From the NCBI GenBank assembly GCA_037200975.1, contig JBBCGI010000001.1, forward strand, positions 744,001 through 808,000: DNA of 64,000 nt, in the 5' to 3' direction. The DNA is from Pseudomonadota bacterium. GTDB taxonomy: Bacteria; Pseudomonadota; Gammaproteobacteria; Steroidobacterales; Steroidobacteraceae. Each line of letters opens with the position of its first letter. Within the stretch, counting starts at the first letter, position 1. This document shows, one piece after another, positions 1-64,000 of the stretch. Below the pieces are notes generated by a model. That model saw only the letters and a list, made by a program, of their open reading frames with translations. It did not search any database and was not told the origin of the DNA. The translations under genes were made by a program, and so were the position numbers.

Positions 1-1245
1 CTCGGCCTGCGCCGGATTTTCCGCCGAAGACTGCGCGGGCAGCAGCAGATCGAGCGCGGCGCGCAGCGTGCCCTGATGCAACATCTGGAAAAACGAATGT
101 TGCGCGTTGTTGCCAGCCTCGCCCCACACGATGGGTGCGGTCGAATGCGCGACCGCCGTTCCGTTCAACGCGACCGATTTGCCGTTGCTCTCCATGTCGA
201 GCTGCTGCAAGTAGGCCGGGAACCGCTTGAGGCGCCCGTCATAGGGCAACACCGCGAGCGTCGGCAGCTCGAGGAAGTTGATATTCCACACGCCTAACAA
301 ACCCATGAGCACCGGCAGGTTCCGTTCCCACGGCGCGCTGCGGAAATGTTCGTCCATCTCATGCGCGCCAGCCAGCAGGTCGAGGAAACCCGCGCGGCCG
401 ATGGCGATGGCGATCGACACGCCGATCGAAGACCACATCGAATAACGTCCGCCAACCCAGTCCCACATCATGAAACGGTAGTTTGGATTGATGCCGAATG
501 CGTCCATGGCCTGTGCATTGGTCGAGACCGCGGCGAAGTGCGACGGCACGGCCGCCTCACCGAGCTTCCCGGCGAGCCACGCGCGGGCAGTGCGCGCATT
601 GGCGAGCGTTTCCTGCGTGCTGAAGGTTTTGGACGCAACGATGAACAGCGTGCGCGCCGGATCCGCGCCTTCGAGTGCGTTGGCAAGATCGCTGCCGTCG
701 ACGTTCGACACGAAACGCACGCGCGGCGCGTTCTGCGTGAATGGATGCAGCGCTTCGACCGCCATCGCGGGCCCGAGATCCGAGCCCCCAATGCCGATAT
801 TGATCACCGTGCTGAAAGCCGCGCCGGTTGATCCAAGCACCGCGCCGCTGCGGACACGCTCGGCGAAGGCCAGCATGCGTTCGCGTTCGGCCAGCACTTC
901 GCGCGCGATGTCCGCGCCGCCCGGGCCATCGGCGGAGACGCCGGGAATCCGCAACGCGGTGTGCAATACCGCGCGCCCTTCGGTGGTGTTGATCGCATCG
1001 CCGCGCCACATGGCCTCGATGCGCTCCCGCAATCCGGCGGCATCGGCCAGGCTCGCAAGCAGGTGCAGCCCGTCGTCATCCACGCGCTGGCGGGAGAAAT
1101 CGAGATACAGCCCGGCGGCTTCGCGGGAGAAGCGGGTGCCGCGCACGGGATCCGCGTCGCGCAGCGCGCGCAGGGTCACGGCACGGGTCTCGGTGGCGCG
1201 GGCCTGCAGGGCGCGCCACGCGGCGGTCAGATTGTCATGGGCCAT
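1..1245 (-). CDS. pgi: Glucose-6-phosphate isomerase (3' end outside window)
   Basis: Interconverts glucose-6-phosphate and fructose-6-phosphate in the cytoplasm (glycolysis, gluconeogenesis, sugar-nucleotide supply). The first 415 codons are present out of about 550 usual for the family, and the gene runs off the left edge. The N-terminus reads MAHDNLTAAWRAL. The phosphosugar-binding SIS motif GIGGSDLGP and the family signature DWVGGRYSMWSS are both intact. The ATG at 1243-1245 fits the family length. A short remnant resembling an aminotransferase C-terminus ends 9 bp upstream on the same strand, so pgi probably once followed that gene in an operon. Identification is firm. Confidence 0.96.
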   Translation of the reverse strand, partial: MAHDNLTAAWRALQARATETRAVTLRALRDADPVRGTRFSREAAGLYLDFSRQRVDDDGLHLLASLADAAGLRERIEAMWRGDAINTTEGRAVLHTALRIPGVSADGPGGADIAREVLAERERMLAFAERVRSGAVLGSTGAAFSTVINIGIGGSDLGPAMAVEALHPFTQNAPRVRFVSNVDGSDLANALEGADPARTLFIVASKTFSTQETLANARTARAWLAGKLGEAAVPSHFAAVSTNAQAMDAFGINPNYRFMMWDWVGGRYSMWSSIGVSIAIAIGRAGFLDLLAGAHEMDEHFRSAPWERNLPVLMGLLGVWNINFLELPTLAVLPYDGRLKRFPAYLQQLDMESNGKSVALNGTAVAHSTAPIVWGEAGNNAQHSFFQMLHQGTLRAALDLLLPAQSSAENPAQAE

Positions 1246-1254
1246 CGGGCGCGT

Positions 1255-1350
1255 TCAGCTGCGAATCAGGCCCGCGATGGTATCGACAACGTATTGAAGT
1301 TGCGACTGTTCGCTGCGGTATTGCTGGCGCCCGGATAGCAACCAGAAAGC
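1255..1350 (-). pseudogene. Possible DegT-family aminotransferase 3' remnant
   Basis: Reading the minus strand into the stop at 1255-1257 gives a tail containing QSQLQYVVDTIAGLIRS. This resembles the C-terminus of DegT/DnrJ/EryC1 aminotransferases. The intact copy at 3245-4411 ends [16 protein letters not shown]. No start codon or upstream body remains: the similarity stops near 1350, just before the antitoxin gene on the other strand. The two tails differ enough that a recent duplication is unlikely. I infer that the gene upstream of pgi was truncated when the toxin-antitoxin island arrived. The match is short and could be fortuitous. Confidence 0.4.
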
Positions 1351-1373
1351 CGCTGGATATAGAATCAATCCCG

Positions 1374-1619
1374 ATGAAAGTGACCTTGGATTTAGCAGCC
1401 GATCTGCTTCGACAAGCGAAAGCACGTGCTCGCATTGAGGGCACCAACGTTCGCGCGCTCGTCGAACGCGGCCTGCGCCTCGCGCTGGATGAAAATCGTG
1501 CGCGCCGCAAATTCAAACTCCGCGATGCATCGGTCGGTGGAAATGGCATGCACCCGGATGCCGCAGGCCGCTCGTGGCGTGAACTGCTCGCGCGTTGCTA
1601 CGGATTCACGCCTCGCTGA
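1374..1619 (+). CDS. VapB-like (DUF2191) antitoxin, orphan
   Basis: This 81-residue protein starts MKVTLDLAADLLRQAKARA, a ribbon-helix-helix N-terminus typical of VapB/DUF2191 antitoxins. The C-terminal part has the family motif FKLRDASVGG followed by a WRELLARCYG-like tail. Such antitoxins bind their own promoter and neutralise a PIN-domain VapC RNase encoded directly downstream. No VapC follows here: the next 300 bases hold only fragments of a different module on the opposite strand. It is probably an orphan antitoxin left after loss of its toxin. The 3' end overlaps a toxin remnant on the other strand by 14 bp. GC content resembles the surroundings. Confidence 0.75.
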   Translation: MKVTLDLAADLLRQAKARARIEGTNVRALVERGLRLALDENRARRKFKLRDASVGGNGMHPDAAGRSWRELLARCYGFTPR

Positions 1620-1692
1620 CGCTGTCCGGTCTGTCGGACCAGTAGCCTGGGCGTCGGCAGTGATGAGCTACCGCAACGATCTCGATGGCAGC
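1606..1692 (-). pseudogene. RelE/ParE-type toxin, C-terminal remnant
   Basis: Twenty-eight codons on the minus strand, ending at the stop 1606-1608, read AAIEIVAVAHHCRRPGYW and a short tail. This is the characteristic last strand and C-terminus of RelE/ParE-family toxins (pattern IEIVAVAHxxRRPGYW). An in-frame stop lies immediately before it and no start or N-terminal two-thirds remains, so it is a relic. It directly follows, on the same strand, the relic of the matching antitoxin (1668-1918), which preserves the usual antitoxin-then-toxin order. Confidence 0.65.
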
Positions 1693-1918
1693 TCAAAGCC
1701 ACGGAAAAGGCGTTCCCTCACCTTTGACCAAGCTACCGTCTCGACGGCCCTCGTTTCGATCTCGCGCACGCGACGCTGGATCTCCGCATCCCAGGCATCC
1801 TCCGTGCCAGCTTCGCGTAACCATGCAGACTTTCGATCAAGGCACCTGCGATCGACGCGCGGTCTTGCTCACTGAGCTGAAGCGCCCTTTTCAGCAATTC
1901 GTCAGCAGACTCGCTCAT
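1668..1918 (-). pseudogene. Addiction-module antitoxin, frameshifted
   Basis: The first reading frame starts MSESADELLKRALQLSEQ and continues through RASIAGALIESLHG. This is the N-terminus of the short 'putative addiction module component' antitoxins that pair with RelE/ParE toxins. Around 1815 the frame breaks. The conserved rest of the family (TEDAWDAEIQRRVREIE, then VRERLFRGFE) is found in another frame down to the stop at 1668-1670. Together with the toxin relic just downstream this is a dead type II toxin-antitoxin pair. A sequencing indel could mimic the antitoxin frameshift but would not explain the missing toxin body. Confidence 0.7.
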
Positions 1919-2017
1919 GCGCGAAATATACGCCCTCGTCGGCAACTGCCACATGTGCAAATCCCGCGAGGCGCGCAGAAACCCGGGAAAGTCGTCGGTG
2001 AGGCGAGCGACGCAGGC

Positions 2018-2218
2018 TCAAGGGCGGTTGCGCCCACGCTTGTAGTCGTACGAAGAATCCCATTCGAGTTTGCCGAACAATTCCCGAATGCTCTTCTGCT
2101 GGCAACGCGCGATGAATTCTTCCAGCGCTCGGGTCACTGCGGCCTTCTTGGTGCGCTCCCCACTCACCGCAAACGCTTTTTCGATGAGCTTGGCGTCAAT
2201 CGACAGGTTCGTCGCCAT
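2018..2218 (-). CDS. VapB-family antitoxin, orphan
   Basis: This 66-residue protein begins MATNLSIDAKLIEKAFAVSG and contains RTKKAAVTRALEEFIARCQQ, then a tail with FGKLEWDSSYDYK. This is the common VapB antitoxin architecture: an N-terminal DNA-binding ribbon-helix-helix and a C-terminal toxin-binding tail. I chose the ATG at 2216-2218 because it starts the conserved domain and has GGAGAC upstream. An earlier in-frame start would add six unconserved residues. No VapC/PIN gene follows: downstream lie about 100 bp of unrecognised sequence and then the frameshifted antitoxin. It looks intact but has lost its partner. Confidence 0.75.
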   Translation of the reverse strand: MATNLSIDAKLIEKAFAVSGERTKKAAVTRALEEFIARCQQKSIRELFGKLEWDSSYDYKRGRNRP

Positions 2219-2410
2219 TTGTGCAGGTCTCCACACATCGGTTTACACACAAAATGCCGAGCGCCTTATTGCATGCAACCAGCGCTCACTTGCGGCGACG
2301 ACTACGCCGCTTCCGAGAGACTGCTTCGTCGCGCAGGGCCTCGAGATGTCGATTGAGTAGGCATGCTGGCATGATATGCCATAGGCACGCGGCTGATGGG
2401 CGGTGCGAGA

Positions 2411-3173
2411 CTACTTGCCGTTGCCGTTATTCGCCTTTGCGAATCGCCGCAGTAACGCGCTGAGCCCGATCGCCGTAACGCCTTCCGACTCCTCCCACGA
2501 CTCGCTACCGCCATGGACGAGAAACGCTTCCTTTGGCCGCAGAGCGGCACAGGCGGAATGAAAACCTTTCGCCAGGGTTGGCGCCGTCGAGCGCTTGATC
2601 TCGATTGCGATCTCGACCTTTCCGCCGCGCTCGAACAGCAAATCGATCTCCGCGCCGTCTGCGGTGCGATAGAAATAAGGCGTGCGTCGGTCACCGGCGG
2701 CCGCGATGAGATTTTCGATAGCGAATCCTTCCCAGCTGGGACCAGCGATCGGATGGCCCAGCAAATCTTCCTGCGTTTCGATGTCGAGCAGTGCGTGCGC
2801 GAGTCCGCTATCGCGGATGTAGAGCTTCGGAGCGCGCACCAGGCGCTTGCCAACATTGCCACTCCAGGGCCGCAGGCGGCGCACGAGCAGCAGGTCCACC
2901 AGCAGATCGATGTACCGGGTCACGGCCGGTGGTGATTTCATCGATCACCACGAGCTTGCCGGCCTGGGCGCGCAGGAATGCATCGGCGTCGTGCAGGCGG
3001 CGCATGTCGAGCGGTCGCTCGAGATCGAGATAGATGGCCCCTGCTTTGCCCCGGCGCGCGGCGATTTTGTGCGCGAGCGTGGTCTTGCCTACCTGGCGTG
3101 GGCCGAGCAGTACCAAGCCGGGCAGGCGCTCCAGGGTGGCTTCGATGATGGGCTGGAGGCGGCGGGAAAGCAT
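2411..3173 (-). pseudogene. AAA_14/DUF4143 ATPase with internal deletion
   Basis: The N-terminal frame (start 3173) reads MLSRRLQPIIEATLERL and GPRQVGKTTLA (Walker A), then GKLVVIDEI (Walker B). After Walker B the frame goes out of register. A second frame from about 2941 carries the rest of the family: TRYIDLLVDLLLVRRLRPW, LYIRDSGLAHALLDI, GPSWEGFAIENL, GAEIDLLF and EIKRSTAP. Against the intact paralogue at 4416-5573, about 139 residues (roughly 79-217) are missing, including the SLAGR region and the winged-helix segment. The deletion plus frameshift make it a pseudogene. A palindrome lies 11 bp upstream of the start, as in the paralogue. Confidence 0.85.
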
Positions 3174-3184
3174 GGTTTTCGGAA

Positions 3185-3221
3185 CCCCGTAAATCTAACG
3201 TCAGACGTTACATTTACGGGG
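3185..3221. promoter_or_regulatory. Palindrome upstream of ATPase relic (candidate operator)
   Basis: Two 18-nt arms (3185-3202 and 3204-3221) pair with one mismatch around a single central base. The arm reads CCCCGTAAATCTAACGTC. It ends 11 bp before the start codon of the AAA_14/DUF4143 pseudogene. There is no T-run, so it does not look like an intrinsic terminator. Its position mirrors the palindrome before the intact paralogue, which suggests an operator or processing site. The function is inferred. Confidence 0.6.
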
Positions 3222-3244
3222 ATCGAATTGCAGAGGCACGGGGT

Positions 3245-4411
3245 CTAAGCACCGAAAAAACTCTCGATGCGGTCGATCACGTACTGAAGCTGGACCTCTT
3301 CGAGTTCCGGATAGATGGGCAACGCCAGCGTCTCCCGAGATGCTCGCAACGACTCCGGAAAGTCCTCGGGTTTGTGCCCGAGGTAGGCGAAACACTGCTG
3401 CATGTGCAGCGGCAATGGATAGTAGATCTCGCAGCCCACACCCTCTTTACCGAGCCAGCCGCGCAGTTCATCGCGGCGCTCCGTGCGGATGCAGTACTGG
3501 TTGTAAATGTGTCGCGAACCGGCCGGCGCCGGCGGCGGCGTGACGACTTTGCCAGCGAGATTGGCGCGCTTGAAGGCGGCGTCGTAGTAAGCGGCATTGC
3601 GCTGGCGCGCAGCGCTCCAGCTATCCAGATGCGGCAGCTTCACGTTGAGCACGGCGGCCTGGATCTCGTCGAGCCGGAAGTTGCCGCCGATGAGCTCGTG
3701 GTAGTACTTCGGCTCCATGCCGTGCACGCGCAGCTTCATGAGCTTGGCGGCGAGTTGCTCGTCATTGGTGACGCACATGCCGGCATCGCCGAACGCGCCG
3801 AGATTCTTGGTGGGAAAGAACGACAGGCAACCGATATCGCCAATCGAGCACGCGCGGCGCCCAGCTTCGTCCGCGGAACCGATGGCCTGCGCGGCGTCCT
3901 CGATGATCGAGAGCCCATGCTTGCGGGCGATCGCCTGCACACGCTTCATGTCGGCCATCTGCCCGTACAGGTGCACTGGCATGACGGAACGCACACGACC
4001 GCCGGTAGCGCGATTGATCAGCGCGCCCTCGCGCGCTTCGCAGCCCGCGAGGAATTCCTCGATCGCATCGGGCGAGATGTTGAAGGTGTCGGGATCGATG
4101 TCGACGAACACCGGGCGCGCGCCGGCGCGGGCGATGGTGCCAGCGGTGGCGAAAAACGTGTATGGGCTGGTAATGACCTCGTCACCCGCGCCGATGCCGA
4201 GCGCCATGAGCGCGATCAGCAATGCGTCGGTACCGGAAGAGATACCGACGCCGTATTTGCAACCGGAGTACGCCGCGGTCGCGGCTTCGAGCGCCTTCAC
4301 CTCGGGGCCGAGAATGAAGTACTGCGATTCAGCGACGCGCAGCAACGCCGCGTCGAGCTCGGGTTTGAGCGCGCGGTACTGAGGTTTGAGATCGAGAAGG
4401 GGGACTTTCAC
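3245..4411 (-). CDS. DegT/DnrJ/EryC1/StrS-family PLP aminotransferase
   Basis: Members transfer an amino group to keto-sugar nucleotides, giving amino sugars for lipopolysaccharide or other glycans. The 388-residue product starts [20 protein letters not shown], the standard family N-terminus. The GTG at 4409-4411 was chosen for that reason, and it also removes overlap with the neighbouring ATPase gene. The PLP-binding lysine sits in [16 protein letters not shown], with upstream EDAAQAIG and the downstream substrate region [12 protein letters not shown]. The adjacent epimerase gene (5643-6686) supports a role in surface-sugar synthesis. The exact substrate cannot be read from the sequence. Confidence 0.9.
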
Positions 4412-4415
4412 GGCT

Positions 4416-5573
4416 TCAGAATCCTGTTGCTTTGATGGACTGCAACTGCGACGCCGGCACGGCACGGACGCCTGGAGCGACGTCGAACGCATGCTCCCCG
4501 GCGTGAATAATAAAAAGCCGGTCGAGCTTCAGATCCGCAAGTGCAGATCGCATGGATGAAGTAAACAAGGGCGCTGTTGTACGCTTGATTTCGAAGCCGA
4601 CGCGTCTTTGACCGCGAACGATCAACAGGTCGAGTTCAGCGCCGTTCGTAGTACGCCAGAAGTAGCATTCGCGCCGATCGGCGCGAAGGTGTGTAACCAC
4701 CTGATGAAGGATAAATCCCTCCCAGGATGCCCCGGACTTGGGATGACGCTCGAGACCGATGCCATCGCGGATATCTAGAAGCGTGTGCAGCAGGCCGGAA
4801 TCGGAAATGTAGATGCGCGGCGACTTGACCTGTCGCTTGCCGAGGTTTTCATGCCAGGGGCGGAGAATCGTGACGACGAAAGCGCCAGCGAGGGTGTCCA
4901 GATATCCACGGATTGTTGTATCGGCGACCCCGAGCGATCGGCCGAATTCCGAGGCATTCCAAATCTGGCCGTGGAAATGCGCAATCATGCTCCAGAACCG
5001 CTCCATCGTGACAGCAGAGAACCGCAGTCCCAGCGCTGGCAGGTCGCGCTCCAGATACGTGCGCACAAGGTCCTTTCGCCAGTCGAAGCTGACCTTGTCC
5101 GATGATGCGAGAAAAGACACCGGGAATCCGCCGCGTAACCACAGGCGATCGAGGTTTGCCGCTCCGATCTCATGGATGGAAAGACCTGCCAGCTCATAGT
5201 ACGCGATGCGGCCAGCGAGACTTTCGGAGCTCTGCCGCAACAACGCGGGCGCAGCACTGCCCAGCACCAGGAATCGCGCCGGCAACGGCCGTCTATCAGC
5301 AAGTACTCTCAGGCTCTCGAATAAGGCTGGCTGGCGCTGAACTTCGTCGACGACAACAAGCCCCTTGAGCCGCCGCAACACCAGCATGGTATCCGCCAGA
5401 CGACTCGAATCGTCCGGGTCTTCGAGATCGAAGTAGCGCGCCGCTGCTCGTGGTCCGGCCAGCACGCGCGCCAGCGTGCTCTTGCCGATCTGACGTGGGC
5501 CGACCAGGCCCACCACCGGGTATTGGCGCAGCAACCTGCGTAATGCCTGCAAATGGAGGGGGCGAGCCAGCAT
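4416..5573 (-). CDS. AAA_14/DUF4143 family ATPase (intact)
   Basis: This 385-residue protein has an N-terminal P-loop domain: GPRQIGKST (Walker A, about residues 25-33) and [10 protein letters not shown] (Walker B, about 70-78). The hallmark [22 protein letters not shown] and [10 protein letters not shown] follow. The C-terminal DUF4143 nuclease-like region has [18 protein letters not shown] and FEIKRTTAP. Cellular function is unknown; the family is widespread, mobile and often found near toxin-antitoxin genes. I start it at [15 protein letters not shown] (ATG 5571-5573) because this aligns with MLSRRL of the paralogue and places the palindrome 14 bp upstream. Two upstream ATGs lie inside that palindrome. 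It separates the aminotransferase and epimerase genes and probably inserted there. Confidence 0.88.
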
Positions 5574-5587
5574 CCTGGCTGCGACCG

Positions 5588-5628
5588 TACCATGCATATT
5601 CGGTGTCTGCCACCGAATATGCATGGTA
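5588..5628. promoter_or_regulatory. Perfect 18-bp palindrome upstream of ATPase gene
   Basis: Arms 5588-5605 (TACCATGCATATTCGGTG) and 5611-5628 are exact reverse complements around a 5-nt centre. The palindrome lies 14 bp before the ATPase start and 14 bp beyond the end of the epimerase gene. It has no adjacent T-run. Its position matches the palindrome at 3185-3221 before the degraded paralogue, but the arm sequences differ. It is a candidate autoregulatory operator or insertion-associated end. Confidence 0.65.
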
Positions 5629-5642
5629 GGAAAAACGGGCGT

Positions 5643-6686
5643 CTAGCCCAGATTCGTCACCCGTGCAGGCTGCGGCGCCTGCGTCTTGTAGTACTCGAGG
5701 TACCAGTCGACGAACCTGCGGATGCCGACTTCGACCGGCGTCGCCGGCTTGTAACCCACATCGCGCACCAGGTCTTCGACGTCGGCGAACGTATCCGCGA
5801 CGTCGCCCGGCTGCAGCGGCAGCATGTTCTTGATGGCCTTCTTGCCGAGGCAGTCTTCGAGCACTTCGATGTAGCGGGACAGATCCACCGGCGCGTTGTT
5901 GCCGATGTTGTAGATACGGAACGGTGCGCTACTGGTGGCCGGATCCGGGCTGTCGCTGTTCCACTCCTTGTTAGGCGCGGCGATGCGGTCGCAGGCGCGC
6001 ACCACGCCCTCGGCGATATCGTCGACGAAAGTGAAGTCGCGTTTGTGGTGACCGTTGTTGAACACGTCGATGGGTTTGCCTTCGAGAATGTTCCGGGTGA
6101 ACAGGAACAGCGCCATGTCGGGCCGGCCCCACGGACCGTAGACCGTGAAGAATCTCAATCCGGTGACAGGTAGTTTGAACAGCGCGGCATAGTTGTGCGC
6201 CATGAGCTCATTGGCCCGTTTGGTCGACGCGTACAGCGAGAGCGGATGATCCACGCCGCGATGCACCGAAAACGGCATGTGCGAGTTGAGGCCATACACC
6301 GAGCTCGTCGACGCGAACACCAGGTGTTCGGCGCCGTTGTACCGGCAGCCCTCGAGCACGTTCAACGTGCCGGTGACGTTGCTGTCGATGTAGGCGTGCG
6401 GATTCTCGAGCGAATAACGCACGCCAGCCTGTGCCGCCAGATGAATGACCCGCGGGAATTTTTCCTTCGCGAACAGCGACTTCATGCCGCCGCGATCGGC
6501 GAGGTCCATCTTCACGAAGCGGAATTTGGGCTCGCGTTCGAGTATTGCCAGACGCGCACGCTTGAGCGTGGGATCGTAGTAATCGTTGAGGTTGTCGAGT
6601 CCGAGCACCTCATCGCCACGCGCCAGCAACTTGCGGGCCGTGTGGAAGCCGATGAATCCGGCGGCGCCGGTCAGCAGGATTTTCAC
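5643..6686 (-). CDS. UDP-glucuronate 4-epimerase-like SDR enzyme
   Basis: This 347-residue extended short-chain dehydrogenase is expected to convert UDP-glucuronate to UDP-galacturonate for cell-surface polysaccharide. The NAD-binding GAAGFIGFH is at the N-terminus. ASTSSVYG and the catalytic YASTKRANE follow, with the family-typical [19 protein letters not shown] region. The GTG at 6684-6686 overlaps the dnaQ stop (GTGA), so translation is probably coupled to dnaQ. An upstream in-frame start would add ten residues inside dnaQ and is less likely. UDP-glucose or GlcNAc specificity cannot be excluded from sequence alone. Confidence 0.85.
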
Positions 6687-7414
6687 TGACGCGTCTCGGT
6701 ATCGGGCGCACGCCACACCGCCTTGCCACCGCTCGCCTTGTGAATCAGGTCGAGCATGGCCTCGTGGCGTTCCATTTCTTCCGTGCTCGCAGCGGGCGCG
6801 GCCAGCGCGATTCCCGTGGCGACCTTCACAACCCCCGCCGTCGCAACCGCAGCCGACGCGCTGCGCTGCGCTGCTGGCGCAAGCGCCAACGCACTCTGCC
6901 CGCCGGTCATCGCCAGATACACGTCAACAAGAATGCCCGCGTCGAGCAACGCCCCGTGCAACTCGCGCTTGGAGTTGTCGACGCTATATCGTTTGCACAA
7001 CGCATCTAGCCCGTTGCGCTGCCCCGGATGCAGGCTGCGCGCCAGCGCCAGCGTATCGAGCACCTTGCACAGCGCCGCGATCTTTCTTGCCTCGCCCGGC
7101 AACCGCGCGAACTCCGCATCGAGAAACCCGACGTCGAACGGCGCGTTGTGAATGATCAGTTCCGCGCCCGAAATAAACGTCAGCAAATCCGCCGCCACCT
7201 CGGCGAACTTCGGCGCCTGCTGCAGACGCGCGAGCTCGATGCCGTGCACGGCAAGCGCGCCGGCATCGATGTCGCGTTCCGGATTCAGGTAACGATGAAA
7301 CTTCTGTCCCGACGGACGGCGGTTGAAGATTTCGATGCAGCCGATTTCGATGATGCGATGACCGGCGCTGGCATCGAGGCCCGTGGTTTCAACGTCGAGA
7401 ACGATTTGGCGCAT
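6683..7414 (-). CDS. dnaQ: DNA polymerase III epsilon subunit (proofreading exonuclease)
   Basis: Provides 3'-5' proofreading for the replicative polymerase. The 243-residue product shows Exo[11 protein letters not shown] (metal-binding Asp and Glu), Exo[15 protein letters not shown] and ExoIII with His and Asp in [15 protein letters not shown]. The C-terminal tail after an Ala-rich linker would bind the alpha subunit. In many gammaproteobacteria dnaQ is next to rnhA and a yafS methyltransferase. Here the methyltransferase is present upstream but rnhA is not. The gene overlaps the epimerase start by 4 bp. Confidence 0.96.
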
Positions 7415-7454
7415 GGAGCGCGAGTCTAGCGGGGATCGGGCACGGCTGCGCTGC

Positions 7455-8198
7455 TCAGGAGCTCTCGCGCGGCGTGGTGGGTTTGACCAGGCCGCCGATG
7501 CCCTGCGTCCGCTCCCGCATCTTCGGCCGGATCGGCGTGAGCGTGTAAATGCGCTTGCGCGCCTTGATGAGGTACGCGCCCGCGGGCCAGGGTTTGATCC
7601 AGCCCCGCCGCAGCAGTGCCGACGGCACTCCGGAGCGCGGCGCGGTACTGCCCCACGGCGGCGTGAATAGATAGTTGCGCGTCAGGGTCACGTCGTAGCC
7701 GAGCAGCTCGAGCCAGTCGGCCAGCCGACCCGCGCCGAGCATTCGCTTGAGCCCGGGCGGATAACCGCGGCTGATTGCGCGGCTGCGGAATCCCCACAGG
7801 CTCCACGGACGAAATCCGAGCGCGATCAATTGACCTTCGCCGGCGAGCACGCGATCCGCTTCGCGCACCACCGCATAGGGATCGGTTTCGAATTCGAGCG
7901 TGTGCGGCAGGATGACCGCGTCGACCGCGCCGTTGGCGATCGGCAATTGTGAGAGCCGCGCCGCGATGTCGGCATCGGCGCAACCCGTGCGATCGTGCGC
8001 GATAACGGCGTGTCGCCGGGTACGACAACCGGTCAACAATCCTTCGCGAGTGCCCCAGGTTCCAAGCTGCAGCAACTCCCAGCCGAAAACATCGTCCAAC
8101 GCCTCGACCATGAGTTCGGATTCGGCCTGTAACACGGATTGCCCTAGGGCGGACCGTAGCCAATTGTCGACCGCAGCGGAGGTGGTGGTGTGCGTCAC
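7455..8198 (-). CDS. YafS-like SAM-dependent methyltransferase
   Basis: This 247-residue protein has the pattern of the YafS-like methyltransferases encoded beside dnaQ/rnhA. It carries LPIANGAVDAVILPHTLEF, READRVLAGEGQLIALGF, PWSLWGFR and a C-terminal PAGAYLIKARKR region. The substrate is unknown. The gene is 40 bp upstream of dnaQ on the same strand, so they may be co-transcribed. It is divergent from mltD, with 128 bp between them that must hold both promoters. Confidence 0.85.
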   Translation of the reverse strand: MTHTTTSAAVDNWLRSALGQSVLQAESELMVEALDDVFGWELLQLGTWGTREGLLTGCRTRRHAVIAHDRTGCADADIAARLSQLPIANGAVDAVILPHTLEFETDPYAVVREADRVLAGEGQLIALGFRPWSLWGFRSRAISRGYPPGLKRMLGAGRLADWLELLGYDVTLTRNYLFTPPWGSTAPRSGVPSALLRRGWIKPWPAGAYLIKARKRIYTLTPIRPKMRERTQGIGGLVKPTTPRESS

Positions 8199-8326
8199 AA
8201 ACGGCGTGAATTACATCACAAAAAAGGTAGCAATCCTGTGAACTTACGGCTTAAATACCCGCCACTGACGAAGTACCGTCACGTTGCGAAAACGGTACCT
8301 GCAACTACCGCCCCCGGGGGTGCGAA

Positions 8327-10075
8327 TTGACTGTCGGATTAACGGACCGGCGCACATGGGCGTCACTGTTTCTTATTGCCGCGGCCCTCTCGGGCTGCGC
8401 CACGCCGCCTATCGACAGCTCGACTGGCAGTCTGCCGCCGGTCGTCGTAGCCGCACCTGAGTCTGCCAGTCAGCCGACGGTCTCCGGCCCCAGCCTGCCT
8501 GCCTCCGCCAGGCGCACGCCTGCCAAGGCGGCCAGCACTGCGGCCCCTGCCCTCGTCGACCTGACCGCTGCCACGGCGCCGATCGAGACGAATGACGCCG
8601 CGATCGAAGCCGAGGAAGCTCTGGCAGTAGAAGGCGGCGCAGCCGATGGCACTCATACCCTCGCTGGCCTCACGCCCGAACAATATCCCGACGTATTCGA
8701 CCGCATCCGCGCGGGCTTCAAGATCGACGACGTCGAGTCGCCGCGCATTGACCAGCAGCTGGCGTTCTACGCCAACAACCCGGATTACCTCGAACGGGTG
8801 TTCGGCCGTGCCGTGCCGTACATGCACCACATCGTCAAGGAAATCGAGTCGCGCGGCATGCCGCTCGAGCTCGCGTTGCTGCCGGTCGTGGAAAGCGCCT
8901 TCGAGCCCTATGCCCAGTCGTGGGTGCGCGCCAACGGCCTGTGGCAGTTCATGCCCGGCACCGGCGAACGGTTCGGTCTCAAGCAGGACTGGTGGTACGA
9001 CGGCCGCCGCGACGTCGTGGCTTCCACGCGCGCCGCGCTCGATTACCTGCAGTACATGCACGATGAATTCTTCGACGACTGGCTGCTGGCCATCGCCGCG
9101 TACAACTGCGGCGAATTCCGCGTGCAGCGCGAGGTGAACGCGAACCGCGCTGCCGGCAAGCCGGTCGATTTCTTCAGCCTGCATCTGCCCGCCGAAACGC
9201 GCGCCTATGTGCCCAAGCTGCTCGCGATGCGCCGCCTGGTCGCGAACCCGGAGGATTACGGCATCGCGTTCAGCCCGATTCCGAACGAGCCGTACTTCGT
9301 GAAAGTGGACACGGGCGGGCAGCTCGATCTCACGCTCGCCGCCGAGCTCGCGGGCATCACGCTCGACGAAGTGTACGAACTGAACCCCGGCTTCCATCGC
9401 TGGGCCACCGATCCGGCCGGCCCGCACTTCCTGCTGCTGCCGCGCGACACCGCCGACGCGTTCCGCCGCAACCTCGAACTACTGAGCCCCGACGAACGCG
9501 TGCGCGTCTCGCTGCACACCGTCAAGAAGGGCGAGTCGGTTGCCACGATCGCGAAGAAGTACAAGACGCAGACCATTGTCGTGCGCGACATGAACAACCT
9601 CGGCACCGAGCCACTCGTGGTCGGCACCGAGCTGCGCGTGCCGACCGCCGTGGTCAATCTGCCGCCCAAGGTCATGCTGGCCGCCGCTCGCGTCGATGGC
9701 TCTGGCGGCCGCTCCGGCCGCCCTGCCGTGCACGTGGTGCGCAGTGGCGATTCGCTGTGGCGTATCGCCAAGCGCCATCGCATGAACGTCGCGACGCTCG
9801 CCCGCATGAATGGCATGGGCACGGGCGACACGCTGCGGGCCGGACAGAAACTGGTTCTCAACCGCAGCGCGCCGCCCAAGACGACTGGCAGTCGTTCGGT
9901 GTCCTCGGGCACCTCGCGTGAAGTCAGCTACAAGGTGCGCAGCGGCGACACGTTGTCGCGCATTGCACAGGTGTTTGGCGTCACGGTGTCCGAACTGGTC
10001 AACTGGAACGGCATCAGCAAACAGGCGACGCTGCGTCCCGGCCAGAAGCTCACGATCAACGTCCGCCGCCGCTGA
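8327..10075 (+). CDS. mltD: Membrane-bound lytic murein transglycosylase D (lipoprotein, 3 LysM)
   Basis: Cleaves the glycan strand of peptidoglycan to 1,6-anhydro-MurNAc products in the periplasm. The 582-residue product has a lipoprotein signal ending LSGCA and a Thr/Ala-rich linker. Next is an SLT catalytic domain (LPVVESAFEPYAQS with the catalytic Glu, GLWQFMPGTGERFGL, LAIAAYNCGEF). Three LysM repeats near the C-terminus begin HTVKKGES, HVVRSGDS and YKVRSGDT. The start is a TTG at 8327 preceded by GGGGGTG. No later ATG would keep the signal peptide. fabI follows 66 bp downstream. Confidence 0.93.
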   Translation: MTVGLTDRRTWASLFLIAAALSGCATPPIDSSTGSLPPVVVAAPESASQPTVSGPSLPASARRTPAKAASTAAPALVDLTAATAPIETNDAAIEAEEALAVEGGAADGTHTLAGLTPEQYPDVFDRIRAGFKIDDVESPRIDQQLAFYANNPDYLERVFGRAVPYMHHIVKEIESRGMPLELALLPVVESAFEPYAQSWVRANGLWQFMPGTGERFGLKQDWWYDGRRDVVASTRAALDYLQYMHDEFFDDWLLAIAAYNCGEFRVQREVNANRAAGKPVDFFSLHLPAETRAYVPKLLAMRRLVANPEDYGIAFSPIPNEPYFVKVDTGGQLDLTLAAELAGITLDEVYELNPGFHRWATDPAGPHFLLLPRDTADAFRRNLELLSPDERVRVSLHTVKKGESVATIAKKYKTQTIVVRDMNNLGTEPLVVGTELRVPTAVVNLPPKVMLAAARVDGSGGRSGRPAVHVVRSGDSLWRIAKRHRMNVATLARMNGMGTGDTLRAGQKLVLNRSAPPKTTGSRSVSSGTSREVSYKVRSGDTLSRIAQVFGVTVSELVNWNGISKQATLRPGQKLTINVRRR

Positions 10076-10141
10076 TTTTCCTCTGCGCGGTTGAAGCTGG
10101 CAGAATGCCGGCCTCTCAATCGTTGGCAACAGGGGAAACAC

Positions 10142-10939
10142 ATGGGGTTCATGAACGGAAAACGCGCGCTGATCGTAGGCGTAGCGTCCGATCGTTCCAT
10201 CGCCTGGGGTATCGCGCAGGCGATGCACGCGCAGGGCGCGGAACTCGCGTTCACCTATGTCAACGAGAAGTTCAAGGAGCGCGTCGCGCCCCTCGCCGAG
10301 TCGCTGGGCTCGAAACTCGTGCTGCCGCTCGACGTCACCAACGACGCCGAGATCGAATCCACCTTCGCCGCCATCAAACAAGCCTGGGGTTCGCTCGACA
10401 TCGTCGTGCATGCGGTCGCCTACGCCCCGCGGGAGGCGCTGGCCGGCGGCTTCGTCGAAAGCACCTCGCGCGAGGCCTTCCGGGTCGCGCACGATGTCTC
10501 GAGCTACAGCCTCACCGCTCTCGCACGCGCCGCCAAGCCGCTCATGGCAGGCCGCGCTGGCGCCATCGTGACGCTGTCGTACCTCGGCGCCGTGAAATCG
10601 ATCCCGAGCTACAACGTCATGGGCCTCGCCAAAGCCAGCCTCGAGGCCAACGTGCGGTTTCTCGCCGCGGACCTGGGTGCGCACAACATCCGCGTCAACG
10701 GCATCTCCGCCGGCCCCATCAAGACGCTCGCGGCTGCGGGTATCGCCGGATTCCGCAAGATGCTGGGCCGCGTGGCCGATGTCGCGCCACTGCGGCGCAA
10801 CGTCACGCTCGAAGACGTGGGCAACGCTGCGGCGTTCCTGTGCTCCGATCTGGCCAACGGAATCACCGGGGAGATTCTCTATGTCGATGGTGGGTTCTCC
10901 ACGGTCGGAATGAGTTTTCCCGTGGAGGCTGAGGGCTGA
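10142..10939 (+). CDS. fabI: Enoyl-ACP reductase [NADH], FabI type
   Basis: Catalyses the last reduction step of fatty-acid elongation in the cytoplasm; this family is the triclosan target. The 265-residue protein has the FabI nucleotide signature [13 protein letters not shown] and the Tyr-x6-Lys active site in [26 protein letters not shown] and the C-terminal [15 protein letters not shown] follow. ATG 10142 has AGGGGA seven bases upstream. A longer in-frame start at 10091 lacks a ribosome site and adds unconserved residues. Confidence 0.96.
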
Positions 10940-10954
10940 GGTCTTCAGTTACCC

Positions 10955-11151
10955 GCGAGCGGGTGGCGAGGTGGAATGCTTCGCTGGCGCTCAAGGGAGC
11001 ACGCCCTTCGGGTTCCCGAAACCCGGGCTACGAAAAGCTACATTTTCTGAATTGGTTGCGCTGAGGGGCACTAGGGGCTTTTCGCTTCACGCCCGGGTTT
11101 CGGCGTGCTCCATTCGCGCCAGCGAAGCATTCCACCTCGCCACCCGCTCGC
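10955..11151. repeat. 133-bp repeat, copy 1, with 36-bp perfect inverted arms
   Basis: Core 10987-11119 matches, in reverse orientation, the core of copy 2 at 11331-11463 with roughly 10% differences. The core ends are themselves inverted: GCGCTCAAGGGAGC at one end, and at the other a sequence whose complement is GCGCGAATGGAGC. Outside the core, 10955-10990 and 11116-11151 are exact 36-nt reverse complements. These arms are not shared with copy 2. It lies between the convergent fabI and gltP-like genes. It resembles a MITE or REP-type element with no coding capacity. Confidence 0.85.
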
Positions 11152-11305
11152 ACGTCGCAGTACCCCACCGCCCTCCACCCACCGTTGTGCTATTCGGACA
11201 GGATCACATCGGCTTGGCGAATACGCACGATCAATGGCTCCGGGGGCCAACAGCAGAGCGAAGGCGAACGGCGGCGTTACAAGAAGCGGTTGCAGGGCGG
11301 TTCTT
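11152..11305. other. Spacer between the two repeat copies, no gene
   Basis: This is the 154-bp middle of the gene-free stretch 10940-11514. I see no supported reading frame, RNA gene or terminator in it. It is slightly less GC-rich than the flanking genes. Confidence 0.6.
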
Positions 11306-11488
11306 AGGCGCGCATCCCGCAGCCTCGTCAGCGCGAATGGAGCGCGCCGAAATCGGGGCGTTAAGCGAAAAGCCCCTAGTGCACATCCGCGCAACCAATT
11401 CTGAAAATGTAGCTTTTCGTAGCCCTGATTTCGGGAACCCGAAGGGCGCGCTCCCTTGAGCGCTGACGAGGCTGCGGGATGCGCGCCT
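11306..11488. repeat. 133-bp repeat, copy 2 (inverted), with 29-bp perfect arms
   Basis: The core 11331-11463 is the reverse complement of copy 1 with scattered substitutions. For example, the central words TTTTCGTAGC, AACCAATT and AGCCCCTAGTGC are shared. Its outer arms 11306-11334 and 11460-11488 are exact 29-nt reverse complements (inner half GCCTCGTCAGCGC) and differ from the arms of copy 1. It ends 26 bp before the stop of the gltP-like gene. Confidence 0.85.
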
Positions 11489-11514
11489 CTTATCCGCTCT
11501 CCAACCTCTTCTTT

Positions 11515-12819
11515 CTATCCCGCGACCTTTACCGGATCAGCCAACACAGCCGTCTCGCCTTCGAGGCGCGCCACGATTACGGCGCAACACGCGTCCGCCA
11601 GCACGTTGATGGCCGTGCGGCACATGTCGAGGATGCGATCGAACACCAGCAGTACGCCGATCGCTTCGGCTGGCAATCCCACCGCGGCAAGGATGATGGC
11701 AATGCCGACCAGTGACGCGGCCGGAATGCCCGCGATTCCCATGGAGGTGATCAGCGCGAGCACCACGACGGTGAACTGCGTCGTGAAGGAAAGATGCAGC
11801 CCGTAGGCCTGCGCGATGAACATCGCGGCGGCGCATTCGTACAATGCGCTGCCGGCGTGATTCACGGAGGCGCCGAGCGGCATCACGAATCCGGCGATGC
11901 GCTCGGAGACCTTCGCGTTGCGTTCGAGGCATTGCAGCGACAGGGGCAGCGTCGCGGACGACGAGGCGGTCGAAAACGCAGTCAACAGCGCCGGCGCCAT
12001 CGCCGGATAGAGGCGCCACGGATTCACTCGCGCGACGACGGCCATCAGGATCGGCAGAGCGACGAAACCGTACAGCGCGAGTCCCGCAACGACGCAGCCG
12101 GCGAACAACAAGAGCGGCCCGGCACCCTCGAAGCCCGATATGGCGACCACCTTCGCGATCAGCGCGAATACACCGATGGGCGCGAGCGTCATGACCCATC
12201 CGGTCATGCGCATCATGATCTGAAAAATGCCCTGCCAGAATCCGAGCACCGTCCCGCGGTGCGGCTGCTCGATACGCGCCAGGAAAAAGCCGAACAACAC
12301 TCCGAAGAACACCAGCGCGAGTAGTTTGGTATTGGCCGCGGCCTCGACGATGTTCGGCGGCACGACGCCCTTGATCGTGTCGAGGATGCTGGTTTCGGCG
12401 CGGTGTTTGACGCCCTCGGTGACCTCCGCGGCGTCGGCGGTCAGCGCCAGCAGGTGGCGCGCCGGTTGTCCGTCCTTGACGCCCGGCTCGACGAGGTTCA
12501 CCAGCAGCAGCGCGATGAGCACCGCGAGCAGCGTCGTGATGACGTAGAAACCGAGCGTCTTGCCGCCGAGCCTGCCGAGGTCCGGGCCGCTGCCGAGACC
12601 CGCGACGCCGGTGATCACCGACGCGAGGATGAGCGGCACGATCAGCATCTTGAGCAGGTTGAGGAACAACGTGCCGACCAGATCGAGCGCCGGCAGTAGT
12701 TTGATCGAACCGATGGCGCCGTCGGCGCCGAGCAGCCAGCCGGCAAACCCGCCGGCGACCATGGCGATCAGGATGGGGACGATGGGGGCTGACTTCGAAT
12801 CCGTTCCCGCCGCTCCCAT
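11515..12819 (-). CDS. Dicarboxylate/amino acid:cation symporter (DAACS, GltP-like)
   Basis: This 434-residue inner-membrane carrier has about eight hydrophobic segments and two re-entrant loops. Family landmarks are STASSSATLPLSLQCLE (hairpin 1 tip), ITSMGIAGIPAASLVG (hairpin 2) and DRILDMCRTAINVLAD in the last helix. The usual NMDGT motif of helix 7 is replaced by NHAGS in MPLGASVNHAGSALYE. The lost Asp is a sodium ligand in archaeal homologues, so ion coupling may differ. The gene starts 6 bp after the ppiD stop and is probably co-transcribed with it. The substrate (glutamate, aspartate or a dicarboxylate) is undetermined. Confidence 0.88.
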   Translation of the reverse strand: MGAAGTDSKSAPIVPILIAMVAGGFAGWLLGADGAIGSIKLLPALDLVGTLFLNLLKMLIVPLILASVITGVAGLGSGPDLGRLGGKTLGFYVITTLLAVLIALLLVNLVEPGVKDGQPARHLLALTADAAEVTEGVKHRAETSILDTIKGVVPPNIVEAAANTKLLALVFFGVLFGFFLARIEQPHRGTVLGFWQGIFQIMMRMTGWVMTLAPIGVFALIAKVVAISGFEGAGPLLLFAGCVVAGLALYGFVALPILMAVVARVNPWRLYPAMAPALLTAFSTASSSATLPLSLQCLERNAKVSERIAGFVMPLGASVNHAGSALYECAAAMFIAQAYGLHLSFTTQFTVVVLALITSMGIAGIPAASLVGIAIILAAVGLPAEAIGVLLVFDRILDMCRTAINVLADACCAVIVARLEGETAVLADPVKVAG

Positions 12820-12825
12820 GAATGC

Positions 12826-14727
12826 CTACTCGAACACGCCGGGGTTTTTGACGATCTTGGCTTTGCGCTTGGCCTCGTTGATGTACGCGGCCACATCGCC
12901 CTGCGCCGAGCGCTCGACCAGCGCTGCGTTCTGCTGCTGCACCAGCTGCGGATTCGCGCTCGTGTCGGCGACGCGCGAACGCGTCACGATGAACACGGCC
13001 GAACCATTCTCGATCGAAGCGGATTTCACGACCGCCTTTGCGTCCGGACGCGGCGCCTCGAAGATCGCCGTGCGCAGCGCAGCGGGGATCGATGGATCGC
13101 CGCGGCTCACGAAACGCGCGGGCTCGGCGGTGACACCCCAGCCTTTGGCCAGTGCATCGAGCTTGTCGCCACCTTCGAGTTTCGGGATGGCCGCTTCGGC
13201 GGCCGCCTTCGCCGCCGCTGCCCCGCGTTCCTGCTTGAGCAGCGCAACGATGTCATTACGCACCACCGCGAGCGGTTTCACTTCGGCCTTGTGATGCGCA
13301 GTGACCTTCACGAGCACCAGCCGGTCCTCGCCGATCGCGAGCGGCCCGCCGATCTTGCCCTGGTTGAGCGTCGCATCGCTGAATACGAGCTGCTGCAGCT
13401 CCATGCCCGAACCGAGTGGCTCCGCGCCGCCGCCGCGCAGGAATTCGGGAATCGTGCCGCGCGTCAGGCCGAGATCCTTCGCGAGTCTGTCGAGATCCTT
13501 CTCACCCTTCTCGATCGCGGAATTCATCTGCTCCTGGCGCTCGCCGAACAGTTCCGCCGCGTGTTGCTGGCGATACTGCGAATCGAGCTCGGCGCGCACG
13601 TCGGCGAACGGCTTCTGCTGACCGGCTTCGATTTCCTCGAGCTTGATCAGGTGGTACCCGAACTGCGATTTCACCGGGCCCGCGATTTCGCCGACCTTCA
13701 TCGAGAACAAAGTATCGCCGAACGGGCCGGGAAACTGCTTCTGCTCGACGAAGCCGAGCTCGCCGCCGTCTTTGGCGGTGATGTCGGTGGAATATTGCTT
13801 CGCCAGTTCCGCGAAATCCTTGCCGGCGCGCGCCTCGGCCAGGACCGATTCGGCTTTCTTGAGCGCGCCCGCGTCGTCGTCGCCGTTCACCGGGATGAGG
13901 ATGTGCCGCGTGCGGCGACGTTCGTCGAGCACGTAGTTAGTCTTGTTCTCGTCGTACATGAGCTGCAGGTCGGCCTCGGTGGGCGTCACCAGCGCGGCGA
14001 CCTGTTCGAGACGCAGCTCGGCGTATTCGAGCGCCACCGACTCGGCGGTCATGAAACGATCGCCGTTCTTGTCGTAGTACGCCTGGATCGCGGCATCGTC
14101 GATCGGCCCGTTGCCGGCGAACTGGTCGGCTGGCAACAAAGCGAACTGCACTTCGCGCTCTTCGTTCTCGAGGTTGTACAGGCGCTGCTGCTCGGCCCTG
14201 GTCAGGAAATAGGAAGCGCCGAGACCCTGCTGCAATTGATTGATCAGCAGCTGCGAACGCGTCTGGTCGAATACTTCGCGTTCGGTGATGCCGTTCTGCT
14301 GCAGGGCGATGCGCGCCTGCATCGGGTCGTACTTGCCGTCCGGACCCTTGAACGACGGGATGTTCTGGAACTCCGCGAGCACCTTCGACTGGTTGACCGC
14401 GTAGTGGCCGTCTTTCAGCCGGTTTTCGACGATCTTCTTGAGCACCAGATTGTCGAGAATGCTTTCCTGCATTTTCGCCTTCTGGTCGGCCGGGATATCG
14501 GTACCGAGCTGCTGCGACCAGCGCGCCTCGGTTTCCTGCCACGCCTTGGTGGCGTCCTGGACGGAAATGGCTTCGCCATCGACGGTTGCCGCATCTCTTG
14601 CGCCAGTGCCGTTGAAATCGAGCGAGTTGGACCCGCCCCAGAACGTGAAGATCAGTGCAATCGGAGCCAGCGCGAACCACGCCAGCCACTTGCGGCCATG
14701 GAGGCCATCACGGATACGCTGCAGCAT
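12826..14727 (-). CDS. ppiD: Periplasmic folding chaperone / peptidyl-prolyl isomerase PpiD
   Basis: An inner-membrane-anchored periplasmic chaperone assisting outer-membrane and exported protein folding. The 633-residue product has an N-terminal anchor (WLAWFALAPIALIFTFWGG) and a SurA-like N-domain. A parvulin domain at about 265-365 (RRTRHILIP, KDGGELGFVEQ, SQFGYHLIKLEEI) is followed by a C-terminal chaperone region. It follows lon in the classical lon-(hupB)-ppiD order, but hupB is absent and two tRNA genes occupy the gap. The gltP-like gene is 6 bp downstream. Confidence 0.94.
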   Translation of the reverse strand: MLQRIRDGLHGRKWLAWFALAPIALIFTFWGGSNSLDFNGTGARDAATVDGEAISVQDATKAWQETEARWSQQLGTDIPADQKAKMQESILDNLVLKKIVENRLKDGHYAVNQSKVLAEFQNIPSFKGPDGKYDPMQARIALQQNGITEREVFDQTRSQLLINQLQQGLGASYFLTRAEQQRLYNLENEEREVQFALLPADQFAGNGPIDDAAIQAYYDKNGDRFMTAESVALEYAELRLEQVAALVTPTEADLQLMYDENKTNYVLDERRRTRHILIPVNGDDDAGALKKAESVLAEARAGKDFAELAKQYSTDITAKDGGELGFVEQKQFPGPFGDTLFSMKVGEIAGPVKSQFGYHLIKLEEIEAGQQKPFADVRAELDSQYRQQHAAELFGERQEQMNSAIEKGEKDLDRLAKDLGLTRGTIPEFLRGGGAEPLGSGMELQQLVFSDATLNQGKIGGPLAIGEDRLVLVKVTAHHKAEVKPLAVVRNDIVALLKQERGAAAAKAAAEAAIPKLEGGDKLDALAKGWGVTAEPARFVSRGDPSIPAALRTAIFEAPRPDAKAVVKSASIENGSAVFIVTRSRVADTSANPQLVQQQNAALVERSAQGDVAAYINEAKRKAKIVKNPGVFE

Positions 14728-14757
14728 TCCTCGTCCTAGATATCGGCCTACAAAGAT

Positions 14758-14834
14758 TGGCGGAGCGGACGGGACTCGAACCCGCGACCCCCGGCGTGAC
14801 AGGCCGGTATTCTAACCAACTGAACTACCGCTCC
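14758..14834 (-). tRNA. tRNA-Asp (GTC)
   Basis: This is a 77-nt cloverleaf with encoded CCA. The acceptor is GGAGCGG, the D-arm contains AGTTCAGTTGG, the anticodon loop is CTGTCAC (GTC) and the T-arm has GGTTCGAGTCC. It lies between ppiD and tRNA-Val on the same strand. Confidence 0.96.
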
Positions 14835-14840
14835 AATTTT

Positions 14841-14915
14841 TGGTGGGTGCTGAGGGTTTCGAACCCCCGACCCTCGCCTTGTAAGGGCGATGCTCTACCG
14901 CTGAGCTAAGCACCC
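14841..14915 (-). tRNA. tRNA-Val (TAC)
   Basis: This is a 75-nt cloverleaf with encoded CCA. The acceptor is GGGTGCT, the anticodon loop CTTACAA gives anticodon TAC, and the T-arm has GGTTCGAAACC. It is six bases upstream of tRNA-Asp and probably in the same transcript. Confidence 0.96.
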
Positions 14916-14998
14916 ATCAGGCCGCCCGCGAAAGGCCGCGCAGTCTATCGGATCACCTGTGGGTACGGAAGATACCGCGACGACTTCTTCACCGGCAT

Positions 14999-15030
14999 AA
15001 AAAAAGCCCCCGGTGGATCGCACCGGGGGC
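14999..15030 (-). terminator. Intrinsic terminator of lon
   Basis: On the minus strand a 10-bp GC-rich stem (GCCCCCGGTG paired with CACCGGGGGC, 5-nt loop) is followed directly by seven T residues. It starts 33 bp after the lon stop, so it ends the lon transcript before the tRNA genes. Confidence 0.93.
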
Positions 15031-15062
15031 CTGCATGCCTGCTTTTCAGTTAAATCCGCTGC

Positions 15063-17540
<2,478 letters not shown>

Positions 17541-17616
17541 GCGGGCGGGCCCTCACCAGACCGGCATGCCGCGAAATGCAGCGCCGACGCTGGATTTAGT
17601 CAAAGTGTAGCGCGGG

Positions 17617-17644
17617 AAATGGGGCTGCAATGCAGCGATTCAAC
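17617..17644 (-). promoter_or_regulatory. Heat-shock (sigma-32-like) promoter of lon
   Basis: On the minus strand GTTGAA (17639-17644) is followed after 14 nt by CCCCATTT (17617-17624). The E. coli sigma-32 consensus is CTTGAA, 11-16 nt, CCCCATNT, so the -10 part is a full match and the -35 matches five of six. It lies 77-104 bp before the lon start, as expected for a heat-shock protease. Confidence 0.75.
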
Positions 17645-17709
17645 GCACGCGTCACAGTTCTCTGTCAGACGGGTCAGCACTCGCCGCAAACAAACGCGGC
17701 GAAGCGGGC

Positions 17710-19029
17710 TCAACTGAGGCCCGACCCCGAGACACGCCGTGGCGCATTGTCTTCGCTCGGGGCCGTGTCGGACTTGTACACCACGTAGGGCTGCTGGTGC
17801 CCTTCGATGACGGAGTCGTCGACCACGACCTTCGAGACGTTCTTCAACCCCGGCAGCTCGTACATCGTCTCGAGCAACACGTTCTCGAGAATCGTCCGCA
17901 GACCGCGCGCACCGGTCTTGCGCTGCATCGCCTTCTTCGCGACGGCGCTCAGCGCCTCATCGCGGAATTCGAGTTCCGCGCCTTCCATGTCGAACAGGCG
18001 GCGGTACTGCTTGGTCAGTGCGTTCTTGGGCTCGGTCAGGATCGAGATCAACGCGCGCTCATCCAGCTCTTCGAGCGTCGCCACCACCGGCAGTCGGCCC
18101 ACGAACTCCGGGATGAGGCCGTACTTGATGAGATCTTCCGGCTCGACTTCTTTAAAGATGTCTGTGCCATGCGGACGCGTGCTGACGTCGCGCACCTCGG
18201 AAGTGAAGCCGATGCCACCCTTCTGCGTGCGGTTCAGCACGATCTTCTCGAGGCCGGCGAATGCGCCACCGCAGATGAAGAGGATGTTCGAAGTATCGAC
18301 CTGGAGGAATTCCTGCTGCGGATGTTTGCGCCCGCCCTGCGGCGGCACCGAGGCGATCGTGCCTTCGATAAGCTTGAGCAGTGCCTGCTGCACGCCTTCG
18401 CCGGACACGTCACGCGTGATCGACGGGTTGTCCGACTTGCGCGAGATCTTGTCGATTTCGTCGATGTAGACGATGCCGGTCTGCGCCTTCTCGACGTCGT
18501 AGTCGCACTTCTGCAGCAGCTTCTGGATGATGTTCTCGACGTCCTCGCCGACGTAACCGGCTTCGGTCAGCGTCGTGGCGTCGGCGATCGTGAACGGCAC
18601 GTTGAGCAGCCGCGCCAATGTCTCGGCGAGCAACGTCTTGCCGCAGCCTGTGGGGCCGATCAGCAGGATGTTGCTCTTGGAAATCTCGACGTCGTCCTTG
18701 CCACGTCCGGCGGTACCGCCGCGCGTCTGCAGACGCTTGTAGTGGTTGTAGACGGCGACTGACAGGGTCTTCTTCGCGCGCTCCTGCCCGATGACGTATT
18801 CGTCGAGAACTTTCTTGATCTCGGACGGCTTCGGTAGTTTGTCGCGGGCGCGCTCGGCGCGGTCTTCCAGCTCTTCACGAATGATGTCGTTGCAGAGCTC
18901 GACGCATTCGTCGCAAACAAATACCGACGGACCGGCGATCAGCTTACGAACTTCGTGCTGACTCTTGCCGCAGAAGGAGCAGTACAACAACTTGCCGTCG
19001 TCATGCCGTCCGCGAGTGTCCTCGGTCAT
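17710..19029 (-). CDS. clpX: ClpX, ATPase subunit of ClpXP protease
   Basis: Unfolds tagged substrates and feeds them to ClpP. The 439-residue protein begins [13 protein letters not shown]. It has the N-terminal zinc finger (CSFCGKS and CDECVELC), Walker [13 protein letters not shown], Walker [11 protein letters not shown], the ClpP-docking loop segment IGFTSEV and sensor motif [13 protein letters not shown] start at ATG 19027-19029 because the family N-terminus is there. An in-frame extension upstream adds unconserved residues. The 175 bp to clpP include the AT-rich word TATATAGAT on the minus strand, a possible -10 for separate expression. Confidence 0.96.
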
Positions 19030-19204
19030 CGTCGCTCCGTGTGGCGCGGATGGGCGCGTGCCCACCTGCTTTGGGAATCTATATATCACGGCGTCCGCGC
19101 ATAACCCAAGGGGCATGCAAGCGGAAGCCGTTGTTTATACGGGATTTGTCGAGAACTGCGAGTGGCTTCGCAGTGCCGGCCGTTTGGCGCCGGCGGGTAT
19201 TGAA

Positions 19205-19831
19205 CTAAGCCGGAGTTACCGCAGTCGGAGGCGCAATTCGCTTGTCCAGCAGCTTATCGATGAGCCCGTAGGCGATGGCCTCGGTCGGGCTCATGAAATT
19301 GTCTCGTTCCGAATCCAGCGCGATCTTTTCGACCGTCTGGCCAGTGTGTTTGGCAAGGATTTCGTTCAATCGCACGCGGATCTTGAGGATTTCCTGCGCC
19401 TGGATGTGAATGTCGCTGGCCTGGCCCTGATAGCCGCCCGACGGCTGATGAATCATGCCGCGGGAGTTCGGCAGCATGAAGCGCTTGCCCTTGGCCCCGC
19501 CGGCCAGCAACACGGCGCCCATGGAGGCGGCCATTCCGATGCAGATGGTGCTCACGTCCGGCTTGATGAATTGCATCGTGTCGTAGATCGCGAGCCCCGC
19601 GCTCACCGACCCGCCGGGCGAATTGATGTACAGGGCGATGTCCTTGTCGGGATTCTCGGACTCGAGGAACAGCAGCTGCGCCACGATGACGTTGGCCATG
19701 TAGTCCTCGACCGGCCCCACGGCGAACACGACGCGTTCCTTGAGCAGGCGCGAGTAAATATCGTACGACCGTTCGCCGCGGGCGGTTTGCTCCACGACAA
19801 TCGGTACCAGGTTCAATGCGCGCTCGTTCAT
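19205..19831 (-). CDS. clpP: ClpP, proteolytic subunit of ClpXP
   Basis: A serine protease forming the tetradecameric barrel. The 208-residue protein has the catalytic Ser in [11 protein letters not shown], His in [10 protein letters not shown] and Asp in [12 protein letters not shown]. It also has the oxyanion stretch [17 protein letters not shown]. The N-terminus [15 protein letters not shown] fits mature ClpP after short propeptide removal. It is 32 bp downstream of tig and 175 bp upstream of clpX, the usual order. Confidence 0.97.
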
Positions 19832-19863
19832 CGAAACACTCCTCTATGCAATCGTCCGCGGCT

Positions 19864-21168
19864 TCAATTCGCGTTCTGGCCGAACTGCGTGAGCTCGCCG
19901 AACGTCGCGGGTTTCTCGGTGACCTTCGCCTGGCCGACCACCCAATCCATGGCCTGGCCCTCGAGCACCTGGGCCTCTATTTGTCGCATCGCCTCGGGGT
20001 TTTGCAAGTAGTTGCGTCGCACTTCCTCGGGGTTTGAATACGAGGCCGAGAGTTCGTTCAACTTTTCCGACACGGATTCGCGGCTCACCCTGAGGTTCGC
20101 GTTGCGCACCAGCTCGCTCATGAGCAGGCTCAAAGCCACTCGACGGCGGGCCGGTTCTTCGAACGGCTCGCGCGGCGGCAGTTGTTTGGCGTCGCGAACG
20201 CCGGCACGGCGCAACATCTCGGCCTGCAGTTCCTGGATCTGCTCATCCACCAGCTGGCGCGGCAGTTCAAGGGGATTGCGCGTGTACAGGGCTTCGAGCA
20301 CCTGGGTGCGCAGCTTCTGGCGAATAGCCTCCGCCAGCTCGCGTTCCATGTTGGCGCGTACTTCGCCGCGCAGCGTTTCCACGTTGCCGTCGGGGATGCC
20401 GAAGCCCTTGGCAAACGATTCATCGAGCGGCGCCGGCAATTGTTCTTCGATCTTGCCGACCTTCACTTCAAAACTCGCCTGTTTGCCGGCCAGCTTCTTG
20501 TTGCTGTGATCGGCGGCGAATGACGCCGTGAAATTGCGCGTGTCGCCCGCGCTCGCGCCGAGCAGCGCGTCTTCGAATTCCTGCATGACGCGGCCAGCGC
20601 CGATGACGATGGGCACTTCCTGCCCCGAACCGCCTTCGAACTCTTCACCATCGATCTTGCCGGTGAAGTCGACCGTGACGCGATCATTCGCCGCGGCCGC
20701 GCGCGTCACTTCGCTGAACGTCGGACGCTGCTTGCGCAGTGTGTCGATCATCGCGTCGAGATCGCTGTCGCTCACGCTGGCGATGGGCTTCTCGATCGTC
20801 AGATCGGAGAGCGGCCGCAATTTCACTTCGGGCAGCACTTCGAACACGGCGGCGTACTTGAGATCGACGCCCGGACCCATGGCGATGGGCTCGATACGCG
20901 GACCTCCCGCCGGGTTCAGTTTCTCGCGCGCGACTGCTTCGGAGAACGAGGAACGCATGAGGTCGTTGATGACCTCGCCATGCACCTGGTCGCCATACTG
21001 CTGGCGAATCACCGCGAGCGGCGCCTTGCCCGGGCGGAAGCCCTTGAGCCGCGCGGTACGCGAGATCTTGTTCAGACGCTGTGCCACTTCGCCGTCGACT
21101 TGCGCCGCGGGGATCGCCACTTCAAGGCGGCGTTCCAATCCGCCGGTGGCGGTCAATTGAACCTGCAT
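19864..21168 (-). CDS. tig: Trigger factor
   Basis: A ribosome-associated chaperone and prolyl isomerase. The 434-residue protein has the ribosome-binding signature GFRPGKAPLAVIRQQYG, a central FKBP-type domain (RVTVDFTGKIDGEEFEGG, QEFEDALLGASAGD) and a helical C-terminal cradle. ATG 21166-21168 (MQVQLTATGG) has GAGGA about nine bases upstream. A TTG two codons earlier is possible. tRNA-Leu lies just upstream. Confidence 0.96.
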   Translation of the reverse strand: MQVQLTATGGLERRLEVAIPAAQVDGEVAQRLNKISRTARLKGFRPGKAPLAVIRQQYGDQVHGEVINDLMRSSFSEAVAREKLNPAGGPRIEPIAMGPGVDLKYAAVFEVLPEVKLRPLSDLTIEKPIASVSDSDLDAMIDTLRKQRPTFSEVTRAAAANDRVTVDFTGKIDGEEFEGGSGQEVPIVIGAGRVMQEFEDALLGASAGDTRNFTASFAADHSNKKLAGKQASFEVKVGKIEEQLPAPLDESFAKGFGIPDGNVETLRGEVRANMERELAEAIRQKLRTQVLEALYTRNPLELPRQLVDEQIQELQAEMLRRAGVRDAKQLPPREPFEEPARRRVALSLLMSELVRNANLRVSRESVSEKLNELSASYSNPEEVRRNYLQNPEAMRQIEAQVLEGQAMDWVVGQAKVTEKPATFGELTQFGQNAN

Positions 21169-21205
21169 ACTCAATTCCTCAAATCGTTGTTCGCGCGCCA
21201 GCGAA

Positions 21206-21290
21206 TGGTGCGAAAGGAGAGACTCGAACTCTCACGGGTTACCCCACTGGAACCTAAATCCAGCGCGTCTACCAGTTCCGCCACTTTCGC
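21206..21290 (-). tRNA. tRNA-Leu (TAG)
   Basis: This 85-nt class II tRNA has encoded CCA. The acceptor is GCGAAAG, the anticodon loop TTTAGGT gives TAG, and it has a long variable arm and T-arm GAGTTCGAGTCTC. It lies 37 bp upstream of tig on the same strand. Confidence 0.96.
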
Positions 21291-21430
21291 TTTGGCCCCA
21301 TGCTCAGGCTGGCCATGCGCGAGGGGCGCGGATTATAGCGAAACATCCATCGTCGGACGCGCTCGCCGGTGCGGGCGGGCAATCCGGGATTTGGCTATGC
21401 TTCCGGCCGCTTGCAGGAGAGGGACATAAG

Positions 21431-21802
21431 ATGGGTCAGGTCGCCAATCTTCTCATCGTCGGATTGATCACCATCGCCTCGGGGGTGCTGGACGCGCGCG
21501 GGTTCGTCTATGCGACGCGCGCCTGGCCCGAGGGGCAGCTCGACCTCAAGATGGGCCTGCTGTCCCTGGTGTCCTTTGCGGGGGGCGTCTCCGCATACAT
21601 CGTGGCGATCAAGTTCATGCAGAATGCCGGCATCCAGGGCGTGGCGCTGCAAAGCGGCATCTGGTTCGTGGTGACGGCGATCGGTATCGCCGCGATGGAC
21701 GGCTCGCTGCTGACCTGGTCGCGGACCCAGCAGGTGGTGGGGATCGGAGTGGCGGTGGCGCTGTGCTGGCTCATTACGACAACCCGCGCTGCGGCAGGCT
21801 GA
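21431..21802 (+). CDS. Small four-helix membrane protein, function unknown
   Basis: This 123-residue, very hydrophobic protein has about four transmembrane helices (LLIVGLITIASGV, LLSLVSFAGGVSAYIVA, GIWFVVTAIGIAAM, VVGIGVAVALCWLITT). The layout resembles small multidrug/EamA-type half-transporters, but I see no diagnostic motif. ATG 21431 is preceded by GGAGAGGG. The Trm112-like gene follows 26 bp downstream. The hydrophobic pattern and ribosome site make it a likely real gene. Confidence 0.7.
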   Translation: MGQVANLLIVGLITIASGVLDARGFVYATRAWPEGQLDLKMGLLSLVSFAGGVSAYIVAIKFMQNAGIQGVALQSGIWFVVTAIGIAAMDGSLLTWSRTQQVVGIGVAVALCWLITTTRAAAG

Positions 21803-21828
21803 TTTCGGACAAAAGATCACGGACAAAC

Positions 21829-22023
21829 ATGGATTCCAGACTCATCGACATGCTCGCCTGCCCGGTCTCGAAGGCACCGGTGTTTTTCTCCGAGGCGCGG
21901 CAGCTCATCGTCTGCCCGACCAGCAAACTCGCCTACCCCATCAAGGATGGCATCCCCGCGATGCTGCCCGAGGACGCGATCAAGCTCGAAGACGGCGATC
22001 CGCTGCTGAATCGCGCCGGCTGA
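21829..22023 (+). CDS. Trm112/YcaR-family small protein
   Basis: This 64-residue protein reads MDSRLIDMLACPVSKAPVFF and then LAYPIKDGIPAML, matching YcaR/Trm112-like proteins. Eukaryotic Trm112 activates methyltransferases; the bacterial role is unclear. Only the first Cys of the CPxC pair is kept (CPVS), so zinc binding is doubtful, as in several bacterial members. ATG 21829 begins the conserved region. The convergent neighbour is a methyltransferase-kinase fusion, which is suggestive but not proof of a partnership. Confidence 0.85.
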   Translation: MDSRLIDMLACPVSKAPVFFSEARQLIVCPTSKLAYPIKDGIPAMLPEDAIKLEDGDPLLNRAG

Positions 22024-22054
22024 AGAAGGCGGGCAGCCCCGCGCCGCCCGCGGC

Positions 22055-23419
22055 TCAAGCCTCCGAAGTGTGCGTCTTCGCGTAAAACTTGAGCAGCTTG
22101 CGCTCGACGCGGTCGAAATTCTCGAAATGCGCGAGCTTGCGGATATCGCGCGATCCACGCCCTAACAGCCCCGTCTTGAGAGCGAAGCCGATGAACGGAT
22201 TCTGCGGCCGCTCGGTGAACGGGATCTGGTTGAAGTCGAACAGCTTCGGCGTGCCGGCCTTGCGGTCGACCATGACGTTCATGGCGTGCAGGTCGATGTC
22301 GTAGAGCTTGGCCTCATGGCTCAGGTTCACGAGCTCCGCCAGATCCTGCATGAAGCGCGGCGAGATGAAATCCGCGTGATCCCGCTGCGCGAAGTAGTAC
22401 ACCTCGCCGTCGAGGCATTCCTGCAGCGACATCTGGAAGCCCGGTTCGACCACGAAACCGAGCGGCTCGGCGATGTATTTCGACAACCCTCGCGCCTCGA
22501 AGAACGCCTGGTTGCGGCGGTGTTCGAACTCTGCGAGCGGCAGTTTGTGCTTGCGCGCGTGATTGGCCATGGCGGCGGGTTTGTAGACCTTCAGGCCCAC
22601 CTCGCGGCCGCGCCACCGGGCGCGATAAACCACCGAGCGTTTGCCTTCGCCGAGTTTGTCGGTCACTTCGAGGTCGGAGTACTGCGTGTCCTTGAGCCGG
22701 ATCTTGAGGCTGGCCGGATCGACGTGACCCGATTCGGCCAGCACCACCCACTTGTCGGACAGACCGCGGCGGACCGGGATGATCTTCGCGACGCGCAATC
22801 CCGCGTCTTCGAACTCGGACTTCATGCTCTTGACGGACACTCGCTCGAACGGCCGCTTCGTGAGGCCGAGCGCGCGCGAGATTTTCCACACGCCGTAGCG
22901 GAAAGAATATTTGTGGCGGTAATCGGCAATGATCCAGCGCCGCGAGACGCGCCCGAACTCGCGCAACATGCGGCGCCGCGTCTCGGCGTCGACGTGGAAC
23001 AGGAAGCGGATGCTCATGACGCAGTCGACTGACTTCGCACCGAACGGCAGCGCCTCGGCATCGGCGCGCACGTAACCTTTGATGTTCTCGTGCTGCACCG
23101 ACGGTAGTTTGGCCGCCTGCTGCATCATCTCGAGCGAAATGTCGCTGCCGACCACTTCGTACCCGGAGCGCGCGAGATTGCCCGTGAAACGCCCGGTCCC
23201 GCAGGGCAGATCGACGATGGACGTGACCCCGGTGGTCAGCGCGAGCGCTTTCTGGATCGCGTTCCACTTGCGGGCGTTGCGGCGCTGGCGCTTCGGTGTG
23301 CGGAAGCGGTGTTCGTCGTAGTCGGCCGCGACGTCCGCGCTTTGATAGAACTGCTTCTTGTAGGCGTAACCGTGCGCCTTCGGCTTCGACGGGTCATCGC
23401 GGGAGGGTTGCTTTGCCAT
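22055..23419 (-). CDS. SAM methyltransferase fused to a protein-kinase-like domain
   Basis: The N-terminal half (about 30-215) is a class I methyltransferase: motif I SIVDLPCGTGRFTGNLA, acidic motif VVGSDIS, RADAEALPFGAKSVDCV and MLREFGRVSRRWIIADY. The C-terminal half (about 230-454) is a small kinase-like fold. It has KLGEGKRSVVYRARW (nucleotide loop), GLKVYKP (Lys), the catalytic loop YDIDLHAMNVMVDRK and LFDFNQIP in place of DFG. The second half resembles YrbL/lipopolysaccharide-kinase-like proteins. This suggests phosphorylation plus methylation of a lipid or glycan, but substrate and partner are unknown. Both halves keep their key residues. Confidence 0.75.
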   Translation of the reverse strand: MAKQPSRDDPSKPKAHGYAYKKQFYQSADVAADYDEHRFRTPKRQRRNARKWNAIQKALALTTGVTSIVDLPCGTGRFTGNLARSGYEVVGSDISLEMMQQAAKLPSVQHENIKGYVRADAEALPFGAKSVDCVMSIRFLFHVDAETRRRMLREFGRVSRRWIIADYRHKYSFRYGVWKISRALGLTKRPFERVSVKSMKSEFEDAGLRVAKIIPVRRGLSDKWVVLAESGHVDPASLKIRLKDTQYSDLEVTDKLGEGKRSVVYRARWRGREVGLKVYKPAAMANHARKHKLPLAEFEHRRNQAFFEARGLSKYIAEPLGFVVEPGFQMSLQECLDGEVYYFAQRDHADFISPRFMQDLAELVNLSHEAKLYDIDLHAMNVMVDRKAGTPKLFDFNQIPFTERPQNPFIGFALKTGLLGRGSRDIRKLAHFENFDRVERKLLKFYAKTHTSEA

Positions 23420-23448
23420 CCGCGGAATGTACCTGACGCCCCGGGAAG

Positions 23449-23524
23449 TGGTGGGCCGTGTAGGGGTTGAACCTACGACCTACTGATTAAGAGTCAGCTG
23501 CTCTACCAACTGAGCTAACGGCCC
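23449..23524 (-). tRNA. tRNA-Lys (CTT)
   Basis: This 76-nt cloverleaf has encoded CCA. The acceptor is GGGCCGT, anticodon loop CTCTTAA gives CTT, and the T-arm is GTAGGTTCAACCCCTAC. It is the last gene of a four-tRNA cluster (Pro, Arg, His, Lys in transcription order). Confidence 0.96.
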
Positions 23525-23584
23525 GTCGCGGGGGCGGCACTCTACCAGAGCGAAATGCGGAAACCTACGTACCGCGAAGAAAAA

Positions 23585-23661
23585 TGGGGTGGACGATGGG
23601 ACTCGAACCCACGACAGCCGAGATCACAACCCGGGGCTCTACCAGCTGAGCTACGCCCACC
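23585..23661 (-). tRNA. tRNA-His (GTG)
   Basis: This 77-nt cloverleaf has the extra 5' G typical of tRNA-His, anticodon GTG in TTGTGAT, and 3' CCCA. It is third in the cluster. Confidence 0.96.
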
Positions 23662-23691
23662 ATCGACACAAACACTGCACCATCAAAAAGT

Positions 23692-23768
23692 TGGCGCGCC
23701 CGGCAGGAGTCGAACCTGCGACCACCGGCTTAGAAGGCCGGTGCTCTATCCAACTGAGCTACGGGCGC
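23692..23768 (-). tRNA. tRNA-Arg (TCT)
   Basis: This 77-nt cloverleaf has encoded CCA, acceptor GCGCCCG, anticodon loop CTTCTAA (TCT) and T-arm CAGGTTCGACTCCTG. It is second in the cluster. Confidence 0.96.
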
Positions 23769-23828
23769 GCAGCCGGAACGGAAGCCATATCGTACCTACC
23801 CTGGCACCCAACGCTGGTCCTCATCGGT

Positions 23829-23905
23829 TGGTCGGGGCAGCAGGATTCGAACCTGCGACCCTCTGCTCCCAAAGCAGATGCGCTACCAGACTGCGCCATA
23901 CCCCG
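23829..23905 (-). tRNA. tRNA-Pro (TGG)
   Basis: This 77-nt cloverleaf has encoded CCA, acceptor CGGGGTA, anticodon loop TTTGGGA (TGG) and T-arm CAGGTTCGAATCCTG. It is first in the cluster. The 95 bp between it and the cysS stop hold no supported gene. Confidence 0.96.
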
Positions 23906-24000
23906 TGCCCGATCGACCCGTACCGCGTTCCCGGCCGGCCGAACCCCGGCCAGCGGGGGCGCGAATCATACCCGAGCGCCCCATCCCGCGGTCAATGGAA

Positions 24001-25392
24001 CTATGCGCGCCGCCAGGTCGTGCCACCGGGCTTGTCTTCGAGCACCACGCCGCGGCGGGCCAGTTCGTCGCGAATCCGGTCGGACTCGGCCCAGTTTTTC
24101 GCCTTGCGGGCCGCCAGGCGCGCCTGAATGTTTACTTCTATATCGGCATCGTTCATGGAGCCCGCGGCCCCGGCACGGAACCACTGCTCGGGCGCGACCT
24201 TGAGGACGCCCAGCACCCCGCCCAGCGTCCGCAGCTCCGCTGCCAGGCGTTGCAGTGCCGCCGAATCCGACCCGGCTGCGCGCGCGCTGTTGAGCTCGCG
24301 CGCCAGGCCCTGCAGGACCGCGATGGCCTCCGGCGTATTGAAGTCGTCGTCCATCGCCGCGTGAAACTTCGCCGTCGCCTCGGATGGCTCGTACGGTTCG
24401 CCCGCGTTCGCGACGCCGCGCAGCGCGGTGTACATGCGCGTGAGCGCCGCCTCGGATTGGTCGAGCTGATCGGGCGAATAATTCATCGGCCCGCGGTACT
24501 GGCTCGACAACAGGAAGAACCGCAGCACTTCCGGGTGTTTGATCTTCGCCAGCACTTCGCGCGCCGTGAAGAAATTCCCCAGCGACTTCGACATCTTCTC
24601 GTTGTCGATGTTGAGGAAGCCGTTGTGCATCCAGATCTCGGCGAATCGCCCGTGCGTCGCGCCGCAGGTCTGCGCGATTTCATTTTCATGGTGCGGGAAC
24701 TTGAGATCGAGCCCGCCACCATGGATGTCGAAGTGTTCGCCGAGCTCCTTTGTGCTCATCGCGGAGCATTCGATGTGCCAGCCCGGCCGCCCCTCGCCCC
24801 ACGGCGAAGGCCACGCCGGTTCTCCGGGCTTCGCGGATTTCCACAACACGAAATCGAGCGGATCGCGTTTGGCACTATCTACTTCCACGCGCGAGCCGGC
24901 GCGCAGGTCCTCGAGCTTCTTGCCGGAAAGCTTGCCGTACGACGCGAACTTGTGGACGTCGTACATCACATCGCCATCGCTCGCCTGGTAGGCATAACCA
25001 TTGGCAATGAGCTGATCGATCATCTCCAGCATCTCGCCGATGTATTCGGAGGCTTTAGGCTCCTTCTCGGGGCGCAGGCAGCCGAGCGCATCCAGGTCCT
25101 CATGCATGGCCGCCGCGAACTTCGCGGCGTGTGCGCGCCAGTCCACGCCGGCTTCCCTGGCACGATTGATGATCTTGTCGTCGACGTCGGTGATGTTGCG
25201 CACGTAGGTCACACGCAAACCGCGATGCCGCAGGTAACGGCTCACCATGTCGAACACCACGAGCATGCGCGCGTTGCCCACGTGGAAGAAGTCGTAGACC
25301 GTCACTCCGCAGCTGTACATGCGCACGTGGCCGGGTTCGATGGGCTCGAGTTCCTGCTTTTCGCCCGTGAGTGAATTGTGGATGCGGATCAT
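24001..25392 (-). CDS. cysS: Cysteinyl-tRNA synthetase
   Basis: Charges tRNA-Cys. The 463-residue protein reads [20 protein letters not shown], then zinc ligand YSCGVTVYD, the HIGH-type HVGNARM, zinc-site GWHIECSAM and HHENEIAQ, and [11 protein letters not shown]. The length is normal for the family. ATG 25390-25392 overlaps the true gltX stop (ATGA), so the two genes are coupled. Because of a one-base frameshift in gltX, the sequence as written also gives one continuous frame joining truncated GltX to CysS. I treat cysS as a separate gene with its own start. Confidence 0.95.
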
Positions 25393-26784
25393 GCGGCGAA
25401 GCGGACCAGCCGATCGTGAACAGCGCTGGCCAGCATCGCGCGCAGCAGTGGCGCGAGCTCCGGGCCCTCGGGAGAACCAGTCAGTGCGAGGCGCAACGGC
25501 TTCCAGAGCGCCTGGCCCTTCGCACCGGTGGCGGCCTTGACGGCGTTGACGATGGCATCGAGCGATGGATCCGTCGCCGCGGCCTCCGCCGCCGCGCGGA
25601 AAAAACGGCGCACCGGCTTCTTTGACGCGCGCGAGAGAAATTTCATCGAGCGCGGGCGCGGCGCCGAACACGACTTCGCGCCAACGCGCGACGTCCGACG
25701 GCAGCAGGACATTGGGCCGGATCGCGGCGATGAATGCGCGCCGGCGCTCGTCGTCGATATCACCCGGAGTCTCGGCGGCCAGCCAGCGTTCGCTTTCGTC
25801 GAGCGGCAGATGGTGCGCCACTTCGCGCTGCCAGACGTTGAGCTGGGATTCTTCGAAGCGGGCCGGCGCGCGGCCCAGATGTTTGACGGTGAATGCGCGC
25901 GCCATCCCGTCGTGCGTCAGCACGCCGTTTTCGCCGCTCGAGTGGCCGAGCCTGAACAGGTGGTTGAGCAACGCGCCGGGTAGATAGCCGCGTTCACGGA
26001 ACTCACGCACGCTGGTGGCACCGTGACGTTTGGAGAGCGGTGAACCGTCGGCGCCTACCAGCAACGACAGATGTCCATAGGTGGGCACGCGCAACGCGAG
26101 CGCCTCGAGCACCAGCAGCTGTCGCGGGGTATTGGTCAGGTGGTCTTCGCCGCGCAACACGTGCGTGATGCCCATCTCGGCATCGTCGATGGCATTGCTG
26201 AAGAAGAATGCCGCGCTGCCGTCGGCCCGGCGCAGGATGAAATCGCCGATGTCGTCGGTGGCGAAACTCTGCGCGCCGTGGACCATGTCGTCGAATTCCA
26301 CGCGTTTGCCGGTCGGCACGCGAAAACGCGTGGTTGGCGAGATGCCCTGCGCGCTTTTGCGCACGCGCGCTTCGGCGGAGAGTTCGCGGCAGGTACCGGC
26401 ATAACGCGGTGGACGGCCCGCGGCGAGCTGCGCCTTGCGCGACAGATCCAGTTCGAGCGGCGTGCAGTAACAGGGATAGGTGAGACCCGCGGCGTCGAGC
26501 GTGGCGGAATGCCGCGCGTAGATCGAGCCGCGGCGCGACTGGCGGTATTCCTCGCCCGGCGCAGCCTTGTCCGGCCCGGCATTCCATTCGAGCCCCAGCC
26601 AACGCAGGTCTTCCATGAGCGCGACCGTGAAGGCATCTTTACTGCGTTCGGTATCCGTATCCTCGATACGCAGAACGAACCGCCCGCCGTGATGTCTAGC
26701 GAACAACCAGCTGAACAACGCGGTGCGCGCATTGCCGAGGTGGAGCTCGCCGGTGGGGCTGGGAGCGAATCGCGTGGTGATCAT
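25389..26784 (-). CDS. gltX: Glutamyl-tRNA synthetase, frameshifted near its 3' end
   Basis: Charges tRNA-Glu. It begins [19 protein letters not shown] (HIGH motif HLGN), with [10 protein letters not shown] as the KMSKS equivalent and [14 protein letters not shown]. Around a run of six A on the plus strand (25600-25605) the frame is lost after EAGAPFF. The expected C-terminus ([17 protein letters not shown], then [18 protein letters not shown] and [10 protein letters not shown]) is in the next frame and ends at 25389, overlapping cysS by 4 bp. Five instead of six T in the sense strand would restore a normal 464-residue enzyme. As this is normally an essential gene, a homopolymer sequencing error is the simplest explanation. 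Confidence 0.9.
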
Positions 26785-26850
26785 TGGAGACACCGCGGGA
26801 TTTTACGGGAAAGCGCTGTACGCGTCGCAGCTTCGGTAGAATCGCGAACC

Positions 26851-27585
26851 ATGAAAAACAAACGTTTGTCGAACGGTCTGCTGCTCGGCGTTTTCGGTGT
26901 ACTGCTGTCGCTCGCAGCCCAAGCGGCGGGTCCCGAACGCGTCCGCGTCACCACCAGCCTGGGCGCATTCGTGGTGGAGCTGCAGCGCGACCGGGCGCCG
27001 CTGACGGTGGAAAATTTCGTGGGCTACGTGAGATCCGGCTACTACACCAACACGTTGTTCCATCGCGTGATCTCGAATTTCGTGATCCAGGGCGGCGGTG
27101 TCGGACCCGACTACAAGGCCAAACCCGCGCTGAAACCCATTCCGAATGAAGCGGGCAATGGCCTGAAGAATCTTCGCGGCACGGTCGGCCTGGCGCGCGC
27201 TGCGGGCCCCCATTCGGGCGACGCACAGTTCTACGTGAACATCGCGGACAACGCGGATCTCGATCCACTGCCGACGCGCTGGGGTTACGCGGTGTTCGGC
27301 CGCGTGGTCGAAGGCATGGAAGTTGTCGATCGCATCAGCGTTTCGCCGACGACGGCGCAGGGTCCGTTCAAAGCCGATGCACCGGTGAAGGCGGTCATCA
27401 TCCAGAAGATAGAGCTGCTTGCGGATACGACCACCGTCGTACCGCCAGCGGCCGAACCGCCGGTGCCGACGCCCACCGATGCGCCGCCGGCCACGCCGCC
27501 AGCGGGCCAGGCTCCGGGCGGCGAATCTCCCGCCAGCGCGCCGCCGCCGGCGGAACCGGCCGCGGATGACACGCCGCCGAAGTGA
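26851..27585 (+). CDS. Exported cyclophilin-type peptidyl-prolyl isomerase
   Basis: This 244-residue protein has a signal peptide (NGLLLGVFGVLLSLAAQAA) and a compact bacterial cyclophilin domain. Landmarks are VTTSLGAFVVELQRDRAP, NTLFHRVISNFVIQGGG, NLRGTVGLARAAGPHSGDAQ and FYVNIADNADLDP. A Pro/Ala-rich tail of about 60 residues follows, perhaps spacing the domain from another structure. It is expected to act in the periplasm. ATG 26851 has no strong ribosome site. lpxH starts inside its stop codon (GTGA). Confidence 0.9.
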   Translation: MKNKRLSNGLLLGVFGVLLSLAAQAAGPERVRVTTSLGAFVVELQRDRAPLTVENFVGYVRSGYYTNTLFHRVISNFVIQGGGVGPDYKAKPALKPIPNEAGNGLKNLRGTVGLARAAGPHSGDAQFYVNIADNADLDPLPTRWGYAVFGRVVEGMEVVDRISVSPTTAQGPFKADAPVKAVIIQKIELLADTTTVVPPAAEPPVPTPTDAPPATPPAGQAPGGESPASAPPPAEPAADDTPPK

Positions 27586-28331
27586 GCCGCGGCGACCACA
27601 CCCTGTTCGCGTCGGATCTGCATCTCGACAGCGAAGCGCCATGGGCGATCGATGCCTTTCTCGCCTTTCTCGCCGGGCCGGCGCGCGCTTGCGAAGCGTT
27701 GTACCTGCTCGGCGACCTGTTCGAAGTCTGGGTGGGCGACGACGACGACAACCCCGACAACGTTCGCGCCTGCGCGGGCCTCGCGGCGCTGACCGCGAGC
27801 GGCGTGCCGGTGTATGCGTTGCACGGCAACCGCGATTTCCTGCTGGGTGAAAGGTTCAGCCGCACCACCGGAGTCCAACTACTGCCGGATCCGGTCTCGC
27901 TCGACTTGTACGGTGTGCCGACACTGCTCAGTCATGGCGATGTCTTCTGCAGCGAAGATTTCTCCTACCAGGAACTGCGCAGCATCGTGCGCCAGCCGGG
28001 CTGGCAGCGGCGCTTCCTGTCGCTGCCGCTCGATTCGCGTCGCGCTTTGGCGAGCGCCGCACGCGCCGGCAGCAAGGCGCATACGCAGCGCACGATTCCA
28101 ACGATCATGGATGTGGATTCCGGAGCGGTGCTGCGCGCCTTTCGCGCCACCGGCGCGCGACGGTTGATCCACGGACACACCCATCGTCCCGCGATTCATC
28201 CCACCGTCGTCGATGGAGTCAGCGCCGAACGCGTGGTGCTCGCGCCGTGGTACGAAGCCGCAAGCTGCGTGGGAGTGAGCGCCGCCGGCGTCCGCGAGAT
28301 CGCGCTGCAAAAAGGGGACAGATCTATTTGA
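27582..28331 (+). CDS. lpxH: UDP-2,3-diacylglucosamine diphosphatase
   Basis: Hydrolyses UDP-2,3-diacylglucosamine to lipid X and UMP in lipid A synthesis. The 249-residue calcineurin-like phosphoesterase has metal ligands in FASDLHLD, LLGDLFEVWVGDD, LHGNRDF, LLSHGDVFC and IHGHTHRPA. The GTG start overlaps the upstream stop (GTGA). The last residues, LQKGDRSI, are not part of the enzyme family. They come from a palindromic repeat that has entered the 3' end and supplies the stop codon. Confidence 0.94.
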   Translation: MSRGDHTLFASDLHLDSEAPWAIDAFLAFLAGPARACEALYLLGDLFEVWVGDDDDNPDNVRACAGLAALTASGVPVYALHGNRDFLLGERFSRTTGVQLLPDPVSLDLYGVPTLLSHGDVFCSEDFSYQELRSIVRQPGWQRRFLSLPLDSRRALASAARAGSKAHTQRTIPTIMDVDSGAVLRAFRATGARRLIHGHTHRPAIHPTVVDGVSAERVVLAPWYEAASCVGVSAAGVREIALQKGDRSI

Positions 28332-28378
28332 AATAGATCTGCCTCTTTTTCAAATAGATCTGTCCCCTTTTTGCAGCG
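28303..28378. repeat. 31-bp perfect palindrome fused to both lpxH and miaE ends
   Basis: Arms 28303-28333 and 28348-28378 are exact reverse complements; each contains AAAAAGGGGACAGATCTATT. The 14-nt centre is also partly self-complementary. Each arm encodes, on its outward-facing gene, LQKGDRSI and a stop. The AAAAGGGGACA core recurs in the palindrome at 46360-46410. It could form a strong hairpin in either transcript and serve both genes as a terminator, although it has no terminal T-run outside the stem. Confidence 0.9.
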
Positions 28379-29006
28379 GGCCGGAGTGAAAGCGCAGTTC
28401 GGTGTCCGGCGCGGTCGCCAGTTCCGCCTCGCGCGCGGCGATCAACGCCAGTCTTTCCGCGATTTCCGCGGCCGGGAATTCGCGCTGCGCGAATTCCAGA
28501 TAGATCTCGAAGTGCCGCGCTTCCGAACGTTCGAGCTGCGCATACAGATCGCGCACTTCTTCTGGCAATCGCTGCGACAGCAGCCGGAACCGCTCGCAGG
28601 AGCGCGCCTCGATCAGCGCATGCACGATCATCAGGTCGAGTTTGCGTTTGGGCTCGTGGGTGCGCACCAGCTTGCGCAGTTCGCCCGCGTAGCGCCCGGG
28701 CTTCATGCGCACGAACGCCACCGAGCGTTTACGCATCAGCCGTTCCACCTGCTCGAAATGCTTGAGCTCCTCGCGCGCCAGGCGCGACAACGCCACGCTC
28801 AGCTGCCGGTCTTCCGGATAGGCGAAGATCAAGGCCATCGCGGTGGACGCAGCCTTCTTCTCGCAATTGGCATGGTCGACGAGCAGCGTCGGCAAATCGG
28901 CGAGCGCGGCATCGACCCAGGCACGCGGCGTCACGGCCAGCAGGATCGAACTACCCGTGGCGCGCTCGAATCGCGCGGCTACGGCGGCCTCGCGCCGCGT
29001 ACTCAT
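28350..29006 (-). CDS. miaE: tRNA-(ms2io6A)-hydroxylase-like protein
   Basis: Expected to hydroxylate the isopentenyl group of ms2i6A37 in tRNA using a di-iron centre. The 218-residue protein has LPTLLVDHANCEKKAASTAM, then the paired carboxylate/His motifs REELKHFEQV and ERSEARHFEIYLEFA typical of a ferritin-like bundle. It ends with LQKGDRSI, the same octapeptide as lpxH, donated by the shared palindrome. It is the last gene of a minus-strand run and starts 10 bp after the kinase gene. Confidence 0.9.
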   Translation of the reverse strand: MSTRREAAVAARFERATGSSILLAVTPRAWVDAALADLPTLLVDHANCEKKAASTAMALIFAYPEDRQLSVALSRLAREELKHFEQVERLMRKRSVAFVRMKPGRYAGELRKLVRTHEPKRKLDLMIVHALIEARSCERFRLLSQRLPEEVRDLYAQLERSEARHFEIYLEFAQREFPAAEIAERLALIAAREAELATAPDTELRFHSGPLQKGDRSI

Positions 29007-29016
29007 CGGGCAGCTC

Positions 29017-30273
29017 TCACAAGGCCGGCTCGGGCGCCGGCATTGCGATCAACAGCGCATCGATGCGCCGCGCGGCTTCATTGGCATCCGCCGGACGGTC
29101 GGCGACGTCCTTGGCCATCATGCTGTCGATCAGCGGCTGCAACGACGAAATGCGATCGGGCAATTTCGGGATCGGCGCCTTCGCGTGATGCACCAGGATC
29201 GCCATGTGATTCTCGGCATCGAACGGCTTCTTGCCCGTGAGCATTTCGAACAACATCACGCCGAGACTGTAGATGTCGCTGCGCGCGTCGATTTCCTTGC
29301 CGTGCCCCTGCTCCGGGCTCATGTAATGCGGCGTGCCGAAAATGAGCCCCTTGTCGGTGACTTCCATCTTGAGCGCCACGTGTTTGGCGAGGCCGAAATC
29401 GATGAGCGCAATACTGCCGTCGTCGCGCAGCATCACGTTGCCGGGCTTCAGGTCGCGATGAAAAATCCCGACCTCGTGGATCGCCTGCAGCGCATACGCC
29501 ATGTCGCGCGCGTATGTGAGCGACTGCCGGGCGGTAAGCCCCTCGTACATGCGTTTGCGCAAATCGCCGCGCGCAAAGTGCTCCATCGCGAGATACAGAT
29601 GATCGTCGGTGACACCGAGATCGAAGATGCGCACGATGTTCGGGTGCCGCACCTCGCGCAGGATTTCGAATTCCTGCAGGAAACGCTCCATGGACTGATC
29701 GACGCCGGTCTCCTTGCGGATCGCAGGGGTCACCTTGAGCACGACTACGTCCCCGTTGGTCGCGCTCTCGGCCAGGAACAGGTCCGACACGGAACCTTTC
29801 GCGATCAAATCGATGCGCCGATATTCCTTGAGACGCGCGCCGGCGAAATCCTGGCTCATCTTTGCGCCCGCGGACATGCGCCAGCGGCTCTGCGCCTTGG
29901 CCTGTTCGTCGGCGGCGCGGCGGATCGCATCGTTCAGCTTGGTGTGCTTGATCTTGGCCTTGCCAACCACCTCGAATGCACCCGTGGCGCGTGCCTCGAC
30001 GGCGTCGGCGGATTCGTCCGCGGCAGACAGGAAGATGACCGGCGCAAACCCGTCGCGCGCGGAGAAGTCCTTGAGCCAGTCGAGCCCCGAACCACCGCGC
30101 CACTCGTGATCGAGCAATACGACGCTATAACCCTGCGCCAGGAACCCGGGAGTCAGCGGGCCGCGAACCCGCGGGTTGTAGCTGACGACATCCACGTCCG
30201 GCCAGTCGCAGGAGATGTGGTGTCGCAGCAGGGTCCGGTAACGCGGATCATCGTCGATCAACATCAGGCGCAT
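29017..30273 (-). CDS. Receiver domain fused to a Ser/Thr protein kinase
   Basis: This 418-residue cytoplasmic protein has an N-terminal receiver domain: acidic pocket LIDDDPRY, phosphoacceptor Asp in VVLLDHEWRGG, FLSAADE and conserved Lys in GKAKIKHTK. A complete Hanks-type kinase covers about residues 150-410: Lys in VVVLKVTP, HRDLKPGNVML, IDFGLAKH and GTPHYMSPEQ. There is no transmembrane segment, so it likely links a histidine-kinase phosphorelay to Ser/Thr phosphorylation. The cognate sensor is not in the window. It lies 8 bp downstream of the glycerate kinase gene, probably in one transcript with purF. Confidence 0.9.
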   Translation of the reverse strand: MRLMLIDDDPRYRTLLRHHISCDWPDVDVVSYNPRVRGPLTPGFLAQGYSVVLLDHEWRGGSGLDWLKDFSARDGFAPVIFLSAADESADAVEARATGAFEVVGKAKIKHTKLNDAIRRAADEQAKAQSRWRMSAGAKMSQDFAGARLKEYRRIDLIAKGSVSDLFLAESATNGDVVVLKVTPAIRKETGVDQSMERFLQEFEILREVRHPNIVRIFDLGVTDDHLYLAMEHFARGDLRKRMYEGLTARQSLTYARDMAYALQAIHEVGIFHRDLKPGNVMLRDDGSIALIDFGLAKHVALKMEVTDKGLIFGTPHYMSPEQGHGKEIDARSDIYSLGVMLFEMLTGKKPFDAENHMAILVHHAKAPIPKLPDRISSLQPLIDSMMAKDVADRPADANEAARRIDALLIAMPAPEPAL

Positions 30274-30281
30274 CGCGCGGA

Positions 30282-31463
30282 TTAGATCATGCGTGCTGCC
30301 GTATCGCCACGCACCGGCTTCGCAGATCGTTTCAAACCGATCAGGATATCCCCGACGTTCGTTCCGGTCGGCCCGGTAAACACAAGATCGCCGGCGGCTT
30401 CGAGCGCGACACCGGAATCGAAATCCCGAAAGGCGCGTTCGGCATCGCAGCCGCCGAATTCCGCGCGTGTCACGGAGTCCGCATCGACGATCGCGCCGGC
30501 ATCGCTGCTTGCGCCGTCCGTGCCATCAGTGCCAGCCGCGAGTATGTGCAGCGGCTCGCCCGCACGCAGCAACCGCGCCGCGGCCAACGCGAGATGCGTA
30601 TTGCGGCCGCCGCGTCCGTGCCGCGCGGGCAGGGTCACCGTGGACTCGCCGCCCCAGACGATGCCATCGGCATCCGTGCCGCGCAGCGCATTCACGAAGT
30701 GCTGCGCGACCTGTGCCGCGTCGCCATCGAAGCGACTCGCGCCGCGTTCCAGGCGCAGACCGAGCGCAGCACCCGCGGCCAGGGTTGCGTCCACGCAGCG
30801 CTCGACATTGGCCACGACCTGGCGCTCGATCGAATCGCGCCGGCCCGCGTCGCGGCCTAACAACCCCGAACCGATCACATCCGGATCGTCGCCGGGCACG
30901 TCCGAGATGAACAGCGCGGTCGCCGCCCGGCCGGCAAGCCACCGCGCGACTCCGCCGCCCTTCAACCGCGAGAGTTTCACGCGTTCGGCATTCAAGGTGG
31001 CGATATCCCAACCCGCGCCGAGCCCGCGCGCAGTCGACGCGCGCAACTGATCGAGCGAAGCGCCGTCGACCAGCCGCTCCGCCAGGCTCGAACTGCCGCC
31101 GGAAATCAGGAACAACGGCACAACACCGGCGCCGAGACCTGCGATACGCCGTTCGAGCTCGGCGCCGGCCGCGAGACTGCGTTCGTCCGGTACGGGATGC
31201 GCACTTTCGAGAAGAGTGGCAAACCGCAGGCGCGCGAAGTCGGGATCGAGGTGACCGTCCTTGGTGATCACCAGCATCTGTTCGATGCGTTCGCCGAGCG
31301 CCGCATGAGCGCCGCGGGCCATTGCGCTGGCGGCTTTCCCGATCGCAAACACCGCCACGGGACCGGGAGGGAAAGTGCGCAACGCGTTTTCGACGGCTTT
31401 GCGCCCATCGACGGCGCGCAGCGCGGCGTCGAACAGCTCGAGCAGGACGCGGCGCGTGTTCAC
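30282..31463 (-). CDS. Glycerate 2-kinase (DUF4147/MOFRL family)
   Basis: Phosphorylates glycerate to 2-phosphoglycerate, feeding serine- and glyoxylate-derived carbon into glycolysis. The 393-residue protein has FAIGKAASAMARGA, ITKDGHLDP, LFLISGGSSSLAERL, LFISDVPGDDPDVIGSG, and the MOFRL C-terminus with AAGTDGTDGASSDAGA and TGPTGTNVGD. It starts at a GTG and lies 28 bp after the purF stop. The name gckA or ttuD could apply, but I leave the symbol open. Confidence 0.92.
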   Translation of the reverse strand: MNTRRVLLELFDAALRAVDGRKAVENALRTFPPGPVAVFAIGKAASAMARGAHAALGERIEQMLVITKDGHLDPDFARLRFATLLESAHPVPDERSLAAGAELERRIAGLGAGVVPLFLISGGSSSLAERLVDGASLDQLRASTARGLGAGWDIATLNAERVKLSRLKGGGVARWLAGRAATALFISDVPGDDPDVIGSGLLGRDAGRRDSIERQVVANVERCVDATLAAGAALGLRLERGASRFDGDAAQVAQHFVNALRGTDADGIVWGGESTVTLPARHGRGGRNTHLALAAARLLRAGEPLHILAAGTDGTDGASSDAGAIVDADSVTRAEFGGCDAERAFRDFDSGVALEAAGDLVFTGPTGTNVGDILIGLKRSAKPVRGDTAARMI

Positions 31464-31491
31464 GGACGTGCGAACACGCGCAAACGCGAGA

Positions 31492-33000
31492 TCAGATCTT
31501 GACGACCTTGAGACCCACGCGATCGTCCTCGCGCCGCGACGCCTTGGCCGAATCCGAACGCTCGGATTCCAGGCGCGCCAGATACTCGGGAGTGACGTCG
31601 CCGGTCACGTAATTGCCCGAGAAACACGAGGTATCGAATTCCTTGATGCTGGAATGATCGTGCACGCAGGCCTGGATCAGATCTTCGAGATCCTGGTAGA
31701 TCAGCCAGTCGGCGCCGATGAGCTTGGCGACTTCCGCATCGGTGCGGCTGCTCGCGACCAGCTCGCTCTTGGCCGGCATGTCGATGCCGTACACGTTCGG
31801 GAACTTCACCGGCGGCGCGGCGGAGGCGAAGTACACACGCTTGGCGCCGGCTTCACGCGCGAGATCGATGATCTGCGCGGAGGTCGTGCCGCGCACGATG
31901 GAATCGTCCACCAGCAATACGTTCTTGTTCCGGAATTCGAGATCGATGGCGTTGAGCTTGCTGCGCACGGACTTCGCGCGCTGCTCCTGCCCCGGCATGA
32001 TGAACGTGCGGCCCACGTAGCGATTCTTGACGAAGCCCTCGCGGTATTTGACCTGCAGGTGCTGCGCAACCTGCATGGCGCTGGTGCGGCTGGTATCGGG
32101 AATCGGGATGACCACGTCGATGCCGTGATCGGGGCGCTCGCGCAGGATCTTCTCCGCGAGCCGGTCGCCCATGCGCATACGCGCCCGGTGCACCGAGATG
32201 TTGTCGATGAGCGAATCCGGTCGCGCGAAATACACGTACTCGAAAATGCACGGCGCATGGCGCGTGGTCGCCGAGCAGACCTGGGAATGCAGGCGTCCGT
32301 GCGTGTCGATGTACACGACTTCACCCGGCGCCACGTCGCGCACCAGTTTGAAACCGAGCATGTCGAGCGCGACGCTTTCGGAAGCCAGCATCCACTCGGC
32401 GCCTTTCGGCGTCTCGCGCTGGCCCAGCACCAGCGGGCGGATGCCGTTCGGATCGCGCAGGCCTAACAACCCGTGGCCGATGACCATGGCGACCACGGCA
32501 TAACCACCGCGGCATCGGCGGTACACGGCGCTGACGGCCGCGAAGATGTCGGCCGGCGTGACGCGCGGCGTGCCGACGCGTTGCAACTCGGAGGCCAGCA
32601 CGTTGAGCAGCACTTCGGAATCGGAGCTGGTGTTGAGGTGGCGGCGGTCTTCGCGCTCGAGCACTTCGCCGAGCTCGCGCGCGTTGGTGAGATTGCCGTT
32701 GTGCGCGAGGCAGATGCCGTACGGCGCATTGACGTAGAAGGGCTGGGCTTCGGAGGCGTTGTCGCAACCGGCGGTCGGATAACGAACATGGCCCATGCCC
32801 ATGTTGCCCTTGAGTTCCTGCATGTGGTGCTGTTCGAAGACGTCGCGCACCAGTCCCTGGCCCTTGCGTACGAACAACTCGCCTTCGCTCACCGTGGCGA
32901 TACCCGCCGCGTCCTGCCCGCGATGCTGGAGCACCGTGAGGGCGTCATAGATCCGTTGATTGACTCCGCTGGTTCCGACGATCCCGGCTATGCCGCACAT
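31492..33000 (-). CDS. purF: Amidophosphoribosyltransferase
   Basis: First committed step of purine synthesis: PRPP plus glutamine to phosphoribosylamine. The 502-residue protein starts MCGIAGIVG with the glutamine-amidotransferase nucleophile Cys2. It has [13 protein letters not shown], and later the PRPP-binding [18 protein letters not shown]. cvpA lies 13 bp upstream, the standard cvpA-purF pair, and glycerate kinase follows. Confidence 0.97.
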
Positions 33001-33013
33001 TCGTATGAATTCC

Positions 33014-33544
33014 TCAGGTGGAAGCAGCGTGTTGTGACGATTTCTGTGTCAATTTCTGGGGCAATTGCAGCCGCTCGAGCTTGTCGCCGACGATGCCGCG
33101 CAGCGCGTCGGCCACGCCGATCGCATACGGCATCAGGCGGGAATTCTTCCACTTGGGGTCCTGGTCCATGCTCAGAGCCTGGATGGCGATCGTGAAGGCA
33201 CCCACGATGACGACACCCCGGATGATGCCGAACACGAACCCCAGGAATTTATCCATGCCGGCGAACATGGAGACGCGAACGTAATGTCCAAGGACCACGC
33301 CCACCGCACCGCCCAATAAAAGGATGCCGACAAAAATGATCGTGCGGGCCGCCCAGATGCGCAGCGGCGAACCGACCAGGACGCCGCCCAGGTGGGGCTC
33401 CAGGGAGCCGCCCAGATACCAGGCCAGGACGATCGCCAGGAACCAGGTGATGACCGCGACGGCTTCGCGCAACAGTCCGCGCACGAGGCCCATGATGGCC
33501 GAGATGATGAGGATGGCGAGGATGATGTAGTCGACTGCAATCAT
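33014..33544 (-). CDS. cvpA: CvpA family membrane protein
   Basis: This 176-residue inner-membrane protein has four predicted helices ([69 protein letters not shown]). The CvpA family was first linked to colicin V production and is usually encoded upstream of purF, as here. It may affect envelope homeostasis; the molecular function is unsettled. Confidence 0.93.
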
Positions 33545-33631
33545 GTGCTTAGGGTTGCCGCGACGCCTCAGACGAGGCGCGGCATTGTAGCCGACGGCTC
33601 AGGGCCTGAGCAGCCTTCGACCGGCCGGCCG

Positions 33632-34333
33632 TCACGAAATCGGCACGATGCTGCCGGTCTGGCCAATGCGCCGCAGCTGTGTGGCCAGCGCCTCGGCTTG
33701 CGGACGATCGCGGGTGGGGCCGACGCGCACCCGGTAGAGCTCGCGGCCGTTGCTGGTGATCGGGGCCACGAAGGCAGCGAAACCCTTGGCGGTCATGTCG
33801 CGCACCAGCCGATCGGCATTGTCGCGACTGCCGAAGCTGCCGAGTTGTACCGCGAAGCTGCCCTTCTCCGGCGGCGACGCCGGTGCCGCTGCGGGACGCG
33901 CGGGTTCGACGCGTGGTGCTGGCGCGGGCGTGGCTGCTTGCGTGGTCGTTGGAGTGGGCGCCGGGGACCGCGTGGGTGGCGCTGTTGCAGCGACCGCATT
34001 GTCTGCGCTCGTCGGCACCGCGACAGATCGACCCGGTGCCGCACTGTCCTGTTCTGGCGCCGCGGATTCTCCGGGCGTTGCCAGCGCGGGCGCGACCTGC
34101 ATCGGCTTTTCGACGGGCGGCAAAACGACCGCCGGCTCCGCGGCTCCAGTCTGCGCCTGCGCCGGGGTGGATTGCGCATCGAGGTCGATGGTGTAACGAC
34201 GCAAGCCCTCTTCCGCCGGCGTGTCGGCCGGAACATTCTTGCCCGGACCGGTGAGTAGTTCGGGCACGAACAGCACGAAAACGGCAACCAGGATGACGGC
34301 ACCGGTCAGTCGTTGCTTGGCTCGGGAATCCAT
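33632..34333 (-). CDS. SPOR-domain protein (DedD-like)
   Basis: This 233-residue protein has one N-terminal transmembrane helix (LTGAVILVAVFVLFVPELL), a long Pro/Ala/Thr-rich periplasmic linker and a C-terminal SPOR domain (FAVQLGSFGSRDNADRLVRD, YRVRVGPTRDRPQAEALA). SPOR domains bind denuded glycan at the division septum. Position between folC and cvpA matches dedD in gammaproteobacteria. ATG 34331-34333 was chosen because it places the anchor at the N-terminus; the frame is open far upstream but that part overlaps folC. Confidence 0.9.
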   Translation of the reverse strand: MDSRAKQRLTGAVILVAVFVLFVPELLTGPGKNVPADTPAEEGLRRYTIDLDAQSTPAQAQTGAAEPAVVLPPVEKPMQVAPALATPGESAAPEQDSAAPGRSVAVPTSADNAVAATAPPTRSPAPTPTTTQAATPAPAPRVEPARPAAAPASPPEKGSFAVQLGSFGSRDNADRLVRDMTAKGFAAFVAPITSNGRELYRVRVGPTRDRPQAEALATQLRRIGQTGSIVPIS

Positions 34334-34341
34334 GGCGCGAA

Positions 34342-35607
34342 CTATAGCCGAACGAATTCTGGGCCAAGGTATTCGAGCGCGGGCCCGACGGTCAGGAACG
34401 AGCCGAACACGACGATGCGCTCTTGCGATTTTGCGCCGGCACGCGCGGCGCGGCAGGCAGCGGCCACATCCGGGGCCTGCTCCACCACCATCGCGCCTTG
34501 CGGCAACAACGCTGCGAGTTCTGCGGTGCTGACCGCGCGCGGGCCCGCAAGCGCGGCGAGAAACCACGCATCGATATCCGCGCCGAGCGCGGCGGTGATG
34601 CCGCGTATGTCCTTGTCGCCCAGAATGCCGCACACCGCCAGCGTGCGGCGTTTCGGCAATGACCTGAGATTGGCGCTCAAGCTCTGTGCGGCCGGCACGT
34701 TGTGCGCGACGTCGAAAATCCATTCGATGTCGCCCGGCACGATCTGAAAGCGGCCGTCGACGCGCGCCGCGCGCAGCGCCGCCGACGCGGCTGCGTGCGT
34801 GAGCTCGACGCCGACATTGCCGAGCACCAGGGCGGCGATGGCATTCGCGGCGTTGCCAACCTGGTGTTCGCCGCGCAACGCGGGCATCGGCAGGCCGCGC
34901 AGGGTCAGTGCTTCGCTGCGGAAATCCCAGGTCTCGCCAAAGACCTGGAATGAAAAGTCCTGCCGCGTGAGCAAGGGAATCGCGTCGATTTCATCGGCAT
35001 ACGCCGCCACCGAGCCTGGCAACTCCGTGCTGCCGAGAATCGCGGGCCGACCGCGGCGGAAGATGCCGGCCTTCTCGCGGCCGATTCCGTCGATCGACGT
35101 ACCGAGCCAGTCGGCATGATCGAGACCGATCGAGCAGACGATGCCGACGTCCGCGTCGAGGATGTTGGTCGCATCGAGCCGTCCGCCGAGCCCTACTTCG
35201 AGCACGGCGAATTCGACCTTCGCGCGAGTGAACAGATCGAGCGCGGCCAGGGTGTTGTACTCGAAGAAGGTCAGCGTGATGTCGCCGCGCGCGGCATCGA
35301 TGCGCGTGAAGCTGCCGATCAATTCCGCATCGTGGGCTTCGATGCCGTCGATGCAGATGCGTTCGTTGTAACGCGTGAGATGCGGCGAGGTGAACCGGCC
35401 TGTCTTGCGCCCGGCAGCCCTGAGCAACGCATCGACGAACGCGACCGTCGATCCCTTCCCATTGGTGCCCGCGACGGTGATCACCTTGAACGCCGGCGAG
35501 AGCAGCTCCATGCGCTGCGCAACCTCGCGCACGCGCGCGAGCGTCAGATCGATGGCGCTGGGATGTGACTTCTGTTGCTGCTCGAGCCAGTCGGCGAGCG
35601 AGCGCAT
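34342..35607 (-). CDS. folC: Folylpolyglutamate / dihydrofolate synthase
   Basis: Adds glutamate to dihydropteroate and to tetrahydrofolates. The 421-residue Mur-ligase-like protein has VITVAGTNGKGSTVAF (P-loop), RFTSPHLTRYNERI, LEVGLGGRLDATN and IFDVAHNVPAAQSL. It is 4 bp after accD, and the SPOR gene follows 8 bp downstream, so the block is a tight operon. Confidence 0.96.
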   Translation of the reverse strand: MRSLADWLEQQQKSHPSAIDLTLARVREVAQRMELLSPAFKVITVAGTNGKGSTVAFVDALLRAAGRKTGRFTSPHLTRYNERICIDGIEAHDAELIGSFTRIDAARGDITLTFFEYNTLAALDLFTRAKVEFAVLEVGLGGRLDATNILDADVGIVCSIGLDHADWLGTSIDGIGREKAGIFRRGRPAILGSTELPGSVAAYADEIDAIPLLTRQDFSFQVFGETWDFRSEALTLRGLPMPALRGEHQVGNAANAIAALVLGNVGVELTHAAASAALRAARVDGRFQIVPGDIEWIFDVAHNVPAAQSLSANLRSLPKRRTLAVCGILGDKDIRGITAALGADIDAWFLAALAGPRAVSTAELAALLPQGAMVVEQAPDVAAACRAARAGAKSQERIVVFGSFLTVGPALEYLGPEFVRL

Positions 35608-35611
35608 GGGA

Positions 35612-36511
35612 TCAGTCGGCCGGCGCGGTGGCGGTGGTCGCAGCTTCGGCCGGCGTCGCCGGCGCCTGGCGCATCAGCAGGCGCAGCAACGCGCCGAGCT
35701 TCTCGCGCATGTCGCGGCGATCGATGATGAGATCGAGCGCGCCGTGATCGAGCAGGAATTCACTGCGCTGAAAACCTTCGGGCAGCGTTTCGCGCACGGT
35801 CTGCTGGATGACGCGCGGGCCCGCGAACCCGATCAGCGCGCGCGGTTCGGCGACGTTCAGATCGCCGAGCATGGCGAGACTCGCCGACACACCGCCGGTA
35901 GTCGGATCGGTCATGACAGAGATAAACGGCAGCCGCGCCTGGGCGAGCCGCGCCAGCGCCGCGCTCGTTTTGGCCATCTGCAGCAGCGAGAACAAGGCCT
36001 CCTGCATGCGCGCGCCGCCGCTCGAGGAGAAACACACCAGCGGCGCGCGGTGCTTGATGCAATGGTCGACGCCGCGCTTGAAGCGTTCGCCCACCACCGA
36101 ACCCATCGACCCGCCGAGAAACTTGAACTCGAACGCGCAGGCGACGATGGGCAGGGCTTCGAGCGTGCCCGCGAGCACGATCATCGCGTCGCGTTCGCCA
36201 GTGGCTTTCTGCGCGGCCGCCAGGCGATCGCGATAACGCTTGCTGTCGCGGAACTTGAGCGGATCCTCGGGCGACACCTCGGCGCCGATTTCGGCTTGCT
36301 CACCCTCGTCGAGAAAACGCGCCAGCCGCTCGCGGCCGCCGATGCGCATGTGATGGCTGCATTTCGGGCAGACATTGAGATTGCGCTCGAGCTCGGCGCG
36401 GTACAGCACCGCGTCGCAGGCCGAACACTTGATCCACAAACCCTCCGGAACCGAACGCGTGCGGCGCTCGGTCTTGATCCGCGAGGGCATGATTTTTTCA
36501 AACCAGGACAT
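35612..36511 (-). CDS. accD: Acetyl-CoA carboxylase carboxyltransferase beta subunit
   Basis: Half of the carboxyltransferase that makes malonyl-CoA for fatty acids. The 299-residue protein begins [17 protein letters not shown]. It has the zinc ribbon CSACDAVLY with VCPKCSHHM, and crotonase-type oxyanion motifs [11 protein letters not shown] and [12 protein letters not shown] six-residue in-frame extension upstream exists; I use MSWFEKI by homology. truA lies 21 bp upstream. The trp genes often found in this position are absent. Confidence 0.96.
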
Positions 36512-36532
36512 TCTCGGGTCGACCCCCAAACT

Positions 36533-37348
36533 TCAAGAGCGGCCGATGATAACGGATTGCGCAAGACCCCCCGTAGAGGCGAGTTCCGGGACAACCGGCA
36601 GTCCGAACTCGCCCGGGTATCGGACCGCGGCGAGATAGAGCCCGTCCGGCGATGCGGTCGCGGCGTTGGCCTTGCGGTCGCGGCCGGCGAGCACTGATAC
36701 CACGCGCTCGGGCGGCGACTCGCCGTGGCCGATGGACATCAGCAAGCCCGCCACGTTGCGCACCATGTGATGGAGGAAGGCATTCGCGGTGATCTCGAGG
36801 GTCACGAATTCCGCCTGGCGCCGGACATCGAGAAGCTCGACCTTCCGCAGCGGCGATTTCGACTGGCATTCGATGGCGCGGAAGGCGCTGAAATCGTGTT
36901 CACCGAGCAATACCTGCGCTGCGGCGTGCATTCGCGGCGCATCGAGCGGGCGGCGCTCCCAGGTCGCGCGACCGGTGGCCAACGCCGAACGCGAGTCGCG
37001 ATTGAGGATGACGTAGCGGTAGCTGCGCGCCGTAGCGCTGAAGCGCGCGTGGAAATGCGGCGCGACCTCGCGCACCCAGGCCACGCTCACATCGTTCGGT
37101 AGATAGGTATTGGCGCCGAGCCGCCAGGCTCGTTCGGTGCGCGCCGCCGCGCTGTCGAAATGGACGACCTGCGCGAGCGCGTGAACACCGGCGTCGGTGC
37201 GCCCGGCGCAGATGCAATCCACCGGCGAATCCGCCACGCGCGACAATGCGCGCTGGACGGTGTCCTGAACGGTATGAAGGCCAGTCTGGAACTGCCAGCC
37301 CGAGTACGCGCGGCCGTCGTACTCGATGCCGGCCGCGAATCGAGGCAT
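36533..37348 (-). CDS. truA: tRNA pseudouridine38-40 synthase
   Basis: Makes pseudouridine at positions 38-40 of tRNA anticodon arms. The 271-residue protein has GIEYDGRAYSGWQFQ, the catalytic Asp in CAGRTDAGVHALAQVV, and the C-terminal FLHHMVRNVAGLLMSIG. It lies 24 bp after fimV in the usual fimV-truA order. Confidence 0.95.
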   Translation of the reverse strand: MPRFAAGIEYDGRAYSGWQFQTGLHTVQDTVQRALSRVADSPVDCICAGRTDAGVHALAQVVHFDSAAARTERAWRLGANTYLPNDVSVAWVREVAPHFHARFSATARSYRYVILNRDSRSALATGRATWERRPLDAPRMHAAAQVLLGEHDFSAFRAIECQSKSPLRKVELLDVRRQAEFVTLEITANAFLHHMVRNVAGLLMSIGHGESPPERVVSVLAGRDRKANAATASPDGLYLAAVRYPGEFGLPVVPELASTGGLAQSVIIGRS

Positions 37349-37372
37349 TTGGAGTCTGAAGCCCGCGCGGGG

Positions 37373-40240
37373 CTAGCCGGGCAACGACTCTAACAAGCGC
37401 TGTGCTTCCTGCTTCTGCGAGGCGGACCCTTCGGACAGCACTTCGTTGAGGATGTTGCGTGCGCCGTCCGGATCGCCCATGTCGACGTAGGCGCGAGCCA
37501 GGTCGAGCTTGGTGCCGACTTCCGACAGCGTCACCGGTTCGAGATCCGGAACCGCGAGCTCTTCGGTCGGGCTGCCCGGCAGGTCGTCCAGATTGCCGCC
37601 GCCGAGATCGAGGTCGACCTTGCGGCCCATCTGCGGCTGCTGCTGCGTGGGTTCGACCGGGAAATCGAGATTGTCGCGATCGATGCCCGCGAGGCGCGAG
37701 GTCGACGAAATGTCGAACCCTTCCTCCGGCATCTCGAACTTGGACATCGACGCCGTGGCGTTCGGATCGATCGAGCGGCCCTTGCTCAGGTCCACGTCGC
37801 CGCCGAGCTCGCGCTCGGTCAGGAACCACGTGCCGCTGGCACCATGTTCGGTGAGCTGCGTATCGTCACCGTTGGCCAGGCTGCCGCCGTGACGGGCCGC
37901 CGCGGCCGCCAGCAGGCGCTGTGAATTCTCGTCGAGGCCGGCGACCATCGTCGGGGCATTGGCATCGGGGCCGCGCGGCGCGCCGCCGATGGGCTTGAGG
38001 CCCAGCGAAGAATCAGTCTGTTCGAGCGAGCCGAGCTCGAGACCCAGATCGTCGAGTGCGAGTTCGGCGGTCTGATCGGAACTCAGCTTGCGGCGCATTG
38101 CGCCTTCGACCTTCTCGCGAATCGTCGGCTCATCGAGCGGACGCAACGAAGGCTGCTCCACCGTCGGTGCTTCGGAGCCCGCCGGGGTCATCTTCATCGT
38201 CATCTCGCGCGTCGTCTGACCGCTCGCGGGATCGTTCGGTAACTGCAAGCCCTCGCCCGTCGCATCGGGATCGCGCAGCGCGCTGCCGAGATCGAGGTCC
38301 ACCGCGTCGGGATTGCCGCCGCCGGTCACGTCCATCCGCTGGCTGATGTCGAACGGATCGAAATCCACGCGGCCACCGCCGCCGGCATCGAGGTTGAGGT
38401 CGACGCCCACGGCGCCACCATCACCGCTGCCATCGCCGAACATCGGATCCTCGGGCGCAATCTGCTTGCCCATGATCACGATCTTTTCCCACTCGCCCGG
38501 TGCCGACTCGCCGCGCGTTTCCGCCAGCTCGCGCGCCATCGTGAGGAATTGTTCCTTGTTGCCCCAGACGAAGAAAACTTCGAGCAATTTGAGCTTGAGG
38601 TCGCGGCGATCGGGCTCGCGCTGGATCGCGATGCGTACGAGATCGGCTGCCTGGTCGTACAGGCCATAGGCCATGTGGAAATCGGCTTCGGCCAGCGGGT
38701 CGCCCTGATCGAGGTTGACCGCCGTGTCGCTGCTGATGGTTTCGTCGGTGCGAACCGTCGGCGTGAGCGGGATGTCCTGGGTTTCCTGCAACGCGCGATG
38801 CGAGCCCGATTCCTCGACCAGGATGTCCTCGGGAATCGACGACGCGCCCGGCGCGCGCATGCGACCCGTGTCGGAAACCGAGCCTGGCGGCTGGGCCAGG
38901 CGATCTTCGCCCACATCGGCCAGGCGGCCGAGGCTGTCATCGAATTCGGCGGTCTTGCGATTGCCGCGCGACCGGACCACCACGAGGCCGATGACCAGCG
39001 CCACGATGGCGGCCAGCACCCACCAGTAATTCATCAACTTATCGACGATCGATTCGCCATCGCCTTCGTCGGCGGTCTCGTCGGGAGTCGCTTCGGCGGG
39101 CGTCTGTGCGGCCGGTTCCTGCGTCGCGGCCGGCTGTTCCGCGGGCGCAGCGGCTTCAGGCGTCGCCGCTTCGAGGGGAGCCGGCGTAGCGGCTTCGGGC
39201 TGCGCGGCCGGCGCTTCGACCGGTGTTTGGGCCGGAGCCGGTGTGGAGGAAGGCGCCTGCGAGGCAGCCAGCTTCGCCTGCAGATCGGCAAGTTCGGTGT
39301 TGCGCAGCTCGAGCATGCGCTTGGATTCGGTGAGTTGGCCTTCGAGGTCGCGAACTCGCCCCTGCAGCTCGGACACTGCGGCGGAATTGTCGGCGCCAGA
39401 ACCTGCGCTCGCGCCTTCGCTCGGCGGGACCAGGCGCAGACGTCCGCTGCTGGCAGCAGCACCCGCGCCGGCGTACGAGCCGACATTGCGGCGCACTTCG
39501 CCGCTCGCTTCGGCTGGTGATACGGCGGCGATCTCGTCGCTGCCAGGAATTCGCAGCACGGATCCGGCGCGCAGGCGATTCATGTCGCCTTCGAATGCGC
39601 CGCTGTTGCCGCGGTAGATAGACACCATGAGCTGTGCGGTGCTGGCACCGGTGCTCGCCGAGAGCCGCCGTGCGATCGCCGACAGGCTGTCGCCGCGTTG
39701 CACTTCGTAACTGTCTCCACCACCGGCCTGCACGGGCGCGGCGCTCGGCGCTTCCTGCGGCGCGGGCCGCGAAATCTGGCCGCTGCTCTGTGCAGGAGCG
39801 GCGGATGGCGCGGCCACTGGGGCAGCCGCCACGCTGTTGGGAGCAAACACCGGCGGATCGAGCAAAACCGTGTATTCGCGCACCAACCGGCCGCGTGCCC
39901 ATGACGCTTCGATCAACAGCGTGAGGAAAGGCTCGGTGACGGTCTCGGTCGACTTGATGCGCAGGACCTGCGCGCCATTCGCGGCACGATCGCGCGTAAC
40001 GGTGACGCCGGCCATGAACGACGGCCAGTCGAGGCCGTAGCGCGCGAAGGTTTCCTTGGACGCGAGTTTCGCGTCGAGGGTCGCCAGATCCTCGGGCGTG
40101 GCGTTGACCAGTTCGATCTCGGCGTCGAGCGGCGCATTCAGAGGTGAGTTCAGATGAACGTCACCCAAGCCCAGTGCAAGGGAGATTCCGGGCAACAGCA
40201 AAAACGCCAGCAATCCCCGGGCGAGACCCATACGCTTCAT
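37373..40240 (-). CDS. fimV: FimV-like pilus assembly/polar hub protein
   Basis: Organises type IV pilus and polar machinery in pseudomonads. The 955-residue protein has a signal peptide (LARGLLAFLLLPGISLALG) and a conserved FimV N-domain (LGDVHLNSPLNAPLDAEIEL). A LysM region (YEVQRGDSLSAIARRL), a coiled-coil and Pro/Ala linker, and one transmembrane helix (YWWVLAAIVALVIGLVVV) follow. Next is a long acidic cytoplasmic part with a TPR-like unit (EADFHMAYGLYDQAADLVRI) and the C-terminal FimV motif KLDLARAYVDMGDPDGARN. ATG 40238-40240 has GGAG seven bases upstream. An AT-rich leader of about 100 bp separates it from asd. Confidence 0.93.
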   Translation of the reverse strand: MKRMGLARGLLAFLLLPGISLALGLGDVHLNSPLNAPLDAEIELVNATPEDLATLDAKLASKETFARYGLDWPSFMAGVTVTRDRAANGAQVLRIKSTETVTEPFLTLLIEASWARGRLVREYTVLLDPPVFAPNSVAAAPVAAPSAAPAQSSGQISRPAPQEAPSAAPVQAGGGDSYEVQRGDSLSAIARRLSASTGASTAQLMVSIYRGNSGAFEGDMNRLRAGSVLRIPGSDEIAAVSPAEASGEVRRNVGSYAGAGAAASSGRLRLVPPSEGASAGSGADNSAAVSELQGRVRDLEGQLTESKRMLELRNTELADLQAKLAASQAPSSTPAPAQTPVEAPAAQPEAATPAPLEAATPEAAAPAEQPAATQEPAAQTPAEATPDETADEGDGESIVDKLMNYWWVLAAIVALVIGLVVVRSRGNRKTAEFDDSLGRLADVGEDRLAQPPGSVSDTGRMRAPGASSIPEDILVEESGSHRALQETQDIPLTPTVRTDETISSDTAVNLDQGDPLAEADFHMAYGLYDQAADLVRIAIQREPDRRDLKLKLLEVFFVWGNKEQFLTMARELAETRGESAPGEWEKIVIMGKQIAPEDPMFGDGSGDGGAVGVDLNLDAGGGGRVDFDPFDISQRMDVTGGGNPDAVDLDLGSALRDPDATGEGLQLPNDPASGQTTREMTMKMTPAGSEAPTVEQPSLRPLDEPTIREKVEGAMRRKLSSDQTAELALDDLGLELGSLEQTDSSLGLKPIGGAPRGPDANAPTMVAGLDENSQRLLAAAAARHGGSLANGDDTQLTEHGASGTWFLTERELGGDVDLSKGRSIDPNATASMSKFEMPEEGFDISSTSRLAGIDRDNLDFPVEPTQQQPQMGRKVDLDLGGGNLDDLPGSPTEELAVPDLEPVTLSEVGTKLDLARAYVDMGDPDGARNILNEVLSEGSASQKQEAQRLLESLPG

Positions 40241-40341
40241 TCGCGTCTCCACATCCACCGTCGGCTATGAGATTTCTTTATTGAAACAGAAGCTTAGAGC
40301 CGAAACTTCCGACTCAAAGCTGAAACCGCCCGCAATATAAC

Positions 40342-41376
40342 TTAAATATGCTCGCGCACCAAAATCTCGGCAATCTGGACGCTGTTCGTAGCAGCTCCCT
40401 TCCGGATGTTGTCTGAGACGATCCATAAGTTAAGTCCGCGTTCGTGACTTATATCTTCCCTAATGCGTCCGACATAAACCGTGTCCCGGTTCGCGGCTTC
40501 AATGGCTGCCGTGGGGTAACCACCGGGTTTCCGCTCGTCTAACACCTCTATTCCCGGGGCGCGCCTGAGCAATGCCCGCGCGGCCTCGGCGGTGATCTTT
40601 TGCCGGGTTTCGATGCTCACGGCCTCGGAATGTCCGAAGAAAACCGGCACCCGAACCGCGGTGGCGTTCACCAGGATGGTCTTGTCGCCGAGGATTTTCT
40701 GGGTCTCCCAGAACATCTTCATCTCTTCTTTCGTGTAGCCATTGTCCTGGAACTTGTCGATCTGCGGCACGACGTTGAAGGCGATGCGTTTGGGGATGAT
40801 TCGCGCCTTCGGCGGCTCGTTGCCACTCATGAGCGCCGTGCTCTGGGCGGCCAGCTCGTCGACCGCTTCCTTGCCGGCGCCCGACACGGATTGATAGGTG
40901 GACACATTGATGCGCGTGATGCCCACCGCGTCGTAGATGGGCTTGAGCGCGACGAGCATCTGGATGGTCGAGCAGTTCGGGTTCGCGATGATGCCGCGTG
41001 TCTTGTACTGCGCGATGGCCTCGGGGTTGACCTCGGGCACCACCAGCGGAATATCGTCGTCGTAACGAAACTCCGAGGTGTTGTCGATGACGACGCAACC
41101 CGCGGCCGCGGCCTTCGGCGCGTATTCGCGCGACACCTCGCCGCCCGCCGAGAACAAGCCGATCTGCGCACGCGCGAAATCGAAGGTGGCGACGTCGATG
41201 ACCGGAATGTGTTTGCCGCGGAACTGTACCCGCTTGCCAAGCGAGCGATTGCTCGCGAGCGGCAGTAGTTCGGCCACCGGAAACTCGCGTTCCTCGAGCA
41301 CCTTGATCATGGTCTCGCCGACCAGGCCGGTGGCGCCCAGCACCGCCACGCGGTAGCCCTTCTTTTCTTCGCTCAC
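40342..41376 (-). CDS. asd: Aspartate-semialdehyde dehydrogenase
   Basis: Reduces aspartyl phosphate to the semialdehyde, the branch point for Lys, Thr, Met and diaminopimelate. The 344-residue protein has VAVLGATGLVGETMIKV, active-site Cys in IANPNCSTIQMLV, the substrate-binding IPKRIAFNVVPQID and the catalytic His region VFFGHSEAVS. The start is a GTG at 41374-41376, three bases after the aroC stop. Upstream of fimV is its standard position. Confidence 0.96.
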   Translation of the reverse strand: MSEEKKGYRVAVLGATGLVGETMIKVLEEREFPVAELLPLASNRSLGKRVQFRGKHIPVIDVATFDFARAQIGLFSAGGEVSREYAPKAAAAGCVVIDNTSEFRYDDDIPLVVPEVNPEAIAQYKTRGIIANPNCSTIQMLVALKPIYDAVGITRINVSTYQSVSGAGKEAVDELAAQSTALMSGNEPPKARIIPKRIAFNVVPQIDKFQDNGYTKEEMKMFWETQKILGDKTILVNATAVRVPVFFGHSEAVSIETRQKITAEAARALLRRAPGIEVLDERKPGGYPTAAIEAANRDTVYVGRIREDISHERGLNLWIVSDNIRKGAATNSVQIAEILVREHI

Positions 41377-41379
41377 TAT

Positions 41380-42486
41380 CTAACTACCTTCGCGCGGCGC
41401 GGTGATGTTGGGTGTCGAGGCGACGACGTCGGCGTTCTGGCCGCGATGCCGCAGCGCGTGGTCCATCAGGACGATGGCGAGCATCGCCTCGCAGATGGGC
41501 GTGGCGCGCAAACCGACGCAGGGATCATGGCGGCCGGTGGTCACCACTTCGACGGGTTTGCCCGCGACATCGATGGTTTCACCCGGCACCTGGATGCTGG
41601 AAGTCGGTTTGAACGTGACGTGCACCAGCAGGTCCTGACCCGAAGAGATGCCGCCGAGGATGCCGCCGGCGTTGTTGGTCTTGAAACCCGTCGGCGACAA
41701 TTCGTCGCGATGTTCGCTGCCGCGCTGCGCGGCGGCGCGAACCCCGGCGCCGATCTCGACGGCCTTCACCGCGTTGATGCTCATCATGGCGTGCGCGACA
41801 TCGGCATCGAGACGGTCGAACACCGGCTCGCCCCAGCCCGGCGGCACGCCACGCGCTATCGTGGTGACCTTGGCGCCGAGCGAATCGCCCTCGCCGCGAA
41901 TCTTCCACATCAGGTCTTCCAGCTCTTGCACCCGCGCGGGGTCCGGGCAGAAAAATGGATTGTCGTAGGCGCTCTCGGGTTTCACCGCATCGATGACGCG
42001 GTCGCCGATCTGGCTCAGATAACCGCTGATCTCGACGCCAAAGCGCACGCGCAGGTATTTGCGCGCGATGGCCCCGGCCGCGACGCGCATGACGGTCTCG
42101 CGCGCCGAGGAGCGACCACCGCCGCGATAATCGCGGAAGCCGTATTTCTGCTGATAGGTGTAGTCGGCATGACCGGGACGGAAGCGGTCCTTGATCTTCT
42201 CGTAGTCGCGCGAGCGTGCGTCGGTGTTCTCGATGAGGATGCCGATCGGAGTGCCGGTGGTTCGGCCTTCGAACACGCCCGAAAGGATTTTCACCACGTC
42301 ACCTTCGCGCCGCTGGCTAACGAACTGCGAGGTGCCGGTGCGGCGGCGATCGACTTCGGGCTGGATGTCTTCTTCGCCCAATGGCATCCCCGGCGGGCAA
42401 CCGTCCACGATGCAGCCGAGTGCCGGACCATGACTTTCGCCAAAGGTGGTCACGGAGAACAATCGGCCTATGGAATTACCGGACAT
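41380..42486 (-). CDS. aroC: Chorismate synthase
   Basis: Final step to chorismate, FMN-dependent. The 368-residue protein has [66 protein letters not shown] and [20 protein letters not shown]. Its start overlaps the prmB stop by 11 bp, so the genes are coupled. Confidence 0.97.
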
Positions 42487-43378
42487 GCTGGACCTTCTCT
42501 AACTGCTCGCGCGTCAGCGCGAATACACCACCACCGCCACGTTCGAAGTCGAGCCAGATGAACGGCACGCGGGGAAATCGTTTCGCAAGCGCCCGCTCCG
42601 TGTTACCCACTTCGACCACGAGCAGGCCGCGCGGCTTCAGGTGTCGCGCGGCGCGGCGCAGGATGATCTCCACGGAATCGAGACCGTGGAGTCCGGACTC
42701 GAGTGCGAGCTTCGGTTCGTGCGCGTACTCGCGCGGCAGACCGCGCATTTCGCGCCTCCCCACGTAGGGCGGATTGCTCGCGATGATATCGTACGACTCG
42801 CCCGAAAGCGCCGCGAAATGGTCGGAACGGATCAGCCGCACACGCCGTGTTAGGCGCAGGCGTCGCCGGTTGATCTGCGCGACTTCGAGCGCGCCCGCAT
42901 CGATGTCGACGGCGTCGACGCGCGCCCGCGGAAACGCCTTGGCGCAGGCCAGCGCGATACAACCGGAACCGGTGCCGAGATCGAGCACGCGCCGTACCTG
43001 CCGCGCGTCTATCCACGGTGCGAAGCGTTTCTCGATCAATTCCGCGAAGGGCGAGCGCGGGATGAGCACGCGTTCGTCCACATAGAAAGGAATTCCGGCG
43101 AACCAGGCCTCGTGGGTGAGGTAGGCGAGCGGTACGCGCTCGGCGATGCGCCGGCCGAGCAGTGCTTCGAAGCGCGTCTGTTGCGCGGCGGTCGCGCGCC
43201 GCGCCAGCACCCGCGGCGGTGAATCGTGTGAAAGGTTCATCACGTGGTAGACCAGCGCCGCGGCCTCATCGCGCGCGTTGTCCGTGCCATGCCCGAAGAA
43301 CACCTTGGCGCGACTCAGGCGCCGCTGCGCGTTCGCGATCAACTCGCCTACGGTCCTGGTATGGAATAATCGCGCCAT
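42476..43378 (-). CDS. prmB: Ribosomal protein uL3 N5-glutamine methyltransferase
   Basis: Methylates a glutamine of ribosomal protein L3. The 300-residue protein matches Prm[31 protein letters not shown], motif [15 protein letters not shown], and catalytic NPPY in [14 protein letters not shown]. Its ATG (43376-43378) overlaps, on opposite strands, the ATG of the divergent SCO1 gene, so its promoter must lie inside that gene. Confidence 0.95.
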
Positions 43379-44003
43379 GTCGAATCGTTACTGGATTTCG
43401 GTCGGCGCCATCGCCGTGGCCGCCGCTCTCGCCGGTGTGTACGTCGCGCGCATGCTGAACCAGCCGGCCGTGCCCTCGCTCGAGGCCGGCACGTCCCTGC
43501 CAGCGCCCCGCGTGCTCGCGCCTTTCAACCTGCTCGATACGCACGGAGCTCCCGCCACCACCGACACACTGCGCGGACACCCGACGCTGGTGTTCTTCGG
43601 CTTCACGCACTGCCCCGATGTCTGCCCGACGACGCTCGCCCTGCTGACCAGCGTGCAGAAACAGGCGGCGATTCCGAATCTCAAGATCGCGCTCATCAGC
43701 GTGGATCCCGAACGCGACACGCCGCAGCAGCTCGGCCAGTACATTTCTTCATTCGGCGGCGATCTTATCGGCCTGACCGGCAGTGCGTCCGAAATTGTGA
43801 ACGCCACGAAGAGCTTCGGCGTCGCCGCCAGCCGCGTCGACCTGCCCGGCGGCGACTACACGATGGATCACTCCGCGACCGTGTTTGTGCTCGATTCCGG
43901 CGCGCGCATCGTCGCGGTGTTCACGCCGCCGCTTTCGGCCGCGGCGCTGACCCGCGACGTGGCACGGCTCGCGCCCGTGCTCGGCGCGGGCCAGGGTTCA
44001 TGA
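43377..44003 (+). CDS. SCO1/SenC family copper protein
   Basis: Delivers copper to, or reduces the CuA site of, cytochrome c oxidase at the membrane. The 208-residue protein has one N-terminal anchor (ISVGAIAVAAALAGVYVA), a thioredoxin fold with copper ligands in FTHCPDVCPTTLA, and the conserved His in YTMDHSATVFVLD. ATG 43377-43379 places the anchor correctly. The first base pairs overlap the divergent prmB start. psd follows after 1 bp. Confidence 0.93.
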   Translation: MSNRYWISVGAIAVAAALAGVYVARMLNQPAVPSLEAGTSLPAPRVLAPFNLLDTHGAPATTDTLRGHPTLVFFGFTHCPDVCPTTLALLTSVQKQAAIPNLKIALISVDPERDTPQQLGQYISSFGGDLIGLTGSASEIVNATKSFGVAASRVDLPGGDYTMDHSATVFVLDSGARIVAVFTPPLSAAALTRDVARLAPVLGAGQGS

Positions 44004-44004
44004 A

Positions 44005-44904
44005 GTGAACGAAACCGTTCCCGGTGCCGGCGGACGGGCGTTCGTCGCCCTTCAGCATCTGCTGCCGCAACATGGCATTTCACGGCTGGTGCTCGCCGCG
44101 ACCCGCTCGACCAGCCCGGCCTTCAAGAACGCGCTGATCAAGCTGTTCGTGCGCGGCTTCAAGCCGGACATGAGCGACGCGGTGGAAACCGAGCCCACCG
44201 CCTACGCGAGCTTCAACGAATTCTTCACGCGCGCGCTGCGTGCCGGCACGCGTCCGTTCGATGCGGATCCGCGCGCGATCGTCTCGCCGGTCGACGGCAC
44301 CGTCAGCGAGGCGGGCCCGCTGTCGGCGGACCGGCTGCTGCAGGCCAAGGGCCATGAATACACGCTGCGCGCGCTGCTGGCCGGCAACGCCGCCTGGGAA
44401 CGCACCTTCGCGGGCGGCAGCTTCGCGACTATCTACCTGGCGCCTTACAACTATCACCGCATCCACATGGCGCTGCCCGGCGCGCTGCGCGAAAGTTTCT
44501 ACGTGCCGGGCCGGCTGTTCAGCGTCAATCTCACCACCGCGCAGCTCGTGCCGGGGCTGTTCTCGCGCAACGAGCGCGTGTTTTGCGGATTCGATGCCGG
44601 CGGCGTGCCCTGGGCCATCATCCTCGTGGGCGCGCTCAACGTCGGCAGCATGGCGACGGTGTGGCACGGCGACGTCACGCCGCGAAAACATCGTGAAGTC
44701 ACCACGCTGCCGGTGACGGATCAGCTGGCGCCCGTCGAGCTCGCGAAGGGCGACGAAATGGCGCGCTTCAACATGGGTTCGACCGTCATCCTGCTGCTGC
44801 CGCCCGGCGCCGCGCAATGGTCCGCCACGCTGACCGCCGGCCGCACGCTGCGCATGGGCGAACGCATCGGCACGCTGCAGTCGTGGACGCCCACGGGTGA
44901 GTGA
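44005..44904 (+). CDS. psd: Phosphatidylserine decarboxylase
   Basis: Converts phosphatidylserine to phosphatidylethanolamine at the inner membrane. The 299-residue proenzyme has SFNEFFTRALRAGTRP, SPVDGTVSEAGPL, APYNYHRIHMALPG and the self-cleavage motif MGST in ARFNMGSTVILLLPPG. Its Ser becomes the pyruvoyl group. The start is a GTG. epmA begins 8 bp before its stop. psd beside epmA is common in gammaproteobacteria. Confidence 0.96.
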   Translation: MNETVPGAGGRAFVALQHLLPQHGISRLVLAATRSTSPAFKNALIKLFVRGFKPDMSDAVETEPTAYASFNEFFTRALRAGTRPFDADPRAIVSPVDGTVSEAGPLSADRLLQAKGHEYTLRALLAGNAAWERTFAGGSFATIYLAPYNYHRIHMALPGALRESFYVPGRLFSVNLTTAQLVPGLFSRNERVFCGFDAGGVPWAIILVGALNVGSMATVWHGDVTPRKHREVTTLPVTDQLAPVELAKGDEMARFNMGSTVILLLPPGAAQWSATLTAGRTLRMGERIGTLQSWTPTGE

Positions 44905-45868
44905 GCGCGCCGCGCCGTGGCGCCCGAGCGCCACGTTGGCCGCGTTACGCCGGCGCGCGGCGGCGCTGGCGGCGGCGCGCGAGTTCTTTCGCGTTCGCAA
45001 TGTGCTCGAAGTCGAAACCCCGGCGATGGTCAACGCACCGGTGTCCGACGTGAATCTCGGCAGCGTGCAGGCCCTGGTTCCCGGCCGCGAGGCGCCGCTG
45101 TTCCTGCACACCTCGCCCGAATACGCGATGAAACGCCTGCTGGCCGCCGGTATCGGCGACAGCTACCAGATATGCCGAGTGTTCCGCGGCAACGAGCGCG
45201 GCCGGCAGCACAATCCGGAATTCACGATGATCGAGTGGTACCGGCTCGGATTCACGCTCGAAGATCTGATGCGCGAGACCGGCGATCTCGTGCACCAGTT
45301 GTTGGGTGGAGACGTGCCGCTGGAATTCGTGAGTTATCGCGAGGCGGTGCAGCGGCACGCCGGGCTGGACCCGCTCGATGCAGCGGACGCCGAGTTGCGG
45401 CGCGCGGCGCAGGCGCTCGGGCTCGACGTCGCGCACGCCAACCAGGCGAGCCGCGACGAACTGCTCGATTTCATCGTCGGCATACGGGTGGGGCCGGCGC
45501 TCGGCGCGCGCAGCCTCACGTTCATGCATCGATATCCCGCGACGCAGGCCGCGCTCGCACGCCTCGATCCAGACGATGCGCGGCTCGCGCTGCGCTTCGA
45601 GCTTTATCATCGCGGCGTGGAACTGGCGAACGGTTATCACGAGCTCGTCGACAGCATTGAACAAAGGCAGCGTTTCGGCGCGGATCAGCAAAGTCGCGTC
45701 GCGCGCGGCCTGCCGACTTTCGATCTCGACGCGAACCTGCTGGCGGCGCTCGAGTCAGGCCTGCCCGACTGCGCCGGCGTCGCGCTCGGCTTCGATCGCG
45801 TGTTGATGCTGGCGCTTGGCGCCACCAGTATCGACGAGGTACTGGCATTCCCCGTGGAGCGCGCCTGA
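44897..45868 (+). CDS. epmA: EF-P-(R)-beta-lysine ligase (GenX/PoxA)
   Basis: Attaches beta-lysine to a conserved Lys of elongation factor P. The 323-residue protein is a class II lysyl-tRNA-synthetase-like catalytic core without the anticodon domain: ETPAMVNAPVSDVNL, FLHTSPEYAMKRLL, ICRVFRGNERGRQHNPEFTM and CAGVALGFDRVLMLALG. The GTG start overlaps psd, and its stop overlaps the next start (TGATG). Its substrate EF-P is encoded 550 bp away on the opposite strand. The lysine aminomutase EpmB is not in this window. Confidence 0.95.
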   Translation: MSERAAPWRPSATLAALRRRAAALAAAREFFRVRNVLEVETPAMVNAPVSDVNLGSVQALVPGREAPLFLHTSPEYAMKRLLAAGIGDSYQICRVFRGNERGRQHNPEFTMIEWYRLGFTLEDLMRETGDLVHQLLGGDVPLEFVSYREAVQRHAGLDPLDAADAELRRAAQALGLDVAHANQASRDELLDFIVGIRVGPALGARSLTFMHRYPATQAALARLDPDDARLALRFELYHRGVELANGYHELVDSIEQRQRFGADQQSRVARGLPTFDLDANLLAALESGLPDCAGVALGFDRVLMLALGATSIDEVLAFPVERA

Positions 45869-46356
45869 TGAGTCACACCTCGCAAAACTACGACTTCAGC
45901 AAGCCCGAAGCGGCCTACGCCGAGCTCGCGCGCGATCTCGCCGCGCTGCTCAGCGGCGAGCGCGATCTGATCGCCAACGCCGCCAATACCGCCGCGCTCA
46001 TTTACGACGCGCTGCCCGGGCTCAACTGGGCGGGATTCTATTTATATAAGAGTGGCGAGCTGGTCCTGGGGCCCTTCCAGGGCAAACCGGCCTGCGTGCG
46101 CATCGCCATGGGCAAAGGAGTATGCGGCACCGCCGCAGCGCGCCGCGAGACGGTGCTGGTGGAAGATGTGCATGCCTTTCCCGGCCACATCGCCTGCGAC
46201 TCGGCCTCGAACTCGGAGCTCGTAATCCCGCTCGTGAATGGCACCGAATTGCTCGGCGTGTTCGACCTCGACAGCCCGCAGCCGGCGCGTTTCACCGCGG
46301 CCGATGCGCGTGGACTCGAGAAGTTAGCCCGGATCTTCCTGGAATCGCTGGGGTGA
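45868..46356 (+). CDS. msrC: Free methionine-(R)-sulfoxide reductase (GAF domain)
   Basis: Reduces free Met-(R)-sulfoxide, part of oxidative-damage repair. The 162-residue GAF protein has NWAGFYLYKSGELVLGPF and the three conserved cysteines in GKPACVRIAMGKGVCGTAA and HIACDSASNSELVIPL. FDLDSPQPARF closes the domain. The ATG overlaps the epmA stop. A palindrome begins 3 bp after its stop. Confidence 0.92.
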   Translation: MSHTSQNYDFSKPEAAYAELARDLAALLSGERDLIANAANTAALIYDALPGLNWAGFYLYKSGELVLGPFQGKPACVRIAMGKGVCGTAAARRETVLVEDVHAFPGHIACDSASNSELVIPLVNGTELLGVFDLDSPQPARFTAADARGLEKLARIFLESLG

Positions 46357-46359
46357 ACG

Positions 46360-46410
46360 AAAAGGGGACATGCCTATTTTTCGAAGCGAAAAATAGGCAT
46401 GTCCCCTTTT
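46360..46410. repeat. 24-bp perfect palindrome between msrC and efp
   Basis: Arms 46360-46383 (start AAAAGGGGACATGCCTATTT) and 46387-46410 are exact reverse complements around a 3-nt centre. It shares AAAAGGGGACA and CTATTT with the palindrome at 28303-28378, so the two are related elements. It lies between convergent genes and ends 9 bp before the efp stop. It could act as a bidirectional hairpin terminator. Confidence 0.88.
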
Positions 46411-46419
46411 ACCTAGCTA

Positions 46420-46989
46420 CTAGGCTTTCGAGCGCGAGACGTATTCGCCGGTGCGCGTGTCGATGCGCAGGATCTCGCCTTCGTTGATGAAGAGCGGCAC
46501 GCGAACCGCGGCGCCGGTTTCGAGCTTGGCGACTTTCTGGCCGCCCGTCGCGGTATCACCCTTGAGGCCCGGATCGGTCTCGATGACCTTGAGATCGATG
46601 TGCGGCGGCGGCGTCACGACCAGCGGCACACCGTTCCACAGCGTAATGATGCAGACGACGCCGTCCTTCATCCACTTCGCGCCTTCACCGACGGCGGCTT
46701 CACCCGCCTGCAGCTGCTCGTAGTTTTCCGGATTCATGAAGGTCCAGAAGTCGCCGTCCTTGTAGAGGTACTGCATCTCGACGTCCATGACGTCGGCGGC
46801 CTCGATGGATTCACCCGACCGGTAGCTCTTCTCCACGGTGCGGCCAGTGCGCAGGTTGCGCACGCGGATGCGGTTGAATGCCTGGCCCTTGCCGGGCTTC
46901 ACGTATTCGTTGTCGATCACGGAGTACGGGTCACCGTCGATCAGTAGTTTCATTCCGCCGCGAATTTCGTTGGTCGTGTAATTGGACAT
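46420..46989 (-). CDS. efp: Elongation factor P
   Basis: Relieves ribosome stalling at proline runs. The 189-residue three-barrel protein has the modification loop YVKPGKGQAFNRI with the target Lys. It also has DVMDVEMQYLYKDGDFWTFM and the C-terminal GAAVRVPLFINEGEILRIDTR and TGEYVSRSKA. The presence of epmA nearby and the PGKGQ loop indicate beta-lysyl modification rather than rhamnosylation. Confidence 0.97.
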   Translation of the reverse strand: MSNYTTNEIRGGMKLLIDGDPYSVIDNEYVKPGKGQAFNRIRVRNLRTGRTVEKSYRSGESIEAADVMDVEMQYLYKDGDFWTFMNPENYEQLQAGEAAVGEGAKWMKDGVVCIITLWNGVPLVVTPPPHIDLKVIETDPGLKGDTATGGQKVAKLETGAAVRVPLFINEGEILRIDTRTGEYVSRSKA

Positions 46990-47188
46990 GGGTTTCCCGT
47001 GATCGCCCGTCGCTGGGCCTGCAAAAAAGACCGCGCATGATACCCACCCCGGGGTACCCCTGCCATACGAAACACCCCTTCGTCTGTCTGTGAGCCGTCT
47101 CTCAGTCGGGCCCCCGGGGGTCAGGTGCTAAACTCGCCGCGCCTGTTTGAACGCAGCGTTCGCTTGCGCTGCCTCCCGGGGAGTCGAC

Positions 47189-49258
47189 TTGACGGACAAT
47201 TCTGCCGTTCCGCTCATCGTTTTTTCGCCGCAACGAGAGCCATCGGAGTTCATCAACAGCCTGATGCGCAAGGCGGGCGAACCTGTGCACTGCACCTGGA
47301 TCCCCGCGGTCCGCGACCTCGGCGAGGCGCTCGAACAACTCAATCCCGAACTGCTCATCTGCGCCTACGTGTCGGAAAGTGATGCGCAGCAGGCGGCGAC
47401 GGTGCGCAACCAGCTGGCTCCCCAGGTCCCCATGCTGCTGGTGCGTCCGCAGATCTCCGAAACCGACATCGCCCTCGGCATGAAGCTCGGCGCGCGCGAT
47501 GTGGTATCGCTGTCTTCCACCGATCGCGTGCAGGCGGTGGTGTTGCGCGAGCTGCGTTCGTTCCGCCTCGAACGCGCCCTCAATTCCACGCTGCAGTCGG
47601 CCAGCGACTATCGCCGCCAGCTGCAGTCGGTGCTGCAACGTTCCAACGACGCCATCCTGCAGGTGCAGGAAGGCATCGTGGTCGACGCCAACCAGACCTG
47701 GCTCGATCTGTTCGGTTACGGCGATTCCGGCGCCGTCGTCGGCCAGCCGCTGATGGACCTGTTCGACGATCGTTCGCACGCCGCCCTGAAGGGCGCGCTG
47801 GTCGCCTGCGGCCAGGGCAAGTGGAGCGATCACCCTCTGAAGGTGACCGCCTTGTTGGGCGACGGCACCCAGCTGCAGCTCGACCTGGTGCTCACCCCCG
47901 GCGAGTTCGACAACGAACCCTGCGTCCGCATCATGGTGCCGGCGCGCAAGCGCGACGAACGTCAGCTAACTACCGACCTGTCCGACGCCGTCAAGCGCGA
48001 CGCCACCACCGGCCTGCTGCTGCGCCGGCCGCTGCTCGACGCGATCGGTACGCGCATCGCGGCCCCGCCCGCCGGCGGCGTGCGTTTCATGGCGCTGGTG
48101 CGCCCCGACAAGTTCGCGGAGCTCGAAAAAGACATCGGTGTGCGCATGAGCGAGCAGCTGGTGGGCGAATACGCAGTCACGCTCAAGTCGTATCTCGGCC
48201 CGAATGACATCGCCGGCCGCCTTGCAGGCGTCGCGTTCCTTGCGTTGCTCGAACGCGGCAATCCGCACGACGTCGAAGCCTGGGCCGAGGCGGTGCTGGC
48301 GCGGTTCAGCGAAACGCCGTCCACCGTCGGGCAGAAGACGGTCCACTCGAGCTGCACGATCGGCTTGACGGCCGTGCCTCCCGCGGGCTCGGGCATCGAC
48401 GCCATCGTTGCCGACGTGATCGAAGCGGTGCGCCGCGGCCGCAGCCAGGGCGGCAACCAGATCTATCACCTGGACAAGGCCGACACCGACACGCGTGTGC
48501 AGGCCTACGACAAGATCTGGGTCAAACACATCAAGTCCGCGCTCATGGAAAATCGCTTCCGGCTGGTGCAACAGCCGGTGGCGAGCCTTCAGGGCGAGGA
48601 CCCGAACATGTTCGACGTGCTGGTGCGCATGCTCGACCACCAGGGCAAGGAAGTCCTGCCGGCCGAGTTCATGGCCGCCGCCGAACGCAACGATCTGCTC
48701 AAGAACATCGATCGCTGGGTGGTCGGCGCGTCGCTGTCGTTCGCCGCGCAACGCAAGCCCGGCGCGCTGTTCGTGCGCCTGTCGAAGGACAGCGTGCTCG
48801 ATACGGGCTTTGCCGAATGGCTCAAGACGCAGGTCGCCACGGGCGCACATGTCCCGGCGCGTATCTGTTTCCAGATAACCGAGACCATCGCCGAGCAATA
48901 CATGACAGCCTCGGTGAAACAGCTCGGCGAGCTCAAGAAGATGGGATTCCGCATCGCGCTCGAGCGTTTCGGCTCCGGCCGCGATCCCGCCAAACTACTG
49001 TCCGCCGTGCCGCTCGACTTCATCAAGATCGACGGCGCGCTGGTGCAGGATCTGGCGGGCAATTTCGAAACCCAGGCCAAGGTCAAGAAGCTGGTCGAAC
49101 AGGCCATCAAGCTCAAGATCGAGACCATCGCCGAGCGCGTCGAAGACGCCAACACCATGGCCGTGTTGTGGCAGCTCGGCGTGCAGTTCATCCAGGGCTA
49201 CTTCGTCAACGCACCCGAAGAAGTGGTCATGGCCGAACTTCAGGCCGGCCGACGCTGA
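47189..49258 (+). CDS. FimX-like protein: receiver-like, PAS, degenerate GGDEF and EAL
   Basis: This 689-residue protein begins LTDNSAVPLIVFSPQREP. The N-terminal receiver-like domain lacks clear phosphorylation residues. A PAS domain follows (NDAILQVQEGIVVDANQTW). The GGDEF region has AGVAFLALLE at the signature, so cyclase activity is unlikely. The EAL domain has DVLVRMLDH in place of EAL and lacks the full metal set, but keeps PAEFMAAAERNDLLKNIDRW and DFIKIDGALVQDL. This matches FimX-type cyclic-di-GMP receptors controlling type IV pili. TTG 47189 has GGGGAG upstream; an ATG 42 bp earlier lacks a ribosome site. Confidence 0.85.
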   Translation: MTDNSAVPLIVFSPQREPSEFINSLMRKAGEPVHCTWIPAVRDLGEALEQLNPELLICAYVSESDAQQAATVRNQLAPQVPMLLVRPQISETDIALGMKLGARDVVSLSSTDRVQAVVLRELRSFRLERALNSTLQSASDYRRQLQSVLQRSNDAILQVQEGIVVDANQTWLDLFGYGDSGAVVGQPLMDLFDDRSHAALKGALVACGQGKWSDHPLKVTALLGDGTQLQLDLVLTPGEFDNEPCVRIMVPARKRDERQLTTDLSDAVKRDATTGLLLRRPLLDAIGTRIAAPPAGGVRFMALVRPDKFAELEKDIGVRMSEQLVGEYAVTLKSYLGPNDIAGRLAGVAFLALLERGNPHDVEAWAEAVLARFSETPSTVGQKTVHSSCTIGLTAVPPAGSGIDAIVADVIEAVRRGRSQGGNQIYHLDKADTDTRVQAYDKIWVKHIKSALMENRFRLVQQPVASLQGEDPNMFDVLVRMLDHQGKEVLPAEFMAAAERNDLLKNIDRWVVGASLSFAAQRKPGALFVRLSKDSVLDTGFAEWLKTQVATGAHVPARICFQITETIAEQYMTASVKQLGELKKMGFRIALERFGSGRDPAKLLSAVPLDFIKIDGALVQDLAGNFETQAKVKKLVEQAIKLKIETIAERVEDANTMAVLWQLGVQFIQGYFVNAPEEVVMAELQAGRR

Positions 49259-50193
49259 TGATGAAGCGGCTCGCGGCGCTCATCGCCTGCGCCACGCTGG
49301 CGTCCGGTGCCTGCGCGGCGGCGCCCGCAAAACCGCCCGTACCCCGCGTCGACACCAACGTCGTCTACGGCATGTATTCAGGGCTGGCCCTGCTGCTCGA
49401 CGTGTATCACCCGGTGAAACCGAACGGCTTTGGCGTCGTGTTCATCTCCGGCAGCGGCTGGCAGGCGGACCAGGCCTATGGCGCCGCGCCACTGAAGTCG
49501 CAGCAGATTCCGTTGTGGGGACCGCCACTGCTGGCCGCGGGTTACACGGTGTTCGCGATCAACCATCGCGCGGCGCCGCGGTTCCACTACCCGGCGGCCA
49601 TCGAAGACGTGCAGCGCGCGATCCGCTTCGTGCGCCATAACTCGGCGGCCTATGGCGTCGACCCCGCGCATCTGGGCGGCGTCGGCGGCTCGAGCGGCGG
49701 GCATTTGTTAGGTCTGGCGGCGATGCTGGCGTCCTCCGGCGACGCGGCAGCGGCCGATCCGGTCGAACGGGAATCCGCGGCATTGCAGGCCGTCGTGCTG
49801 CGCGCGCCGCTGCTCGATCTGCGCACCATGGGTACGATCGAAGGCAACGCCCTCATCTCGTCGTTCATGGAAGCGCCGCCGTCGAATACCTCCGCCGCGG
49901 CGGCGTATGCGGCGGCTTCACCGATCACGCATGTCGGCGGCGCGTCACCGCCGGTGCTGCTGTTGCACGGCGATGCCGACGTGCTGGTACCCATCGCGCA
50001 GTCCGAAGCAATGGAGCAGGCACTGAAAACGGCCAACGTACCCGTGCGGCTGGTGCGTATACCGGGCGGCGTGCACGGCGCGGATTTCGGCGCAGCCCAG
50101 CGGCGCGCGGACTGGCCCGACTACTACGCCGAGACCGTGCGCTGGCTCGACCAGTACCTGCGCGGCCGCGTCACTGCGGACCCGGCTCGTTAG
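49258..50193 (+). CDS. Exported alpha/beta-hydrolase (esterase/peptidase-like)
   Basis: This 311-residue protein has a signal peptide (RLAALIACATLASGACAAA) and an alpha/beta-hydrolase fold. It carries AGYTVFAINHRAAPRFHYPA, nucleophile Ser in GVGGSSGGHLLGLA, Asp in LLHGDADVLVP and His in IPGGVHGADF. The pattern is that of BD-FAE/esterase-lipase family enzymes; the substrate is unknown. Its start overlaps the FimX-like stop (TGATG). Its 3' end overlaps the convergent cyanophycinase-fusion gene by 23 bp. Confidence 0.82.
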   Translation: MMKRLAALIACATLASGACAAAPAKPPVPRVDTNVVYGMYSGLALLLDVYHPVKPNGFGVVFISGSGWQADQAYGAAPLKSQQIPLWGPPLLAAGYTVFAINHRAAPRFHYPAAIEDVQRAIRFVRHNSAAYGVDPAHLGGVGGSSGGHLLGLAAMLASSGDAAAADPVERESAALQAVVLRAPLLDLRTMGTIEGNALISSFMEAPPSNTSAAAAYAAASPITHVGGASPPVLLLHGDADVLVPIAQSEAMEQALKTANVPVRLVRIPGGVHGADFGAAQRRADWPDYYAETVRWLDQYLRGRVTADPAR

Positions 50194-52144
50194 AGTAGAT
50201 AGCCGTCGCCGCCGCGGCGTCGCTCGTCACCCAGCCGCGGTACATGCCGCTCGAATTCATCGCGAACGCGATGCGCCCGGCGCCGTCGATCGCGATCACG
50301 CCACCGTCACCGCCGATGTCACCGATATTCGTGATGGTCGCCGCTGCCGCGGACTGCACGCTTTCGCCGTGCCAGGCGATGCGGTCGCAGAGCTGGCGCG
50401 CGGCACTCGCACGAATGAAGTATTCGCCCGAGCCGGTCGCCGACACCGCGCAGTTGCCATCCGCGGCGTAGGTGCCGGCGCCGATGACCGGCGAATCGCC
50501 GATCCGGCCCCAGCGTTTGCCCGTCATGCCGCCGGTGGACGTGCCCGCGGCCACGTGCCCGCTCACGTCGATGGCCACGGCGCCCACCGTGCCACGCAGG
50601 TGCGTCGGGTCGAGCACCTTGGCGTTGTCACGGCGCCATTCGAGCAATTGCTGCCAGCGCTCCTCGGTGCGGAAATATTCCGGTGCGACCTGCGGCAGAC
50701 CCTGCTCGACCGAGAACTGATCCGCGCCCTCGCGCGCCAGCATCACGTGCGGTGATTTCTCCATGACCGCGCGTGCCAGGCTGATCGGATTACGCGTGCG
50801 CGTCACGCCCGCCACTGCGCCGGCCATGCGCGTGGCGCCACTCATGATCGAAGCGTCCAGCTCGTTGCGGCCATCCGCGGTGAACACCGCGCCCCGCCCG
50901 GCATTGAACAGCGGGTCGTCTTCGAGCACGCGGATCGCTGCCTCGACCGCGTCGAGACTGGCGCCACCACCCGCCAGCACCTTGCGGCCGGCCTCGAGCG
51001 CTGCACTGAGCGCGGCACGATAAGCGGCTTCCTTCGGCGGCGTGAGGTCGCCGCGTTCGATGACTCCAGCGCCGCCATGGACCACGAGAGTCCATTTCTT
51101 CGCAGTTTCCGCCACCGCGTCCGGCGCCGGCGTCGCGGCTGCCGCCCGGAGCGCGGCCAGCGAGGCAGCGTCGAATTCCCCGTTGACGATGCTGACCTGC
51201 AACTGGAACGACGGACGCGTGACCTCGAAGGTGTTCAAGTCGATCGCACTCTCCGCACCGATGCCCACGATCGGGACGCCGCGAAAATTGAAGCGTCCCT
51301 TGCTCAAGACGTCCGGCGCGCGCATCGGGCGCACCAGCCAGGCAAAGCCGCGGCCATTCGAGTACACGCGGCCCATCCCGTTGGCTTCGATGCACAACGC
51401 GCCCTGTTCGTCGACGCCGATGCCGGTGATGCCACTGTCCCGCTGTTCGCTGGCGAGACGTCCGACGAACACCAGCAGCCGCCCCCAACGTTCACGCTTG
51501 GCGAAATGGGAGTCGGTGATCACCTTCGACAGATACGGCATGTGCAGGAAATCGCGCACCAGCGTGACGCCGCCGCCGAGCGGATTACGCATCGCCACCG
51601 CGGGCTCCAGGCTGCCGCCATCCATCGCGCCGTAGCTGTAGGCGCCGAGGATCGCGAGGCCCGCGCTCGTGCCGCCGATCGGCTTGCCCGCGCGCAGGTG
51701 GGCATCCAGCAACTCGTTCAGCGGCGTGCCCTTGAAAAAGCGCACGTAGTTAGACTGGTCGCCGCCGGCGATGAAGATGCCGTCGGCGCGGCGGATGATG
51801 TCGAGCACGCGCGGATCGCTGGATGCCGCGCGCGAATGGAACACCAGCGATTCGACCGAGACGGCGCCGCCGACTTCCTTGAGGAATTCCTGCTGGGCCT
51901 CGTCACCGTAGGAAGCCTTCAGGATCACCAGGTGCCCGTGGCCCATGCGTTCGACGAACCAGCGGAACGCCGGCACCGGCCAATCCCCCCCGCCCAGCAG
52001 CATCAAAGCGCCCTCGGTAGGGCCGGGACGCGGCGCTTCCAGCTGGCCGGCTGAATAGTAGTCGTACGCAGCCGGCGGCTTGGCCGCGGCGTGGGCACCG
52101 CCGATGAACGCTACGAGACAAAGAAACCAGCTGTGCCTGATCAT
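50171..52144 (-). CDS. Secreted cyanophycinase-like domain fused to isoaspartyl peptidase
   Basis: This 657-residue protein has a signal peptide (HSWFLCLVAFIGGAHA). Residues about 40-330 are peptidase family S51 (cyanophycinase): nucleophile Ser160 in PIGGTSAGLAILG and His213 in TDSHFAKRERWGRL. Residues about 350-655 are an Ntn-hydrolase isoaspartyl peptidase/L-asparaginase: VVHGGAGVIERG, FNAGRGAVFT and Thr519 after Gly in LRGTVGAVAID, the self-cleavage site, then GTSTGGM. Cyanophycinases release beta-Asp-Arg and isoaspartyl peptidases split such dipeptides. ATG 52142-52144 follows GAGGGGA. It is divergent from the TonB receptor. Confidence 0.88.
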   Translation of the reverse strand: MIRHSWFLCLVAFIGGAHAAAKPPAAYDYYSAGQLEAPRPGPTEGALMLLGGGDWPVPAFRWFVERMGHGHLVILKASYGDEAQQEFLKEVGGAVSVESLVFHSRAASSDPRVLDIIRRADGIFIAGGDQSNYVRFFKGTPLNELLDAHLRAGKPIGGTSAGLAILGAYSYGAMDGGSLEPAVAMRNPLGGGVTLVRDFLHMPYLSKVITDSHFAKRERWGRLLVFVGRLASEQRDSGITGIGVDEQGALCIEANGMGRVYSNGRGFAWLVRPMRAPDVLSKGRFNFRGVPIVGIGAESAIDLNTFEVTRPSFQLQVSIVNGEFDAASLAALRAAAATPAPDAVAETAKKWTLVVHGGAGVIERGDLTPPKEAAYRAALSAALEAGRKVLAGGGASLDAVEAAIRVLEDDPLFNAGRGAVFTADGRNELDASIMSGATRMAGAVAGVTRTRNPISLARAVMEKSPHVMLAREGADQFSVEQGLPQVAPEYFRTEERWQQLLEWRRDNAKVLDPTHLRGTVGAVAIDVSGHVAAGTSTGGMTGKRWGRIGDSPVIGAGTYAADGNCAVSATGSGEYFIRASAARQLCDRIAWHGESVQSAAAATITNIGDIGGDGGVIAIDGAGRIAFAMNSSGMYRGWVTSDAAAATAIYSNEPGPQ

Positions 52145-52258
52145 TTTTCCCCTCACCTAACCGCCACCCGATGCGCCCGCGCGTGACTTTAACAGTCGAC
52201 GCTGGCCACGACACGCATCTAGAATCGGCCCGCGGACAGATCAATCGGGGAGAAGAAG

Positions 52259-55036
52259 ATGAAGAACAAAGTCCTGGCTGCGACCGCGGCTGGTTTCGCA
52301 TTCTTGACGTCAGCGGCGGCTCTCGCGCAGGAAGGCGAAGAGCTCACCGAAATTACTGTCATCGGTTCGCGCATTCCGCGGCTCAAGCAGGAAGGACCGG
52401 CGCCCATCACGGTGATCGACTCCCGGCAGATCGAAAACGCGGGCCTCACCAGCGTGCCCGATGTGCTCAAGGTGCTGACGCAGAACAGCGGCGCGACACA
52501 GAGTCAGCAGGCCTACGGCGCCGCCGATTTCACGCCCGGCTCCGACCAGGTCGATCTGCGCGGCCTCGGGCCGAATCACTCGCTGGTGCTGGTCAACGGC
52601 CGGCGCATCGCCGACTTCCCGCTGCCGCTCGATGGCCTCAGCAACTTCACCGACGTCTCCAACATCCCGATAGGCATGCTCGACCGCGTCGAGTTGCTGT
52701 CGGGCAGCGCCTCGGCTATCTACGGCTCGGACGCCATCGCCGGCGTGCTGAACTTCGTGCTGAAGAAAGATGTCGAGGGCGTCAATTTCAGCTACCGGTA
52801 TGGCTCACCGACCGCCGATGGCGGCGGCGATTCGCATCATCTCTCCATGTCCGCCGGCTTCTCGCGCGACCGCTTCCACGCGGTGTTCGGACTCGACCTG
52901 CTCGATCAGCGCCCGCTGTGGATGATGGACCGCAGCGTCCAGGATTCCGCGGCGGACAACCCCACCACCGACAGCCCGATCCCGCGCCGTAATTTCCTGC
53001 GCATCGAGCCCAATGAAGAGGTGTACATCGATCCGGGCCAGGCGACCTGCGATTCGCTGTCCAGCACCAACAAGGGCTCCACGATCTGGGGCTCACGCCC
53101 GGGCTGGGGTCCATACGACGACGAACTCGAGGACTACGGCGATGGCCATTACTGCGGCAGCCTGGAGTCGACCGGCTACGGCACCATCCTCAACGAGCGC
53201 CGTGGCGCCACCGGCTTCGCGTCGCTCAACTTCGAGCTGAGCGACACCACCACGCTGTTCGCCGACATCCTCGTCGGCGTGAGCAAGGTGAAGCTGTTCA
53301 AGGACGTGCAGGAATGGAACTACATGGATGCCGTCGGCAATGAAGACGGCACCTTCTTCAACGACCGGATCGAGGATCTCGACAACTGGTACCGGATTTT
53401 CACGCCCGAGGAAATGGGCGGGCTCGAGCGCGGCACGGTCAACACCGACCAGAAGACCATCACGATCACGCCCGGCATCAAGGGATCCATCGGCGATGCG
53501 TGGAAGTACGAGGCCTATCTAAACCACAGCGAATACAAACTCACGGCGAGCTTTCCGCTGATCGTCGCCTCCGCCGCGAACGAACTGTTCCTGGGGCCGC
53601 AGACCGGCGTCGACGAGGATTCGGGCCTCGCAAGATTCGACGCGGATCCGGCGCGCCTGTACACGGCGCTGACCCGCGCGGAGTACGACTCCATTTTCGC
53701 GCGCTCCATCTACAAGCCAGAGGCGCGCAACGATTACGGATCGTTCACGCTGACGAACGGCGAGTTGTTCCATCTGCCGGCGGGCCCGGTCGGTTTCGCC
53801 GCGAACATCGAAGCCGGCAACCAGGCTTACGCCCTCAACCCCGATCCGCTGGCGCTCGGCTATTACTACTTCAGCTGGCAGGACCAGACCGGCAAGGGCT
53901 CGCGTAATCACTGGAGCGGCAGCTATGAGTTCCGTGTGCCGGTCGCCAGCATGCTCGAACTGAGCACCGCCGGGCGCTACGACAGCTACCATTTCGGCGG
54001 CAATGACGTCGGCAAGTTCACCTACAACTTCGGCGTCGAATTCCGCCCGCTCGACACGTTGCTGGTGCGCGGCTACTACGGCACCGGCTTCCGTGCGCCC
54101 GACCTGCACTACGTGTTCGCCGGCTCCGGCCAGGTGGAATCCGGCGGCAACGACTACTACTACTGCCGCACCGAGGAGCCCGACGAGGACATCGGCGATT
54201 GCTCGCTGGCCGATATCGGCGTCATCGCGATCCGCAACGGCAATCGCGACCTGAAGCCCGAGACCAGCAAATCCTGGGGCGCGGGTCTGGTCTGGTCGCC
54301 CAACGACAACTTCCTGGTCTCGCTCGACTACTTCGACGTCAAACTGTCGGAACAGGTCGTCAACCTGCGTGTCGACAACGTGCTTGAGACCGAAGCCGAC
54401 TGCCGGCTCGGCGAGACCAGGAACGGCACACCCGTCGATATCGACTCGCCCACCTGCCAGGACGCCATTGATCGCATCGTGCGGTATCCGGACGATGGCC
54501 CGATATCACCCGGCGAAGTGAATACGGTGCGCGTCAACCCGATCAACATTGCGAACGAGAGCACCGACGGCGTCGATTTCGGCATCCGCTACAAGTGGCC
54601 GATCGGCGAGTCGTCGCTGACCTTCGACGCGAGTTACACGAAGGTGTTCAACCACGAGTCGCAGCAGTACGCCGGCGATCCGATCATCGATCAATTCCTG
54701 CCGGATTCCGGTTTCGACATCCCGCGCAGCAAGGCGAACGCCAGCGTCACTTTCGACACGGGCAAGTGGAGCGCGACACTGCACGCGTTGCGCATCGACA
54801 AGCTGCCGAACTGGGATGAAGACGGCTTCATCTCCGCGAGCGTCTGGCTGAACGCGTCGGCCGACTACAAGATCTCAGACGCGCTCAGCGCGCGTCTCAC
54901 CATCGACAACCTGACCGACAAGGGGCCGGTGAGGGATCCGACGTACGCCTCGTACCCGTACTACGACAATTCGTGGTTCGACACGGTCGGCCGCACGGTG
55001 TTCTTCACGGTGAATTACCAGCTCGGCGGGCAGTGA
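52259..55036 (+). CDS. TonB-dependent outer-membrane receptor
   Basis: This 925-residue receptor has a signal peptide (LAATAAGFAFLTSAAALAQ) and a TonB-box-like LTEITVIGSRI. The plug domain (PAPITVIDSRQIENAG, QVDLRGLGPNHSLVLVNGRR, LSGSASAIYGSDAIAGVLN) is followed by a 22-strand-type barrel ending VFFTVNYQLGG. Plug and barrel features resemble receptors for peptides, sugars or plant-derived compounds rather than siderophores, but the ligand is unknown. ATG 52259 has GGGGAGAAG upstream. The LysE-like gene starts inside its stop codon. Confidence 0.9.
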   Translation: MKNKVLAATAAGFAFLTSAAALAQEGEELTEITVIGSRIPRLKQEGPAPITVIDSRQIENAGLTSVPDVLKVLTQNSGATQSQQAYGAADFTPGSDQVDLRGLGPNHSLVLVNGRRIADFPLPLDGLSNFTDVSNIPIGMLDRVELLSGSASAIYGSDAIAGVLNFVLKKDVEGVNFSYRYGSPTADGGGDSHHLSMSAGFSRDRFHAVFGLDLLDQRPLWMMDRSVQDSAADNPTTDSPIPRRNFLRIEPNEEVYIDPGQATCDSLSSTNKGSTIWGSRPGWGPYDDELEDYGDGHYCGSLESTGYGTILNERRGATGFASLNFELSDTTTLFADILVGVSKVKLFKDVQEWNYMDAVGNEDGTFFNDRIEDLDNWYRIFTPEEMGGLERGTVNTDQKTITITPGIKGSIGDAWKYEAYLNHSEYKLTASFPLIVASAANELFLGPQTGVDEDSGLARFDADPARLYTALTRAEYDSIFARSIYKPEARNDYGSFTLTNGELFHLPAGPVGFAANIEAGNQAYALNPDPLALGYYYFSWQDQTGKGSRNHWSGSYEFRVPVASMLELSTAGRYDSYHFGGNDVGKFTYNFGVEFRPLDTLLVRGYYGTGFRAPDLHYVFAGSGQVESGGNDYYYCRTEEPDEDIGDCSLADIGVIAIRNGNRDLKPETSKSWGAGLVWSPNDNFLVSLDYFDVKLSEQVVNLRVDNVLETEADCRLGETRNGTPVDIDSPTCQDAIDRIVRYPDDGPISPGEVNTVRVNPINIANESTDGVDFGIRYKWPIGESSLTFDASYTKVFNHESQQYAGDPIIDQFLPDSGFDIPRSKANASVTFDTGKWSATLHALRIDKLPNWDEDGFISASVWLNASADYKISDALSARLTIDNLTDKGPVRDPTYASYPYYDNSWFDTVGRTVFFTVNYQLGGQ

Positions 55037-55647
55037 GCCTTTACGGCCTCGCCACTTTCTGCGCGGTCTACGCGCTGGCCGTCGCGACGCCGGGACCCGG
55101 CGTCGCGGCGATCGTCGCGCGCTCGCTGGCGCATGGCTCGAGAGGCGCCCCGGCGTTCATCGCCGGATTCGTCGTGGGGGATCTGGTCTGGTTCGCGATT
55201 GCCGCGACCGGCCTTGCGGCGCTGGCGAAAACCGCGGTAGCGCTGTTCGTGGCCATCAAGTGGGCGGGCGTAGCCTATCTACTGTACCTGGCCTGGAAAC
55301 TGTGGACGGCGCCGGCCGAACGCGTCGCGATGGGCGAACAGGATGGCAGCCAGCATGGCTGGCGCGCGTTCGTCGCCAGCCTGATGCTCACGCTGGCGAA
55401 TCCCAAGGCGATCCTGTTCTTTCTCGCGCTGCTGCCGACCGTCATCGATCTCGCCTCGTTGGATGCGCTGCGGTTCGTGGAGATATCCGCCGCGATGGCG
55501 ATCGTCTTGCCAGTGGTGCTCGGCACCTATGTGTTGCTCGCGACCAGGGCGCGCGAGTTGTTCACGACGCCGAAGGCCGTGCGCCGGCTCAACCGCAGCT
55601 CCGGTGTGGCCATGGCGGGCGCCGCGGTGGTAGTCGCGACCAGGTAG
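55033..55647 (+). CDS. LysE/RhtB-family amino-acid exporter
   Basis: This 204-residue inner-membrane protein has about six helices and the family N-terminus LYGLATFCAVYALAVATPGPG, then GSRGAPAFIAGFVVGDLVWF, KWAGVAYLLYLAWKLW and SLMLTLANPKAILFFLALLP. Family members export Lys/Arg, homoserine or threonine; specificity is not visible. The GTG start overlaps the receptor stop (GTGA), so the two are translationally coupled. Confidence 0.9.
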   Translation: MSLYGLATFCAVYALAVATPGPGVAAIVARSLAHGSRGAPAFIAGFVVGDLVWFAIAATGLAALAKTAVALFVAIKWAGVAYLLYLAWKLWTAPAERVAMGEQDGSQHGWRAFVASLMLTLANPKAILFFLALLPTVIDLASLDALRFVEISAAMAIVLPVVLGTYVLLATRARELFTTPKAVRRLNRSSGVAMAGAAVVVATR

Positions 55648-55703
55648 AGGTTGGCTGCAGCGCGTGCATCAGACACGCGTGGCGTATCCGCCGGTCAGGC
55701 TTC

Positions 55704-56672
55704 TCACTTCACGTCTTCCAGCTTCCAGGTGATCTGGATGCGCGCTTCGCCGGAATACTTGCCGGAGTGAATCGCGGCCCCGCGGCCCTGCGTGAGTTTC
55801 ATCGTCGTGGACCGGGTGCCGGCGCGAGGCGCGTGGCGCAGTTGTTCGCTCACCCAGGTGTAGGGCTCGCCGTGTGTGGCGGCCTCGCCGCTCGACTTGT
55901 CGGTTCTGCCGCGCATCGTGATCACGGAGGTGCCCTTGCCGATCGGCAGCACCGCGCCGTCGCTGTAGAACGAACCGTCCTGCGAGTCGACGACCAGGTT
56001 GTGCGAGACGCAGATGAGGCCGAGCTCGACCGGGTTGCCGCGATAGTCGGCGGTGTCGACCACGGTGTACGGCACCGCACCCGAGGTGTCGGCGAGCGTT
56101 CCCTGCGTGGTGCGGTCGACGTACACGTGCGACGTCGCACCGCATTTTTCGAAACCGAAGTAGTTGAGAAAACGCGGCGGTTCGTCGCCGGTATAGGCGC
56201 CGGCGTTTCCCGCGGCCGTGGCGCCGCCGGTGTCCATGTTGCTCATGAGCTCCTGCGCTTCCTGCGCGAGTTTCATGAGACAGCCGCGATCCGTACCGCA
56301 GGCGGCCTGCTTCGTCTTCACGTAGTCCTGGATCTGCTGCTGGGTCAGCTTCCTCACCGGCGCCTTGCCCTGCGCCTGGTTGACCTTCGCATGCACGTTC
56401 TGCGCGAGACCCATCATCTTCTGCGCGTATTCGGGGTCCTTGGAATTGAACTGCGCGAGCTCGCCGTCCGACTGTAGATAGGTGACGAGCGAGTAGCCTT
56501 CGCGGAACCTGGCCGTCGTCCGGTCGGTGCCCGTCCCGACGACGCCTTCCGTTCCTTCGACCTGCACATCCACCGTCAGTCGCACGCGCTTCGGCGCCGC
56601 GTTCGCCACCGTCGGCAGGAATGCGGCGCACGCCGCAACGGCCGCGATCCGGCGGCTGATATTCGACTTCAT
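55704..56672 (-). CDS. Exported protein of unknown function
   Basis: This 322-residue protein has a signal peptide (ISRRIAAVAACAAFLPTVANA). I recognise no domain. It contains four cysteines in the mature part (CGTDRGC, EKCGATSH, ICVSHN), a possible source of disulfides, and a central Gln/Lys-rich helical part with KLTQQQIQDYVKTKQA. ATG 56670-56672 has GGGGAGA upstream. It is 35 bp downstream of parC and could share its transcript. Confidence 0.75.
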   Translation of the reverse strand: MKSNISRRIAAVAACAAFLPTVANAAPKRVRLTVDVQVEGTEGVVGTGTDRTTARFREGYSLVTYLQSDGELAQFNSKDPEYAQKMMGLAQNVHAKVNQAQGKAPVRKLTQQQIQDYVKTKQAACGTDRGCLMKLAQEAQELMSNMDTGGATAAGNAGAYTGDEPPRFLNYFGFEKCGATSHVYVDRTTQGTLADTSGAVPYTVVDTADYRGNPVELGLICVSHNLVVDSQDGSFYSDGAVLPIGKGTSVITMRGRTDKSSGEAATHGEPYTWVSEQLRHAPRAGTRSTTMKLTQGRGAAIHSGKYSGEARIQITWKLEDVK

Positions 56673-56707
56673 GTTGTATCTCCCCTGCGCCTCGCCGGGC
56701 GCTCCGA

Positions 56708-58945
56708 TCATTCGGTTTCGAGCGTGTCGACGCTGCGCCAGCCGCGCGGCAACACCGAGCCGCGCTGCGCGCGTTGCCCGCGATAGTCCTTGAGGTCCTT
56801 CCACTCGATCGTCATCTTGCGTTCGCCGGATCTGACCACGAGTGACTTGTCCTTGGGCACCACCGCAATGCCGGTGATGAAGTCCTCGCGCGTCGCGAAT
56901 TTCTTGGCGGGGATGTCGAACAGCTTGTTGCCCTTGCCGCGCGCCAGCTCGGGCACGTCCTTGACCGGGAAGACGAGCAGTTTGCCGCCTTCCGAAGTCA
57001 CCGCGACCAGAGCGTCATCGCCCGGCACGGGTGACGGCGGCAGCACGAGCGCGCCATCGGAAATGTTCAGCAGCGTCTTGCCGGCTTTCTTGCTGGCATA
57101 CGCTTCCTTGAGCCGCACGGTGAACCCGTAACCTGCATCGCTCGCGACCAGCCACAGATCTTCCGGCTCGCCGATCATGACGCCGCGCCACTTCGCGCCG
57201 TCCGGCGGGTCCACTCTCGATGACAGCGGTTCGCCCAGTCCGCGCGCCGACGGCAGCGAGTGCGCGACGAGGCTGTACGCGCGGCCGGTCGAATCGAGGA
57301 ACACCGCCTGCTGCACGCTGCGACCCTTCGCCGCATGCTGGTATTCGTCGCCGGCCTTGTAGGTGAGCGAGCGCGCATCGATCTCGTGGCCCTTGGCCGA
57401 ACGCACGAAGCCGCCCTTCGACAGGACAATGGTCGCGGGCTCGTTCGCGATGAGCTCCGATTCGTCGATGGCCTGCGCGGCTTCGCGCTCGACGATCTTG
57501 GTGCGCCGGTCGTCGCCGTACTTCTCGGCATCGGCTTCGATCTCGGAGGAGATGAGCTTCTTGAGCTTGGCCTTCGACTTCAAGATGCCTTCGAGCTCCT
57601 CGCGCTCCTCGGCGAGCTTTTTCTGCTCGTCGCGGATCTTCATCTCTTCGAGCTTCGCGAGGTGGCGCAGCTTGGTTTCGAGGATCGCTTCGGCCTGGAT
57701 TTCCGTGAGCTTGAACCGCTTCATGAGCACGGGCTTGGGCTCGTCCTCGCGGCGGATGATGCGGATCACTTCGTCGAGATTCAGGTACGCGGCGAGCAAG
57801 CCGTCGAGGATGTGCAGCCGCGCGGCGACCTTGTCGAGCCGGTACTGCAATCTGCGCGTGACGGTGGTGGTCCGGAAAACCAGCCACTCGTTGAGCAGAT
57901 CGCGCAAGCCCATGACTTTCGGCTTGCCCTCGAGCGTGATCACGTTGATGTTCACGCGATAGTTGCGCTCGAGATCGGTGGTCGCGAACAGGTGCGCCAT
58001 CAACTGCGCGACATCCGTGCGCTTCTTCGGCTCGATCACGATACGGATACGTTCTTCGTGATCCGATTCGTCGCGGATATCCTCGACCATCGGCAGCTTT
58101 TTCTCGCGCATCTGCGCGGCGATCTGCTCGATGATCTTGTTGCCCGACACCTGGTACGGCAGCTGGCTGATGACGATGGTGTCGTCCTGCTCCGAATACA
58201 CCGCGCGCGCCTTGTAGCTGCCGTTGCCGGTGTTGTAGATCTCGAGCAGGTCCGCCTTGGGTGAGACGATTTCGCCGCCGGTCGGCAGATCCGGGCCGCG
58301 CACGTACTTCATGAGCGAACGCGTCTGCGCTTCCGGCTCGTCGAGCAGGTGAATGCACGCCTGGGCGATCTCGCGCAGGTTGTGCGGCGGGATGTCGGTG
58401 GACATGCCCACCGCAATGCCCTGCGTGCCATTCAGCAGCACGTTCGGCAGGCGCGCCGGCAGGAACGCGGGTTCTTCGAGCGTGCCGTCGAAGTTCGGCT
58501 GCCAGTCGACCGTGCCGTCCGACAGCTCGGCCAGCAGCACTTCGGCGTACCGCGTGAGCTTCGACTCCGTGTAACGCATGGCCGCGAAGGACTTCGGGTC
58601 GTCGGGCGAACCCCAATTTCCCTGCCCGTCGACGATGGGATAGCGGTACGAGAAATCCTGCGCCATGAGCACCATGGCCTCGTAACAGGCCGAATCGCCG
58701 TGCGGATGGAATTTGCCGATCACGTCGCCGACGGTGCGCGCGGATTTCTTGTGTTTCTGCCCGGCCGAGAGCCCGAGCTCGCTCATCGCGTAGATGATGC
58801 GGCGCTGCACGGGCTTGAGCCCATCCGACAACGACGGCAGCGCGCGATCGAGGATCACGTACATCGAATAATCGAGGTACGCCTTCTCCGTGAAGACGCG
58901 CAGCGGCTGCTTTTCCACGCCTTCGAAATTCAGTTCGTCTTGCAT
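56708..58945 (-). CDS. parC: DNA topoisomerase IV subunit A
   Basis: The DNA-cleaving subunit that decatenates chromosomes. The 745-residue protein has [14 protein letters not shown], the quinolone-resistance region [19 protein letters not shown] with wild-type Ser and Glu, and the catalytic Tyr in [12 protein letters not shown]. It ends with the ParC-type beta-propeller. Short N-terminal [18 protein letters not shown] distinguishes it from GyrA. parE is 25 bp upstream. Confidence 0.96.
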
Positions 58946-58970
58946 GTCTTTGGATTTCAGGGAATGGCTC

Positions 58971-60863
58971 TCAAGGAATGACTTCGGCCAGGTTGCCCTT
59001 CTGTTCCAGCCAGTCGCGGCGGTCGGAGGCGCGTTTCTTTGCGAGCAGCATGTCCATGAGCTGGTCGCTGTCGTCCTTGGCTTCGATGGTGAGCTGCACG
59101 AGACGGCGCGTGCGCGGATCCATGGTGGTCTCGCGCAGCTGCGAGGGATTCATCTCGCCGAGACCCTTGAAGCGTTGCACGTGCGGCTTCGACTTGATCT
59201 TGCTGTCGCTCTCGATCTTCTTGAGCAGCGAGTCGCGTTCGGCGTCGTCGAGCGCGTAGTAGATGTTCTTGCCCGCGTCGATGCGGTACAGCGGCGGCAT
59301 CGCGACGAACACGTGGCCGTTGGCCACGAGCGGACGGAAATGCCGCAGGAACAGCGCGCAGAGCAGCGTCGCGATGTGCAGACCGTCGGAGTCCGCGTCG
59401 GCGAGGATGCAGATCTTGTGATAGCGCAGATTGGCCAGATCGCTCACGCCCGGATCGATGCCCATCGCCACCGAGATGTCGTGTACTTCCTGAGAGCCGT
59501 TGATCTCGCCGACCGACACTTCCCAGGTATTCAGGATCTTGCCGCGCAACGGCATGATGGCCTGCGTCTCGCGGTCACGCGCCTGCTTGGCGGAGCCGCC
59601 GGCGGAGTCGCCTTCCACCAGGAACAGCTCCGAATGTTTCGGATCCTGGTTGGTGCAATCGGCCAGCTTGCCGGGCAACGCGGGACCGGCCGTGACGCGT
59701 TTACGCTTGACCTGCTGCGCGGCCTTGGTGCGCTCCTGCGCGTTCTCGATGGCGAACTGCGCGATGCGCTCGCCGGCATCCGGATGCTGGTTGAGCCACA
59801 GCGACAGCGAATCGTGCACGAAGCTTTCGACCAGTGATGCCGCATCGCGCGTCGCGAGGCGCTCCTTCATCTGGCCGGCGAACTGCGGCTCCTGGATCTT
59901 GATCGACAACACGAAGCAGCACTTGTCGAAGATGTCTTCGGGCGTGAGCTTGATGCCACGCGGCACGAGATTGCGGAATTCGCAGAACTCGCGCACCGCG
60001 CCGGCGATACCGGCACGCAGTCCGTTCACGTGTGTGCCGCCTTCGGCGGTGGGGATCAGGTTGACGTAGCTCTCGCCCATCGCGCGTTCGGCATTCGGCG
60101 TCCAGACGATGGCGTATTCGACGACGTTGATCTTGGGCTGATCGTTCTTGGCGAAGATCGGCTCGGCCGGCAGCGCATCTTCCTTGCCGATCTCTTCCTT
60201 TAGATAGGCGGCGAGATCGCCGGTGAAGTACCACTCGTCTTTCTCTTTGGTGGCCTCGTTCTCGAACGTGATCTTGAGCCCGGGGCACAGGACCGCTTTG
60301 GCCTTGAGCACGTGCCGCAGCTGCGGCACGGAGAACTTGTCGGAATCGAAAAATTTGGGATCGGGCCAGAAACGTACGGTGGTGCCGGTATTACGCTGCC
60401 CGACGGAACCGACCACCTCGAGCTTCGAGGAGATCTTCCCGTCCTTGAAGCCGATGTTGTATTCCTTGCCATTGCGCTTGATCCAGCACTCGAGCTGCTT
60501 GGACAACGCATTGACGACGGAGACGCCGACTCCGTGGAGTCCACCGGACACTTCGTAGCTCTTGTCGTTGAATTTGCCGCCGGCGTGCAGGCGCGTGAGG
60601 ATCAGCTCGACGCCGCTCACCTTCTCCTTGGGGTGGATGTCCACCGGCATGCCGCGGCCATCGTCCGCCACCGACAAGGAATTGTCCTTGTGCAGGATGA
60701 CGTTGATCTCTTTGGCATGGCCGCCCAGCGCTTCGTCGACCGAGTTGTCGACGACCTCGTGCGCGAGGTGGTTGGGACGCGAGGTGTCGGTGTACATGCC
60801 CGGGCGGCGGCGCACGGGTTCGAGACCGGATAAGACTTCGATGTCGGATGCGGTGTAGGACAT
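58971..60863 (-). CDS. parE: DNA topoisomerase IV subunit B
   Basis: The ATPase subunit of topoisomerase IV. The 630-residue protein has GHKL motifs [28 protein letters not shown] and [15 protein letters not shown], and TOPRIM motif [19 protein letters not shown]. The C-terminal RRLVQLTIE ends the core, without the long GyrB insertion. It is followed by parC on the same strand. Confidence 0.96.
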
Positions 60864-60966
60864 TCTCTGCCGCTGCTGCGAGGGTGGCGCACAGCCTGTC
60901 AGAGCCGCGCGGCGCGCAGTCTACCAGCGAATGCCCGCTCCGGAGAGGCGGGCATTGGGCCGATTT

Positions 60967-61392
60967 TCAGGAAAACTGAGCGCGCAGTCTGCGGCCAAAC
61001 GAGGTGAGCGCGACGGCAAAGGTCAGCACGACGAACGTCAGGACGTATCCAACGCCGGTCATTGCCTGCATCAGGAATTCTTGCGAGAGCGCGGGCATCT
61101 CGAATTTCAGCCCGGGATTGACGCCGCCGAACGCGCGTAATCCGAAGTAGATCGCGAGGATCAGTGCGACCGTGGTTCCGACGGCATTGCTGACGAACAT
61201 CCAGCGCGACAGGTTCGCGATGCGCGCGCGCCCAGGTTCGACACTTGCGCCGGCGGGATTGGTGGCCGCGGCTTCCTCTGCTTCGATGCGCGACCACACG
61301 GCCGCGTCGAACCGGCCGTCGATTTTTGGCGCTGCGATTTGAGTGGCAAGTGCGCGGTCGAGCCGCGCTTCGATTTCCAGTTTGCGATTCAT
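60967..61392 (-). CDS. Membrane protein coupled to the ECF sigma gene
   Basis: This 141-residue protein has an N-terminal cytoplasmic part (LEIEARLDRALATQI, VWSRIEAEEAA) and two hydrophobic segments (MFVSNAVGTTVALILAIYFGL, MTGVGYVLTFVVLTFAVAL). The start overlaps the sigma-factor stop (ATGA). Position and topology suggest an anti-sigma or accessory regulator, but no zinc-binding anti-sigma motif (HxxxCxxC) is present, so this is inference. Confidence 0.75.
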   Translation of the reverse strand: MNRKLEIEARLDRALATQIAAPKIDGRFDAAVWSRIEAEEAAATNPAGASVEPGRARIANLSRWMFVSNAVGTTVALILAIYFGLRAFGGVNPGLKFEMPALSQEFLMQAMTGVGYVLTFVVLTFAVALTSFGRRLRAQFS

Positions 61393-62009
61393 GAGTCCAA
61401 CTCCACCTCGCCGGCCAGTGCCGCGAGTTTCTTGCGACCGCGATGAAGCAATGCTTTGACTGTACCCGTGGGTATCGACAGAAGCTCGCCGACTTCCTCA
61501 CAACTTCGATCTTCCAGGTAGAAGAGGACCACGACCCGGCGATACGGTTCCGGCAGCTGTTCGAGAAGCTTGGCGACGTCGTATTCGGCTGCCGCCTGTC
61601 CGGAGGACTCCACGCTCCCGGCGCCGCGTCCGAACACCGTTGGATCGCTGTCGTCATCGGAGAATTCCGTGAAATCCTCCAGCGGGACCATGCGACGCTC
61701 GCGCCCGACCGCGGTCAGGCAGGTGTTGCGTGCAATCGTGTACAGCCAGGTGGACAGGGCGGCGCGGCCGTCGAATTTGGGAAGCGCCTGCCACACCTTG
61801 ACGAAGGTGGTCTGCGCGAGATCTTCGGCCAGGGCCGGATCGCGCACGATCGACACCGCCAGATACATGATCTTCTGCCGGTAGCGGTCCATGAGCCCTT
61901 CCAGCACGGCGCGTTTGTCGCCACGGCGCAAAGCCGCGAGCAGATCCGCGTCGCGCTCCATCGCCGCCGTCGGGGGCGGCGGTTGCGGCGTGGCCCCACC
62001 CGGCTTCAT
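61389..62009 (-). CDS. ECF-family RNA polymerase sigma factor
   Basis: This sigma factor of about 206 residues has sigma2 (RYRQKIMYLAVSIVRDPALAE, DLAQTTFVKVWQALPKF, LSTWLYTIARNTCL) and sigma4 (LEQLPEPYRRVVVLFYLED, SCEEVGELLSIPTGTVK, ALLHRGRKKLAALAGE). The start is uncertain: MKPGGATPQ (62009) is used, while MERDADLL (61961) or earlier starts are possible and none has a clear ribosome site. It is translationally coupled to the downstream membrane-protein gene. Confidence 0.88.
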   Translation of the reverse strand: MKPGGATPQPPPPTAAMERDADLLAALRRGDKRAVLEGLMDRYRQKIMYLAVSIVRDPALAEDLAQTTFVKVWQALPKFDGRAALSTWLYTIARNTCLTAVGRERRMVPLEDFTEFSDDDSDPTVFGRGAGSVESSGQAAAEYDVAKLLEQLPEPYRRVVVLFYLEDRSCEEVGELLSIPTGTVKALLHRGRKKLAALAGEVELDS

Positions 62010-62136
62010 GTTTATGGCTGCCTGCACCTGCTTGATACTGCGCAGGCGTATAGCGGGTTGCAGTGCCGCCATGCAACCGGAATCCGGGCTGCCGGGTATC
62101 AAGGGCGTTCACAACGCACATTGAAGGAAACTGATC

Positions 62137-62559
62137 ATGGATCCCGCACTTATTGCCGTTTCGATCCCCATCGTCGCCATCGTCAGCGGAATCGGCATCG
62201 GCATGTTGTCGATCTGGTCGGAACACAAACGCAAAGCGCAGCTTCTCGAACAGCTTCACCGGGAACGGATGATGGCGCTCGACAAGGGTGTGGAACCCCC
62301 CGCAATCGCCCCGGGATTGGTGGGCTTTCTGAACGACAAGGTGTCCCGGCCGGCTTTGCCGCCGAGCGCCATGTGGCCGAAAGCCATGCGCAACGGACTC
62401 GTGTTGTTGTTCGGCGGCATCGTTCTGTACTACGCCATCGACCATGCCGGCGGCGAACCCGGCGCCCCATTTGCGCTGATTCCGGCCGCCATCGGCATAG
62501 CGAACCTCGTGTATGCCGCGGTGCTGTGGAATCAGCACCAGGCGCAGCCGAAGATCTGA
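62137..62559 (+). CDS. DUF6249-like membrane protein
   Basis: This 140-residue protein has an N-terminal helix (ALIAVSIPIVAIVSGIGIGML), a short charged segment (HRERMMALDKGVEPP) typical of DUF6249 proteins, and two C-terminal helices (NGLVLLFGGIVLYYAIDH, FALIPAAIGIANLVYAAVL). Function is unknown. It is divergent from the ECF sigma gene, with about 130 bp between, and may be part of its regulon. A palindrome starts 6 bp after its stop. Confidence 0.78.
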   Translation: MDPALIAVSIPIVAIVSGIGIGMLSIWSEHKRKAQLLEQLHRERMMALDKGVEPPAIAPGLVGFLNDKVSRPALPPSAMWPKAMRNGLVLLFGGIVLYYAIDHAGGEPGAPFALIPAAIGIANLVYAAVLWNQHQAQPKI

Positions 62560-62565
62560 CGATGG

Positions 62566-62634
62566 GATCAGGGTGCCGGGTGGGGAAAGTGGGGAAAGCG
62601 GCTTTCCCCACTTTCCCCACCCGGCACCCTAATC
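62566..62634. repeat. 33-bp near-perfect palindrome at a convergent junction
   Basis: Arms 62566-62598 and 62602-62634 pair with one mismatch around a 3-nt centre. The inner 29 bp are exact and contain GGTGCCGGGTGGGGAAAG. A short direct repeat GTGGGGAAAG occurs within each arm. The right end covers the stop codon of the DUF3501 gene. Sequence differs from the GGGGACA palindromes, but the position between convergent genes is the same. Confidence 0.88.
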
Positions 62635-63213
62635 GAGGTCGGCGAGCAGTGCGGAACGCACGTGGTCGCTGGCCGGATCGAGGCGGTGCTGATAGTTAGG
62701 GTGGTCGATGCCGATGGACAATGCGGCGCCGCCCTTGAGTCCGGCGACCATCGTCGCGGTGAGCTCGAAGCGCAGGAAGTGCACCGCCGAGGTCTTCACC
62801 TCGTTCTCGCGTTCGAGGTCCTCGTCGGCGATCGCGAACAGCTTCTCGCAGCCCGCGACCTGCACCCAGCAGCGATCCTCGACTCCCTTCAACTTCTCGA
62901 GCTGAACGCGACGGATTTCCGGATCGGTGTATTCGATGAGGAACGTGGCTTTCCAGTTGCTGCCGTCGGGAATCAGCGGGTTGTAGGCGGCCAGTTCATC
63001 GGCGATTCCTTCCACCTCGAAGATGCGTTCGGTGCGCAACATCTCCTGCACCTGGTATTGCACCGTGAGGCGGTCCTCGAACAGCCACATGGTGTTCGGG
63101 CCGACGCTCACCTGCCGGTGCTTCTTGTGCGCCATCACGCGCACGCGGAAGTCGGCACGATCGCGCGAGTACCGTTCGAGCGACCACAAATCGGCGGGAG
63201 CGAGTTTCTTCAT
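62629..63213 (-). CDS. DUF3501 family protein
   Basis: This 194-residue protein begins MKKLAPADLWSLERYSRDR and contains GPNTMWLFEDRLTVQYQVQE, EVEGIADELAAYNPLIPDG and HFLRFELTATMVAGLKGG, the DUF3501 pattern. Family genes usually accompany a rubrerythrin and a CCG-domain Fe-S protein, as the upstream neighbour here (7 bp away) shows. A role in peroxide or redox metabolism is inferred from that association. Confidence 0.85.
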   Translation of the reverse strand: MKKLAPADLWSLERYSRDRADFRVRVMAHKKHRQVSVGPNTMWLFEDRLTVQYQVQEMLRTERIFEVEGIADELAAYNPLIPDGSNWKATFLIEYTDPEIRRVQLEKLKGVEDRCWVQVAGCEKLFAIADEDLERENEVKTSAVHFLRFELTATMVAGLKGGAALSIGIDHPNYQHRLDPASDHVRSALLADLD

Positions 63214-63220
63214 CGGGTAG

Positions 63221-64000
63221 CTAGAGACCGTAGGCCTTGCGCACCAGCGTCATCGGGTGTTCAGGCTGGCGCTGTGCCTCGCCGGATTCCGGCGGCGTGA
63301 GGCCGCTTTCGATCTGGTGGCCCGCCATCGGGCAGTCGCTGGAGTAGTGATCGGCCTGCGCCGCCTGCACCCGGGACACCACGGGTTTGCCGATCTTGAC
63401 CGACGCGGCGCGATATTCCTTCTTCACGGCATAGGTGCCGTTGTGCCCGGAACAACGCTCGATGATATCCACCGTGGTATCCGGCACGAGCTTGAGCACG
63501 TCGCGCGTCTTCAGGCCGATGTTCTGCACGCGCAGGTGACACGGGACGTGGTAGCTGACCTTGCCCAGCTTGGTCGTGAAATCGGTACGCAGCAGGCCGG
63601 CCTTGTGCCGCAGCATGAGGTATTCGAAAGGATCGAAGATGCGCGCCTTGACGGCCTGCACGTCGACGTCAGCGGGGAACATCAGCGGCAGCTCCTGCTT
63701 GAACATGAGCACGCAGGACGGAATCGGCGCGACGATGTCGTACCCGTCGTCGATCAACGCCTTCAGCTGCGGAATGTTGAAATTCTTGTACTTTTCGACC
63801 GTCTCGAGATCGCCCAGCTCGAGCTTGGGCATGCCGCAGCATTTTTCCTTGCCGACGACCTTCACCGCGATGCCGTTGTGCTCGAACACGGCAGTCAGGT
63901 CTTCCGGAAGATGCGGTTCGTTGCGGTCGCCATAACAAGTGACGAACAGCGCGACCTTGCCGCGCGTGGTTTCCGTCGCCTTCACCTCGGTGACCTTGCC
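63221..64000 (-). CDS. Heterodisulfide-reductase/GlpC-like Fe-S protein (5' end outside window)
   Basis: The C-terminal 259 codons are present; the gene runs off the right edge. Two CCG (cysteine-rich) domains are seen: VVGKEKCCGMPKLELGD with APIPSCVLMFKQ, and SYHVPCHLRVQNIG with IIERCSGHNGTY and YSSDCPMAGHQI. CCG domains bind a 4Fe-4S cluster or FAD partner in glycolate oxidase, glycerol-3-phosphate dehydrogenase C and HdrB. The N-terminal ferredoxin part should lie outside. The last Gly of the second CCG is replaced by a SGHNG sequence, as in the rubrerythrin-linked subgroup. Confidence 0.85.
   Translation of the reverse strand, partial: GKVTEVKATETTRGKVALFVTCYGDRNEPHLPEDLTAVFEHNGIAVKVVGKEKCCGMPKLELGDLETVEKYKNFNIPQLKALIDDGYDIVAPIPSCVLMFKQELPLMFPADVDVQAVKARIFDPFEYLMLRHKAGLLRTDFTTKLGKVSYHVPCHLRVQNIGLKTRDVLKLVPDTTVDIIERCSGHNGTYAVKKEYRAASVKIGKPVVSRVQAAQADHYSSDCPMAGHQIESGLTPPESGEAQRQPEHPMTLVRKAYGL

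Follow-up and report, generated by a model that had tools for sequence, protein, structure and literature searches.

Mobile elements are normally defined by their conserved ends. MITEs, for instance, are short, non-autonomous and dispersed elements with inverted ends. REPINs consist of two inverted REPs and a spacer, and the available portion of Bertels and Rainey (2011, PMC3116915) describes them as hairpin-forming, dispersed and non-autonomous, with compensatory changes in their stems and with conserved ends around a variable spacer. TIRYT/TIRtron repeats, which carry the motif GGGGWSAS and form the inverted ends of Y1 transposase genes (Di Nocera et al. 2013, PMC3733652, available portion), have been linked to subclass 2.1 in the accessible part of PMC6006769. 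A different line of work, on template switching, proposes as its consequence that one arm of a hairpin is copied from the other, which accounts for simultaneous two-sided changes and for perfect stems; the cases described in the accessible text are RNA genes (Monttinen and Loytynoja 2022, PMC8794818).

The hairpin family reported here shares with REPINs its inverted, hairpin-forming, dispersed and apparently non-autonomous character and its compensatory stem changes, but reverses their layout, having a conserved centre and site-variable ends. It came to light in a window of 64,000 nucleotides (positions 744001-808000 of a 4.65-Mb single-contig genome), where a composite of two hairpins sits between convergent fabI and GltP/DctA-like symporter genes:

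10091-10939, + strand: fabI; the top NCBIfam matches are FabI models, with listed scores under the cut-offs
10931-11513 (approximate), no strand: whole composite, including decayed outer pairing at 10931-11175 and 11281-11513; the stretch shared with the composite at 320 kb
10955-10990, + strand: left arm of hairpin 1, 36 bp, 36/36 complementary to 11116-11151, its final 4 bases within the core
10987-11119, - in family orientation: core of hairpin 1, identified from own-genome copies and a covariance model match
11116-11151, + strand: right arm of hairpin 1, 36/36 pairing with 10955-10990
11152-11305, no strand: inter-hairpin spacer, 154 bp, no cargo gene recognised; aligns with the 320-kb composite
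11306-11334, + strand: left arm of hairpin 2, 29 bp, 29/29 complementary to 11460-11488
11331-11463, + in family orientation: core of hairpin 2, forming with hairpin 1 the family's usual -/+ pair
11460-11488, + strand: right arm of hairpin 2, 29/29 pairing with 11306-11334
11515-12819, - strand: GltP/DctA-like symporter; listed matches under the cut-offs

A sequence-only reading of this stretch had described two mirror-image cores, each between exact inverted arms of 36 bp or 29 bp. The observation is correct to the base, with 122 of 133 core positions identical (92%) and every arm position complementary, while the interpretation attached to it holds in part. Outside the perfect arms, pairing goes on in decayed form (60 bp at 83% and 54 bp at 87%), and stop codon to stop codon the gap between the two genes measures 575 bp. 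No terminator-like site was found at the pair, and no promoter-like site around it. A second composite, at 320 kb, has this pair of hairpins too, in unchanged order. Its arms are related ones that have changed together, and each window arm set has a diverged counterpart there (L002, L004); because of these counterparts, the description of the arms as unrelated between copies is true of the window pair and not of all copies.

This genome holds nine close copies of the core and a more diverged tenth at 1600657. All nine have nearly perfect inverted arms, and the tenth has a perfect arm of 38 bp. BLAST and exact-pattern searches had suggested that the core is confined to one genome, which proved wrong: the apparent confinement arose from sequence divergence, and relatives emerged once a covariance model was used. 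This model, built on the nine own copies and run over 200 genomes of the family including its own, gave one match in a genus mate (G003) and one in another genus (G123). The contexts of these two matches, used as queries, hit 10 of 11 chosen genomes; the core itself was matched in 8 of the 11, at many places and mostly without the query's arms, while the present genome (G000) and G001 were matched in flanks only and G002 gave no match. Since the own-genome model scores its own antisense strand at 52-64 bits, about the level of loci L222 (61) and L223 (47) elsewhere, such matches alone are no proof, and a sequence pattern search and a second-genus model were therefore used as well. The pattern search matched once per genome in 12 other genomes; L222 and L223 are hairpins, and the remaining 10 matches are not. 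Local alignment against the nine cores is weak for L222 (23-29, against shuffle maxima of 24-32 from plain shuffles) and better for L223 (30-38 against 26-35).

The second-genus model, covariance model R2 (distinct from repeat R2 below), was built from 26 copies of that genus alone, yet it recovers every one of the nine close own copies, with E between 1.2e-8 and 1.7e-5, among them the window cores at 10985-11126 (-, E 2.4e-7) and 11324-11466 (+, E 2.8e-6). It likewise finds L222 and four of five supplied G003 copies with E no higher than 2.4e-7, and the remaining one at 4.4e-3, on the sense strand throughout, and its next match in the window after the two cores has an E of 0.024. Over 396 genomes of the order, in a search that missed the nine close own copies and G003, it matched nine genomes from three genera of one family; in the third genus (G153) two matches lie 345 bp apart, facing -/+. 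A weak model match in L126 (E 0.0012), outside the compared site, was taken as chance. The tally stands at 94 core matches, fragments included, in ten genomes of one bacterial family. It contains several fragments of 36-53 bp and omits self-antisense matches (G123:C45, G003:C94) and rows judged to be flank or mixed (for example, query 515-664, 664-814, G003:C3 and G003:C131); because the searches scored 7-40 candidates per genome, copy numbers are lower bounds and absences are weak.

The arms set this family apart. In the nine close own copies, 25-64 bp of arm were measured and between 0 and 2 mismatches occur per copy. From 40 retrieved regions of relatives, 55 copies with alignments of at least 100 bp were analysed (shorter fragments, in L296 and L311, were left aside), and in 49 of the 55 the arms reach 15 bp or more, with a median of 30 bp and 2.1 mismatches on average. 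Left and right arms of the same copy score at least 15 in 54 of 64 copies (nine own and 55 in relatives) and below 15 in 10. Exchanging arms among copies yields pairing in 4 of 3236 cross-genome trials and in 130 of 796 same-genome trials, 110 of the latter falling in G074 and 16 in the present genome:

G123: own arms 9/10, swapped 0/86
G101: own arms 5/6, swapped 0/28
G003: own arms 5/7, swapped 1/42
G000 (the present genome): own arms 9/9, swapped 16/72
G074: own arms 20/24, swapped 110/528
G088: own arms 1/3

Swaps in G074 pair often because arm types recur in that genome. Chance is excluded as the cause of arm complementarity. The further claim that the arms are locus-specific describes most copies, but it fails for the 130 same-genome swaps and for four own copies (L005-L008), which share their outer ends with the RAYT-linked GGGGACATGCC and end in GGGGACATGCCTATTTT, that is, repeat R1. 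Such ends are missing from the window copies, the 320-kb copies, L009 and the copy at 1600657.

Sites in the outer stem differ between copies at 35%, while within a copy 0-2 of 20 pairs are non-Watson-Crick; arm length changes in the own copies are mirrored on both sides, and stem changes occupy 56 two-sided cells against 7 one-sided. The between-copy difference, the within-copy match and the mirrored lengths together argue that one arm is copied from the other, in keeping with the arm homogenisation that the sequence-only reading had offered as one possibility. Template-switch maintenance as described for RNA genes, in the accessible account, differs in its setting, since here the stem is part of a dispersed repeat and most of its sequence has been replaced. 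The reading we lean towards is a palindromic mobile element, non-autonomous, in which the folded core is conserved and copying of one arm from the other keeps the two alike. Its two ends would be the paired hairpins; a putative enzyme supplied in trans would recognise these by their folded shape, whether as single strands or as cruciforms, and move the element. One arm may be repeatedly rewritten from the other, through template switching or a hairpin-primed step during movement; the arms would be alike because of this rewriting and would for the same reason drift fast as a block, sometimes ending in another palindromic repeat of the genome. The core, as the recognised part, would keep its asymmetry because asymmetry is what is recognised.

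It is also conceivable, if unlikely, that the core is an ordinary inserter landing in the centre of pre-existing palindromes, which would then be the arms and for that reason be site-specific and perfect. Palindromes do nest in this genome: of 31 distinct cases of repeat R2 (GGGGACAGATC), 20 have perfect outer arms of 10 bp or more around them, whereas swapped flanks give 2 of 930; the 20 are partly non-independent, since on visual inspection one junction is common to four of them and a second to two. For repeat R1 the figures are 6 of 33 against 0 of 1056. The outer arms in these nested cases are R1, R2 itself, other repeats or unique sequence, and at L031 an internal duplication is mirrored on both arms, something independent mutation would hardly produce. 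A GGGGACA-type repeat stands in the arms of four own and two G003 copies, and the available part of PMC3733652 reports REPs and REP dimers inside palindromes. Two further R1 palindromes (L048, L053) contain apparent core remnants, to which covariance model R2 gave no match. Both flanks of six of seven own sites (not L009) could be located in at least one of three genus mates, with no core seen in the gap at any of the six. At two of these six comparable sites (320 kb and L007) the gap in G001 is occupied by another palindrome, that genome's own version of the repeat, GGGGTCAG, which has perfect-arm extensions in 2 of the 16 cases examined. Such occupied gaps favour insertion into palindromes.

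Other unfilled sites hold no palindrome into which a core could have landed. The window locus in G001 is a 47-bp unaligned gap and the L008 locus in G003 a 35-bp gap, neither with a palindrome; at the L223 locus, the flank matches lie 0-9 bp apart in six genus mates and 321-329 bp apart in G123, so that the insertion exceeds the 193-bp hairpin. Moreover, the arms of L222 and L223 have no second full copy in the genomes searched, the one partial match (G003:C131) spanning the L222 arm and part of the L222 core. The bases bordering the core on the arm side are also similar between copies, reading CTTCG in seven own copies and CCTCG in the remaining two, and this homology weakens with distance from the core, the pattern of a single diverging stem. 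A point against the preferred mobile-element reading is that the comparisons gave no sign of recent movement, the matched flanks of genus mates being only 67-85% identical.

The fold of the core, part of the case for the mobile element, also bears on a reading that we consider improbable, in which the hairpins are a structured non-coding RNA family whose long perfect stems are held by RNA selection. The folding prediction called for by the sequence-only reading gave strong structures, with z from -3.8 to -6.0, for each of the five cores put to it. The conserved part takes the form of a three-way junction whose loops are asymmetric. It is made up of an outer stem, an internal loop (in this genome approximately GAAT against (C)TTGA), a middle stem, a main stem and a side mini-hairpin that has a three-base loop and a short bulge before it. 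Among the own copies, 99.6% of 477 pair cells are standard and 17 of 53 pairs show two-sided changes, a level reached in 0 of 500 shuffles. The second genus has the same three-way layout and side mini-hairpin, with two-sided changes in 15 of 31 pairs and two stem pairs broken in 7 of 26 copies; folds were made separately per group, as a MAFFT alignment of all 36 cores misaligned the G003 group and gave a poor consensus of 11 pairs. None of the nine own copies has lost the internal loop or the bulge, the second genus retains both in slightly altered form, and their position inside an otherwise nearly perfect stem suggests that they are under selection. Two-sided stem changes could also come from selection for an RNA hairpin. 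Yet at window 9900-12900 the top-scoring Rfam entry, a microRNA hairpin, reaches 44.7 bits where its gathering score is 137; for five relatives' loci Rfam gave no match at E <= 1, and no promoter-like site lies near the window pair. Stems of 30-60 nearly perfect pairs with few G-U probably exceed what RNA folding needs, and the copies are dispersed, absent from the orthologous sites compared and, in G101, placed around cargo.

Comparably doubtful is the proposal that the hairpins are REPIN-like RAYT/TIR repeats whose conserved spacer happens to be unusually long, and that the genome's RAYT-type enzymes move them. Two RAYT-type genes are each framed by their own inverted repeat, R1 or R2:

L057 1330-2025 and L058 approximately 870-1634: RAYT-type genes, each with its own inverted repeat around it

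RAYT-1 and RAYT-2 score 79.6 and 73 against NCBIfam REP_Tyr_transpos, under the cut-off of 80. R1, which ends four own core copies, also flanks RAYT-1, and the compensatory changes of REPINs (PMC3116915, available portion) have their parallel in the core. A cognate RAYT flanked by the repeat, as in REPINs, is present for R1 and R2 and lacking for the core, and among the six Y1 transposase (Y1_Tnp) genes of this genome none has a core copy adjoining it. Set against REPINs as they appear in the accessible text, the core family further differs in that its hairpins come in pairs, no RAYT stands beside the core and R1 ends occur in 4 of 10 own copies; moreover, the core is common to genomes in which it has other arms. 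The TIRYT/TIRtron repeats of the available portion of PMC3733652 accommodate R1 and R2, each of which forms the inverted flanks of a Y1 transposase gene, and R2 GGGGACAG fits GGGGWSAS, with R1 GGGGACAT off at the last letter. The core has no such motif, although R1 surrounds four of its copies.

Several observations on these and other palindromes deserve mention in their own right. Relatives of both RAYT-type genes in other phyla include several with their own GGGGACAG-like inverted repeats; a GGGGACAG string in PMC4853749 is a primer in the part of that paper available. Core copies L297 and L299 of G003 have GGGGACATTCCTCGTTTTC in their arms, which resembles a RAYT-type repeat native to G003. 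Judged by a simple test of open frames, positions between two gene 3' ends are taken by 13 of 16 R1 copies, 12 of 13 R2 copies and 6 of 9 cores, against 147 of 400 random places. The short R1 repeat, unlike the window pair, scores as an intrinsic terminator on both strands, as at the R1 palindrome GGGGACATGCCTATTTTTC of the window (46360-46410). The window also has an R2 palindrome GGGGACAGATCTATTT at 28303-28378 with a 6-bp site-specific extension CGCTGC/GCAGCG, a perfect 18-bp inverted repeat with a 5-nt loop at 5588-5628, and, at 62566-62634, a palindrome of a third repeat family (33/34 arm pairs), similar sequence to which forms the outer arm around an R2 copy at 1999571 (L107).

The suggestion that the element copies its target into both sides finds no support in the sites without the element, since the window locus in one relative (G001) and the L223 locus in six relatives lack core and arms jointly and leave room for neither, which is evidence against arms made from the local target.

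The arrangement of the hairpins in pairs also favours the mobile-element reading. Among neighbouring cores less than 1.5 kb apart, 20 of 22 pairs face -/+, one -/- and one +/+, four of the 22 depending on a partial partner (G074 C60, G101 C5, G101 C53, G088 C250). A composite of some 500 bp in G074 can for the most part be aligned across ten sites, more poorly for L274 and L275, and L280 contains an extra insertion. Three successive cores (-, -, +) stand in a row in L275 (G074:C6), from which it appears that composites may nest or recombine. In G101 (L293 426-1595) a toxin-antitoxin module, consisting of a TacA1-like antitoxin and a toxin with a PIN domain, lies between the members of one pair, whose inverted hairpin ends measure 214 bp and are 91% alike; no target-site duplication was found there by eye, and palindromic edges conceal duplications. 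The core family resembles MITEs in being short, dispersed and absent at the orthologous sites compared, with one pair around toxin-antitoxin cargo, and departs from them in having no fixed terminal sequence (as the swaps show, with partial sharing in G074) and in that each end is itself a hairpin. In outline alone, as a hairpin with bulges, it also brings to mind integron attC sites, which are marked by R-box and L-box motifs and stand in arrays behind an integrase gene.

Within the open-access literature, a scope outside which most subscription papers fall, we recognised no paper describing the core or site-specific perfect arms, and the hairpin family points to an undescribed kind of mobile hairpin with arms copied from one another. 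A bolder version, which we put forward tentatively and regard as possible rather than probable, is mobile DNA of a class in which recognition depends on the folded core instead of the end sequences. Self-templated copying would rewrite the arms at each site and give every copy private, self-complementary ends, and mirror pairs would be mobile units able to carry genes such as toxin-antitoxin modules. A conserved centre with mostly private yet self-matching ends offers natural data that could test how a long stem holds its perfect pairing as its sequence turns over, and whether fold alone is enough for an enzyme to recognise an element. The genome that carries this family nests palindromes in palindromes many times over, its RAYT-linked repeats included.
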